Shown here: positions 1-41,437 of the stretch, in pieces
Layout: each line of letters begins with the position of its first letter
Position numbering within the stretch: the first letter of the stretch is position 1
NCBI GenBank assembly: GCA_029263395.1
Contig: JAJCXO010000046.1
Coordinates: forward strand, 1 to 41,437
Direction: 5' to 3'
From: Acidobacteriota bacterium
GTDB taxonomy: Bacteria > Acidobacteriota > Thermoanaerobaculia > Multivoradales > J023
Length of the DNA stretch: 41,437 nucleotides
The notes under the pieces: model-generated
What the model saw: the letters and a program-made list of their open reading frames with translations, nothing else
Databases searched by the model: none
What the model was told of the DNA's origin: nothing
Translations under genes and position numbers: made by a program

Positions 1-810
1 CCGAGAGCAGTCATAACAGTTGCCATGCCCACGGATTTCACCCAGAATCGGCGCACCTCGTTCGAGCGCGGAGCCTGCTTCCTCGAGCATCAACAGCCCC
101 GCTCCTTCGCCCAGGCGGAAACCACCGCGCCGAGCGTCGAACGGCACCGAACACGCATCATCCCCGTCGCCTGCCAGCATGCCTGCCTGGCGAAAGCCGT
201 AGAACGACTCGAAACACAGTTCGTCGGCTCCACCGGCTAAAACCGCGTTCGAGCGCCCGGTCCGAATGGCCTCCGTGGCATAACCCAACGCCTGCAGGCC
301 AGCCGCAGTGCCGCCCGCGACGGTCGAATTGATACCGCGCAAACTATGCCAAATAGCAGTTTGGCCAGCAGCAGCGTTGATTACGCTGTTGGCAAAGTCA
401 AACGGCTTGGCATATTTGGGACCGGCGACCAACGCCCGCTGATCGAACGACGAGATCGTATGGACACTGCCGAACATCGTCCCAAGGACCAATCCGACGT
501 CGTGCTCTTGGCGCAACTCCGGCGTCCAACCACTGGCTGCAAACGCTTGATGTGCTGCAACAATGACCAACCTGGCAGCACGATCAACCGGCCTCAGATT
601 GACCTTGCCGAGATACTTCAGGGGATCGAAGTCCTGCACTTCCCCTGCCAGGCAGAGGCCAAGCTTCTCGGTGTCGAACAGGCTGAGAGGTTGGATACCG
701 CTCTTGCCTTCGACCAACGCTTGATGAAAATCTGCTGGATTATCACCGAGAGACGACACCATGCCGATCCCGGTTACAACCACTCGGCGCGAGGATCGAC
801 TTGGACTCAT
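1..810 (-). CDS. Beta-ketoacyl synthase-like chain-length-factor subunit (partial, window edge)
   Basis: The 270 visible residues form the N-terminal two thirds of a FabB/FabF-fold ketosynthase; the C-terminus lies beyond the window. The start ATG at 810 overlaps the stop of the upstream ketosynthase as ATGA, which implies translational coupling. The nucleophile region reads VAGGTAAGLQ, and alignment by eye with the neighbour's IPAACAAGNY puts Thr168 where the catalytic Cys should be. Other family signatures are intact (AGGAD near 192-196, GEGAGLLMLE near 234-243). Loss of Cys beside an intact ketosynthase and an ACP is the hallmark of KS-beta/chain-length factors in type II polyketide and aryl-polyene-type systems, where this subunit sets chain length rather than condensing. 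A regular FabF is unlikely. The catalytic His residues fall outside the window, so they cannot be checked. Confidence 0.85.
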   Translation of the reverse strand, partial: MSPSRSSRRVVVTGIGMVSSLGDNPADFHQALVEGKSGIQPLSLFDTEKLGLCLAGEVQDFDPLKYLGKVNLRPVDRAARLVIVAAHQAFAASGWTPELRQEHDVGLVLGTMFGSVHTISSFDQRALVAGPKYAKPFDFANSVINAAAGQTAIWHSLRGINSTVAGGTAAGLQALGYATEAIRTGRSNAVLAGGADELCFESFYGFRQAGMLAGDGDDACSVPFDARRGGFRLGEGAGLLMLEEAGSALERGAPILGEIRGHGNCYDCSR

Positions 811-2021
811 AGTTGACATTTCTCGAAGATCACCGATGCGTTGTTACCACCGAATGCGTAAGCGTTGTTCATCGCCACATCAACCCGCTGTTCACGGGCC
901 TCGTTGGGCACGTAGTCGAGGTCACATTCCGGGTCTGGATCTTGGAAGTGGGCGGTCGGAGGAATACGGTCTGTCGCAACAGCCAACGCACAGACCGCCG
1001 CTTCGATTGCCGACGCGGCACCCATCGTGTGACCTATCATCGATTTGATCGAGCTCATCGGTACGTTGTAAGCGGCTTCCCCGAAGACCCGCTTGACGGC
1101 GCTGGTTTCCTGGCGATCGTTGGTTGGCGTACCGGTCCCGTGAGCGCTGATGTAGCCGACATCGGATGGCTTCCGAGAACTGTCGGTGAGCGCCCTCGAC
1201 ATGGCCCGGGCAGCCCCCTCGGGGTGCGCAGCTGTCATATGGTGCGCATCACACGACAAACCATAGCCGGTGATCTCAGCGTAAACCTCTCCACCACGGG
1301 CCAACACCCGGTCTAGCGGCTCGAGCACCAAAACTGCGGCGCCTTCTCCGGGGATCATGCCCTTGCGGTGGAGGTCGAAGGGTTGGCAAACCTCCGGTGC
1401 GATTGCACCCAGCCTGGCAAAACCGGTGTAGGTGATGCGTGAGAACGAATCTGCACCCCCTGCAACCATCACGTCCGCACGCCCCGACCTCAGAATATCG
1501 AAAGCATGCGCCAAGGCGTAATTGCCGGCAGCACAAGCTGCTGGGATCATGACGTTGACACCAGCAAAGTCCAGCTCACTGGCAACGTGGCCAGCAATGA
1601 CATGGCACGGATAACGAGTGATGAACTCCGGGCCGACGTGATCCAGATCGTCCGCCACAACATGATCGTCGAATAGCTCGACCTCACGCGGTTCACCAGA
1701 AGTTGTGCCCATGACCACTCCCGCACGCTCGGGCTCGATGGACGACATATCGATTCCCGCATCGGCGACCGCCTGCCGAGCCGCAGCAACCGCGAGTTGA
1801 GAAGCCCGTCCAACCTGCGAAATATCGAGCCGGCTGAAGTAGGGCGCAGGGTCAAAGTCCTTGATCTCGGCACCGACGTGAACGCTGTAATTGGTTGTGT
1901 CGAAGGATTCGACTTGGCCAATGCCACAACGGCCGGCCAGGAGGTTTTCCCAAACCTCTTCCCGGCCCGAACCTACGGGAGTCACCGCGCCGATGCCGGT
2001 CACGGCGATGCGCTGCTGCAC
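807..2021 (-). CDS. Beta-ketoacyl-ACP synthase (FabF/KS-alpha type)
   Basis: A 404-aa, full-length FabF-family enzyme that would catalyse decarboxylative Claisen condensation of an acyl group with malonyl-ACP. The active-site Cys163 lies in PAACAAGN; His294 in AHGTGTPT, Lys326 in SSIKSMIG and His331 in GHTMGAAS complete the catalytic set. The C-terminal NNAYAFGGNNAS is also typical. The start is GTG, two bases after the stop of the ACP gene, and the gene ends in an ATGA overlap with the Cys-less paralogue. The order ACP, KS, KS-beta resembles a minimal type II PKS or aryl-polyene-like FAS unit rather than housekeeping fab genes, because no fabD, fabG or fabH flanks it. The product cannot be predicted from what is visible. 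Confidence 0.92.
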   Translation of the reverse strand: MQQRIAVTGIGAVTPVGSGREEVWENLLAGRCGIGQVESFDTTNYSVHVGAEIKDFDPAPYFSRLDISQVGRASQLAVAAARQAVADAGIDMSSIEPERAGVVMGTTSGEPREVELFDDHVVADDLDHVGPEFITRYPCHVIAGHVASELDFAGVNVMIPAACAAGNYALAHAFDILRSGRADVMVAGGADSFSRITYTGFARLGAIAPEVCQPFDLHRKGMIPGEGAAVLVLEPLDRVLARGGEVYAEITGYGLSCDAHHMTAAHPEGAARAMSRALTDSSRKPSDVGYISAHGTGTPTNDRQETSAVKRVFGEAAYNVPMSSIKSMIGHTMGAASAIEAAVCALAVATDRIPPTAHFQDPDPECDLDYVPNEAREQRVDVAMNNAYAFGGNNASVIFEKCQL

Positions 2022-2023
2022 TG

Positions 2024-2278
2024 TTATGCCGCTCGCTCAGCCAGGCACTGCTGGACGAGGTCGACGGTATCCTGAACCGTGCGGAGCTCGCCCAGCTTCT
2101 CCTCCGGGACTCCGAGCTTGAACTCATAGTCCACGTCAACGCCAATCTCGAGCAATGACAGGGAATCGAGTTGAAGATCTTCAACAAACGAAGCCCGATC
2201 ACCGATCTCGGTCGGATCGATGTTCGTCACGTTCGAGATGACCTCTTTGATCTTGCCACGTATCTGTTCAATATCCAT
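2024..2278 (-). CDS. Acyl carrier protein
   Basis: An 84-aa acidic four-helix carrier protein. Ser39 in the motif LQLDSLSLLE is the expected 4'-phosphopantetheine attachment site, so the protein would tether growing acyl or polyketide intermediates for the two ketosynthase-like proteins encoded directly downstream. The start at 2278 is preferred over an upstream in-frame start at 2302, because an AAGGAGG ribosome-binding site lies 7 bases before the ATG at 2278 and overlaps the longer version. It is the first gene of an apparent three-gene operon (ACP, KS, KS-beta). The motif has DSLS followed by LLEI, a normal pathway-type ACP arrangement. Confidence 0.92.
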   Translation of the reverse strand: MDIEQIRGKIKEVISNVTNIDPTEIGDRASFVEDLQLDSLSLLEIGVDVDYEFKLGVPEEKLGELRTVQDTVDLVQQCLAERAA

Positions 2279-2440
2279 AAGTAGGCCTCCTTGGTCCTCC
2301 ACAACAATTCACAGCCACTGAGAGTCTCTCGTTTCCAGGAGATTTCATCGGGTTTGAATCCTCAGTTCAGAGCCTAGACTGGCCCTCCGAGTCGATCCAG
2401 CAGCACTGGGTCTTGAATGCGGACACAAGCCTAACAGTCC

Positions 2441-2452
2441 TTCACCGGTGAA
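2441..2452. promoter_or_regulatory. Perfect 12-bp palindrome upstream of the ACP operon
   Basis: TTCACCGGTGAA is a perfect inverted repeat about 160 bases upstream of the ACP start, in the 269-bp gap between the ACP gene and the LuxR-type regulator. It could be an operator for one of the adjacent LuxR-HTH proteins, which bind two-fold symmetric sites. That is inference from position and symmetry only. Confidence 0.35.
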
Positions 2453-2547
2453 CAATAGATCCGGCGATGCATAAAGGATCTTAGCCATTTTGAACGAGGG
2501 TCTAGATGGGAACTGTTGTAGATCTAAAAAGGGTTCACAGGGATCCT

Positions 2548-3258
2548 TCAAACTCTCCTTCTGCGGTTCTCGAACTTCACTACGGACGGCCTCGGCAACG
2601 GATCCTCCAGCAATCCGGCTTCGTAGGCCAAACGAATGGCCTCGCGCCGTCGCTTGACCTGAAACTTGTCCAATATCTTGTGGACATGATTCTTGACCGT
2701 CGGCAACTTGATTTGCAGCTGCTGCGCGATCTCTTTATTGCGTAAGCCTGCAGCCACCAATTGCAGAACTTCCGACTCTCTCGGAGTCAACTGGACTGCG
2801 GGATCGATAGTGCGGGTGCAGCGTTGCGACGGATGGCTGGCCAACTCTTCGATTCTGGCGAGAACCGAAGCCGCAACCTGCGGTGAACAAGGGGTCTGGC
2901 CACGACTCACAGCTTCGATCGTTTCCAGCATCTCGGAAAAAGATGCCTCCCGAGAAACGTATCCGGTCGCTCCAGCCTCGATGTAATCCAGGATTTCGTC
3001 GCTACCCTCGTTGCCCAAGAACAAGATGTTGAGTTTCGGGTTCGTCTCACGAAGCTCGCGGATCGTCTCGCAGACCTCACGTTTCCCTAGGCTGGCATCC
3101 ACCAGGACAACATCCGTCTCCAGGGTGCGCAGCTGGTCGATCGCGTCATCTCTGCTATCCGACGAACCAACACAAGTCACGGCGCCATGGCTGCTCAACG
3201 AGCCGACGATGGCCTCGGAGAGAAGTCGGTAACGATGGATTAGGAAGACGTCAACCAC
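2548..3258 (-). CDS. NarL/FixJ-type response regulator with atypical receiver and LuxR HTH
   Basis: A 236-aa protein with an N-terminal receiver-like domain (about 1-120) and a C-terminal LuxR/GerE HTH (about 155-215, LTPRESEVLQLVAAG then KEIAQQL and TVKNHVHKIL). The receiver keeps an Asp54 at the phosphoacceptor position (VVLVDASLG) but lacks the acidic pair that binds magnesium (IHRYR where IVDDHP is usual) and has Arg103 in place of the conserved Lys. Normal phosphorylation by a histidine kinase is therefore doubtful, and the domain may sense something else or simply dimerise. The start is GTG. It is the third of three tandem same-strand regulators and lies just upstream of the ACP-KS operon, so that operon is a plausible target (inference). 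Confidence 0.85.
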   Translation of the reverse strand: MVDVFLIHRYRLLSEAIVGSLSSHGAVTCVGSSDSRDDAIDQLRTLETDVVLVDASLGKREVCETIRELRETNPKLNILFLGNEGSDEILDYIEAGATGYVSREASFSEMLETIEAVSRGQTPCSPQVAASVLARIEELASHPSQRCTRTIDPAVQLTPRESEVLQLVAAGLRNKEIAQQLQIKLPTVKNHVHKILDKFQVKRRREAIRLAYEAGLLEDPLPRPSVVKFENRRRRV

Positions 3259-3416
3259 GGAGTCATCTCTCTCAGCCAGTGCAGAACCTCGTCCACTGTC
3301 GCAAGACCGTTACAGTACGGCGAGGTGGCCACCCTCGCCAAAATTGCCGAGACCGCCAGCACAGCCCTACACCAAGTGTTCGAGCTCGCGCAGTGCAACT
3401 GCCTTTGCCCCGCAGG

Positions 3417-3785
3417 TCAACGCTCGGCGCTAGCTTGCCTAAGTGTCGACAGCAACACGCTATTGTTGGTGCTCTGAAGCTTTTCTTTGAGTAAGACCTG
3501 ACGGTAGAGAACTGCTCTGCCGCCGTCCGGCGCCAGCGCCAGGACCAAGACGTCCGGATACTCAGCGAGGAGGTGGCTAGTAATTGCTGGCTCGCCTGTA
3601 GCGGGAAGCGTCGTGACCACCACATCCGCCTCCGTTTTCCGGACAGCATAGAGAATCTCCAGAGGGTCGAGTGCCTCTCCTACGACCTGCATATCGCCTT
3701 GGCCGCCGATGAGCTCCCGTAGGAGTTCACGAAGCATCTTTGGCCTATTGGCCAATAGAATCTTCAACTTCGCCCAATCCCGCAT
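3417..3785 (-). CDS. Stand-alone pseudo-receiver domain protein
   Basis: About 122 aa that read as a receiver fold without an output domain: KILLANRPKMLRELL, then a beta strand ADVVVTTLP, then VLVLALAP. Every phosphorylation residue is gone: Ala-Asn replaces the acidic pair and Thr replaces the phosphoacceptor Asp in VVVTTLP. It is flanked on both sides by LuxR-type regulators with better preserved receivers and probably arose by duplication and loss of the HTH. It may act as a dimerisation partner or decoy. The start at Met 3785 is chosen because the fold begins right after it; an upstream start at 3833 would add a Gly-rich, non-homologous stretch. Function is unknown and homology to receivers is by eye. 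Confidence 0.6.
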   Translation of the reverse strand: MRDWAKLKILLANRPKMLRELLRELIGGQGDMQVVGEALDPLEILYAVRKTEADVVVTTLPATGEPAITSHLLAEYPDVLVLALAPDGGRAVLYRQVLLKEKLQSTNNSVLLSTLRQASAER

Positions 3786-3898
3786 TGTTGGGCCAAGGCC
3801 AGATCCCCACCCAACCTCGGCTAGAATGCCCATCGACCGTTCAGATCTCTTTTTTTATCCTAGTCGTTCTCCTTGTCACAATGAACCACTCGATTCAG

Positions 3899-3922
3899 AA
3901 AAGATCTATCGAGGCATAGATC
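3899..3922 (-). terminator. Possible intrinsic terminator after the first LuxR-type regulator
   Basis: Read on the minus strand, GATCTAT and ATAGATC form a 7-bp stem around a 6-base loop, followed directly by TTTT. It sits about 45 bases past the stop of the regulator gene ending at 3969. The stem is AT-rich and short, so efficiency is uncertain. Confidence 0.4.
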
Positions 3923-3968
3923 CCCCGAGGCTCTCGCCAAACCGAACCCCGCTTCACCGAGGCTTCGG

Positions 3969-4649
3969 TCATCTCTCGGCAACCCTTTGCGGCCGCAACC
4001 AATGGCGGGCGTAAGCGTGCTCGACGGCTTCTCTACGATCCTGCACGTGAAGCTTTTCCAGAATGTGATGGACATGATTCTTCACGGTATAGACCGACAA
4101 AGCCAACTGCTCAGCGATGTGACGATTACTCAGACCATGGGCGATCAGCTGCAGGATCTCCATCTCACGAGGAGTGAGCTCGAGCGCTTCCACACGCTCA
4201 CTCCGAGCGCGCTCACGCGACAGCTCGGCTAGCCGTGCAAACATCGAGTAGGCAATCTGTGGCGAGTAGATCGCTTCACCGTTCAACACGCGCTCGATCA
4301 CCCGACAGAGCTCCTCCAACGAAGACTCTTTCGACACACAAGCGCCTGCACCGGCTTCAATACACTTGAGGATTGCCGTTTCAGAATTGCATTGTCCTAA
4401 AACAATGATCTTGACTTGCGGACATTGTTTGCGAGTTCCGCGTACCAACTCGGTAGCAGCTTCGCCTGAGCCATTGAGGTCGATCACCAGAACGTCGGGT
4501 TGATACTCTTCAACCAAGTCTAGGGTGCTCTCTAGATCGTCCGTGTGGTGGGTTACGTGAAAACGCCCGAGCTTATAAAGCATCGAAGCGAGACATTCGC
4601 GGAAAAGGGAATGAGTGCCGGCTATGATCAACCGTGCGGGCCAGCTCAT
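3969..4649 (-). CDS. NarL/FixJ-type response regulator with atypical receiver and LuxR HTH
   Basis: A 226-aa protein with a receiver-like domain followed by a LuxR/GerE HTH (LTPREMEILQLIAHGLSNRH, then SVYTVKNHVHHIL). Asp57 (VLVIDLNG) and Lys107 (CVSKESS) are present, but the acidic pair is replaced by Gly11-Thr12 (IAGTHSLFREC), so magnesium-dependent phosphorylation should be impaired. The start at 4649 is chosen because AGGAG lies 9 bases before it; an in-frame ATG at 4670 has a less typical leader. Sequence and architecture mark it as a paralogue of the regulator at 2548-3258. It is divergent from the propeller protein at 4994 across an AT-rich gap with phased repeats, so it may regulate both itself and that gene (inference). 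Confidence 0.85.
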   Translation of the reverse strand: MSWPARLIIAGTHSLFRECLASMLYKLGRFHVTHHTDDLESTLDLVEEYQPDVLVIDLNGSGEAATELVRGTRKQCPQVKIIVLGQCNSETAILKCIEAGAGACVSKESSLEELCRVIERVLNGEAIYSPQIAYSMFARLAELSRERARSERVEALELTPREMEILQLIAHGLSNRHIAEQLALSVYTVKNHVHHILEKLHVQDRREAVEHAYARHWLRPQRVAER

Positions 4650-4705
4650 GAAATGCTTCTCCTGGTTCATTCACCGCCCCCCGACGACTAATGATCCACA
4701 ACTGC

Positions 4706-4758
4706 GTCGCGATGTTTAGTTTCTGTCGCGATGTTTAGGTTTCTGTCGCAATGTCTAG
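4706..4758. promoter_or_regulatory. Three phased 14-bp direct repeats in a divergent intergenic region
   Basis: GTCGCGATGTTTAG occurs at 4706 and 4725, and a two-mismatch copy (GTCGCAATGTCTAG) at 4745. The spacings are 19 and 20 bases, close to two helical turns, so bound proteins would line up on one DNA face. The array lies 57 bases upstream of the regulator start (4649) and 236 bases upstream of the propeller gene (4994), within a conspicuously AT-rich stretch. It is probably an operator or activator array, perhaps bound by the adjacent LuxR-HTH protein. Confidence 0.55.
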
Positions 4759-4784
4759 TTCGATTTTTAGGAATTATGCCACTC

Positions 4785-4798
4785 TCTTTCTAGAAAGA
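4785..4798. promoter_or_regulatory. Perfect 14-bp palindrome
   Basis: TCTTTCTAGAAAGA is an exact inverted repeat, 26 bases past the triple direct repeat in the same divergent gap. It could be a dimeric repressor site. There is no evidence beyond symmetry and position. Confidence 0.35.
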
Positions 4799-4993
4799 AA
4801 AGACAAAAAATCGAAAGACCCCAATAAAGCAAACAATCTTTCAAAAAAGAGATAAACACAAAATCAAACTTATCTACCCTCACCTGATTTCTGTGCTCTT
4901 TGCCAAACGACTAGAACTTACTCGAAAAACACAAAGATCCAGCCAAAACCAGATCAAGGATCCACACCCTAGAACCGGGTAGGATACCGGCCG

Positions 4994-7576
4994 ATGCTCT
5001 CAACGTTGTCCAGAATCTTGATCGCGAGCCAGTGCGTCAGCCTCTTTCTGGGCTCTCCGGCTTTGGCCGGGCGTTTGCCATTCCGCCACTATCTGACCGC
5101 TGACGGTCTACCACAGAGCCAGGTATTGACCCTGCTGCAAGACAGCAGAGGCGAACTTTGGGTAGGCACTTGGAGCGGCGCCGCCCGGTTTGACGGCACT
5201 CGATTCCGGTCTATAGCCCTGCGCTCTGGTCTGCCGAGTTCATTCGTTTTCGACATCGTAGAGGACGCTGAGCACAACCTCTGGTTCGCTGCTGGCGACG
5301 GGTTGGCGCGGATTAATGCCGGAGACCGATCCAAGGTGATTCCGATCGCGTCTCCCTTGTTCGACGACCCGACTCCGATCTCTGTCAGGGACCTTTATAT
5401 CGACCATCAAGGCACCTTGTGGGCGGCAGCACAACGTGGTGGCATCGTCTACCTGCAGGACGGAAAACCAATGCGGGTCGCAACCCCCGACATCGAAACC
5501 GACGCCCTCAACGTCCTGACCGAGACCTTGGACGGCGAGCTCCTGCTCGGAACACGAGACGGTATCTTTCGGGTTGGGCGTGACGGAAGCACGCGCTGGA
5601 ATCTACAACCGGGCCCGTGGAACGAGCCCATCACCTTGCTCCATACCACTGAGGACGGGGTATTGCTGTTCTCGACTCCGCAAAGCTTGTGGCAATGGCA
5701 AGGAGAGACCGCAACCGAATGGACCTACCGCGGTCAATCGATCGGCCAAGGCCGAGCTGTGGCTGCCGACTCCGCAGAGACGTTGTGGATCGCAACCGAA
5801 AATGGGCTCTATCGTCAACAGGCCTCAGAAGACTTGGTTCGATTGGGGCTCGCGGAGGGACTCCCAAACCAGGACCGCTTTTATGCTTTGCTCGAGGACC
5901 GCGAAAGTAACCTATGGATCGGTTCGGACGGTGGTCTAACGATGTTCGCTGGCGATCTCTTTCGCATTTTCTTGACTGAAGATGGACTAGGCAACGCATC
6001 TGTTTGGAGTCTCGGAGCCGATATCGACGGAAGTTTGCTGGTCGGTACGGAAGGCGGTGTCTTTCGCTTCGATGGCAAACGCTCGACCCCGTGGCAGGAG
6101 CCCAACCCACTGAGTGGCGAGATGGTGAGAGTGATACTCACCGACAGCGCAGGACGGCAGTGGTTCGGTACTCGCAACAACGGTCTCTACCGATGGGACG
6201 GCCAGAGTTGGAGACATTTCGAGCCGCCAGAGTTTCCAGCCCGCCGACTCTACGGCGCTCACCTCGATCAACACGACGTGATTTGGTTCGCCACTCGGCG
6301 CGGGCTCGTCCGCTTCGCGGAAGAAGCGTTCGAGCTCTGGGATCACGACGACGGTTTACCTAGTTACCTAGCGTTGATGGTTGGCGAGGATCTCGAGGGC
6401 AGGATCGTGGCCGCTACCAGCGAAGGAATGGCTCGGCTCGATGGAGATCGATTTATCGTCCCACCGGAATTCGAGATTCTCGAGGGTGTGGCGGTCCGAG
6501 CCTTCCTCTATGCTCAGGACGGTTCGCTGTGGGCAGGAACCGACGGACGCGGACTCTACCGATATTTCGAAGGCGAATGGACCACGCTGCTGGCGGATCG
6601 CGATAACACCAAAGGCACCCGTGACGGCCCCTCGGACGATTTCACTTGGGGTTTGATACAAGATACCGGCGGGCGAATCTGGCTCGCCACCAATCACGGC
6701 CTCGATATGTTCAATGGTGAACGGTGGATCAACTTCTCGAAGCGCGACGGATTGATCGAAGATGAGTTGTCGGCCTACGCTGCCCTCGCGACCCCGGATG
6801 GTGCCGCTTGGTTCGGGTTCCCCAACAACGGTGGGTTGGTACATTTTCCGCCTGAGATTCGTGACACCAATCTGACACCGCCGATCGTTCGGATCACCTC
6901 GGTCGAGACCCTCCGTCAGCAATTCGTCGAAGAACCATTCCAAGTGTCCGTCCCCTGGGATGAGCGGGACGTCACCTTCTCTTTCGTCGGGATCTCATTT
7001 CGCGACGCTCGCAATGTGGTCTACCACTCGCGACTCGAAGGCTATGATCAGGCCTACAGTGCTCCGAGCTCCGATACTAGTGTGAGATATACCAACCTCG
7101 GCCCCGGCTCCTACCGTTTCCTGGTTGAAGCAGCTGGCTCGGACGGTCAATGGACCGCAGCCGAAGCTCCCGTCGAACTCACCATTGCAGCCCCATTTTG
7201 GCGCCGGGGATGGTTCGCCGGACTCTGCGCGTTGGCTGTCGTCACCCTTGTCGCAACCTCTCACCGCATTCGTCTGAAGCGATTCGCGGCAAAAAATAGA
7301 GAGCTGGAAGCGCGGGTGGTGGAACGGACCAGCGAGCTGATTGACGAAAAAAGGAAAGTCGAAGACGCCCTGGCTCAAGTCAAAACTCTCAGTGGCATGC
7401 TCCCAATCTGCTCCTCGTGCAAGAAGGTGCGCGACGACCGCGGTTATTGGGAACGCATCGAAGTCTACATCCGCGACCGCTCAGAGGCCGAATTCACTCA
7501 CGGGCTGTGCCCTGGCTGCGTCGAAGACTACTTCGACACGATGCCCCCCAAGTCGAATCACGGGTCAGACACCTGA
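4994..7576 (+). CDS. Propeller/Y_Y_Y membrane sensor protein with C-terminal CxxC zinc-ribbon-like motif
   Basis: An 860-aa protein with a signal peptide (1-25), then about twelve two-component-regulator propeller repeats of the form LLVGTEGGVFRFDG or LWIGSDGGLTMF (30-615), a Y_Y_Y Ig-like domain (about 640-725, ending SYRFLVEA), one membrane helix (GWFAGLCALAVVTLVAT, about 737-755) and a cytoplasmic coiled coil (770-800). Such proteins usually end in a histidine kinase or diguanylate cyclase. This one ends instead in a short module with LPICSSCKKVRDDRGYW and LCPGCVEDYF, giving a CxxC/CxxC pair. Similar tails are known at the ends of PAS and receiver proteins, but their role is not established. 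It is divergent from the degenerate-receiver regulators, so the two may form an unconventional signalling pair. Its 3' end overlaps the convergent lipoprotein gene by 12 bases. Confidence 0.88.
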   Translation: MLSTLSRILIASQCVSLFLGSPALAGRLPFRHYLTADGLPQSQVLTLLQDSRGELWVGTWSGAARFDGTRFRSIALRSGLPSSFVFDIVEDAEHNLWFAAGDGLARINAGDRSKVIPIASPLFDDPTPISVRDLYIDHQGTLWAAAQRGGIVYLQDGKPMRVATPDIETDALNVLTETLDGELLLGTRDGIFRVGRDGSTRWNLQPGPWNEPITLLHTTEDGVLLFSTPQSLWQWQGETATEWTYRGQSIGQGRAVAADSAETLWIATENGLYRQQASEDLVRLGLAEGLPNQDRFYALLEDRESNLWIGSDGGLTMFAGDLFRIFLTEDGLGNASVWSLGADIDGSLLVGTEGGVFRFDGKRSTPWQEPNPLSGEMVRVILTDSAGRQWFGTRNNGLYRWDGQSWRHFEPPEFPARRLYGAHLDQHDVIWFATRRGLVRFAEEAFELWDHDDGLPSYLALMVGEDLEGRIVAATSEGMARLDGDRFIVPPEFEILEGVAVRAFLYAQDGSLWAGTDGRGLYRYFEGEWTTLLADRDNTKGTRDGPSDDFTWGLIQDTGGRIWLATNHGLDMFNGERWINFSKRDGLIEDELSAYAALATPDGAAWFGFPNNGGLVHFPPEIRDTNLTPPIVRITSVETLRQQFVEEPFQVSVPWDERDVTFSFVGISFRDARNVVYHSRLEGYDQAYSAPSSDTSVRYTNLGPGSYRFLVEAAGSDGQWTAAEAPVELTIAAPFWRRGWFAGLCALAVVTLVATSHRIRLKRFAAKNRELEARVVERTSELIDEKRKVEDALAQVKTLSGMLPICSSCKKVRDDRGYWERIEVYIRDRSEAEFTHGLCPGCVEDYFDTMPPKSNHGSDT

Positions 7577-8287
7577 CGGTGTCGCAGTCGCTGTCCGCTG
7601 GTCGGGCTCGTACTCGGCCAAAACCGTATCGATCGCCAGTCGACTCTCGGCCGCCATCTGAGCCAGATCCCGACGTATCTGATCGACTACTTGCGTCGCA
7701 CTGTCGGCTTGAAGCCGTGTTTCGCTGGTGAGCGCCTTCCGCCACAAGGGCTCGCCAGCAGGAGACTCGAGAACCAACTCGAGCTTGATCCGCGCTTGCA
7801 GCCCTGCCGTGGTATCAACCTCTTCGAGATAAACCACCCTGCCCTGCAGAACCGCCGCATACGACCGTTCCGACATCGCCAACTCGCAACCAGCAATGTT
7901 TGGGCTGTCTCGCAATCCCTCGACGAAAGCCTGTGCCACAAGGCTTCCTAGGGGCGACGCCCACCGGTGGTAATCATAAAACCCAACCTCTACAGAGTCG
8001 CCACCGAGGCGATAAACCAACAAACCTTGGTCATAAGGCGGATCGACGACAAACGGTTCGACGCCGAGCCAGTTTCCCCCGCTCCCGTTATTGGGCTGCT
8101 CAGCGATCACGGGCGCCGGTGACGCCGATGACGCTGATGACGCCGATGACGCCGATGACGCCGATGACGCCGATGACGCCGATGACGCCGATGACGGTAC
8201 AACCAACGTGTAGTAGTGGATCTCGGGCATTGACCGACAGCCGAGACTCATCAGCAACACCCCCAACACCCAGACAGCTCGAACCAT
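7565..8287 (-). CDS. ABC-type transport auxiliary lipoprotein (PqiC/YmbA-like)
   Basis: A 240-aa protein with a lipoprotein signal (MVRAVWVLGVLLMSLGC, lipobox Cys17), a low-complexity Ser-Ser-Ala linker and an ABC_trans_aux-type beta domain (YYTLVVP, LGVEPFVVDPPYDQGLLVYR). In PqiC-type proteins this domain sits at the outer-membrane side of MCE transport systems, and its position as last gene of an Mla-type operon fits. The start ATG at 8287 overlaps the mlaD stop (TGATG); an in-frame GTG lies one codon upstream. The linker is a 9-bp minisatellite able to change length in frame. The gene's end overlaps the convergent propeller gene by 12 bases. Confidence 0.85.
   Translation of the reverse strand: MVRAVWVLGVLLMSLGCRSMPEIHYYTLVVPSSASSASSASSASSASSASSASSASPAPVIAEQPNNGSGGNWLGVEPFVVDPPYDQGLLVYRLGGDSVEVGFYDYHRWASPLGSLVAQAFVEGLRDSPNIAGCELAMSERSYAAVLQGRVVYLEEVDTTAGLQARIKLELVLESPAGEPLWRKALTSETRLQADSATQVVDQIRRDLAQMAAESRLAIDTVLAEYEPDQRTATATPSGV
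8117..8197. repeat. 9-bp tandem repeat (nine units) inside the lipoprotein gene
   Basis: Nine contiguous 9-bp units of the type CGATGACGC (plus strand) run through this stretch. The first has a G in place of A and the third begins with T, while five central units are identical. On the coding strand each unit is Ser-Ser-Ala. Copy-number change by slippage would keep the reading frame and only vary the length of the flexible linker between the lipid anchor and the folded domain. Confidence 0.95.
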
Positions 8288-9258
8288 CACTGAACCCCCT
8301 CGCCAGGTTTGCGATCCGGCGTCCTCGGTGTGCGCAGCAAGCGCGACGGCTGGGAACGGATCGACTGTGAAAAGGCCTTCAGATTGGCCGACGCCTCACG
8401 CAGGTTGCGTAGCGCGGTCTCAATGTCGGTCTCTCGGTCTCCCATCATGCCGAGAGTCTGCTCAGCAGTTTCCAACGCCGACGCCGCATTGTCCAAGACC
8501 GTGGTCAAACGCGCCCCCTCCTCACCCAAGGCGGACCGCACATCCGACACCAAGTGGCGAGCCTCTGCCACCATCAGTGGCGCCTCCGCCAAACCGCTTT
8601 CTGCCGTGACAACCAAGCCGTCGAGGCGCTCCAGCAAGGGCGGCAGGCGGTTCTCGAGCTCCGCAACGGTGCGTCGCGACGACGCGAGCGTGGCCGACAC
8701 AGCGTCCAAGTTGCCATCAGCCAGCAATGCCTGGACACGATCGAGGGTTGGTCCCACAACGCCGGAGAGACTCGCGAACAGCTCCGATCCCTCGTCCAAC
8801 AGCCGTTCGACTTTGTGCATCATCTCGTCGAGACCACCCATCAAGTCACTGAGTCCCCCGCTTCCCTTGCCGTAGAGACTCCCCCCTGCCGCCAAAGGCG
8901 CCGCCGAAGGCTCGCCGGCAACAAGCTCCAAATAGCTCGAACCCAAAAGCCCGTCACTGGCGAATCGAGCACTGCTGTCTTCGGTGAGCGAGAGGTTGTC
9001 GTCCAAGGTCACCACAAAGGTGATCGGCCATTCCTCCCCAGCGGCCAGCCGAACCTCGTCTACCCGACCGACCTTCACACCAGAAAGCCGCACCTCGTCA
9101 CCTTGCCGGACACCGCCCGCACCTCGCATCAATACCTCGTAACTGGCCCCCTTGCCGCCGAGGGGATTCACCCCCAGGATCCACAACGAGGCAATCGCCA
9201 GAATTGCTAACGCCGTGATCACAAACAGGCCGGTGCGTGCTTCGCTCGCCTGGCTCAT
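8287..9258 (-). CDS. mlaD: MCE/MlaD family substrate-binding protein
   Basis: A 323-aa protein with one N-terminal membrane helix (about 11-30), an MCE domain (about 38-115, YEVLMRGAGGVRQGDEVRLSGVKVGRVDEV) and a long helical C-terminal region. In Mla systems this periplasmic protein forms the hexameric ring that passes phospholipids between the inner-membrane ABC transporter and downstream carriers. The start at 9258 gives an ATGA overlap with the ATPase gene; a TTG two codons earlier is less likely. The extra 180-residue helical tail is longer than in E. coli MlaD and resembles MCE proteins that build needles or barrels. Confidence 0.9.
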   Translation of the reverse strand: MSQASEARTGLFVITALAILAIASLWILGVNPLGGKGASYEVLMRGAGGVRQGDEVRLSGVKVGRVDEVRLAAGEEWPITFVVTLDDNLSLTEDSSARFASDGLLGSSYLELVAGEPSAAPLAAGGSLYGKGSGGLSDLMGGLDEMMHKVERLLDEGSELFASLSGVVGPTLDRVQALLADGNLDAVSATLASSRRTVAELENRLPPLLERLDGLVVTAESGLAEAPLMVAEARHLVSDVRSALGEEGARLTTVLDNAASALETAEQTLGMMGDRETDIETALRNLREASANLKAFSQSIRSQPSRLLRTPRTPDRKPGEGVQ

Positions 9259-10046
9259 TGCCAACTCCTCATCAGCTGTTCGTAACGCTCACCTTCATCC
9301 GCGTCATCCTCTGGCAATCGGTCCAGGAACCGCCGCACGATCGGATCTTGACTCTGGCGCACCTCCTCCGGCGGTCCCGCGACTAGAAATCGGCCCTGGT
9401 GCATCAGCGCAATGCGATCCGCCACCGCAAATGCCGACTCCATCTCATGGGTGACAATCACCAACGTCATGCCAAAAACCTCTTTCAGCCGAATCAACAA
9501 GCGATCGAGACCAGCGGCGGTGACCGGATCGAGGCCCGCCGAGGGCTCGTCACAGAACATCAGCTCGGGGTCGAGTGCCATCGCGCGGGCAAAGGCGGCC
9601 CGCTTTTGCATTCCGCCCGAGAGCTCCGCCGGATAGCGTTCCGCGGCCGCCTCCAAGCCCACCAGGGCAAGCTTGATGCGCGTCACGATGCGGCGGGTCG
9701 ACGCCGGCAGCCGAGTGAATTCACGCAACGGCAAATCGACGTTGTCCGCCACCGTCAACGACCCGAACAACGCACTGCCTTGAAAGGCCATCCCCATTTT
9801 TTGACGCAGCGCTCCCAACGTTCGCGGGTCAACGGCAAAAAGATCGATCCCCTGGACAAGGACGCTGCCCGCATCGGGTTGCTCGAGACCCACCAGGCAG
9901 CGCAGCAACGTGCTCTTGCCGCTGCCACTGCCACCAAGAATCACCAGGGTTTCACCCTCTGCCACCGTCAAGTCGACGCCTTTCAAGATCTGGCGCTCAC
10001 CATAACTCTTCTCGAGCCCGCGCACTTCGATTGCCTGGTCCGCCAC
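9255..10046 (-). CDS. mlaF: MlaF-type ABC transporter ATPase
   Basis: A 263-aa ABC ATPase with Walker A GGSGSGKST (about 39-47), Q-loop MGMAFQGSALF, signature LSGGMQKRAAFARA, Walker B LMFCDEPSAGLDP and switch His in VTHEM. The SGGMQKR signature and PSAGLDP are typical of the Mla/organic-solvent-tolerance subfamily. The C-terminal extension (RFLDRLPEDDADEGERYEQL) fits MlaF, where it contacts MlaB. The GTG start at 10046 is favoured because GAGG lies 8 bases upstream; a TTG at 10052 is too close to it. It is coupled to mlaE upstream and mlaD downstream by near or actual overlap. Confidence 0.92.
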   Translation of the reverse strand: MADQAIEVRGLEKSYGERQILKGVDLTVAEGETLVILGGSGSGKSTLLRCLVGLEQPDAGSVLVQGIDLFAVDPRTLGALRQKMGMAFQGSALFGSLTVADNVDLPLREFTRLPASTRRIVTRIKLALVGLEAAAERYPAELSGGMQKRAAFARAMALDPELMFCDEPSAGLDPVTAAGLDRLLIRLKEVFGMTLVIVTHEMESAFAVADRIALMHQGRFLVAGPPEEVRQSQDPIVRRFLDRLPEDDADEGERYEQLMRSWQ

Positions 10047-10048
10047 CG

Positions 10049-10846
10049 TCAATGCCTCACGTAAAGCAGCGCGGTCACAAAAAGATCGGCCACGATGATC
10101 AGTACGATCGACCGCACCACCGACCCGGTCGTCGATCGACCGACCTCACCCGAGCCACCCCGCGTCTCGAGTCCCTGGTGACAGCCCACGAGGCCAATGA
10201 TGCACCCGAAGGTGAAGGCCTTCAACACGCTACCCCAGAGGTCTTCGAGTTGGAGAGCATGCACGCTGTCCATCAGATAGCCACTGGCACTCTGGCCGAG
10301 CAGGAACGTTGCGACACCACAGCCACCCAGGATGCCGACCAGATCCGCAAACAGAGTCAAACACGGCACCGCCACCATCAGCCCCAACAAGCGAGGTACA
10401 ACCAACGCTCCGATCGGATCAATCCCCATCACCGTCAACGCATCAATCTCTTGTGAGACCTTCATCGTGCCGAGCTCAGCGGCAATCGCCGAACCGACGC
10501 GACCCGCTACCAAGATGGCAGTCAACAACGGTGCAAGCTCGCGAGTGACGGACACCGCAACCAACTGGGCGACCAGCCGCTCCGCTCCCATCTGTTGCAG
10601 TTGATAGGCCGATTGCATCGCCAGGATCATGCCGACCAGGACAGAGATCAAGGCCACCAACGGCAGCGACTCGTTGCCCGCCCTGTAGACCTCGACAAGG
10701 GTCTCTTTCAGGCGAACCCGTTCGCCTCGCCAGGGACCGACGAACACTCGCTCGGCCACCTTCGTGGCGAGGAGATAATGGCGACCGACATCCGCCAGCA
10801 GGTGCTGTGAAGCCACGCCGAAACGCCGCAGCGGGCTGCCGGTCAT
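10049..10846 (-). CDS. mlaE: MlaE-type ABC transporter permease
   Basis: A 265-aa integral membrane protein of the MlaE family with an amphipathic N-terminus and about five or six hydrophobic segments. Family motifs include the conserved ELAPLLTAILVAGRVGSAIAAELGTM block and the IDALTVMGIDP coupling region that contacts the ATPase. It forms the inner-membrane core of a phospholipid transporter with MlaF and MlaD. The ATG at 10846 overlaps the stop of the STAS gene (ATGA), so the operon is translated as a coupled chain. Confidence 0.93.
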   Translation of the reverse strand: MTGSPLRRFGVASQHLLADVGRHYLLATKVAERVFVGPWRGERVRLKETLVEVYRAGNESLPLVALISVLVGMILAMQSAYQLQQMGAERLVAQLVAVSVTRELAPLLTAILVAGRVGSAIAAELGTMKVSQEIDALTVMGIDPIGALVVPRLLGLMVAVPCLTLFADLVGILGGCGVATFLLGQSASGYLMDSVHALQLEDLWGSVLKAFTFGCIIGLVGCHQGLETRGGSGEVGRSTTGSVVRSIVLIIVADLFVTALLYVRH

Positions 10847-11214
10847 CCGCCTCCGGCCATCCGCTCCGGCACATCGCCCAAACAGCCGTAGCAGCGCTGC
10901 AACGCTTCTTCGAGTCCAGAAAGCCGAAAGACCTTGCGCACCGACTCCGAGGGGGTGCAGAAGAAAAGGTTGGGCCCCTGTTCGCGGGTGGCGAGTAGCC
11001 CCTCGACCAAAACCGCCATCCCCGCAGTGTCAATCTGCTCAACCTCGGCCAACTCCACCACCAGACGATGGTTCTGATCGAGGGTAGTGATCGCCTCGAA
11101 CAGGCTCGAGCGCAGCTCTGGCGCTTCGTGGTACGTCGCCTTGCCACGCAGATGCAGCACAGCGGTGTTGTCTACCGCCTCTGGCAGGTAGCTGACCTCG
11201 AGTTGTTGATGCAT
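10843..11214 (-). CDS. STAS-domain protein (MlaB-like)
   Basis: A 123-aa single STAS domain with VLHLRGKATYHEAPELRSSL and the signature IDTAGMAVLVEGL at about 60-73, where anti-sigma-factor antagonists carry a phosphorylatable Ser or Thr. As the first gene of the Mla operon it most likely plays the part of MlaB, the cytoplasmic STAS subunit that stabilises and regulates the MlaF ATPase. The Thr in DTAGM is in the same position as the functional Thr of MlaB. It precedes mlaE with an ATGA overlap. A free anti-anti-sigma role is possible but less likely given the context. Confidence 0.85.
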   Translation of the reverse strand: MHQQLEVSYLPEAVDNTAVLHLRGKATYHEAPELRSSLFEAITTLDQNHRLVVELAEVEQIDTAGMAVLVEGLLATREQGPNLFFCTPSESVRKVFRLSGLEEALQRCYGCLGDVPERMAGGG

Positions 11215-11268
11215 TACCCGAAGTTTAACAGACCCTAGACCCTCGACCGTCTACCCTCGGCCGATAAA

Positions 11269-11814
11269 TCACTCGCCGTCTTCGTCAACGGCCTCGTCGA
11301 CCTCGGGCTCGGCGGTCGGTACTTGCTCTGCGGCCGGTACTTGCTCTGTGGACGGTACTTTGGGTGATGCTCGAATGATCGGGGTAAATCGCTCGCGAAC
11401 ACCGGACATCGAAATGCTCTCGACGTAGTAGTGGTACGCCTTGTGAGGATCAATGGTGTCATCGACGAATTGGTAGGCAGTCGGCTCGTCCACCGTGCCA
11501 GCCCCCTCGATCACCTCACCATTGAGCACCTCAAAAGGACCGTCCTCGCTCTCCGAACGATAAACATCGTAGCCAAAGTTGTCGACTTCACTGGCGGTGG
11601 TCCACTTGATCTTGTTCTCGTGGACCTCAGGCTCGGCGGCCGGTGCCGGCTCGGGTGCCGCCACAGGCTGTGAGGCTGGCTGTTCCGCAGCAGCTTCCTT
11701 GGATTCCAGCTCAGGGATCGATGCCGGATCCGGGCTTACGACCTCGACCCCAGTTCGACAGCCACCGAGCAGCCCGACCGTAAGCCCCAGAGCGATCAGA
11801 AGAATTCGCTTCAT
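11269..11814 (-). CDS. Lipoprotein with fibronectin type III-like domain
   Basis: A 181-aa protein with a lipoprotein signal peptide (lipobox LGGC, Cys19), a Pro/Ala/Glu-rich linker (about 28-65), one Fn3-like domain (about 66-150; KWTTASEVDNFGYDVYRSES, then YQFVDDTIDPHKAYHYYVES) and an acidic tail with a short repeat (STEQVPAAEQVPTAEPE). The tail's DNA shows an 18-bp repeat around 11319-11355. The WTTASEVDNFGYDVYR pattern occurs in surface proteins and in domains attached to secreted enzymes. Its start overlaps the stop of the C25 peptidase gene (ATGA), so it is co-translated and probably works with the peptidase at the cell surface (inference). Confidence 0.75.
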   Translation of the reverse strand: MKRILLIALGLTVGLLGGCRTGVEVVSPDPASIPELESKEAAAEQPASQPVAAPEPAPAAEPEVHENKIKWTTASEVDNFGYDVYRSESEDGPFEVLNGEVIEGAGTVDEPTAYQFVDDTIDPHKAYHYYVESISMSGVRERFTPIIRASPKVPSTEQVPAAEQVPTAEPEVDEAVDEDGE

Positions 11815-14669
11815 CGAGACACGCCTCCCAACGTTGCATCGCTCGCCGACGGACCCTGCGGTGTCCCGTCACTGTCTTGAACCAATGCCTTACTGTCTTG
11901 AACTAATGCCTCACTGTCTTGAACTAATACCTCAAGATCTTGAGCCAACGCCTCACGGTCTTGAACCAAGACCCCCTGAGCCAACGCTGTGACACCAGTC
12001 TCGAGAACCAATGCCCCCACCGCATCGATCCCACGACCAGTATTCCAGGCATAAGCTCGCAGCACCAACGAACGGTCCGCTGCCGGATCGGCAGCCAGAT
12101 CAGCAGGACCGACCTCGAGCACGAGGTCAAATACGGAGGCTTCCGCTTCGGCCGACACCGTGTGCACGATGCTACCCGCAGGATCGACCAGATCGAGGAT
12201 CACTGAACCGTCAAAGGCCTCCAAGTCGATCCGCCCGGTTACCCGTATCGGACGATCCTCACCCTCAGCTGGCACAGCGACCAGGTCGATTTGGCCGGCC
12301 GGAAGAGCCACCGGTACCGCTGGATCGCCCAACAGATTGTAAGTCTCGACAAACATCGGATGCCCTACGTCACGCTTGGCTCGCTGCACCGCCTCTCCGA
12401 TGGTCGCTCCAGGGGTCATCAGCTCGTCGAGCAAAGCTGCTCCCCAAGCTGGTGATGGGCTATTGCGCCAGGACGCGGCGACCACGCCGACCGCTCCACG
12501 GTCAGCGATTCGTAGCAGCTTCTCGCCGATCGAATCAGCACTCGGATGATCAAAAGGAGCGGAGTAACACGTCATACTCAGCACCACCGGCAGGCGCCGG
12601 GTCTCTTCCAGCTGCTCCAAGTGATCGAGGGTCAGCAGGTCATGATTCTTTTCGAGATCCGGCGGCCCGGTACGCCAAATGTAGCGCCCCCCATGGCCTA
12701 GAAAATGGACAAAAAGCTGGCCCTCGTCGAAGGTCTCGAGCAATTTGCGAGTATGCAGCTCGTTCGACGTTTCGGTCGACGCCGGGTAGACCTTGTCGGA
12801 CGAGAACCCTGCGGTCGTTAGGCGGCTGGCCAACTGATCACTGCGACGCTGAAAGCCGCGACTCTCGTTGGTAATCAACAATGCATTACGCCGCCAGGGG
12901 CCCACTTCCGGTTCGGAGACATATCGCATCGTCTTCTCGACGATGTCCGCCACCTCGTCTGGCGTAACCACCGGCAAGCGGCCGATCGCAAGATCCGGCA
13001 GGCGATCCTCGCCGTCGACCGCCACGAAGTAGTTGTCACTGGCCGAGTGCCCCTGGCCAGTCGCGTGGCTCCAGGTCGGCACGAGATGACGATGGTTGAG
13101 CTCGGCGTCTTCGCTGTAGGGAGTGCTCTGATTCTTGCCGAAGTGCTTCGACTCGCCGGGACGGTAGGTCCAGTCAGCGTAGTTGGCGTCGATCGTGACC
13201 TCGTTGCGAGCATCCCAGCTGGCGTCTCCCACCAACAGCACAAACTTTGGCGTTGGCTTCTGCCAGTGCTGGTGAGCATGCGCGAGAAAAGCCCGCAACG
13301 CCCGTGGATGGCTGACGCCGTGGTTGAACTCGTCATAAACATCGGCGATGTCGATCACCTCGACACTGAGACCGCGTGAGCGATGGAGTTCCGCCAACGG
13401 GCCGATCGCGTCGATCAGTGAGTGATGCGCCACCATGAGGTAGTCGGCTTGCTGGTCGGACTCGGTCAGTCGCGTCGGTCGGTCGAAGACGATCGCGTCT
13501 GGTGTCGACAGTTCAGTGCTGGCGACCGCAGTAAACGTCTGCTCGCCGGGAGCTGGCACAAAAGCCGACGTGCCCGGCGGTCCTGGCGCAATAGCGAATC
13601 GTGTTCCTTGCTCCCCGTAGACCAGGATTTCCCGCTCGGGATCCCTCGCCAACTGAATCGCAGGCGGTTCGGTCGCGGCGTCGACGGTAAACACCGCTTG
13701 CCCCGTACCCACCCGATCGTGTCGCGGATACACAACTTCGATCCAATTGAGCATGACGACATCAATCAAATGACGTTCTTTACCGTCGGGACGGATCGGA
13801 ACCTTCAGCACCAGAGTGTTGTCTCCTGAGATCAGCTCACTGACTGGGATCGCCGGTATTTCCACTAGATGGGGGCTGGTTCCATTCCATTGTGCCGAGG
13901 TCAAACTCGCGCCGTTGAGCGTCATGTCAACTTGGTGGTCCGGAGTCTCGGCGTCAGGTTTGGTACGCGGTTTGGACCAACCTCGAAAATGGACTCGCAG
14001 ATCGACCGTGCCGTCCGACTCGACAGCGAGGTCGGCCAGATCCAAATCGACCGAGAACGGCTCACGGGTATTGTGGGCCATCTTGGCCCAGAACCAGAGC
14101 TCCTCTGGCTCACCGGTAGCGGCCGGTGGCAGGCGGAGAATCAGCGCGTCGTCTTCGAGATGTTGCAGACGACGATAAGCAACGGACGCGCTCGGCTCCC
14201 CAGCAATCGACTCCTCAGCAGCGACTATCCGACGCGGCTGGTAATGATCGAAGCGCAGAAAGTAGACGTTGTAGCGGGAGTGCTCGCTGGCATAAGAGTA
14301 CTCTCCGGCCAAATGTTCACCGACGAACTCGATCCAGTCGCCAGGGCCGAAAAAACCATCTTCACCATCTTCCAACCAGACCGGCACCGCCTGCCCACCC
14401 GACGTCAGTCCCAGGCCAGCGCTCGGAAGCCCTGACTTGCGGTCTGGTCCTGTCACTTCTAGGCCTGCTGCCACCAAGTCTTCAAAGCCCAGGCGGTAGG
14501 CCCCCGATGATTCGATGAACATCTTGAAACCGGGGAGCGCTGGCTCGAGTGCCGAAGGCGTCGGAACGGCCGCAAACACAGACGATTGCAACCCAATCGT
14601 CGCTAAGCCAAGGGCCACTAATCGCCACAGTCTGGTGCGGACATGGGCAGTCCTGCTTTCGCTTTTCAA
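11811..14669 (-). CDS. C25 (gingipain-type) family cysteine peptidase
   Basis: A 952-aa secreted protein with a signal peptide (about 1-34, ending SSVFAA). N-terminal beta-rich regions lead into a caspase-like C25 catalytic domain (about 400-790). The dyad is His659 in HFLGHGGRYIW and Cys701 in VVLSMTCYSAPFDHP, with the usual GDASWDARNE and YFVAVDGEDRLPDLAIGR strands ahead. Homologues in Bacteroidota leave the cell by the type IX system and carry a C-terminal sorting domain. No such domain is visible here; the C-terminus is instead an Ig-like segment followed by a seven-residue tandem repeat rich in LVQDS. The start is TTG, preceded by a GGAAGAGGCAGGA purine run. The peptidase is translationally coupled to the Fn3 lipoprotein downstream. 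Confidence 0.85.
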   Translation of the reverse strand: MKSESRTAHVRTRLWRLVALGLATIGLQSSVFAAVPTPSALEPALPGFKMFIESSGAYRLGFEDLVAAGLEVTGPDRKSGLPSAGLGLTSGGQAVPVWLEDGEDGFFGPGDWIEFVGEHLAGEYSYASEHSRYNVYFLRFDHYQPRRIVAAEESIAGEPSASVAYRRLQHLEDDALILRLPPAATGEPEELWFWAKMAHNTREPFSVDLDLADLAVESDGTVDLRVHFRGWSKPRTKPDAETPDHQVDMTLNGASLTSAQWNGTSPHLVEIPAIPVSELISGDNTLVLKVPIRPDGKERHLIDVVMLNWIEVVYPRHDRVGTGQAVFTVDAATEPPAIQLARDPEREILVYGEQGTRFAIAPGPPGTSAFVPAPGEQTFTAVASTELSTPDAIVFDRPTRLTESDQQADYLMVAHHSLIDAIGPLAELHRSRGLSVEVIDIADVYDEFNHGVSHPRALRAFLAHAHQHWQKPTPKFVLLVGDASWDARNEVTIDANYADWTYRPGESKHFGKNQSTPYSEDAELNHRHLVPTWSHATGQGHSASDNYFVAVDGEDRLPDLAIGRLPVVTPDEVADIVEKTMRYVSEPEVGPWRRNALLITNESRGFQRRSDQLASRLTTAGFSSDKVYPASTETSNELHTRKLLETFDEGQLFVHFLGHGGRYIWRTGPPDLEKNHDLLTLDHLEQLEETRRLPVVLSMTCYSAPFDHPSADSIGEKLLRIADRGAVGVVAASWRNSPSPAWGAALLDELMTPGATIGEAVQRAKRDVGHPMFVETYNLLGDPAVPVALPAGQIDLVAVPAEGEDRPIRVTGRIDLEAFDGSVILDLVDPAGSIVHTVSAEAEASVFDLVLEVGPADLAADPAADRSLVLRAYAWNTGRGIDAVGALVLETGVTALAQGVLVQDREALAQDLEVLVQDSEALVQDSKALVQDSDGTPQGPSASDATLGGVSR
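11871..11975. repeat. 21-bp tandem repeat (five units) in the C25 peptidase gene
   Basis: Five contiguous 21-bp units start at 11871, 11892, 11913, 11934 and 11955. The first three are nearly identical (core ACTGTCTTGAAC) and the last two are diverged. The unit is a multiple of three, so each encodes seven residues of the type ALVQDSE near the protein C-terminus. Copy-number change would keep the frame. Confidence 0.93.
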
Positions 14670-14719
14670 GGAATCCTGCCTCTTCCTTCTGATTCCCTCT
14701 CCCCGAGTGAGCGTGAAGC

Positions 14720-14751
14720 GGGGGGGGGGGGGTGGGAGCGGGGGTTAGGGG
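14720..14751. other. G13 tract and potential G-quadruplex in the divergent gap 14670-15067
   Basis: Thirteen consecutive G are followed by GGG, GGGGG and GGGG runs separated by 1-3 bases, which meets the usual four-run quadruplex pattern. It lies 51 bases or more upstream of the TTG start of the C25 peptidase, in a 398-bp intergenic region that otherwise shows no gene. A homopolymer of this length is prone to slippage, so promoter spacing could vary between cells; it is also a typical place for a sequencing error. Confidence 0.85.
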
Positions 14752-15067
14752 TCTGCAAAGGGCGCACTTCGAGTGTTCGCCGGTAGCTCGATCTACAGGC
14801 TGACTGAGAATGGCTGGTGAACGCGACGATATCGTTGATTAGCAGCCGTGATCGATCAGCAGAAGCTGATCGGAACTATTCTACCACGAGCCATAAAACT
14901 CGAGCCGACGCCAACGGTGGTCGCCACGATCCGCTCGGGAGGAAGGGTGCGTGATCCACACGCATCTAGCAGCAGCCTTGTCGAGCTTCGGGTGATAGTC
15001 TCCAACCCTCTTTACTGCTATTCCTCCACAGTGTCGTCTGTCTCCCTTTCTAGTCAAGGGTTTCCCC

Positions 15068-16378
15068 ATGGTACCAGGCCTCGTCACCGTCTTTGTCATG
15101 GCTGTTTTGGTACAGGTCCTGATCTGGCGGGGCATGGGTCGGCGGCTACCGATCGGTGACGAGGTCGAATATCTCCACCGCGGCAGGTCTCGAGATCCCC
15201 ACGCACCGGAACGGTTTCTGCGTCCACCCACCCTACCGTGGCTGGCGAAACTCAGTCATCTACAGCCGGCGTCAGGGGAAAACCGCTTGCGGCTGGTTTT
15301 TGCGACCGTCAGCTGTCTCACCATCGCCTTGACCGCGTATGCCGGCTGGCTGCTGGCGGGTCCAGGAGTCGCCTTAATAGCTGCAGTCTTATTCGCCACC
15401 CAACCCGAACGCTTGCTGCTTGCCAACCACCTGTGGCCAGAGACGCTGCTCGCCGCCACGCTGGCAGCCTTAGCCGTCACCCAATCCTTACCAACCTCGA
15501 CAACTACCGCTCTCATCGCTGGCTTGTTGGTGGCACTTGGGGTCTCGATTCGGATCGACTTTCTTGCCGCCCTGCCGTTCCTACTCGTCGCCTGGCCAGA
15601 GGCACTGTCGCTGGAGGCACTGTCGCTCGAGGCACTGTCGCTCGAGGCACTGTCGTTGGCTACGATCGCCGCCCTATCGGGACCCTCGATCGTGCTGCTG
15701 GCAGCGCTCACGATCCGCAACTTCCGGCGCTACGGCATCGCCTTGCCCGACACTACATGGTCGTTCAATTTACTGGCGGCTCACTATGAGACCCTCGCCG
15801 AGGCCGACCGGCAACCAGGTATCGAGCAGCCGATCGCCGACGCGTTGGCGACCTGGGAGCAGCTACCGCAGGCACAAACATCACGCACCGGGTGGGTAGC
15901 CCTCAGCCAATTGTTGCGCTCGCCGGTGCGATTCGCCCGCGGCAGCATACGGCGACTCCTCACTCTCATCGGCCCGGACACGTTCATCCGCCAGAAGTTG
16001 TTACCTCGCGATGCCGCTTACCCTGAATTGGGCGATGCTGCGCGGCACCGCTGGGAGCGCCTCTTGAAGCTCAGTCTGCCAGCACTGATTGCTACCACCC
16101 TGACCCTATCGGTAGCCGGTGGCCAACCACCGCCAAGCTACACTTGGCCAACCCTCGGCCTGGTTTTGGTTTCGGTACTGTTCCATGCTCGGACCCGCAA
16201 TCGGGTGGCCTTCCTACCCATCTTGGCCCTGGTGGCTAGTCAGCAAATTGCAACGGTGGGCTGGGCGCTCGCTCGACGCCCCGAGTCTGCTACGCTCGTC
16301 ACCGTCAGCCTGCTGATCGCGGTCGACCTGCTGATCTTTTTTGCCCTGATCCGCATCCGCTGCTCCCAAGAGTTCTGA
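15068..16378 (+). CDS. GT-C-like polytopic membrane protein (putative glycosyltransferase)
   Basis: A 436-aa protein with about nine to ten hydrophobic segments. The first extracytoplasmic loop carries GDEVEYLHRG (Asp31, Glu32), the acidic motif typical of lipid-phosphosugar-dependent GT-C enzymes such as ArnT and PMT-family proteins. It is followed by a Pro-rich segment and paired helices. Enzymes of this fold move a sugar from a polyprenyl-phosphate donor to lipid A, protein or glycan on the outer face of the inner membrane. The acceptor cannot be inferred, because the flanking genes (C25 peptidase and ettA) give no clue. The ATG at 15068 has AAGGG 7 bases upstream. Four EALSL repeats in a membrane-proximal segment come from a 15-bp DNA repeat. 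Confidence 0.6.
   Translation: MVPGLVTVFVMAVLVQVLIWRGMGRRLPIGDEVEYLHRGRSRDPHAPERFLRPPTLPWLAKLSHLQPASGENRLRLVFATVSCLTIALTAYAGWLLAGPGVALIAAVLFATQPERLLLANHLWPETLLAATLAALAVTQSLPTSTTTALIAGLLVALGVSIRIDFLAALPFLLVAWPEALSLEALSLEALSLEALSLATIAALSGPSIVLLAALTIRNFRRYGIALPDTTWSFNLLAAHYETLAEADRQPGIEQPIADALATWEQLPQAQTSRTGWVALSQLLRSPVRFARGSIRRLLTLIGPDTFIRQKLLPRDAAYPELGDAARHRWERLLKLSLPALIATTLTLSVAGGQPPPSYTWPTLGLVLVSVLFHARTRNRVAFLPILALVASQQIATVGWALARRPESATLVTVSLLIAVDLLIFFALIRIRCSQEF
15601..15660. repeat. 15-bp tandem repeat (four units) in the GT-C-like gene
   Basis: Four contiguous 15-bp units, GGCACTGTCGCTCGA and close variants, encode four copies of Glu-Ala-Leu-Ser-Leu. It is the third in-frame minisatellite within 8 kb. 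Here it falls in or beside a predicted membrane segment, where length change might matter more than in a linker. Confidence 0.93.
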
Positions 16379-16466
16379 CGAGCGCTCTCAGACCCCCGAG
16401 ATCACCGCCTGAGTACCCGTCTCGTCGGTTCGACTCCCCCCTTTTCCAACCCCCATAGGAATTCCC

Positions 16467-18146
16467 ATGTCCGAGCAATATATCTACGTTATGAAGGGCT
16501 TGCGAAAGCTCTATCCGCCGCGCCGCGAGGTGCTCAAAGACATCTGGTTATCGTTCTTGCCCGGCGCCAAAATCGGCGTCCTCGGCCTCAACGGTGCCGG
16601 TAAGAGTACGTTGCTGAAGATCATGGCCGGCGACATCACCGAGTTCGATGGTGAGGCCTGGCCGGCCAAGGGCACCAAGGTCGGCTACCTGTCGCAGGAG
16701 CCCCAGCTCGATCCCGAAAAGACCGTCCGCGGCAACGTCGAAGACGGTGTGGCCGAAACCCGGGCGCTGCTCGAGCGTTTCGACGACATCAGTGCCCGCT
16801 TCGGCGAAGAGATGTCGGACGACGAGATGGAAAAGCTGCTGGCCGAACAAGGCCGGGTGCAAGACGCGATCGACGCCGCCAACGCCTGGGAGCTCGACCG
16901 CACCCTGGAGATTGCAATGGACGCCTTGCGGGTGCCGCCTGGGGATGCCGACGTCACCCAGCTCTCCGGTGGTGAGCGTCGCCGGGTCGCCCTCTGTCGC
17001 TTGCTGCTGAAGGCCCCGGATCTGCTGCTCCTCGACGAGCCCACTAACCACCTCGACGCCGAGTCGGTCGCCTGGCTCGAACGATTCCTGGCCGAGTACA
17101 AAGGTACCGTGGTGGCCGTCACCCATGATCGTTACTTCCTCGACAACGTAGCTGGCTGGATCTTGGAGCTCGACCGCGGCAAGGGTATCCCGTGGAAGGG
17201 CAACTACTCGTCCTGGCTCGAGCAGAAGCAAGAGCGCTTATCGCAGGAAGAGAAGCAGACGTCGTCGCGGCAACGCACTCTGAAACGTGAGCTCGACTGG
17301 ATTCGGATGGCACCCCGCGCCCGTCAAGCCAAGGGTAAAGCGCGTCTCAATGCCTACGAGCAATTGCTGCAAGAAGATCGCGAGGGAGATAGCCACTCCA
17401 CCACCCGCGAGATCCAGATCCCGGCTGGCCCTCGCCTCGGTGATTTGGTGGTCGAGGCCAAGAACCTGCGCAAAGCCTACGACGACAAATTGCTGATCGA
17501 GGATCTTTCCTTCTCGTTGCCGCCGGGCGGCATTGTGGGCGTCATCGGTCCCAACGGCGCCGGCAAAACCACCCTCTTCCGGATGATCGTTGGCGACGAG
17601 AAACCCGACGCCGGTGAGCTACGCCTCGGCGACACCGTCGAGTTCGCCTACGTCGACCAGAGCCGCGACTCCCTGGACGGTGAAAAGCAAGTGTGGGAAG
17701 CGATCTCCGACGGCCACGACATCGTCACCCTCGGTCGGCGCGAGGTCCCCGCGCGTGCCTACGCCGCAGCCTTCAACTTCACCGGGGCCGACCAACAGAA
17801 GCAGGTCAAGAGCCTCTCCGGAGGTGAACGCAACCGCGTCCACCTGGCCCGCACCCTCAAGGTCGGCGGCAACTTGTTGCTCCTCGATGAGCCCACCAAC
17901 GATCTCGACGTCGACACCTTGCGGGCGCTCGAAGAAGCGCTGCTCGCCTTTGCCGGTTGTGCCGTCGTGATCAGCCATGATCGCTGGTTCCTCGACCGTA
18001 TCGCCACCCACATCCTGGCCTTCGAGGGTGACTCCAAGGTGGTCTGGTTCGAAGGCAACTACGAAGCCTACGAGGCCGACCGCAAACGTCGCCTCGGTGC
18101 CGATGCCGACCAGCCACATCGCATCAAATACAAGAAGCTACGGTAG
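16467..18146 (+). CDS. ettA: Energy-dependent translational throttle protein EttA
   Basis: A 559-aa ABC-F ATPase close in length and sequence to E. coli EttA (555 aa). It has two ABC domains. The first has Walker [10 protein letters not shown] (40-48), [11 protein letters not shown] after it, and signature [13 protein letters not shown]. The second has GPNGAGKTT and signature [13 protein letters not shown]. Both Walker B strands end LLLDEPTN. The [15 protein letters not shown] stretch and the following basic helices are the interdomain linker (PtIM) that reaches the ribosomal peptidyl-transferase region. EttA binds the ribosomal E site and gates entry into elongation according to ATP/ADP level. 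AGGA lies shortly before the ATG. The gene is monocistronic and followed directly by REP-like repeats. Confidence 0.95.
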
Positions 18147-18150
18147 CTGG

Positions 18151-18221
18151 AAGCCCGCCGTCCGGGGCTGGCGCCGAGGAGCACCAGCGACGTGGCGTGA
18201 GCCCCGGGTTAGACGACCCCA
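18151..18221. repeat. REP-like element, copy A
   Basis: This GC-rich palindromic unit contains GGGGCTGGCGCCGAGGAGCA, then GACGTGGCGTGAGCCCCGGG and ends TTAGACGACCCCA. The GGGGCT/AGCCCC arms can form a strong hairpin. The 5' arm is interrupted by a short insertion relative to copies B and C. It lies immediately after ettA and could also help end that transcript. Confidence 0.85.
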
Positions 18222-18222
18222 C

Positions 18223-18296
18223 GCCCCGGAGGGGCTCAATCGTAAAGCCCGGGGCTGGCGCCGCGGAGCACCAGCGACGTGGCGTGAGCCCCGGGA
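18223..18296. repeat. REP-like element, copy B
   Basis: Begins GCCCCGGAGGGGCTCAATCG, then TAAAGCCCGGGGCTGGCGCC and ends GTGAGCCCCGGGA. It is in direct orientation with copies A and C and lacks the TTAGACGACC tail. Outer and inner GGGGCT/AGCCCC arms allow a double hairpin. Confidence 0.85.
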
Positions 18297-18468
18297 ACTT
18301 GGAGTCGCAGATAACAAATCATGCCCCGCCGCCTGCTGCAGCGTCTGGCTCGGCGTCTTTATGGGCTCCCCAGAGCGCCTGTGACTCTCGTAACGCATGC
18401 CTCCGCATATTCCTTCTCGTGCCGCCGTATGTTCCTTCTCGTAGTGTCCGATCATTCCGGTGATCCCA

Positions 18469-18554
18469 GCCCCGGAGGGGCTCAATCGTAAAGCCCGGGG
18501 CTGGCGCCGAGGAGCCCAAGCGACGTGGCGTGAGCCCCGGGTTAGACGACCCCA
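18469..18554. repeat. REP-like element, copy C
   Basis: The most complete copy (about 86 bp), with both the GCCCCGGAGGGGCTCAATCG head and the TTAGACGACCCCA tail. It lies just past the 3' end of the REP-associated transposase gene and is followed by another GC-rich inverted segment (CCGCCCTGACGGGGCGG). Confidence 0.88.
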
Positions 18555-18597
18555 AGATCTCCCGCCCTGACGGGGCGGAACCGCCCCTCTGGGAGGG

Positions 18598-18945
18598 TCA
18601 GTCCCAAAGATACCGTTCATCGAACTCGACACTGTGCTTCTTGAGCAAGCTGAGAAACTCCGTCTGGAATGATCGATCTCGATGGTGCTCCTCTTGCGTT
18701 CGTATGTAGAGGCTGACGTTCTCCACCTGCGAAGGACTCACAGTGAACGCACCATAACCCGTTTGCCATGCAAACCGATCACCGGGCCTTTCGTGGTTGA
18801 CCCAACTAGACGAATCAGACTTGATAGCACGCAACATGTCGGACACCGACTTACGGGCCGGAAAGCGAACGAGGCAGTGGATGTGATCAGGCATGCCGCC
18901 AATCTCGATTGTTTTTCCAGCGTGGTTTCGGATGATCCCGGCCAT
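18598..18945 (-). CDS. REP-associated tyrosine transposase (IS200/IS605 Y1 type), 5'-truncated
   Basis: 115 aa matching the C-terminal three quarters of a Y1-type HUH transposase. It carries the metal-binding HUH motif (GGMPDHIHCLVRF, His21 and His23), LRAIKSDSSSWVN, the basic/aromatic FAWQTGYGAF block and the catalytic Tyr80 in VSLYIRTQEEHHR. The first beta strand of the family (usually H-x-V-F-x-T-K-x-R) is missing. In-frame codons upstream of Met 18945 still read KEPLYRYMAGII, a family-like continuation, but diverge before that, where a tandem repeat begins. Such enzymes are associated with REP palindromes, and three REP-like units flank this gene, so it is probably a RAYT. The missing N-terminus suggests it is inactive or decayed. 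Confidence 0.8.
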   Translation of the reverse strand: MAGIIRNHAGKTIEIGGMPDHIHCLVRFPARKSVSDMLRAIKSDSSSWVNHERPGDRFAWQTGYGAFTVSPSQVENVSLYIRTQEEHHRDRSFQTEFLSLLKKHSVEFDERYLWD

Positions 18946-19035
18946 GTATCTGTAGAGAGGTTCTTTGATGTCATCCTCATGATCTGCGCTGAGTAGTTGG
19001 GCTCGGGAAGCCTGCCAGGAGACGCGCTCGAGGAC

Positions 19036-19093
19036 GCCAATCCCCGGCGGATCTCGACTCTGTGCACTACCGAGCAGGCCAATCCCCGGCGGA
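19036..19093. repeat. Two direct copies of a 16-bp motif, 42 bp apart
   Basis: GCCAATCCCCGGCGGA occurs exactly at 19036 and 19078, an offset of 42 bases. The offset equals the period of the larger array that begins at 19128, though the motif differs. Both lie where the N-terminal part of the transposase gene would be expected. Confidence 0.85.
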
Positions 19094-19127
19094 GATCAAC
19101 CCATGTCGCTGATCTGCGGGCTTATCA

Positions 19128-19369
19128 CCAGGTGATAGGCCCTCTGCCCTTGGTCAGAACCTCTGCCGCCCGGGTGATATCGCTTTTGTCGGCCGACATA
19201 TTGGATATTACCGGGTGATATCGCTTTTGTCGGCCGACATTTCACGGTTTCTCCGGGTGATGACGCTTTTGTCGGCCGACGGTGTGCGTTGTTACCCGGT
19301 GATATTGGGGTCATTTTTCGACTGTCCCGGGGTTCACCGGGTCATTTTGGTCGCTTTTTCTTTGTCGGC
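19128..19369. repeat. Helically phased 41-42 bp repeat array (six units)
   Basis: Units start at 19128, 19170, 19211, 19253, 19295 and 19337. The three central units share CCGGGTGATATCGC (the third reads CCGGGTGATGACGC) followed by TTTTGTCGGCCGAC, including the perfect palindrome GTCGGCCGAC, with 11-13 unrelated bases between units. Outer units are degenerate: the first keeps CCAGGTGAT inside the palindrome TATCACCAGGTGATA, and the last two keep CCCGGTGAT or CCGGGTCAT plus T-rich segments. A period of 42 is four helical turns. The array ends about 100 bases before the start of the di-haem protein gene, so it may be a cis-regulatory array. The multiple-site end of a decayed transposon is the main alternative. 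Confidence 0.9.
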
Positions 19370-19472
19370 ATCGTACCGCACCGGTTTGATCCCTTTTCCG
19401 CCCGGATGGAACGTTACTTAGAGACACCGCACGCACATCTACGGACCGACCGTGTTCCAAGGAGGACGAGTC

Positions 19473-22400
19473 ATGCACAGGAATCGGTACCAACGAACCC
19501 TCGTGGTCACGCTGTCTCTGCTGATGTTGCTGACGCCGCTGTCGACGGTGGCGCAGCCCCCGAACTGCCAGCCGAGCAGCGTCGAGCCTTTTGTCGACAA
19601 CCGCGATGGCTACTTGGTGAACTTCGAGGAGCCACCGATTCACCCGCTGGAGCTGTCGTTCAATGGTCGCCGGCTGTATGCGGCGAACGTCCCGGATGGG
19701 CGGGTGAGTGTCTTCGACATCTCGTCCCCCGGCAGCCCGCAGTTGATCCGGGAAGTTGCGGTGGGGCTCGGACCGGTGTCGCTCCGCCGCCGGCCGCCAC
19801 AGAATATTCTGCCGGTTGAACCGGTCGATCCACTGCCCCTGCCAGTCACCGGCGGGTTCGCACTCAAGACATCCCGCGATTTCGCGCAAGTTGTGCCGGC
19901 GCCGGTCGCCCGCCATCTCTGGGTAGTGTGTATGTCGTCCAACGCGATCTTCATCGTCGACGAGGTGACCCTGCGGGTTGTGGATTCCGTGCGCCTCACC
20001 CATCGACCTGCCGATCTGGTGTTCGACGCCGCCGGCAAAACAGCCTACGTTTCGCTGTCGGACTCGAACCAGATCATCGTGCTCGATGCCGACAATCCGC
20101 ACGCCCCGATGCCGCCCCGGATCGAGTTCGAGAGCGAGATGCCGCTGGGCAGCAACGTCGCCGTTCACGTTGAGGAGCCGCGGACTCTGATGCGCGACGG
20201 CAATGACGTCTACGCCCTCTCCTTCCTCTCCGGCAACGGCAGCACCGCAGCGTTACCCTCGGTGACCGATCCGCAGATCGAACAGCAGTGGGACTTCTGG
20301 CCGGCACTGCCCGAACCACCCGATCGGGACGTCCTGCGCCTCGACCTCACCGGCGGTTCCCCCGGTGCTACCGCCGCACTGTGGCGGATGGGCACCATCA
20401 ACTTCGATCTCGCCAAGGGCGGCCCGCACGGTGATTTCTACGTATCGTCGCTCGACATGCGGAATCTCGATAGCCAACTCGAGGGAGAGCCCGAATATCA
20501 GCAGGAGGCGTTTGCGCTCCACACCGTGAGCCACGCGGCGCCCTCGGTCACCGGGGCGCCGCAAGCCGGTACTGTCACCATCGACCTCAACGACCCCGCC
20601 AACCACGCGCCCGGCTTGGTGTCTTCGGGCTTCCGCTGCGCGATGCCCAACGACCTCCACTTCACCAGCGACAACAGCAAGCTCTTCGTCGCCTGCGGCG
20701 ACAGCCGGACGGTGGCGCTGCTCGACGCCAACACCGACCAAGTGATTGCGGAGTTCAAGGCCACCGCCGGTACCCGCGGCTTCGGCATCCGCGGCGTGCT
20801 GCTCAACCGCAGCGAGCGCTGGCTCTACGCTTACGGCCGGGGCGACACGACCTTGCTCGTGTTCGACACGGCGAATCTGGTTGCTGGCGCGCCGAACCCG
20901 CCGCAGCAGGTGCTCTCGCTGGGTTGGGACATCACGCCAAACAACGTGGTCGCCGGGCGTTTCCACTTCCTCGACGGCTCGAACTCCAACGACGGGGTGT
21001 CGACCTGCAACACCTGCCACATCGACGGCCACCTCGACGGCATCGCCTGGGACCTTTCGGACTTTACCGGTGACACCACCATCACCCCGCGCGACGTGCC
21101 ACGGGTGCCGAAAGGGGGCAAGACCACCATGTCGCTGCTCGGGATCGAGGAGACGCCACCCTTCCACTGGCGCGGCGACCGGGCGGATCTCGACGCATTC
21201 AATCCAGCGTTCGAAGGCCTGCTGGGAGGCAGCCAGCTCGACGACACTCCGGGTGGTGATCTCGACGATTTCCTCGACTTCGTCTTCACTCTGTCCTATC
21301 CGCCGAGCCCGCACCAGAACCTCGACCGTACCTACTCCACTAACGCTCGGATCGGCTTTGACTGTTTCGAGTCGGAGATTGCCCACGACCTGACCTCCGA
21401 CACCACCGGCTTGCCGCCGAACCCGCCAACGAGCGGCGTGATAGCGCTCACCTGCGAGCAATGCCACTCGATGGCCGGCGGCTCGGGCACTCTGAACCAG
21501 GTCAACAACCCGATCCGCGGGCTGTTGGCCGACGACGCCACCCAGCTCCGCGGGGTCTGGGACAAAGAGAGCGATACCGTCGACTATGACCCGGTTATCA
21601 GTTGCCCAAGCAACCCGTATTGCAACGGATTCGTCAACGAAATTCCGGCCACCGGCTGGGGCTTGGCGAACACCGGTTTTGTCGACACGATCTTCAACTT
21701 CGTCAGTCTCGGCGTTTTCAGTCAACTGCCGACTGGATCGCAGGATGAGATCTCCCAGTTCATCCTCGAGATGGACACCGGCTCGGCGCCAACCACGGCG
21801 GCGGCCCACCAGCTCGATGGCACCCTCGCGGGTGGCGGAGCCTTGCCGTCACCGCTCAAGGAGCTCGTCGCCGGGACAACGGCCACCGCGCCGGCCACCG
21901 TGCCAGCCAACGACCTGATCGCCCGCGGCTGGGTCATGCATCAAGGCTCACCGAGGTCGATCGGGATGCTTTACGACCCGACGGCGACGCCGACCGCAGT
22001 CTTCGTCACCGACACCGTCGACAACACGGCCGCGGGCTGTACGGCCGACGCCTCGGTCGCGCCCGGGGCCAACGGCATCGGCCCGTTCAGCCTTACCCAG
22101 CTCGACGCGATGGTGGCGGCAGGCCAGGCGGTCCTCACCGTCATCGGCACGCCGGTCGGCTCGGGCTACCGGCTCGGGCTCGATCGCGACATGGACTGCC
22201 TGCGCGATGGCGACGAGGCCGCGCACGGCACGGTGGCGAACAACCCGGACTTCGACCGCGACCGATTCCCAGACGGCTACGAGGTGCGGCTGGGTAGCGA
22301 TCCGACGCTCATGACCAGCGTGCCGTCGGACAACACGGCCCCAATCGTGCCGCTCGGCGGCTCTACCATCGCCTGGAAGAACTCGAACGTGATGAAGGTG

Positions 22401-23063
22401 CGCTGGGAGACCGACGAAGAGTCCAAGAGCCGGTTGCGTGTTTTCGACACCAGCGGCGTGACCCCTGTGCTCGTCTTCTCCAAAACCGAAGGGCAGTTCA
22501 AGCGCCAACACGTGATGCTGGCGCGGGACCTAAAGCCTGGCCGCTCGTACTCGGCCGAGGCCGAGACCGAGGACCCGAGCGTCAACCAGCAAACCTTTCA
22601 GGTAGGGGGCGACACCACGCAGAGCCACCTCTTCGAGTCGGTCCACGTCGCGGACACCACGCTGACTCACCTCGGACCAAGCTCGACGCCGGGGTTGGAG
22701 CAGTATCAGGCCGACTTCCACATCGTTCGCGAGGATGGCACGGACTCAGTCGGCGCCGAGGTCACCTTCACCCTCGTCGAGTGGGTGCCGGGTCAGGGCA
22801 GCTGCGTCTCGACCGACCCAGGCGCCTGCAACCAAGCCTTGGTCACCGCCCCGGCGGGAGCCGGCGGCATCGCCACCTTGGTTTTCGACGGCAAGCTCGA
22901 CTTCCAGGCCCAGGGCGGCTTCACCGAGGCTTTTGCCACCGACGTCGGCTTTGCCACATCGGGTGCGGACGTCCGTCTCTACTTCCACAGCCTGGACGGC
23001 CAGTGCGGCCACTGGGATCAGGAAGGGCTTTACGGTCTGACGCCGAGCCACCCCTGTTTGTAG
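19473..23063 (+). CDS. Secreted beta-propeller di-haem c-type cytochrome protein
   Basis: A 1196-aa exported protein with a signal peptide (about 1-29, ending STVAQ) and a YVTN/YncE-like propeller (about 45-470; LELSFNGRRLYAANVPDGRV, AYVSLSDSNQIIVLDAD, LFVACGDSRTVALLD). A cytochrome c peroxidase/MauG-like part carries two haem sites: Cys512-x-x-Cys-His516 (CNTCHIDGH) and Cys661-x-x-Cys-His665 (CEQCHSM). A calcium-binding-type Asp-rich segment follows (DRDMDCLRDGD and DFDRDRFPDGYE), then Fn3/Ig-like domains. It would act in the periplasm or at the surface in electron transfer or oxidation; the substrate is unknown. The start at 19473 has a near-perfect AAGGAGG 7 bases upstream; the in-frame ATG at 19452 does not. 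The 42-bp repeat array lies just upstream. Confidence 0.85.
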   Translation: MHRNRYQRTLVVTLSLLMLLTPLSTVAQPPNCQPSSVEPFVDNRDGYLVNFEEPPIHPLELSFNGRRLYAANVPDGRVSVFDISSPGSPQLIREVAVGLGPVSLRRRPPQNILPVEPVDPLPLPVTGGFALKTSRDFAQVVPAPVARHLWVVCMSSNAIFIVDEVTLRVVDSVRLTHRPADLVFDAAGKTAYVSLSDSNQIIVLDADNPHAPMPPRIEFESEMPLGSNVAVHVEEPRTLMRDGNDVYALSFLSGNGSTAALPSVTDPQIEQQWDFWPALPEPPDRDVLRLDLTGGSPGATAALWRMGTINFDLAKGGPHGDFYVSSLDMRNLDSQLEGEPEYQQEAFALHTVSHAAPSVTGAPQAGTVTIDLNDPANHAPGLVSSGFRCAMPNDLHFTSDNSKLFVACGDSRTVALLDANTDQVIAEFKATAGTRGFGIRGVLLNRSERWLYAYGRGDTTLLVFDTANLVAGAPNPPQQVLSLGWDITPNNVVAGRFHFLDGSNSNDGVSTCNTCHIDGHLDGIAWDLSDFTGDTTITPRDVPRVPKGGKTTMSLLGIEETPPFHWRGDRADLDAFNPAFEGLLGGSQLDDTPGGDLDDFLDFVFTLSYPPSPHQNLDRTYSTNARIGFDCFESEIAHDLTSDTTGLPPNPPTSGVIALTCEQCHSMAGGSGTLNQVNNPIRGLLADDATQLRGVWDKESDTVDYDPVISCPSNPYCNGFVNEIPATGWGLANTGFVDTIFNFVSLGVFSQLPTGSQDEISQFILEMDTGSAPTTAAAHQLDGTLAGGGALPSPLKELVAGTTATAPATVPANDLIARGWVMHQGSPRSIGMLYDPTATPTAVFVTDTVDNTAAGCTADASVAPGANGIGPFSLTQLDAMVAAGQAVLTVIGTPVGSGYRLGLDRDMDCLRDGDEAAHGTVANNPDFDRDRFPDGYEVRLGSDPTLMTSVPSDNTAPIVPLGGSTIAWKNSNVMKVRWETDEESKSRLRVFDTSGVTPVLVFSKTEGQFKRQHVMLARDLKPGRSYSAEAETEDPSVNQQTFQVGGDTTQSHLFESVHVADTTLTHLGPSSTPGLEQYQADFHIVREDGTDSVGAEVTFTLVEWVPGQGSCVSTDPGACNQALVTAPAGAGGIATLVFDGKLDFQAQGGFTEAFATDVGFATSGADVRLYFHSLDGQCGHWDQEGLYGLTPSHPCL

Positions 23064-23076
23064 GGGGGCGGCGTCA
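23038..23076 (+). terminator. Hairpin across the stop codon of the di-haem gene
   Basis: TGACGCCG (23038-23045) and CGGCGTCA (23069-23076) pair exactly, and CCCC/GGGG inside extends the stem. The hairpin includes the TAG at 23061. No T-tract follows, so it is at best a Rho-assisted or attenuating structure between convergent genes. Confidence 0.35.
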
Positions 23077-23188
23077 CCTGGTCGGCACCCGTACCGCTGA
23101 GCACCCTCGGCACCGACACCCAAGTTTGTCCTCTGCTCAGGACACTCACCCTAGTGCCCCATGTGTGCAACTCGAAAACTGACAGACA

Positions 23189-23851
23189 TCAACTGCTGAG
23201 AGCGCCCCTTGACGAGGCGATGTGCCTTCGATCAGAGATGTTCGAGATCACGCCTGCAATCGCCAACATCGAAACGCCGACGGCGAATGAGTGGTTCCAG
23301 GTCCAATGAGGCCAAACCAACAAGAAGGCATAGAAGAGGCCAACATGCAGGCCGTTCCAGGCCAAAAATGCTAGCCCGCGCAGGGTCCTCGAAGCTTCAG
23401 GCAAGGCGCGCACCATGACCACCCCGAGAGCGGCAAAACAAGCCAACTCCACGATCATCTGACCGAGACTCCCGTTGGGATGCGAGTAGTACGTTTCGCA
23501 GTGCTCCGATCTCCGAAGCACAAAGGCCATCCCTGCGAGCAGGCCAAAGTGGAGGCTCAACCCGCTCCACCCCTGCGGCGGCCGCCGCCAGGCAATAACC
23601 ACGGCGAGTTGAATGGTCAACAGCAGACTGACCTTAGCGAAGAAGAAGACGTTGCTGAGGCCGTAGTCACACCCTCCCTCCATGAACAAGACCATACCTT
23701 CGTCACAGAGCGGCCCGGGCGGCAGAGTCAGGTAATTGCCACCGATGATCATGACCAAGATCGTGAACGGGACGATACTCTCGAAACGGAGCAGAGGTCC
23801 GAGGTTCCGTTGCGACGTGACGAACCATTTCAGAATGTTGGGAAAGCGCAT
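23189..23851 (-). CDS. Integral membrane protein of unknown function
   Basis: A 220-aa protein with about six hydrophobic helices (for example IVPFTILVMIIGGNYLTL, VSLLLTIQLAVVIAW, MIVELACFAALGVVMV and FAVGVSMLAIAGVIS). A loop between the first two carries two Cys (GPLCDEGMVLFMEGGCDYG) that could form a disulphide on the outer face. I do not recognise the family. The start at 23851 is supported by GAGGAG about 6 bases upstream; the longer in-frame reading to 24001 adds a Cys/Arg-rich stretch with no coding look. It converges on the di-haem gene, with no operon partner. Confidence 0.65.
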   Translation of the reverse strand: MRFPNILKWFVTSQRNLGPLLRFESIVPFTILVMIIGGNYLTLPPGPLCDEGMVLFMEGGCDYGLSNVFFFAKVSLLLTIQLAVVIAWRRPPQGWSGLSLHFGLLAGMAFVLRRSEHCETYYSHPNGSLGQMIVELACFAALGVVMVRALPEASRTLRGLAFLAWNGLHVGLFYAFLLVWPHWTWNHSFAVGVSMLAIAGVISNISDRRHIASSRGALSS

Positions 23852-24078
23852 GCAGTCTCCTCGGCACAACAAGAGGTTTGTCTGCCGAGAGGCTACGTCC
23901 CGATGGTGACGAGATCGTGACGAGATCGTGACTAAACGCGGGCAACAATCAGGCACAACCGAGGGAGCAGTCAGGGCGGCTCCTCCCTCCAAGCATTCCA
24001 AGCCTCGACTCCCTGCTCGGGAATCTTCAGATGCTCTTCGTCAGCCAGGTCTCGAGACCTAGGCAGAGATCTTTGCCG

Positions 24079-24339
24079 TCAGTCGAGCTCGAACGGTTCC
24101 CAACCCTCCGAGGTTGTTCGACGCGGCGGGATGTTCTCGAACTGCCGCGAATTCAGCAGCTCGTCGATCTGGGGTAGCAGATTCTCGCCAGGCTGCCTAT
24201 TGAGCACTCTCAACATGTAGACGTCCTTCTCCGTCGTCGGGATGTCCCGTTCCAGGTCGAACTCCTCAGAGGGTGCGTTCGAGCTCGTAGTATCGATCGA
24301 GCAGGCCGTGCCGTTCGAATTGGCGGCGGATTTCGTCAT
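24079..24339 (-). CDS. Small protein overlapping and downstream of the nucleotidyltransferase gene
   Basis: 86 aa, unrecognised: a Ser/Thr/Asn-rich start, then FDLERDIPTTEKDVYMLRVL and a Pro-rich tail (NIPPRRTTSEGWEPFELD). The ATG at 24339 has AGGAG 6 bases upstream, which decides the start. It therefore overlaps the 3' end of the nucleotidyltransferase gene by 74 bases in another frame, an unusually long overlap. A small partner gene beside an AbiEii-like nucleotidyltransferase could be part of a toxin-antitoxin-like pair, but no antitoxin family signature is visible. Confidence 0.55.
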   Translation of the reverse strand: MTKSAANSNGTACSIDTTSSNAPSEEFDLERDIPTTEKDVYMLRVLNRQPGENLLPQIDELLNSRQFENIPPRRTTSEGWEPFELD

Positions 24340-24796
24340 GATCGACTCCTGGTAATGAAGCAAGGTAGCGGATGTCGGCGAGGTCCTGGAAGGTGCGGCT
24401 CGAATCGCTTTTGATCGCCCGAAGTTTCATCGCGATGAGATGCTCAGGCTTCGGTACCAACACCGGTATACCTCGCGGCCCGAGTCGTGTCTCGGCCTCA
24501 GCAAAGAGCAGGTCACGAGTTGGGCCCCGGACGTAGACAAAGTCGATCCTCCCGCGGATCGAGTCCAGGTGCAAGTGGTTGGAGTAGCCCGCCGAACAGT
24601 GGAGAGTCTCGAATCCCAACGCTTCCATAAAGCTCACCAGCTCCGTCTGCGCATCGGCATCGACGACGAGGTCGAGATCCAGGGTCAAACGTGCCAGTCC
24701 ATGGGCAGCCAAAGCCACACCGCCGATCAGTGCCCAGCGGTATTGCCGGGCATCGAGAAAGCTCTTGAGATCTTCTAGATTGCGGCCGAAGTCCAT
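24266..24796 (-). CDS. AbiEii/MNT-like nucleotidyltransferase
   Basis: A 176-aa protein of the DNA polymerase beta-like nucleotidyltransferase superfamily. It has the helix-turn WALIGGVALAAHGLARLTLD with Gly25-Gly26, followed by Asp40 and Asp42 (LTLDLDLVV) as the metal-binding pair and Asp85 (RIDFVYVRG) as the third carboxylate. PEHLIAMKLRAIKSDSSRTF and the following DLADIRYL match the C-terminal helices of AbiEii/AbiGii and related proteins. Family members attach nucleotides to tRNA or proteins, as toxins of abortive-infection and TA systems or as housekeeping enzymes. The overlap with a small downstream gene supports a two-gene module. The upstream AbiEi-type antitoxin is absent, so classical AbiE is not supported. 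Confidence 0.78.
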   Translation of the reverse strand: MDFGRNLEDLKSFLDARQYRWALIGGVALAAHGLARLTLDLDLVVDADAQTELVSFMEALGFETLHCSAGYSNHLHLDSIRGRIDFVYVRGPTRDLLFAEAETRLGPRGIPVLVPKPEHLIAMKLRAIKSDSSRTFQDLADIRYLASLPGVDHDEIRRQFERHGLLDRYYELERTL

Positions 24797-25337
24797 GATG
24801 TGCTTTCAGTCGATTTCCGATGGCCGTTGTTACCGACTGTGCTGAACGCGTTGTAGAGGACGAACATCGCACACTGATTCTAGCGGCGCTTTGCCGCCTG
24901 AGGTGGTTTGAACCCGTCCGGGGAGGAACAAGATTGTTACCAGCTTTGATGGTCTTGGTCCCTGCGGGACTCAGAGGGGACCGGACGAAGGCCTTCCTAG
25001 TCCCGTAGGGACGCCATCCACTAGCACTAGCGGAGATTTATCCCCACAGTGACCGCGCACGGCCCAAACTCGGATCGCTGACACCGTTGGCAGGTTTGAC
25101 ACCCAGCTCGACACCTCCGACACCTCTGACGCAAGCGTCCAACCATAGATCCCGCCCCTCCACAGGTAGGCGACAGCTTCAATTTCTGCCCTAGCCTCCC
25201 ACCGTCTCCGGATTAGGCGCGAACTTGAAAGGTTTTTCCAACGCTGGCATCTCATTTGCTATGCCCTCTGCTGTCGACACACTACCGGACCGGCCACCCT
25301 CAACAAAAACCTTTCTCTCAGAATCAGGAGACACCCC
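24797..25337. other. 541-bp intergenic region with two related hairpins
   Basis: No convincing gene. The only structure noticed is a pair of 13-bp hairpins of the form GTCCC-NNN-GGGAC, at 24958-24970 (loop TGC) and 25000-25012 (loop GTA), 42 bases apart. They look like a small REP-type element of a different family from those near 18200. The small ORFs here lack ribosome-binding sites and protein-like composition. Confidence 0.55.
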
Positions 25338-25736
25338 ATGGCCTGGACTTTTTCAGCGTACAAAAACAGTGACCCAAGCAAGACCATCGATGACGTCCAA
25401 GAGGAACTCGACGGGCTCGCTTTCAATGATAAAGACAGCAACTTGAATGCCGTCTCGGCCAAAGTTGCACTTTCCAATCGCAAAAGTGGAAAGTCCTTCG
25501 GCGTCGTCTTCTTTAACAACGAAGTGGAACTTCAGACTCCGCCAACCGGCGGCGTTAAATTCCTAGAAAAGACCTTCAGCGTCAAAAAAGACGATCCTGA
25601 ACCCTTATACCAGCAGGTACGTGACCAGCTCAACGCCATTAGTGATCGAGAAGCCTTTTGGGCTCAAGTGGGTCTCACGGACCGCCAGAGTGGCGATACG
25701 GTGATCACCGTCTACTGGCCTATCGAACAGAGTTGA
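25338..25736 (+). CDS. Conserved-looking small soluble protein of unknown function
   Basis: 132 aa, hydrophilic, no signal peptide, starting at an ATG with CAGGAG 7 bases upstream. The composition is protein-like: alternating beta-type segments (AKVALSNRKSGKSFGVVFFN near 41-60, and VGLTDRQSGDTVITVYWPIE at the end). These two segments resemble each other (A/G-L-S/T-x-R-x-S-G-x-x), which suggests an internal duplication. I do not recognise a family. It converges on the FHA/sigma-54 regulator with only two bases between stop codons. Confidence 0.6.
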   Translation: MAWTFSAYKNSDPSKTIDDVQEELDGLAFNDKDSNLNAVSAKVALSNRKSGKSFGVVFFNNEVELQTPPTGGVKFLEKTFSVKKDDPEPLYQQVRDQLNAISDREAFWAQVGLTDRQSGDTVITVYWPIEQS

Positions 25737-25738
25737 AC

Positions 25739-27439
25739 TCAGCGCTGTAGACCAAGCTCCCTCATCCGTATTTTGAGGCCCTGCTTCGACACTTGCAGGG
25801 CCTCCGCCGCTCCTTCGAGATCGCCTTGGTGATCCTTCAAGGTGGTCTCGAGTTCTTGCGCGCTCAGCTCTGACGCTTTGCGCACCTTCGAGCTACGATC
25901 GATCAGACCATACAGCGACGCTCTCGAGATCCCAAGCTCCTTGGCAGCGGGTTTGGGCTGCCATCGGTTACGGCGTAACACGTCCATCAGCTCCCCTTCT
26001 TTGACGGTGCTCGGATCTCGATAGGCACGCACTGGCGCTTTCGGCCTGACCTCTTCCGTCGAATCGAGCTTGGCCGAGGCATCTCGACTGTCGCTTGACG
26101 TTTCCAGGCTGCTCGACGGCTTGGTTTTGGCCTGCAGCAATCGTTCGAGCCCAGGCCCTGCCTCAACGGTCTCGGACTCGTGATCCGTCACCACCAGCTG
26201 CCGGATAACGTTACGCAACTGACGAATGTTGCCTGGCCAATCGAAAAGAATCAAACGTTCGACCAGAGACGATGGCAACCACGGTTTGCCATAAGGGCCG
26301 GGATCTCGAATCTGGTGGAGATCGCCGAATTCAGCTAGCTCTCGACGCAAAAAATGCAAGATCAGACTGCCGATATCTTCGCGCCGCTGACGCAGGGGTG
26401 GGATATCGACCACGAACGTGGCCAAGCGGTGAATGAGCGGTGCGCTGAGGCGCCCCGTCCGCACACCATTTTCGAGATCGGCATCGGTAGCAGCCAGCAG
26501 CCGCACATTCACCGGCACTGTGTTTTCGGCGCCCACGGGTTGAATGTCCCCCGTCTCCAATGTGCGCAACAACATCGTCTGGATCGCCATCGGCGCTTCG
26601 CCAATCTCGTCGAGCAGAAGCGTGCCGCCCTCGGCCTTGCGGAAGTAGCCGACGCGGCGTTGATTTGCCCCGCTGTAGGCACCCTTGGCAGCCCCAAAAA
26701 GCTCAGCGCTGGCCAACGACGGTGTCACCGCAGCCATATTGAGCGAGACAAATGGCTGGCGACGGCGGCGGCTCCTGCTCTGAATCGCCCTCGCCACAAG
26801 CTCCTTGCCGGTCCCGGACTCGCCTGAAATCAACACCGTGACGTCGAGCGGCGCAACCCGCTGGATGTCGCGGCGGACTCGGTTCAACGCTTCACTGCGG
26901 CCAACCAAGCCGAGATCATCCAACGCTGTGAGCTGCGGTTTTCGACGATGCAAGAGAATGAGCACTCGATCGGCCAACGACAACAAAACACCGTTCGCCA
27001 GACGGTCCGCCTGAATCTGAAGAGAGCTTGCAACTGGCACCCCATCCACCCGCAACGTTGTCGGCGTCGCAGTAGCGTCCAGCAGGAAACCCTGGTCTCG
27101 GGGAACAATCGATATCGGCTGGCGACTGATCCGCGGGTCGGCGAGCGGCCGCCGGGCATCGCCTTCACCGATCGATTCCCACAGGGGCTTGAGCCGCGAA
27201 ACGTCAACCTGCTGACCCTGGTCGAGCTCTGGGAGAAAAACATGTTCGCCAATACGATCGACGGACGGGTGCCAGACTAACGTCAGAGTTGGCACGGACA
27301 ACCCGCCTGAATCAATCCGTTGACGGCTGCCCGAACGGGTCTCACTCTGCAGGTGATCGAGCCAAGGATCACTCCCGGCATCAGGCGAGAGGTGGTCTGC
27401 GCTCGAAGCGCTGCCGATGGCAGTTCCGCGTCTTGTCAT
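25739..27439 (-). CDS. FHA-domain sigma-54-dependent transcriptional activator
   Basis: A 566-aa protein with an N-terminal FHA-like domain (about 48-168; ISRQPISIVPRDQGFLL, TTLRVDG, LSLADRVLILLH). An AAA+ sigma-54 interaction domain follows (about 175-410) with Walker A GESGTGKE (206-213) and Walker B LLLDEIG. The sigma-54 contact loop reads GAYSGA (253-258) instead of the canonical GAFTGA. The C-terminus has two Fis-like HTH units (NRWQPKPAAKELGISRASLY and GDLEGAAEALQVSKQGLKIR). FHA input implies control by Thr phosphorylation rather than a histidine kinase, which fits the Ser/Thr kinase encoded upstream on the same strand. It lies 7 bases after the unknown 187-aa gene, so the two are probably co-transcribed. 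Confidence 0.88.
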   Translation of the reverse strand: MTRRGTAIGSASSADHLSPDAGSDPWLDHLQSETRSGSRQRIDSGGLSVPTLTLVWHPSVDRIGEHVFLPELDQGQQVDVSRLKPLWESIGEGDARRPLADPRISRQPISIVPRDQGFLLDATATPTTLRVDGVPVASSLQIQADRLANGVLLSLADRVLILLHRRKPQLTALDDLGLVGRSEALNRVRRDIQRVAPLDVTVLISGESGTGKELVARAIQSRSRRRRQPFVSLNMAAVTPSLASAELFGAAKGAYSGANQRRVGYFRKAEGGTLLLDEIGEAPMAIQTMLLRTLETGDIQPVGAENTVPVNVRLLAATDADLENGVRTGRLSAPLIHRLATFVVDIPPLRQRREDIGSLILHFLRRELAEFGDLHQIRDPGPYGKPWLPSSLVERLILFDWPGNIRQLRNVIRQLVVTDHESETVEAGPGLERLLQAKTKPSSSLETSSDSRDASAKLDSTEEVRPKAPVRAYRDPSTVKEGELMDVLRRNRWQPKPAAKELGISRASLYGLIDRSSKVRKASELSAQELETTLKDHQGDLEGAAEALQVSKQGLKIRMRELGLQR

Positions 27440-27446
27440 TGAACGT

Positions 27447-28010
27447 TCACTTGAAGTCGCCTTCGATCACCAATTCTGGATCGATCTTGAAATCGAATAG
27501 ATCACTGCCAACCTGGACTCTGAGCTCTACCAAGATCTCGAAGCTCAAGGCTTTGCTGGCGGCAACCGGAATGAACGGTACCTGTCCGGTTGACCACATC
27601 GAACGAAACTCTTGATTGTCCAGCGCCGGGCTGCGGACATTCTTTCTCCGCTCACTCACTTCTTCTCTGGTGAACGTGAGATTGGGTCCGTTCAGAAAAG
27701 GACCGGAGTGCACATCGCCATTCACCACCGCCTCGATCGACGGACGGGTCGAAACCACCACACCCAGCGGATGGTCGCCAGCGATGATGTCATTCGTAAA
27801 GATGTGCAAGAAAAAGAAGCTACTAATGCCGACACGAATCTTCTGAAAGTGATGGAGAGGGCGACCAGGCTGGGTCGCGTGCCAAATCACACCATCCGGA
27901 CTCTGCGCAAAGCCGAAGGTCATCGGGCGGTGGCGATGGTCGAAGGGCTCCGACGAAAGGTCGAAGGCGATGGCCAAAGCATGGTAGTCCACTGGATCGG
28001 TATCGGGCAT
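27447..28010 (-). CDS. Protein of unknown function between kinase and FHA activator
   Basis: 187 aa, soluble, no signal peptide, with an ATG that has AGGAG 8 bases upstream. Beta-rich segments (MTFGFAQSPDGVIWHATQPG, LGVVVSTRPSIEAVVNGD, SFEILVELRVQVGSDLFDF) and a charged helix (TREEVSERRKNV) look like a compact folded domain. I cannot place it in a family. It sits between the Ser/Thr kinase (129 bases upstream) and the FHA/sigma-54 activator (7 bases downstream), all on the minus strand, so it may be a ligand-binding or substrate partner in that pathway (inference). Confidence 0.6.
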   Translation of the reverse strand: MPDTDPVDYHALAIAFDLSSEPFDHRHRPMTFGFAQSPDGVIWHATQPGRPLHHFQKIRVGISSFFFLHIFTNDIIAGDHPLGVVVSTRPSIEAVVNGDVHSGPFLNGPNLTFTREEVSERRKNVRSPALDNQEFRSMWSTGQVPFIPVAASKALSFEILVELRVQVGSDLFDFKIDPELVIEGDFK

Positions 28011-28139
28011 GTCAGGGGCTCCTGTTGGAAGGTTTTCGATCGAGTGATAGAGGTCTACCGGAACTTAATGGCGGGCGGCTCGATCATTGGTTTTTGTGTG
28101 TTGCTGCCGTGGTTGTGATGAGCAAACAAGCGACTGGAG

Positions 28140-30365
28140 TCACCGCAGGGCCATGAATCGGTGGTAGTTGCTGTCGCGCCGCAGCGCTTCGAGTTCGGGG
28201 TCCTCTTCGATCGCCGCAATCGGGTAGCCGAGATCCAGCGCACGCTCGAGGGTTTGCAGCGCGGAGCGTCTTTTTCCGGCAAGCTCGAAGATCGAAACGG
28301 CGCGACTCAGCAGCGTTGCGTCGGCGGCCTCGAGCTCGATCTTTCCAAGCTCGACGAGGGCGGCCTCAGGGTCCCCAGACTTGGCATGGTAAAGCGCAAT
28401 TCGACTCCGCAACTCAACGTCTGTGGAGACCCCTGCCAACCTTTCGTTAGCCAGTTGAATGGCTCGACGATAGGCCGCTGGAGCTTCTCCGTTGTGAACC
28501 GGGCTGAAGCGATAGGAATCACCCAAGTTGGCCCAGGCGATATAACCGTTGGCACCGAGGTCGATCGCTTGCTCAAAAGCGGACACAGCTTCACCATAGA
28601 GGCCGCGGAAAAACTGCAACGTGCCAAGATTGGTGTAGGCAGTCCAGGTCGGCCGAATTTCAAGGGACCGTTGGAGCTGGGACGCGGCCTCATCATGGCG
28701 TCCTTGCATTTGCAGTGCGCCGGCCAGGTTGCGGTAGCCGATGTAAGAATCTGGAGCCACCGCGATGCTCTGCCGAAACGCAGTCTCCGCTGCTTGGTAA
28801 CGAGCCCGTTGAAAGAGCAAGCTGCCAAGAGAATCGAAGACTTCCCGATTGGCCGGGTCGATCTCAATGGCGGCGTTGTAAGCAACCTCTGCCCCGTCGA
28901 GGTCTTGAACCTTCTCGGCAGCGCGGCCCCGAATCAGCGGAACCCAAACATTCAGAGGATCGAGCATAGCGGCTCGCAACAACGCGGCATCAGCTGCTTC
29001 GATCTGGTTTCGCTCAACCGCAACCCTGGCCATGGCGATGTGGGACACGGCCAGATGTTCGTCCAACTCCAGGGCTCGTTGGGCATGGCTCTCGGCTCGG
29101 TCGAGCCACATGGAGTCGGTGTTCTCGACTCGATACTTACGCCAAAAAGCCTCCGATAACGCTGCGTACCCCACCGCCAGGTGATCGTCGAGATCGATCG
29201 CCTCGCTCAAGACCTCGATGGCTTGGTCGATATGACCCGGCCGGTCATACCGTTCGAGTAATCGCTGCCCTTCCAAGTAGGACGGATAAGCCAAGGCGAG
29301 TCTGGGGGCTTCGCTCTCACTGAACAGAGTCTGGACCTGCCCTGGACGCTGCACCATCCTTGCCTCGGGATAAGGGTGCCAGCCCCATGCTACGAGGACA
29401 GCCAGGCTAGTGACGAGACCGGCCACAAGACCCAGGGGTTGTCGCCAGGGCTTGGCCGATGTGCTTTTCGGCCACGACGCTGGAGCGACCGGTTCGACGT
29501 TGATGGCGGTTTCGCCCGAGCCTTGGGAACAAGGCTCGAGAACACGGATGATTGCAGCGAAGTCTTGGGGGCGATTACTGGGTTTCTTCTCCAGGCAATC
29601 ACCGATCAATCGACTGACTTGCGGCGGCAGATCTCTGCTGCAGGCGAGGGCTGCCGGCGGTTCGAACACGGTGGCTTGTAACGTTGCAAGCGCGGTAGGT
29701 CCTCGAAATGGCCGACGCCCAGTGATCATTTCGTACAAGATGACACCAAACGCAAAAATATCGCTCTGAGCATCCACCGCCTCGCCCAAAGCCTGCTCTG
29801 GAGCCATGTAGGACACGGTGCCGGCCCCGAGTTCCGCTTCAAAGCTCGAGACCCTGGTGGCAAGATCATCGTCTGGATCCGGCGAGACCACCGGATCCAG
29901 CTTGGCCAGACCAAAGTCGAGGACTTTGACTCGCCCGTCGACAACCAGCATGACATTTTCAGGTTTCAGGTCTCGATGCACGAGACCGCCGCGGTGAGCT
30001 GCAGCCATGGCCTCGGAGATACGCAGCCCCACCTCGAGCGCCCGTCGCCACGGTAACTCTCCAAGCCGTTGGATCTCGGAGCGAAGAGAGCGCCCAGGGA
30101 TCAACTCCATCACCATCACGTCGGAGCCAAAATGGTGGACCACATCGAAGACCGTGACAATACCCGGGTGATTCAACGACGACGCAGCCCTCGCCTCTTC
30201 GACAAACTTCCGTTGACGTCGCCCATCTCGAGCCTGGTCCGGCACCAGAACCTTGAGCGCCACGTCCCGGCGAAGATCGGGATCATGGGCTCGGTAGACC
30301 ACACCCATGCCACCGCGCCCGATCTCTTCGATCACGACATACTTGGAAACCTGTTCACCAATCAT
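28140..30365 (-). CDS. PknB-type Ser/Thr protein kinase with TPR sensor region
   Basis: A 741-aa membrane kinase. The kinase domain (about 8-270) has the Gly loop IGRGGMGVVYRA (15-26), Lys38 in VALKVL, HRDLKPENVM (130-139), DFG at 150-152 and SYMAPEQALG. A single hydrophobic segment (LGLVAGLVTSLAVLVAWGW, about 315-335) precedes an extracytoplasmic region with eight or so TPR-like helices (ALDLDDHLAVGYAAL type, then DPLNVWVPLIRG, DPANREVFDSLGSLLFQRAR). It would phosphorylate Ser/Thr on partners in response to TPR-mediated contacts. The FHA activator two genes downstream is the obvious candidate target. TonB_C-like gene 30599 is divergent from it. Confidence 0.92.
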   Translation of the reverse strand: MIGEQVSKYVVIEEIGRGGMGVVYRAHDPDLRRDVALKVLVPDQARDGRRQRKFVEEARAASSLNHPGIVTVFDVVHHFGSDVMVMELIPGRSLRSEIQRLGELPWRRALEVGLRISEAMAAAHRGGLVHRDLKPENVMLVVDGRVKVLDFGLAKLDPVVSPDPDDDLATRVSSFEAELGAGTVSYMAPEQALGEAVDAQSDIFAFGVILYEMITGRRPFRGPTALATLQATVFEPPAALACSRDLPPQVSRLIGDCLEKKPSNRPQDFAAIIRVLEPCSQGSGETAINVEPVAPASWPKSTSAKPWRQPLGLVAGLVTSLAVLVAWGWHPYPEARMVQRPGQVQTLFSESEAPRLALAYPSYLEGQRLLERYDRPGHIDQAIEVLSEAIDLDDHLAVGYAALSEAFWRKYRVENTDSMWLDRAESHAQRALELDEHLAVSHIAMARVAVERNQIEAADAALLRAAMLDPLNVWVPLIRGRAAEKVQDLDGAEVAYNAAIEIDPANREVFDSLGSLLFQRARYQAAETAFRQSIAVAPDSYIGYRNLAGALQMQGRHDEAASQLQRSLEIRPTWTAYTNLGTLQFFRGLYGEAVSAFEQAIDLGANGYIAWANLGDSYRFSPVHNGEAPAAYRRAIQLANERLAGVSTDVELRSRIALYHAKSGDPEAALVELGKIELEAADATLLSRAVSIFELAGKRRSALQTLERALDLGYPIAAIEEDPELEALRRDSNYHRFMALR

Positions 30366-30458
30366 GGTGCCTATATTCTAATCGGCAGAGACGCGATTGT
30401 AGGATCAAGCCTACAAACACTTCCTGTAGATCTGGCGAAGCGGCCGGTGGCCTGCCCG

Positions 30459-30553
30459 CTATGGAGCGTCTCGCATCCGGAAATCTGGCCGCAGCCCGGA
30501 ATCTGGTCAGACGGTTGATCATATTCGTTGCCGTTTACCGCCTTGCTCCATAG
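30459..30553. promoter_or_regulatory. Spaced 9-bp inverted repeat in the kinase/TonB-like divergent gap
   Basis: CTATGGAGC at 30459-30467 and its exact reverse complement GCTCCATAG at 30545-30553 bracket 77 bases in the 233-bp divergent region. Each is followed by a GTCTC/GAGAC-type hexamer (CGTCTC, AGACGC). It could be a looped operator pair or a chance repeat. Confidence 0.3.
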
Positions 30554-30598
30554 AGACGCCGTGCACTGCCCACCAGGGAACACAACATGGAGATCCTG

Positions 30599-31447
30599 AT
30601 GACGGATACCTGCCCGTGGACCGATCACACTGACGACCGTCCCTCGCGGTCACGCTGGCCAGGTCTCACTGGCCTGGCTCTGGGACTCATTGTCTCCATG
30701 ATGCTCGTGAGCCCTGGAGAAGCCTGGGGCAAGAAGGGTAAGGCGCCGAAAGTGTCGACCCTGACGATCGTCCAGGCCGGCGCCAGTTCGGAAGGCCCGT
30801 TGGGACCCGATGACTTTGTTCGTGCGCGGCTGGACTATGCGCTCAGCTCCAGAGATCGAGGCGCCGGGCTCACAGTTCGGGCGAAGCTGTGGGCGGTGAA
30901 GCCGTTTAGCTCGGGAATCCTACCGGTCGAAGTGTCCACCGAGGAACCGTTTTCGGCCCGTACGGGCACAATCGACGTCGTCGTTCGGCTAAAACAGGCG
31001 TTCGTCGATGAGAACTTTGCGCACCCGCTACAGCTCGCTTTCACCATCAGCCAGTCGGATAGTAGTGGTATTAGAATCATCGCCACCTCAGGGCGTCTTG
31101 AGCTCGAGACACAATTGCAGCGGATGGCCTGGAACGATCCCGCGAGAATGGCTGAGCTGGTGGCCTCTGGGGAGCCGCTCCCCTACTCCTCGGCTCTGGG
31201 CATGACTCCACCGCAGCCGATCAAAGGCAAGCTACCTCGCGGATCACGGGGCGCCGGGCTGGTCGGCCAATTTCTGCTCACCATCGATGCCGAAGGCAAA
31301 GTGCAAGACGTCAAGATCCTCGGCTCAGCCGCCGCCGATACCAGCCTCAAGACGCGGCAGGAATTCCGCAGCTGGCGCTTCCGACCGGCGACGTATCAGG
31401 GGCAACCCGTCGCGGTGACGTACATCTACTCCTTGCGTTTCAACTAG
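30599..31447 (+). CDS. Exported protein with TonB C-terminal-like domain
   Basis: A 282-aa protein with an N-terminal hydrophobic segment (LTGLALGLIVSMMLVSPGEA) acting as signal or anchor, a middle beta-rich domain of unknown type (about 45-190), and a C-terminal TonB_C-like fold (about 205-282; GAGLVGQFLLTIDAEGKVQD, then SWRFRPATYQGQPVAVTYIY). Stand-alone TonB_C-like domains of this kind are common in periplasmic proteins of Acidobacteriota and need not energise receptors. The start at 30599 is supported by GGAG 6 bases upstream; the ATG at 30587 overlaps that site. It is divergent from the Ser/Thr kinase gene, suggesting shared control. Confidence 0.75.
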   Translation: MTDTCPWTDHTDDRPSRSRWPGLTGLALGLIVSMMLVSPGEAWGKKGKAPKVSTLTIVQAGASSEGPLGPDDFVRARLDYALSSRDRGAGLTVRAKLWAVKPFSSGILPVEVSTEEPFSARTGTIDVVVRLKQAFVDENFAHPLQLAFTISQSDSSGIRIIATSGRLELETQLQRMAWNDPARMAELVASGEPLPYSSALGMTPPQPIKGKLPRGSRGAGLVGQFLLTIDAEGKVQDVKILGSAAADTSLKTRQEFRSWRFRPATYQGQPVAVTYIYSLRFN

Positions 31448-31645
31448 CAGCTAGGTGCCGGGCACTCCTCGATGGAGGATCTTGTCGTAACGCAGTGCTG
31501 GAACTGTAGCTGTGCCAGCCGGTTCTATCTTCGGGCGCGACGTGCGCCTGCACTACGAACCTTAAAAGAAGCCGCAAAAGCAACAAGAGACGCTAGGGTC
31601 ACCGACCCGTTGAGCGCAGTCACCGTCCTAACGGTATTCACACCA

Positions 31646-32257
31646 TCATTGGCAGTAGCACGATCCTGCATGGCACACGCCGCCGGTGTTCTCTGGCCCG
31701 CAGTCGTCATCCTGCTGGCAAGAAGTACCTTCAACGCACCAACAACGACAACTACCTTGGTAACAGACTCCGGGGTGAGTGCCGGCAGCCCCACAGTTGT
31801 TGGCAGGAGACTGACCACATGAGGCGCCCTGATTACAAAAGTAATCACCGCTGCATGGTGGGCAAAATCTTATGGTGCTACCACAAGTGACCCAACCTCT
31901 CTGGCTAGGACAGTTGCGAGGTTTCTCGTCTGATGGGCAGCCTGTACACGACACCACTCCTTGCCCTGGTCCACAACTCATACTAGCCGTGCAAGCCATC
32001 GGAGTTGGCGCGGGTTGCAAACCCGGAATCTGGAAGTCTAAGGCTGTGCTGCTTGTCGAAGAGCACTCTGCTGCAGTAAGACTACCGCCAGCCTGGTCAG
32101 GCTCATTGGGCGAACTTACGCCATATTTAGTCTTCTCGGGATCCGATGGATCGATTTGGTCCCCATTGACTGGCTCTGCTGCAGAGGCGGTGCAAAACAG
32201 GAGAGTGCTAGTGACAATAATGAGGCCAAGCCTCTTTCGAGTTTCAACAAGTCGCAT
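31646..32257 (-). CDS. Cys-rich secreted protein
   Basis: A 203-aa protein with a signal peptide (LGLIIVTSTLLFCTASAAEP) and a Ser/Pro-rich spacer (about 28-85). The mature C-terminal half carries about twenty Cys, including GVCYQGSCRCWC and its near-repeat GVCHAGSCYC with QQDDDCGPENTGG between them. The pattern suggests an extracellular, disulphide-knotted domain with at least one internal duplication. No known enzyme motif is visible. An AAGGAG ribosome-binding site precedes the ATG at 32257. The gene stands alone, converging on the TonB_C-like gene with about 200 bases between them. A protease inhibitor or adhesive role is possible but not supported by any specific motif. Confidence 0.65.
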   Translation of the reverse strand: MRLVETRKRLGLIIVTSTLLFCTASAAEPVNGDQIDPSDPEKTKYGVSSPNEPDQAGGSLTAAECSSTSSTALDFQIPGLQPAPTPMACTASMSCGPGQGVVSCTGCPSDEKPRNCPSQRGWVTCGSTIRFCPPCSGDYFCNQGASCGQSPANNCGAAGTHPGVCYQGSCRCWCVEGTSCQQDDDCGPENTGGVCHAGSCYCQ

Positions 32258-32504
32258 CGCTAGGTTCTCCTTTTGGTTTTGAGTCGCCGGGCGGACTGGC
32301 GAACGCTTCTGGTTTGGGTCCGGTCATTCGGGCGATGAAAGGCTCCAAGCGCTCCACGCAGTGCGTTGGCGGAGTGTGCCGCCTTCTTCATAGCCAAATC
32401 CGCATTCGTAGATAAATAGGGTATGCCAAATCTCTGACAAAGGATAGACGGATCCCTCCGGTCGCCACCTCGCTGTCCTCCTCACCGACATATACTCTGC
32501 TTCG

Positions 32505-33377
32505 ATGCAGGTCTCAGAGAGCATAGATGGCACCATTGGGTCTGAATCCCCATCGACGACGCGGTGGCAACGACGCAGTGGCTCCCTCTTTCGCTGGTCA
32601 GCACTCACCTTGGGCGCCACAGTGTGGACCAGCGCCTTGTTGTTTGGCCTGTACATCCTCGCGTTTTATGCCGCTGCCATAGTCGAAGGCGAGGTGCAGA
32701 CTTGGAACGAAGGCCTGCCGGGACTCTACGAACCGGACAAGGAGGCTGCGACAACCGGCATCGGTTTGCATTTTGCTGCCGGTGGGATCATCCTCATCCT
32801 GGGGTGCGTGCAACTGCTGGAGAATGTGCGGAGGCGCTTCCTCAGGCTGCATCGCTGGCTCGGACACCTCTACATCGGTGCCTCGATCGTCGCAGCCCTC
32901 GGTGGGTTGACGTTCATCGCAGTCAACGGAACGATCGGTGGCACGGTAATGGACATCGGTTTCTCCCTCTATGGGATCCTGATGTTGGTGGCCGCCATCG
33001 AGACGATACGCCATGCCAGGGCAAAACGGCTGAGCCACCATAAAGTCTGGGCGCTGCGCTTGTTTGCTCTTGCCATCGGCTCGTGGCTCTATCGGATGGA
33101 CTACGGCTTCTGGTTCATGCTGGCCGACGGCGTGGGCCACACCAATGATTTCCGAGGCCCCTTCGATAGAGTGATGGCGTTCTTCTTCTATCTTCCAAAT
33201 CTGCTGGTCGTCGAAGTGTGGACTCGTACGCCGCGGCTAACCTATTCGCCGGTGACAAGGACCCTGGCGGCGGTCGTGCTGCTCCTCGCGACTGCTTTCC
33301 TGGTGATCGGAACGTACTACTTTACGAAGTATGAGTGGGGTCCGGCGATCGTGGCGTGGCTGCCGGTGGGCGGGTGA
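32505..33377 (+). CDS. DUF2306-type integral membrane protein
   Basis: A 290-aa protein with about seven membrane helices. The core matches DUF2306-type proteins: GLHFAAGGIILILGCVQLLE, then RRFLRLHRWLGHLYIGASIV, then RLSHHKVWALRLFALAIGSW, with conserved His residues positioned like haem- or metal-ligating His in cytochrome-b561-type four-helix proteins. Function is not established for the family. No clear ribosome-binding site precedes the ATG at 32505, so the exact start is uncertain. It is divergent from the Cys-rich protein gene across 247 bases in which I see no other feature. Confidence 0.78.
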   Translation: MQVSESIDGTIGSESPSTTRWQRRSGSLFRWSALTLGATVWTSALLFGLYILAFYAAAIVEGEVQTWNEGLPGLYEPDKEAATTGIGLHFAAGGIILILGCVQLLENVRRRFLRLHRWLGHLYIGASIVAALGGLTFIAVNGTIGGTVMDIGFSLYGILMLVAAIETIRHARAKRLSHHKVWALRLFALAIGSWLYRMDYGFWFMLADGVGHTNDFRGPFDRVMAFFFYLPNLLVVEVWTRTPRLTYSPVTRTLAAVVLLLATAFLVIGTYYFTKYEWGPAIVAWLPVGG

Positions 33378-33524
33378 GCTCGAGTAGACCGTTCTCTCCG
33401 CATCGTGCGTCAACAGCGAGAATGACTGGGGTTACCGGCGACTAGCACTCACGGTGTGATTCGAATAAATCTTCATGAGGTGCGTACTCTGACTAATGCG
33501 CTTCGCCAACAAGGGAGGACCTTC

Positions 33525-34271
33525 ATGAACCATACAATCGCACGACTCAACGCGACTCGGCTGCTCGGCCTGATCGTGATGGTCGCTTTTTTCGCCGCCA
33601 CTCCAGGTCTTGCACAACAGCCGCCAGAGAATCCGACCGCATCGGACCCTGCAGCAGAAAAGGCCAGGCGCGAGTTCGCTGACAGCGTCATAGTTATTAC
33701 CCGGGAAGACATCAAGGCAGGCAAAGCCAGGGCAGCAAAGAAGCTGGCTGAGCTCAAGCAGAATCCAACGGAAAACTTCGATGAAATCGCGATGCTCGAA
33801 ACCACTGACGACATGATGCAACTCGGCGTCGGGTTGATGAGTTGGTTAACCGATCAGGTGACTGGAGACCGCGCCGAAGCAAGCCCTAACGGTAGCGGAC
33901 AAGCGGAGAAAGGAACCCGCAGGTCCGCCACGGTAGAAGGCTGGACTACAGGAAGCAAAGGCACGCCGAAAGAGAACAAACACTTCTTTCCAGCCGTGAC
34001 CTACCAACACATTGTCCAGATGCTGGTTCCCGACTACTTAGACTCGGTCCCGGAACACGATCGTTGGGGGCATCCCTACCAGTTCGCAGTCAACGAGGAT
34101 ACGTCTGGGTTCGGCATCATTAGCATCCGAAGTACGGGAAGAGATGGTCGATTCGAGGCCGATGACTACAACAGAGGCCGCAATGATGCCGGTGACTACG
34201 ATCGAGACATCGTGTGGACTGATGGATTCCTAGTGAGGATCCCGACTCGATCACAGCCGGCCACGCCCTGA
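33525..34271 (+). CDS. Exported protein with GspG-like C-terminal segment
   Basis: A 248-aa protein with a signal peptide (LLGLIVMVAFFAATPGLAQQ), a charged helical middle and a C-terminal region resembling the globular end of type II secretion major pseudopilins: VPDYLDSVPEHDRWGHPYQF, then GFGIISIRSTGRDGRFEADD. The pseudopilin N-terminal helix with its prepilin peptidase site is absent, so this is not a pilin; it is a soluble or periplasmic relative of the C-terminal domain, whose Asp-rich loop may bind calcium. GGGAGG 6 bases upstream supports the start at 33525 over the in-frame 33456. It converges on the SpoIIE phosphatase gene. Confidence 0.7.
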   Translation: MNHTIARLNATRLLGLIVMVAFFAATPGLAQQPPENPTASDPAAEKARREFADSVIVITREDIKAGKARAAKKLAELKQNPTENFDEIAMLETTDDMMQLGVGLMSWLTDQVTGDRAEASPNGSGQAEKGTRRSATVEGWTTGSKGTPKENKHFFPAVTYQHIVQMLVPDYLDSVPEHDRWGHPYQFAVNEDTSGFGIISIRSTGRDGRFEADDYNRGRNDAGDYDRDIVWTDGFLVRIPTRSQPATP

Positions 34272-34318
34272 GTCAGCGGCGACTTGGATCGGTGGCTAGC
34301 AGGGTCTGCTTACTTCAA

Positions 34319-36376
34319 TTAGGAGGGGCTTGCTTCAATCAACCGCTTGGCCACGAAGAGCGTCAGGTCGTCTTCCGGACTTCGTCCGGCTGCCCAGTGT
34401 TGTGCCGCATCCAGGAGACCTTGCAGGATGTCGTCGAGAGGTTGCTCGGCAAGCTCGACCAGGAGCGGCTTCAAGGCGGCGTAGCCGAGCATCCCGTCGT
34501 CGGGATCCAGAGTCTCCGGCAGGCCGTCGGTCATCCCCAGCAACAGGTCACCTGGCTCGAGGACAACTTCAGCAACCCCATACCTGTGGCCTGAAATTGT
34601 CCCCAAAGGAGGAGCCGGAAGCTCGATTTCCTCGACCTGAGCGCTTGCCGCCCGATAGCAGAGAAAGGGTGGCATGCCTGCCGATGTGAGCTGCCAACAG
34701 CCAGCGTCGTAACGGATCAGGGCCAGTGCCATGTTCATGCGGCCGAGCCGCATGGCGTCGATACCACGGGCGATGGTTTTCAAAACGTCGGCGATGTTGG
34801 TTCGGCCGCTCGCCGTCTGAAAGAGACCCTTTGCCGACATCGCCAGCATACCGGCTTGTAGACCGTGACCGGTCGCGTCGCCGAGGGCCAGGGTCACGGT
34901 GCCGCCCGATTCGACGAAGTCGTAGTAGTCACCACCAACCTCGGTGGCCGGTTGCATCGTGAAGCCCACCTCGACGCCAGGGATCCGGGGACGTTGCTCG
35001 GGGAGAAGGGAGAGCTGGAGATTGCGAGCTTCTTCGAGCTCTTCGGTCTTCCTGGCGTTGTCGACTTCGAGCAAGCGACGCTCGATCTCTCGCTGTCGAG
35101 ACTTGTGCTCCTGCTCGAGGGCTTGCTCGGATAACTCTCGGACCTGGACCAGCTGCTGCTCGAGCTCCCGGTGGGTGGTCGCTAGGTGATGGGCGAGCGA
35201 GATAGACATCGAGAGGAACAAAAAGAGCATTCCGTAAGGATAGATCTCCCGGTCGACACCACCGATCCAACCGAGAGAATTCAAGACTTGAGCGATGCCA
35301 GTGGCACCGACGACGAAGAAGCCCAAGGTCAACACGGTGCTGCCGGCATCTTTCTTCTTGATCGAAGTCATGCCCGGCACCATGGTCGAGACGACGACGA
35401 AAGCATAGATGTAGAAGGCCGTCGGCCTGCCATACACAGCAGACCAAACCAGCGCGAGCATGCCCAGCAGGAGCTCCAGGCGCAACATCCACCACCACCT
35501 GTTTTCGAAATAGAGCTCGTTGAAACAGGCGAACCCCAATAACATGACAACGCCGCTGGCAAAGGCGGCCCTGGTGAACAGCACGGCCCACATGGGATCA
35601 CTTTCATAGGCCTCCAGTCCCATGAATCCCATCAGTCCTGCGAAGCCCGCAGCGGCCACCGCAAAATAGAGATTGCTCTTTTCCAGCGGACGAAAGACGA
35701 ACAAGCAAATGTGGAGCAACGCAAAGGCGAGCGCCGCACCCACCCATAACTTCCAGCGGCCAGCGCGACCTCCGAGGTGGGCATAGATCCGTTCCAGATT
35801 CCTCTCGAGGTCGGTGACGAAACCTACGAAACCCAGCCGGCTCCCACCTGGTCGGCGGGTCATGGACGCATTCGAATAACGAACCGCTAGGACATGATCT
35901 TCCGTGTCGTAGATCGGTAGCAGCCTAGTGTCCCGCGGCCATTGGGCGATCTCGCCGGCCGGGTCGGACGCCACCCGGCCGTAGCTCAGCAGCAGCTTGC
36001 AGTCGAGGTAAACTTCCGAAGCGCCGTGCTGGCGTAGGCTCAGGCCGAGGATCCTGCCCTCGAGGTTCGGACTACGCCGTAGTCGAAGCCGGAACCAGCC
36101 GATCCCGTCCCATCCGCCGGCCGGCGGTTCCTCTAACCATGCCGTCGGCAGCCGTTCCCACGACGTGTCATCCAACTCCGGTCGGCACCACGACGGATCG
36201 TCTCCGGCCTGGTATTTCCAGTCTTTCAGACGGAGTACACCGTCATCCAGGTCGGCCGCGGAGATCATGACGATCCCGGTCTCGTCCGTGTCGTCGGCCG
36301 AGGCGATGGATGGATCGCCCAGGAACGCGACGAGGATCGCCAATGCAGCCATGCCCCAGAGAGTCAATCGATCCAT
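34319..36376 (-). CDS. 7TM sensor protein with SpoIIE/RsbU-type PP2C phosphatase domain
   Basis: A 685-aa protein with a signal peptide (ALAILVAFLGDPSIASA), an extracytoplasmic jelly-roll-like sensor domain (about 30-195), seven membrane helices of the 7TMR-DISM type (about 210-390), a coiled coil (about 395-450) and a C-terminal SpoIIE phosphatase domain (about 450-685). Phosphatase motifs include LQLSLLPEQ, EVGGDYYDF (metal-binding Asp pair), LALGDATGHGLQAGMLA and LLLGMTDGLPE. Such enzymes dephosphorylate STAS-domain anti-sigma antagonists. The only STAS protein in this window is the MlaB-like one, which is more likely tied to Mla. No partner anti-sigma factor is adjacent. Confidence 0.9.
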   Translation of the reverse strand: MDRLTLWGMAALAILVAFLGDPSIASADDTDETGIVMISAADLDDGVLRLKDWKYQAGDDPSWCRPELDDTSWERLPTAWLEEPPAGGWDGIGWFRLRLRRSPNLEGRILGLSLRQHGASEVYLDCKLLLSYGRVASDPAGEIAQWPRDTRLLPIYDTEDHVLAVRYSNASMTRRPGGSRLGFVGFVTDLERNLERIYAHLGGRAGRWKLWVGAALAFALLHICLFVFRPLEKSNLYFAVAAAGFAGLMGFMGLEAYESDPMWAVLFTRAAFASGVVMLLGFACFNELYFENRWWWMLRLELLLGMLALVWSAVYGRPTAFYIYAFVVVSTMVPGMTSIKKKDAGSTVLTLGFFVVGATGIAQVLNSLGWIGGVDREIYPYGMLFLFLSMSISLAHHLATTHRELEQQLVQVRELSEQALEQEHKSRQREIERRLLEVDNARKTEELEEARNLQLSLLPEQRPRIPGVEVGFTMQPATEVGGDYYDFVESGGTVTLALGDATGHGLQAGMLAMSAKGLFQTASGRTNIADVLKTIARGIDAMRLGRMNMALALIRYDAGCWQLTSAGMPPFLCYRAASAQVEEIELPAPPLGTISGHRYGVAEVVLEPGDLLLGMTDGLPETLDPDDGMLGYAALKPLLVELAEQPLDDILQGLLDAAQHWAAGRSPEDDLTLFVAKRLIEASPS

Positions 36377-36549
36377 GGCTAGCTATCGTATGGCAAGAAG
36401 GAGCCAATCGCATGAGGCGCAACAGATCTTCTCGCCATAGACGTGTTCATTCTGCTCTCAGGCGTGCCAGGCCCTAAGGCGGTCACGGTAGGCTCGAGGG
36501 TTACGCCCCGGCCTGGTGCTACGTGATGCCAGGCACGTCTAGCAGGTCG

Positions 36550-36878
36550 TCATTCGCTGTTGTTTGCTCGAAGAATCCGCTTCTCCGTTGGCTCGCTTTC
36601 CGGAACGAAGCAGTGAAGATTACCGTCCGGCCCATCTATGTAGAGTCGGCCACATTCGAAACATTGCCACATCAACCGTGTTGGTGAAGACAGGATGCTT
36701 CTCGACAACATGTATGCGTGATTCACTGGTAAGTCACCTGACGCTACGCGGTCGCGACTTCGTCGTCGATCCCATCCCACACACGGTCGATTTCCTGATC
36801 AGGTGTGAGGTGCGCTTTGTGGGAAAGGCGGTCGGTCGCGTCGGATATGGACGCACCGCAACGGCAGTCGATCTTCAC
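36550..36878 (-). pseudogene. Frameshifted small CxC/CxxC zinc-binding-type protein gene
   Basis: Two pieces of one small protein lie in different frames on the minus strand. The first runs from a GTG at 36878 to a TAG at 36744 and reads VKIDCRCGASISDATDRLSH, then KAHLTPDQEIDRVWDGIDDE. The second, ending at 36550, reads MLSRSILSSPTRLMWQCFEC, then GRLYIDGPDGNLHCFVPESE. From memory, small proteins with a CxCG start and a WxCxxCGRLYI centre are a recurrent family of about 100 aa found among immunity and accessory genes; the two halves together fit one. The break near 36745-36765 needs a one- or two-base indel, so it is either a real pseudogene or a sequencing error. Confidence 0.7.
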
Positions 36879-36913
36879 GGAGTCCAAAATACGAACGCGA
36901 CCCTGCTCACCGA

Positions 36914-37405
36914 CTAACGGAGCGCGCAGTGGGGAGGGGGTTCAGTGGAGCGAGCGGTTAGCCCGATAAGAGGGCTGCTTTCTAGGATCGATGCCGTATG
37001 GGCAACAAGATCTTCCAGCCGCTCATACTGATAAAAGGTGCCGTGTCGAGAGTTGCTGAGTAGTCCTACGATGAATCTGGAAGTCGATCTCTCGTAGGCC
37101 GTCGTTCCCATCACCGGAATACCGAGCTCGCAAGCTAGGGCGACCTCTGCCCCCACGCCGAGAGACGGGACATCAAGGAATGCGACGAGAAGGCTACTAC
37201 GCCTGATCATCGCCAAGTCCAAATCGAAGACTTGCTCGGGGAGCAGACCAGAATCTGCTTGGGGGTGAGTCTTGGTGTGCGGCAGATAAACTGAGATCCC
37301 CTCTTCTGAAGCCATTGATGCAAAGCGCTCATAGAACCGGCATCGGCTGGTTAGGTCCTGAGCCCCAGCGAGAGCCCCTGAGAGATAGACTTGAGTTTCA
37401 GGCAT
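36914..37405 (-). CDS. Nucleoside 2-deoxyribosyltransferase-like protein
   Basis: A 163-aa protein of the nucleoside 2-deoxyribosyltransferase fold. It has an N-terminal strand VYLSGAL (Tyr7), LPHTKTHPQ, the helix VFDLDLAMIRRSSLLVAFLD with Asp61, Asp63 and Asp78, and GVGAEVALACELG, where Glu87 occupies the position of the catalytic nucleophile. Family members cleave or exchange the N-glycosidic bond of (deoxy)nucleosides or nucleotides; relatives include DNPH1-type dNMP hydrolases and MilB-type CMP N-glycosidases. The start ATG at 37405 overlaps the ImmA/IrrE gene by 8 bases. It is the last gene of the four-gene nucleotide operon, and base removal from a nucleotide made or modified by its neighbours is a reasonable guess. 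Confidence 0.78.
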   Translation of the reverse strand: MPETQVYLSGALAGAQDLTSRCRFYERFASMASEEGISVYLPHTKTHPQADSGLLPEQVFDLDLAMIRRSSLLVAFLDVPSLGVGAEVALACELGIPVMGTTAYERSTSRFIVGLLSNSRHGTFYQYERLEDLVAHTASILESSPLIGLTARSTEPPPHCALR

Positions 37406-38420
37406 AGGCTTTCTTTGTTGGATCGGTTGCTACCGATTCCTCTTGCTCTGATCTAATGGGCGCCAGGCTGAGAGTCGGTTTTTTCGAAGAGAGAAGGCGA
37501 CTTGACCGCGAATGAAACAGGAGTACGTCGTCAGCGCTCTTAAACTCTGCCTCATCGGGTACCGGAAAACCATTCAGTACGGGCTGTGTCAGATCACTTC
37601 TTCGGTGGACAGAGGTTCCAAGAGAATCACCAAGCCAGCTGCAAGAGCCTAGTGTAATCTCAGCACCCTCAGATGTCACACACCTATTCTCTACAGCTGT
37701 CGCCTCCACTATACGAGAATTTAGGTGCGAAGTGGTAGCTCCGCTGGGCAGCCACACCCGCCGCCCTCGGCCTCTATACCCTGGGTAACAGGCCACTACA
37801 CGAAAAACAGACTCTTCACGATCGTGCCGAGCATGTTTTCGCCAGCGGATGCAGCAGCCATTCGGGAGAATCCAAGCGATCTGCCAGAGAAGAGCCGCCC
37901 ACGATACTAAGAAACGGTCGTAGAGTTGCGAAAGTCCTTCTGGACCGAGCCCAACTTCAAGAATCCCTTGACGCAATGTTGTAGACGGCATCAGCAGTTC
38001 GGCCGCTCCTGCGTTACAGACCCGCTCAAGCTCCTTGTGTCTTTCAGATGTGTCGTCTAACGAAGCAATAAGGACAGGATCCTGGATCAACTGAATGATC
38101 AACGCATGTGCCAGTTCGTGAGCCACTGAAAAGCGTGATCTTCGCCATTTCTTTCTGAAATTCACATCGTGAAGAGCGATCTCGAAGCCTCCCCGACCGT
38201 CAGTGTGAAGAGATGCCGTCCCAGTACCGGCTCGGTGCGCAGCAGCGGTCCAACTGAACTGCACACCGAGTTGACGGCAAATTCCGCGCAGACCGATAGG
38301 CGGGTTTCCAAGTCCAACAGTTCTAAGAAGCTCGCGCATTGCAGATCGCACAGCTTCATCGGGGCTCTGCGTGTTGTAAGTCCGGCAGAGTGCAGTTAGG
38401 CCGGGAGAAGTCGGCTCCAC
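37398..38420 (-). CDS. ImmA/IrrE-family metallopeptidase (M78-like)
   Basis: A 340-aa protein with an IrrE N-terminal-like metallopeptidase domain (about 20-200). The zinc motif HELAH (101-105) lies in RRSRFSVAHELAHALI, and Glu141 in NAGAAELLMPSTTL is the likely third ligand. The C-terminal 140 residues are unassigned. Family members cleave repressors (ImmA in ICEBs1, IrrE/PprI in Deinococcus) and are common in mobile and phage-defence loci. No XRE-type repressor is encoded nearby, so the substrate may be a neighbouring protein. The GTG start immediately follows the TAG of the thymidylate-synthase-like gene, and the end overlaps the deoxyribosyltransferase gene, so the peptidase is embedded in the operon rather than appended. 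Confidence 0.82.
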   Translation of the reverse strand: MEPTSPGLTALCRTYNTQSPDEAVRSAMRELLRTVGLGNPPIGLRGICRQLGVQFSWTAAAHRAGTGTASLHTDGRGGFEIALHDVNFRKKWRRSRFSVAHELAHALIIQLIQDPVLIASLDDTSERHKELERVCNAGAAELLMPSTTLRQGILEVGLGPEGLSQLYDRFLVSWAALLWQIAWILPNGCCIRWRKHARHDREESVFRVVACYPGYRGRGRRVWLPSGATTSHLNSRIVEATAVENRCVTSEGAEITLGSCSWLGDSLGTSVHRRSDLTQPVLNGFPVPDEAEFKSADDVLLFHSRSSRLLSSKKPTLSLAPIRSEQEESVATDPTKKAYA

Positions 38421-39755
38421 CTAGTCGCTCCTTGATTCTTCCGCTTTGATCACAGCTAGCGCTTCCTTGAACTCCTCCTGAGATATATCTTCGCCGTCCC
38501 GCGCTGCTATCTTACCTCCAAAGTGTCGCTGAAGAGCGGCATATCGACGCCAGGGCAAATCCGCTTGGGCCTCGCGTTCCCAATCTTGCACTCGCAGGTC
38601 CAGCGATTGCCCAACAGCAGATGATCCAATCGAAACATACTTGACCAACTCGGTTTGGGGAGTGAAATCCAGCAGGTTACTGACGTTCATTGCGCGAGGT
38701 GCAGAAATCTCGAAGGTCTCCTTTGGCAAGTATGAGCACCAAGGCTCTTCCAAATAGGCCTCTATTGCGGCCAGAGCGTCTCCATCCTCGTTTGCCCGGA
38801 CTACATGCGTCAGGAGAAGGAGAAAGTATTGATTCCAGTACTCCGCGAGTGAATCCGAGCCACGCTTGATCCACTCCTCGATATTGGTGCTTGATATTGC
38901 AGCGGACCCATGGCGCAGCTGTGCCTCAAGGATGACTAGCTCCCTTATCTGGCTCAAAGGCTTAGGGGTCTCTGGCATGGCCGGCACCTTGTAGCCAGAC
39001 CCGTCCTGCCCCATGGCCCATGCTTCTACAACTTCCTGCGCTTTCTGGAAATCACGCTCATAAACATGCATAGATATTGCCTGGTGAGTTAAACCGGCGA
39101 AATCAATTCCCAGTTCCCTGGCAACCGCTTCCGCAAGGAGAGAAAACTCAAAGAGATTATATGGCAATAGATTGAACGCATTGTTCGAGCGCATAACCGT
39201 AGTGGAATATAGCGCACCACCTCTAATGTGGTAGAAAATCCCAAACGTACAAGGCACATCTCGAGATTCCCGCGCAGCATCTTCGGGGTGATAGATCGCA
39301 ACAGCTGCTCTTCTGGAGGCAGGGTCTTTTCTCAGCCTTTCTATTACTGAGACTAGCTGATTAAGGCCAGGCCGAGGCTGCAACATCCGTTCGCCATAGT
39401 TGGACCCGGGTACAGACACCCCATCATCGCTGAACCGTTTGACTTTCGGTTCATAGAATGCGATGTCCGCCAAGCGATCACTCCCAGCCATCATCCATAC
39501 AAATCGAGCTACCGCCGCTGGAAGATTGATTTTCCTCGCAGGGTTGAAGACCAACCGTTCTATCGGATTTTCGATGCTGAGGGTCGAATTCATGATTTCT
39601 TTCGTTACTTGCCCAGCTCCAGTCGAACGAGTGTCTGCCGAAGCCTTTAGCACTTGCCCTCTATCAAGTACTAGTTTTAACGTTTCCACATATGCTTCAT
39701 CCGCGTTTCCAACTACCCCAGAATTCCCAGCGAGCAGATACGATTTCGTCGCCAT
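38421..39755 (-). CDS. Divergent thymidylate synthase-like protein with C-terminal extension
   Basis: A 444-aa protein. Residues about 65-260 match the ThyA/dCMP hydroxymethylase family: SRRAAVAIYHPED; nucleophile Cys169 in RDVPCTFGIFYHI; RSNNAFNLLPYNLFEF (phosphate- and base-binding loop) and MHVYERDF (aligned with the DxHxY motif). Changes by eye: Arg84 stands where the catalytic Glu of ThyA should be (ARFVWMMAG against HELLWFLQG), and Asn replaces the Asp of RSxD. Asn200 is kept where dCMP hydroxymethylases have Asp, which favours a uracil-type base. A helical C-terminal extension of about 180 residues is unassigned. Housekeeping ThyA has about 264 residues. The ATG at 39755 with GGGAGG 5 bases upstream is preferred over a TTG one codon earlier. 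Altered chemistry, or binding without catalysis, is likely. Confidence 0.82.
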   Translation of the reverse strand: MATKSYLLAGNSGVVGNADEAYVETLKLVLDRGQVLKASADTRSTGAGQVTKEIMNSTLSIENPIERLVFNPARKINLPAAVARFVWMMAGSDRLADIAFYEPKVKRFSDDGVSVPGSNYGERMLQPRPGLNQLVSVIERLRKDPASRRAAVAIYHPEDAARESRDVPCTFGIFYHIRGGALYSTTVMRSNNAFNLLPYNLFEFSLLAEAVARELGIDFAGLTHQAISMHVYERDFQKAQEVVEAWAMGQDGSGYKVPAMPETPKPLSQIRELVILEAQLRHGSAAISSTNIEEWIKRGSDSLAEYWNQYFLLLLTHVVRANEDGDALAAIEAYLEEPWCSYLPKETFEISAPRAMNVSNLLDFTPQTELVKYVSIGSSAVGQSLDLRVQDWEREAQADLPWRRYAALQRHFGGKIAARDGEDISQEEFKEALAVIKAEESRSD

Positions 39756-39776
39756 CAAAACCTCCCGTGTTGTTTT

Positions 39777-40334
39777 CTAGATTTCAATTTCTTTCAGAAC
39801 CATGGACAACCTCTCGTCAATAGAACCGCTAACCGTTCTGTGATCTAGAGCATGGGTCTCCAGCAGACTCCTAATTTCATCATCGATCGCCGATTGGAAA
39901 TTCGCATCCCCTTCCCTTATCCCGTCATCCTGTACTATGAATTCGATTGGAACATAGAACAGTTGGTCGTAGCTACTCATATGCTTGATGACTAGAAACT
40001 CAAGAATTTCAGTAATATCCTCAGATTCCATTTCTTCAAGGAACAAGTGTTTGGTGTATGCCCAATGGTCCAAAATTGCTCGGTCGCAGACACAAACGGA
40101 AGAACGGTCTACAGACTGCTCATAGATCGGCTGCCCAACCAGCAGCAAGAGCTGTTTCAAGAGCTGATTATTGCCTCTCCTGAAGTACTCTTGGTCTTGA
40201 GCACGGTCGCATATGATTCGTGGAATCTCCGGAGTCACATCAACTGAGATTCGGCGCAAATTAAGTTCGCTGACCAGGACCGTTGCCAACGTAGTCTTGC
40301 CTGTACCATGGGCTCCTACCAAAGCAATGCGCAT
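39777..40334 (-). CDS. P-loop nucleotide kinase/ATPase (AAA_28-like)
   Basis: A 185-aa P-loop NTPase with Walker A GAHGTGKTT (7-15). TPEIPRIICDRA follows, then a lid-type region and VCVCDRAILDHWAYTKHLF, where the DRAxxD motif is typical of deoxynucleoside and NadR-like kinases. The single compact domain suggests a kinase for a small nucleoside or nucleotide rather than a motor ATPase. The start at 40334 is fixed by AAGGAG 9 bases upstream, and the protein fold begins exactly there; longer upstream readings have no coding look. It is the first gene of the four-gene nucleotide operon, with 21 bases between its stop and the start of the thymidylate-synthase-like gene. Confidence 0.82.
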   Translation of the reverse strand: MRIALVGAHGTGKTTLATVLVSELNLRRISVDVTPEIPRIICDRAQDQEYFRRGNNQLLKQLLLLVGQPIYEQSVDRSSVCVCDRAILDHWAYTKHLFLEEMESEDITEILEFLVIKHMSSYDQLFYVPIEFIVQDDGIREGDANFQSAIDDEIRSLLETHALDHRTVSGSIDERLSMVLKEIEI

Positions 40335-40983
40335 ATATTCAACTCCTTGACTATTGTGATTCAAAAAAGGCGTCAAGAAGGTTAACGCCGTGCGCCCGGG
40401 TGGCGGCATAGCCGCCATCTCTAGGCGCGTTGTCATGCTCGCGTAACTCCCTGCTGCGCAACTTAGACGCTGGTGGATTCCTGCATAACGCGAGCGGATC
40501 AAGAGCCAGCGGGCATACTCCAGGACTTCGGCTCCGACAAATAAGACTCTCAGGCGTCCGCGTAGCAGCAAGGCACTCGCAGCGTTTCTTCTCGGAAATC
40601 TCTGATTGCCCTCGATTCCGAGCAAGATGGCAGGCCGCTAGAAGATACTCCGAAATGCCCGTAGTGTTGACGAAGCACTCAGCACTTCCACCGTTATCCG
40701 GGGAAGCCTCTGCCCCGGATAGGCTAATTGTGCTTGTCATACTCAATCGATGCATCCCTCTGACTCCAAAGCAGATCCGACCCGTAACGAGATGTCGAAT
40801 TCGCCTGGAATCTTACTCGATCGAGTCCGCAGAGACAAATCTACGAATTGGCGAGCACTTTACGCGGTAACACCTCTGCGTTCCGAGTCCGTTGGCTCCG
40901 GGCGTCCCCCCGTTTTCGCGAAGTTGCGCTCTCCGCTACACCTCCCCACTCGCTGTTCGGTACTAGCGGCCGAACTCCGAGCC
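40335..40983. other. 649-bp region without a recognised gene
   Basis: Several short ORFs cross this stretch on both strands, but none has a ribosome-binding site plus protein-like composition, and the longest minus-strand one is rich in Cys, Arg and Pro without pattern. It probably contains the promoter of the four-gene nucleotide operon. I found no tRNA gene or duplicated attachment site here, so the boundary of the accessory region cannot be placed. Confidence 0.5.
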
Positions 40984-41274
40984 CTACCTCTGCCCGGATT
41001 CGACGGGCACTCCCTGACTGGCATGAACACCAAGAAGGACTACTTGCGGGTCACCCTGGGCCTCGTAAGAGGCAGCCAGCAAATACGGAAAACCGAACAT
41101 ACCTCCCAAGAAAATACCCTGGAACCCAAACACAAACCCTTTCTTTGTGAAGCCCTCGCGCCACGAGACCAACAACAAGAGATGGTTCAAGAAATCCGTA
41201 TTGAACTGTGAACGCCAATCCAAAGGCAGCAGGTCACCGAAGAGAACTGCCAGCCAATTGATGCCCTTCGTCAT
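40984..41274 (-). CDS. Small predicted membrane protein
   Basis: A 96-aa protein with two hydrophobic segments (NHLLLLVSW and GFVFGFQGIFLGGMFGFPYLLAA) flanked by LFGDLLPLDWRSQFNTDFL and a polar tail (YEAQGDPQVVLLGVHASQG). The ordered, amphipathic composition looks like a true protein rather than an antisense shadow, but I do not know the family. The ATG at 41274 lacks a strong ribosome-binding site. It is transcribed toward the nucleotide operon on the same strand, separated by about 650 bases. Confidence 0.5.
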   Translation of the reverse strand: MTKGINWLAVLFGDLLPLDWRSQFNTDFLNHLLLLVSWREGFTKKGFVFGFQGIFLGGMFGFPYLLAASYEAQGDPQVVLLGVHASQGVPVESGQR

Positions 41275-41437
41275 GACTCAGCAATGTATCGAGTTGAGTT
41301 GACCAACAAGCCCCACACTCGATAAAATAGCGGTAACCGAGCGTAATAAGCTCACTACGTCTGGAGCGATCCACCGAGACGGTCACGACAAGAACCGTCA
41401 CCACAAAAACGGGCACGACGGGGGCGGCAACCCCCAC

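What the first reader, a model, noticed from the sequence alone, without database searches (positions are those of the whole stretch)
36914..40334. Compact four-gene operon of nucleotide enzymes plus an ImmA/IrrE peptidase
Seen: P-loop kinase, ThyA-like protein, HELAH metallopeptidase and nucleoside deoxyribosyltransferase-like protein on one strand with gaps of 21, 0 and -8 bases, in a visibly less GC-rich stretch. Known: ThyA-family plus deoxyribosyltransferase-family pairs start mildiomycin and bacimethrin pathways (MilA/MilB, BcmA/BcmB), and ImmA/IrrE peptidases are switches in mobile elements and defence loci. Inference: either a modified-pyrimidine pathway or a phage-responsive system in which kinase, ThyA-like and glycosidase-like proteins alter the nucleotide pool and the peptidase senses or triggers. 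I know of no described system with exactly this set.
Basis: partly seen in the sequence, partly recalled or inferred. Interest (0 to 1): 0.85.

Follow-up and report, generated by a model that had tools for sequence, protein, structure and literature searches.

The report
Mobile uracil-nucleotide enzyme and protease cassette
Four overlapping genes (a nucleotide kinase, an altered thymidylate-synthase-like enzyme, a stress-protease and a nucleotide-splitting enzyme) stay together in very different bacteria, and probably form an uncharacterised module that handles unusual DNA building blocks, perhaps to fight viruses.

Summary
In detail: kinase, ThyA-like, ImmA/IrrE-like (M78) and NDT-like genes at 36914-40334, minus strand, spacings 21, 0 and -8, GC 0.52 against 0.59. 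The set recurs: all 5 intact loci found with this ThyA-like clade (window, Pedobacter, two Alphaproteobacteria, a Solirubrobacterales MAG) carry M78 and NDT directly downstream; 4 of 5 carry the kinase, convergent in two. It is rare and patchy (own phylum: 1 of 396 genomes, itself), so probably horizontally moved. The ThyA-like protein is MilA-like in fold with an extra C-terminal tail, but its active site is new: Cys and the uracil-type Asn are kept, while E58 is Arg and D169 is Asn in 5 of 5 and in a mycobacteriophage relative; seven of nine other TS-like homologues compared keep Glu and Asp. The NDT-like protein resembles DNPH1-type N-glycosidases, the M78 protein PprI and CapP. Best reading: a damage- or phage-responsive module acting on uracil deoxynucleotides. 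The linkage is shown; chemistry and defence are inferred. I call it a new variant of nucleotide-centred conflict systems; I found no anti-phage test of it, and one key survey could not be read.

The parts
39777..40334 (-). P-loop (d)NMP-kinase-like gene, 185 aa; GAHGTGKT Walker A and DR motif; first gene of the operon
   Evidence: AAA_28 7e-17; phrog_2107 'thymidylate kinase' 1e-25; relatives in L003, L004, L094, none found in the genome of L005
38421..39755 (-). ThyA/MilA-like protein (444 aa from ATG) with a C-terminal extension of about 100 aa absent from the compared homologues outside the set
   Evidence: distinct from the genome's housekeeping ThyA
39504..39506 (-). codon of Arg85, the position of catalytic Glu58 of E. 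coli thymidylate synthase
   Evidence: R in 5 of 5 set members and in phage Candle; Glu in MilA
39249..39251 (-). codon of Cys170, the catalytic Cys (E. coli C146), kept
   Evidence: all 16 rows
39180..39182 (-). codon of Asn193, the position of folate-contacting Asp169
   Evidence: N in 5 of 5 and in phage Candle; Asp in MilA, Asn in the flavin-dependent dCMP hydroxylase AfhB
39156..39158 (-). codon of Asn201, the base-determining position (E. coli N177): uracil type
37398..38420 (-). M78 (ImmA/IrrE, PprI/CapP-like) zinc metallopeptidase with a C-terminal part of unknown fold, 340 aa
   Evidence: (capP 5e-16)
38106..38120 (-). HELAH zinc-binding motif of the M78 peptidase (third ligand Glu132 also kept)
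   Evidence: H101, E102, H105, E132 invariant in the 6 rows
36914..37405 (-). nucleoside-deoxyribosyltransferase-like, DNPH1/MilB-type N-glycosidase gene, 163 aa; overlaps the M78 gene by 8 bases
37145..37147 (-). codon of Glu87, predicted catalytic Glu of the PSLGVGAE motif
   Evidence: kept in 5 of 5; same motif in Rcl/DNPH1

Best explanation
A probably horizontally moving, stress- or phage-responsive module that works on uracil deoxynucleotides. SHOWN by comparison: the ThyA-like, M78 and NDT genes form a conserved core with overlapping or abutting frames, usually with a kinase; the P-loop, M78 zinc site, NDT Glu and ThyA-like Cys are kept; the ThyA-like enzyme keeps the uracil-type Asn but lost two residues used in folate chemistry. 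INFERRED: (1) the ThyA-like enzyme binds dUMP through Cys170 and alters C5 by a reaction other than ordinary methylation; (2) the NDT-like enzyme is a DNPH1-type 5'-monophosphate N-glycosidase that splits this nucleotide (or NAD), so the core can drain or gate the dUMP pool; (3) the kinase, where present, competes with it and lifts the modified monophosphate to a di/triphosphate that poisons replication or acts as a signal; (4) the PprI/CapP-like peptidase is the switch, probably activated by ssDNA or damage during infection, and releases the enzymes by cleaving a partner. No repressor gene lies in the operon, so the substrate may be a module protein, for example the ThyA-like C-terminal extension.
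For: Conserved core in 5 of 5 intact loci, kinase in 4 of 5. Horizontal spread: the set in 1 of 396 own-phylum genomes, itself; low GC and GC3; a phage integrase and an AAA_25 ATPase gene on the L004 contig about 8 and 4 kb away, an HTH_17 gene and a DUF5712 gene (family of unknown function; recalled as mobilisation-type) near L003. A separate canonical ThyA in the genome. MilA-like fold (Z 28.5, 300 residues, rmsd 3.0). Active-site census and clade support 100/98 for set plus phage. DNPH1 similarity. PprI and CapP similarity (Z 11.7 and 11.6). Precedents seen in papers: a thymidylate synthase and a 5-hydroxymethyluracil kinase among newly validated anti-phage domains (PMC13092281); base-modified dITP as immune signal made with a dNMP kinase (PMC12948488); CapP activated by ssDNA (PMC13373217).
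Against: No infection or enzyme data exist. No clear defence island: of six neighbours tested (three each of L003 and L004) one matched PADLOC models, as a Ser/Thr kinase; L094 lies among housekeeping-type genes (by eye). No repressor or membrane effector in the set. The kinase is missing in L005 and not found in its (possibly incomplete) MAG. E58R and D169N could mean a catalytically dead ThyA domain that only binds nucleotides. The Asn/Asp rule for uracil or cytosine may not be strict: TS-like proteins beside genes that Pfam names for thymine modification (L098, L011, and L097 by eye) carry Asp. The M78 C-terminal part was modelled below pLDDT 50. Only five intact loci were found.
Confidence: 0.4

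Rival explanations
1. Kongming-like signalling: the ThyA-like enzyme makes a base-modified uracil nucleotide, a module or phage dNMP kinase turns it into a triphosphate signal, and the NDT-like protein or the M78 sensor is the effector that receives it.
For: Kongming makes dITP with a phage dNMP kinase (PMC12948488 passage); the kinase here has phage relatives (27 viral loci at 25-36% identity; phrog_2107) and is absent from L005, as if a phage could supply it; NDT-like genes are listed in retron operons, and a retron paper titled on NAD hydrolysis is cited there (PMC12548924 passages; that its effector is NDT-like is recalled); DrHyd proteins are called NADase effectors in PMC7824862 (passage; that DrHyd belongs to the NDT superfamily is recalled).
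Against: No adenosine-deaminase, HAM1 or SIR2 domain among the four proteins; the NDT-like protein has no fused sensor domain; no receptor for a nucleotide was identified.
Confidence: 0.2
2. Counter-modification: the module destroys modified nucleotides of phages (for example hydroxymethyl-dUMP), the ThyA-like protein removing or binding the C5 group and the glycosidase splitting the nucleotide.
For: Several solved relatives of the NDT-like protein are titled 5-hydroxymethyl-dUMP N-hydrolase; loss of folate-linked residues with retention of Cys, Arg and Asn would suit a retro-reaction or binding; the DndF kinase has been proposed to sense phage-derived modified nucleotides (PMC10853773 passage).
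Against: The closest relative outside the set is itself a phage protein, encoded one gene away from a DNA polymerase gene, so the same active site serves a phage; no phage-specificity data.
Confidence: 0.15
3. A small antimetabolite pathway of the mildiomycin/bacimethrin kind, making a free modified pyrimidine.
For: TS-like plus NDT-like genes with a methyltransferase occur on Streptomyces and Priestia plasmids, in Priestia also with HAD hydrolase and transporter genes; MilA and CMP/hydroxymethyl-CMP hydrolases are fold relatives.
Against: Those two relatives carry Asp at the base-determining position and Glu and Asp at the catalytic ones, ours Asn, Arg and Asn; no export, methylation or phosphatase gene recognised directly beside the sets (by eye; transporter- and SurE-like frames lie 5 kb or more from the L094 set); an M78 protease is unexpected in such a pathway.
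Confidence: 0.1
4. Stabilisation or nucleotide-salvage cargo of mobile elements, not linked to phage.
For: Integrase on the L004 contig; ImmA/IrrE-type genes are common in mobile elements (established knowledge); related TS-aGPT-Pplase-ImmA sets sit on plasmids.
Against: L094 lies alone among housekeeping-type genes; no antitoxin or partition gene recognised in the set.
Confidence: 0.15

Closest known systems
MilA/MilB (CMP 5-hydroxymethylase and hydroxymethyl-CMP hydrolase of mildiomycin synthesis)
   Same: Best fold match of the ThyA-like protein (Z 28.5; sequence profile 4e-48), including the helical part to residue 340; NDT-like partner of the same broad N-glycosidase kind (CMP/hydroxymethyl-CMP hydrolase 4jem, 2e-5)
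   Different: Uracil-type Asn instead of Asp; E58 to Arg and D169 to Asn; extra C-terminal extension; M78 protease and kinase present; no pathway genes recognised beside it
CapP (CapH+CapP regulators) and PprI/IrrE
   Same: Same M78 peptidase core and zinc ligands; padloc capP 5e-16; best solved relatives are IrrE/PprI and CapP
   Different: No CapH/DdrO-like repressor gene in the set; C-terminal part of unknown fold; sits inside the operon among enzymes
TS-like + aGPT-Pplase3/ADDT + ImmA/IrrE cassettes (L097, L098, L011, L132, L133)
   Same: TS-like enzyme coupled to an ImmA/IrrE protein, on plasmids or in scattered genomes
   Different: Have a gene that Pfam names thymine pyrophosphorylase/amino acid:DNA transferase; Asp at the base-determining position in the three compared; M78 protein usually with an HTH part; no NDT-like gene or such kinase seen next to them
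Anti-phage systems with thymidylate synthase, dNMP kinase and 5hmdU kinase domains (DefensePredictor, PMC13092281)
   Same: TS and dNMP-kinase domains named in the figure of experimentally validated E. coli systems
   Different: Gene-by-gene content not readable here (supplements not available); no NDT or M78 among the abbreviations of that legend
Kongming (dITP signalling)
   Same: Base-modified nucleotide and dNMP kinase idea
   Different: None of its domains (as recalled) is present
AfhB flavin-dependent dCMP hydroxylase of phage HY126 (9iqu/9iqc)
   Same: TS fold; shares D169 to Asn; second-best kind of structural relative (Z 21.8)
   Different: Asp at the base-determining position; shorter, without the C-terminal parts; flavin use by our protein is untested

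Membership tests
MilA-type CMP/dCMP hydroxymethylase | cytosine-determining Asp at the N177 position | tested here: not met
   Asn201 in 5 of 5; MilA has Asp
MilA-type CMP/dCMP hydroxymethylase | catalytic Glu (E58) and folate-side Asp (D169) | tested here: not met
   Arg85 and Asn193 in 5 of 5; MilA has Glu and Asp
MilA-type CMP/dCMP hydroxymethylase | same fold over the whole enzyme | tested here: met
   VIA-align Z 28.5, 300 aligned, rmsd 3.0; profile 4e-48
Canonical thymidylate synthase (ThyA) | E58, H147 and D169 with C146 and N177 | tested here: not met
   Only C146 and N177 kept; H147 is Thr/Ala; the housekeeping ThyA lies elsewhere, E 1e-124
DNPH1/MilB-type nucleotide N-glycosidase (NDT superfamily) | catalytic Glu in the P-S-x-GVG-x-E motif | tested here: met
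   (5 of 5); motif alignment to Rcl
DNPH1/MilB-type nucleotide N-glycosidase (NDT superfamily) | hydrolysis of (modified) nucleoside 5'-monophosphates | not testable with these tools
   needs purified enzyme
CapP/PprI metallopeptidases | HExxH plus downstream Glu in the M78 core | tested here: met
CapP/PprI metallopeptidases | adjacent HTH repressor substrate (CapH/DdrO) | tested here: not met
   no other gene within the core of the five loci; an HTH_17 gene lies 1.4 kb from the L003 set and a frame with a sub-threshold HTH_36 match 2 kb from the L004 set; upstream of the L004 set the contig ends
CapP/PprI metallopeptidases | activation by ssDNA | not testable with these tools
   biochemistry needed
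TS + aGPT-Pplase + ImmA cassettes | aGPT-Pplase/ADDT gene next to the TS-like gene | tested here: not met
   no such match in the four window proteins; present in L098, L011, L132, L133
Kongming | KomA adenosine deaminase, KomB HAM1 and KomC SIR2 domains (family names recalled) | tested here: not met
   no such Pfam match in the four proteins
DefensePredictor TS-containing system | same gene set and homologous proteins | tested here: inconclusive
   only main-text passages, three sections and legends were read; sequences not available
Flavin-dependent TS-fold hydroxylase (AfhB) | flavin in place of folate | not testable with these tools
   only the shared D169 to Asn change is seen

The most novel reading that the evidence does not exclude
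A previously undescribed immune module built on a TS-fold enzyme with new, non-methylating chemistry (possibly flavin-dependent or reverse C5 chemistry) on dUMP: its modified uracil nucleotide is raised by a dedicated kinase or erased by a DNPH1-type glycosidase, and a PprI/CapP-type protease decides which way the balance falls when phage or DNA damage is sensed.
Probability: 0.3. Interest if true: 0.88.

Novelty: new variant of a known kind. Interest (0 to 1): 0.62.

Why it matters
If true it would add base-modified uracil nucleotides, and a TS-fold enzyme with an unusual active site, to nucleotide-based bacterial immunity. It would also place a DNPH1-type enzyme, studied in humans as a remover of toxic hydroxymethyl-dUMP (recalled), inside a bacterial conflict module. 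The operon is about 3.4 kb, so cloning it and testing phages and nucleotides in a laboratory strain is direct.

Tried and rejected
Considered and rejected: (a) chance neighbours: excluded by recurrence in four other genomes; (b) housekeeping thymidylate synthesis: the genome has its own ThyA, with a DHFR-like frame (by eye) on the same stretch, and no ThyX; (c) prophage module: IMG/VR scans with the ThyA-like protein, its alignment and the NDT alignment confirmed no relatives; the M78 scan gave 69 loci, none with a TS, kinase or NDT relative in the DNA held, and the kinase scan 27 loci, one of them with a TS, M78 or NDT relative, whose best match was to canonical ThyA; these scans use short patterns and can miss; (d) complete known antimetabolite pathway: see rivals; (e) RNA element: no Rfam match in 36400-41437; (f) transposon remnants upstream of the operon: no Pfam match in the six ORFs of 40351-41437 tested and no plasmid match of 40335-41437.

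Led nowhere: the M78 alignment in 247 own-phylum and 240 alphaproteobacterial genomes (E <= 1e-18) returned one genome each, the query's own; the genome of L094, which has a member, was presumably not in the second draw. tRNA genes: none in the five loci scanned. Promoter- and terminator-like sites did not exceed shuffles. The M78 C-terminal part could not be modelled. Plasmid searches: kinase none; M78 one Deinococcus record; ThyA-like 99 plasmid and 1806 phage records, none covering 80% of the query in one place; of the 99 I looked at 8, chosen by eye from the listed ones, and of the phages at one.

Literature: ten text searches were made. Six bear on the TS, NDT and protease combination and two are wider (27, 91); no title or abstract start among the listed results describes this four-gene set, but several lists were capped well below the number of papers found. 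Two more searches sought AfhB papers without success. I read passages of six papers (PMC10853773, PMC12839542, PMC12948488, PMC7824862, PMC12548924, PMC13373217) and the outline with abstract, passages and three sections of PMC13092281. The most relevant survey (Burroughs et al. 2015, 10.1093/nar/gkv1267) is not held, so prior description of this neighbourhood cannot be excluded.


Full report
OBSERVATION. On the minus strand: kinase 40334-39777 (AAA_28, PHROG 2107), ThyA-like 39755-38421 (Thymidylat_synt, 2e-20), M78 38420-37398 (Peptidase_M78, HELAH), NDT-like 37405-36914 (Nuc_deoxyrib_tr, 2e-8). ATG 39755 of the ThyA-like gene has GGGAGG in front, which gives the 21-base spacer; the M78 GTG abuts the ThyA stop; NDT overlaps M78 by 8 bases. 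The stretch is poorer in GC (0.521 against 0.590) and in GC3 (0.49-0.58 against 0.61-0.80 for 13 other window genes).

RECURRENCE. A scan of genome contigs with the ThyA-like protein confirmed three relatives among 24 pattern matches: Pedobacter nototheniae (L003), an alphaproteobacterial MAG (L004) and a Solirubrobacterales MAG (L005). Profile searches (E <= 1e-40) of 396 own-phylum genomes, 301 of the family of L003, 385 of the class of L004 and 399 of the class of L005 (the query genomes included) gave 9 genomes: the window's and the three above, one further full set (G969, read as L094), one truncated ThyA-like gene without the partners (G1012, L095), and three genomes with other TS types (G259, G553, G682; L096-L098). 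So 5 intact members are known. In 5 of 5, M78 and NDT-like genes follow in that order with overlapping or abutting frames. The kinase precedes in the window and L003, is convergent and overlaps the NDT end in L004 and L094, and is absent from L005 and not found in its MAG. Identities to the window are 37-45% for ThyA-like in L003-L005 and 34% over 384 residues in L094, 26-34% for M78 in L003-L005 (30% over 213 residues in L094), 32-38% for NDT and 37-48% for kinase: far diverged, but kept together. The core is thus ThyA-like, M78 and NDT-like; the kinase is a common addition.

MOBILITY AND CONTEXT. The L004 contig (re-read as L099) carries an AAA_25 ATPase gene about 4 kb and a phage integrase about 8 kb from the set; L003 lies near an HTH_17 gene and a DUF5712 gene (family of unknown function; I recall it as mobilisation-type). 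L094 sits alone between a pectate-lyase-like gene and a valyl-tRNA-synthetase-like gene (named by eye). The module is rare: only the window's own genome among 396 of its phylum. Three neighbours each of L003 and L004 were tested with PADLOC models; one of the six matched, a Ser/Thr kinase (PD-T4-6 and others), and such models also fit ordinary kinases. Neighbours of the window, L005 and L094 were read only as ORFs, apart from the Pfam scan of the window's flanking small frames. In L004 the ThyA-like gene lies at the contig start, and upstream of the window's kinase only 1.1 kb is left, without a Pfam match, so much upstream context is unseen.

ThyA-LIKE PROTEIN. The genome has a separate canonical ThyA (E 1e-124) and no ThyX. 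The window protein's best solved relative is MilA, CMP 5-hydroxymethylase: profile 4e-48, VIA-align Z 28.5 over 300 residues. AfhB, a phage flavin-dependent dCMP hydroxylase by its entry titles, comes second (Z 21.8); ordinary TS reach 19.6. The model has mean pLDDT 70.3 and is weak at 93-128, 157-171 and 352-379. In an alignment of 16 TS-like proteins, C146, R166 and H207 are kept in all. The set members (5 of 5) and mycobacteriophage Candle gp74 share Arg at E58, Thr/Ala at H147, Asn at D169 and Asn at N177. The nine other TS-like homologues all have Asp at N177; seven of the nine have Glu at E58 and Asp at D169, the exceptions being one Geobacillus paralogue (E and E) and L096 (S and H). 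The housekeeping ThyA has E, H, D, N. The N177 position sets uracil or cytosine preference (established; TS N229D with dCMP is among the solved entries). Hence a uracil nucleotide is the likely substrate. Against a strict rule: TS-like proteins beside genes that Pfam names for thymine modification (L011, L098, and L097 by eye) carry Asp. D169 contacts folate and E58 belongs to the catalytic water network (recalled), so ordinary methylation is unlikely; AfhB also has Asn at D169, while its residue at E58 is uncertain in the alignment. A tree puts the five set members and Candle in one clade with support 100/98; within it the five alone have only 64/78, and some rows are long branches. All set members carry a C-terminal extension of about 100 residues with an AAR...D...S motif that the other homologues lack.

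NDT-LIKE PROTEIN. Best solved relatives are a nucleoside deoxyribosyltransferase (7m5h, 2e-11), Rcl/DNPH1 (from 1e-8, several titled 5-hydroxymethyl-dUMP N-hydrolase), a CMP N-glycosidase (4jen, 4e-6) and CMP/hydroxymethyl-CMP hydrolase (4jem, 2e-5; taken to be MilB). The P-S-x-GVGAE motif with the catalytic Glu is kept in 5 of 5. I read it as a monophosphate N-glycosidase; NAD cannot be excluded, since NDT-like retron effectors are linked to NAD hydrolysis (reference title seen in PMC12548924; the link to NDT is recalled).

M78 PROTEIN. PADLOC capP 5e-16, weaker matches to RmrA models; profile matches to IrrE/PprI (3e-11) and CapP (9e-9); structural matches to PprI (Z 11.7) and CapP (Z 11.6) within residues 8-195. 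Zinc ligands are invariant in six rows, the sixth being a Deinococcus plasmid protein that matches over residues 8-290 and lies next to DUF4062 and uracil-phosphoribosyltransferase genes near a type IIG restriction-modification gene. So a relative of this protease accompanies a different pyrimidine enzyme there. CapP is activated by ssDNA and cleaves CapH (PMC13373217 passages). No HTH gene is in this operon.

RELATED KINDS. TS-like genes with an aGPT-Pplase3/ADDT gene and an ImmA/IrrE gene recur: L097, L098, Rhizobium (L011), Neorhizobium (L132) and Pantoea (L133) (the aGPT identity in L097 and the ImmA identity in L097 and L098 are by eye, not scanned). TS-like plus NDT-like plus methyltransferase genes on Streptomyces and Priestia plasmids look like antimetabolite operons. 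DefensePredictor lists thymidylate synthase and 5-hydroxymethyluracil kinase among domains newly validated in anti-phage systems, names dNMP kinase and NMAD domains in that figure, and predicts further nucleotide-modifying domains, aGPT-Pplase among them, as defensive but unvalidated (PMC13092281: passages and sections 5, 7 and 15). The present set differs in its NDT and M78 partners and in its TS active site, as far as those texts show.

VERDICT. A real, conserved and probably mobile module; function inferred. I file it as a new variant of nucleotide-centred conflict systems. It is not a MilA/MilB pathway (defining residues not met) and not a CapHP regulator (no repressor in the set), though parts may work like them.

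Noticed in passing
L097, L098, L011, L132, L133: A second recurrent cassette: TS-like + aGPT-Pplase3/ADDT + ImmA/IrrE protein, in L098 and L097 also with a uracil-glycosylase-like frame and a HigB-like small frame (these two named by eye; the first had no Pfam match in L098).
   Followed up: partly
L006:8007-9005 (Mycobacterium phage Candle gene 74): Phage TS-like protein with the same E58-to-Arg and D169-to-Asn signature as the window protein, encoded one gene away from a DnaE-like polymerase gene; these phages may have unusual uridine or thymidine chemistry.
   Followed up: partly
L093:5324-7864 (Deinococcus psychrotolerans plasmid): DUF4062 + uracil-phosphoribosyltransferase + M78 protein related to the window's M78 over most of its length, near a type IIG restriction-modification gene: possibly a sister module.
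   Followed up: partly
L007:1489-8737 and L010:3526-8429 (Geobacillus and Streptococcus salivarius plasmids): TS-like genes with PqqD-family, QueA-like and AAA-family ATPase genes, looking like a peptide or nucleoside natural-product operon.
   Followed up: no
L134:4414-9588 (Sinorhizobium fredii plasmid): TS-like gene next to metallophosphoesterase, MazG_C and uracil-DNA-glycosylase genes: another nucleotide-modification neighbourhood.
   Followed up: partly
L095 (G1012), about 2638-3402: Truncated ThyA-like gene of the set's type; no match to the kinase, M78 or NDT proteins in the 9 kb read: a decaying remnant.
   Followed up: partly
window 36550-36780, minus strand: Small frame with a zinc-ribbon-like stretch (WQCFECGRLYIDGPDG), just downstream of the operon; no Pfam match above cut-off.
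   Followed up: partly
window 40369-40389, minus strand: Terminator-like hairpin with a T run just upstream of the kinase; the scan as a whole shows no excess over shuffles.
   Followed up: no
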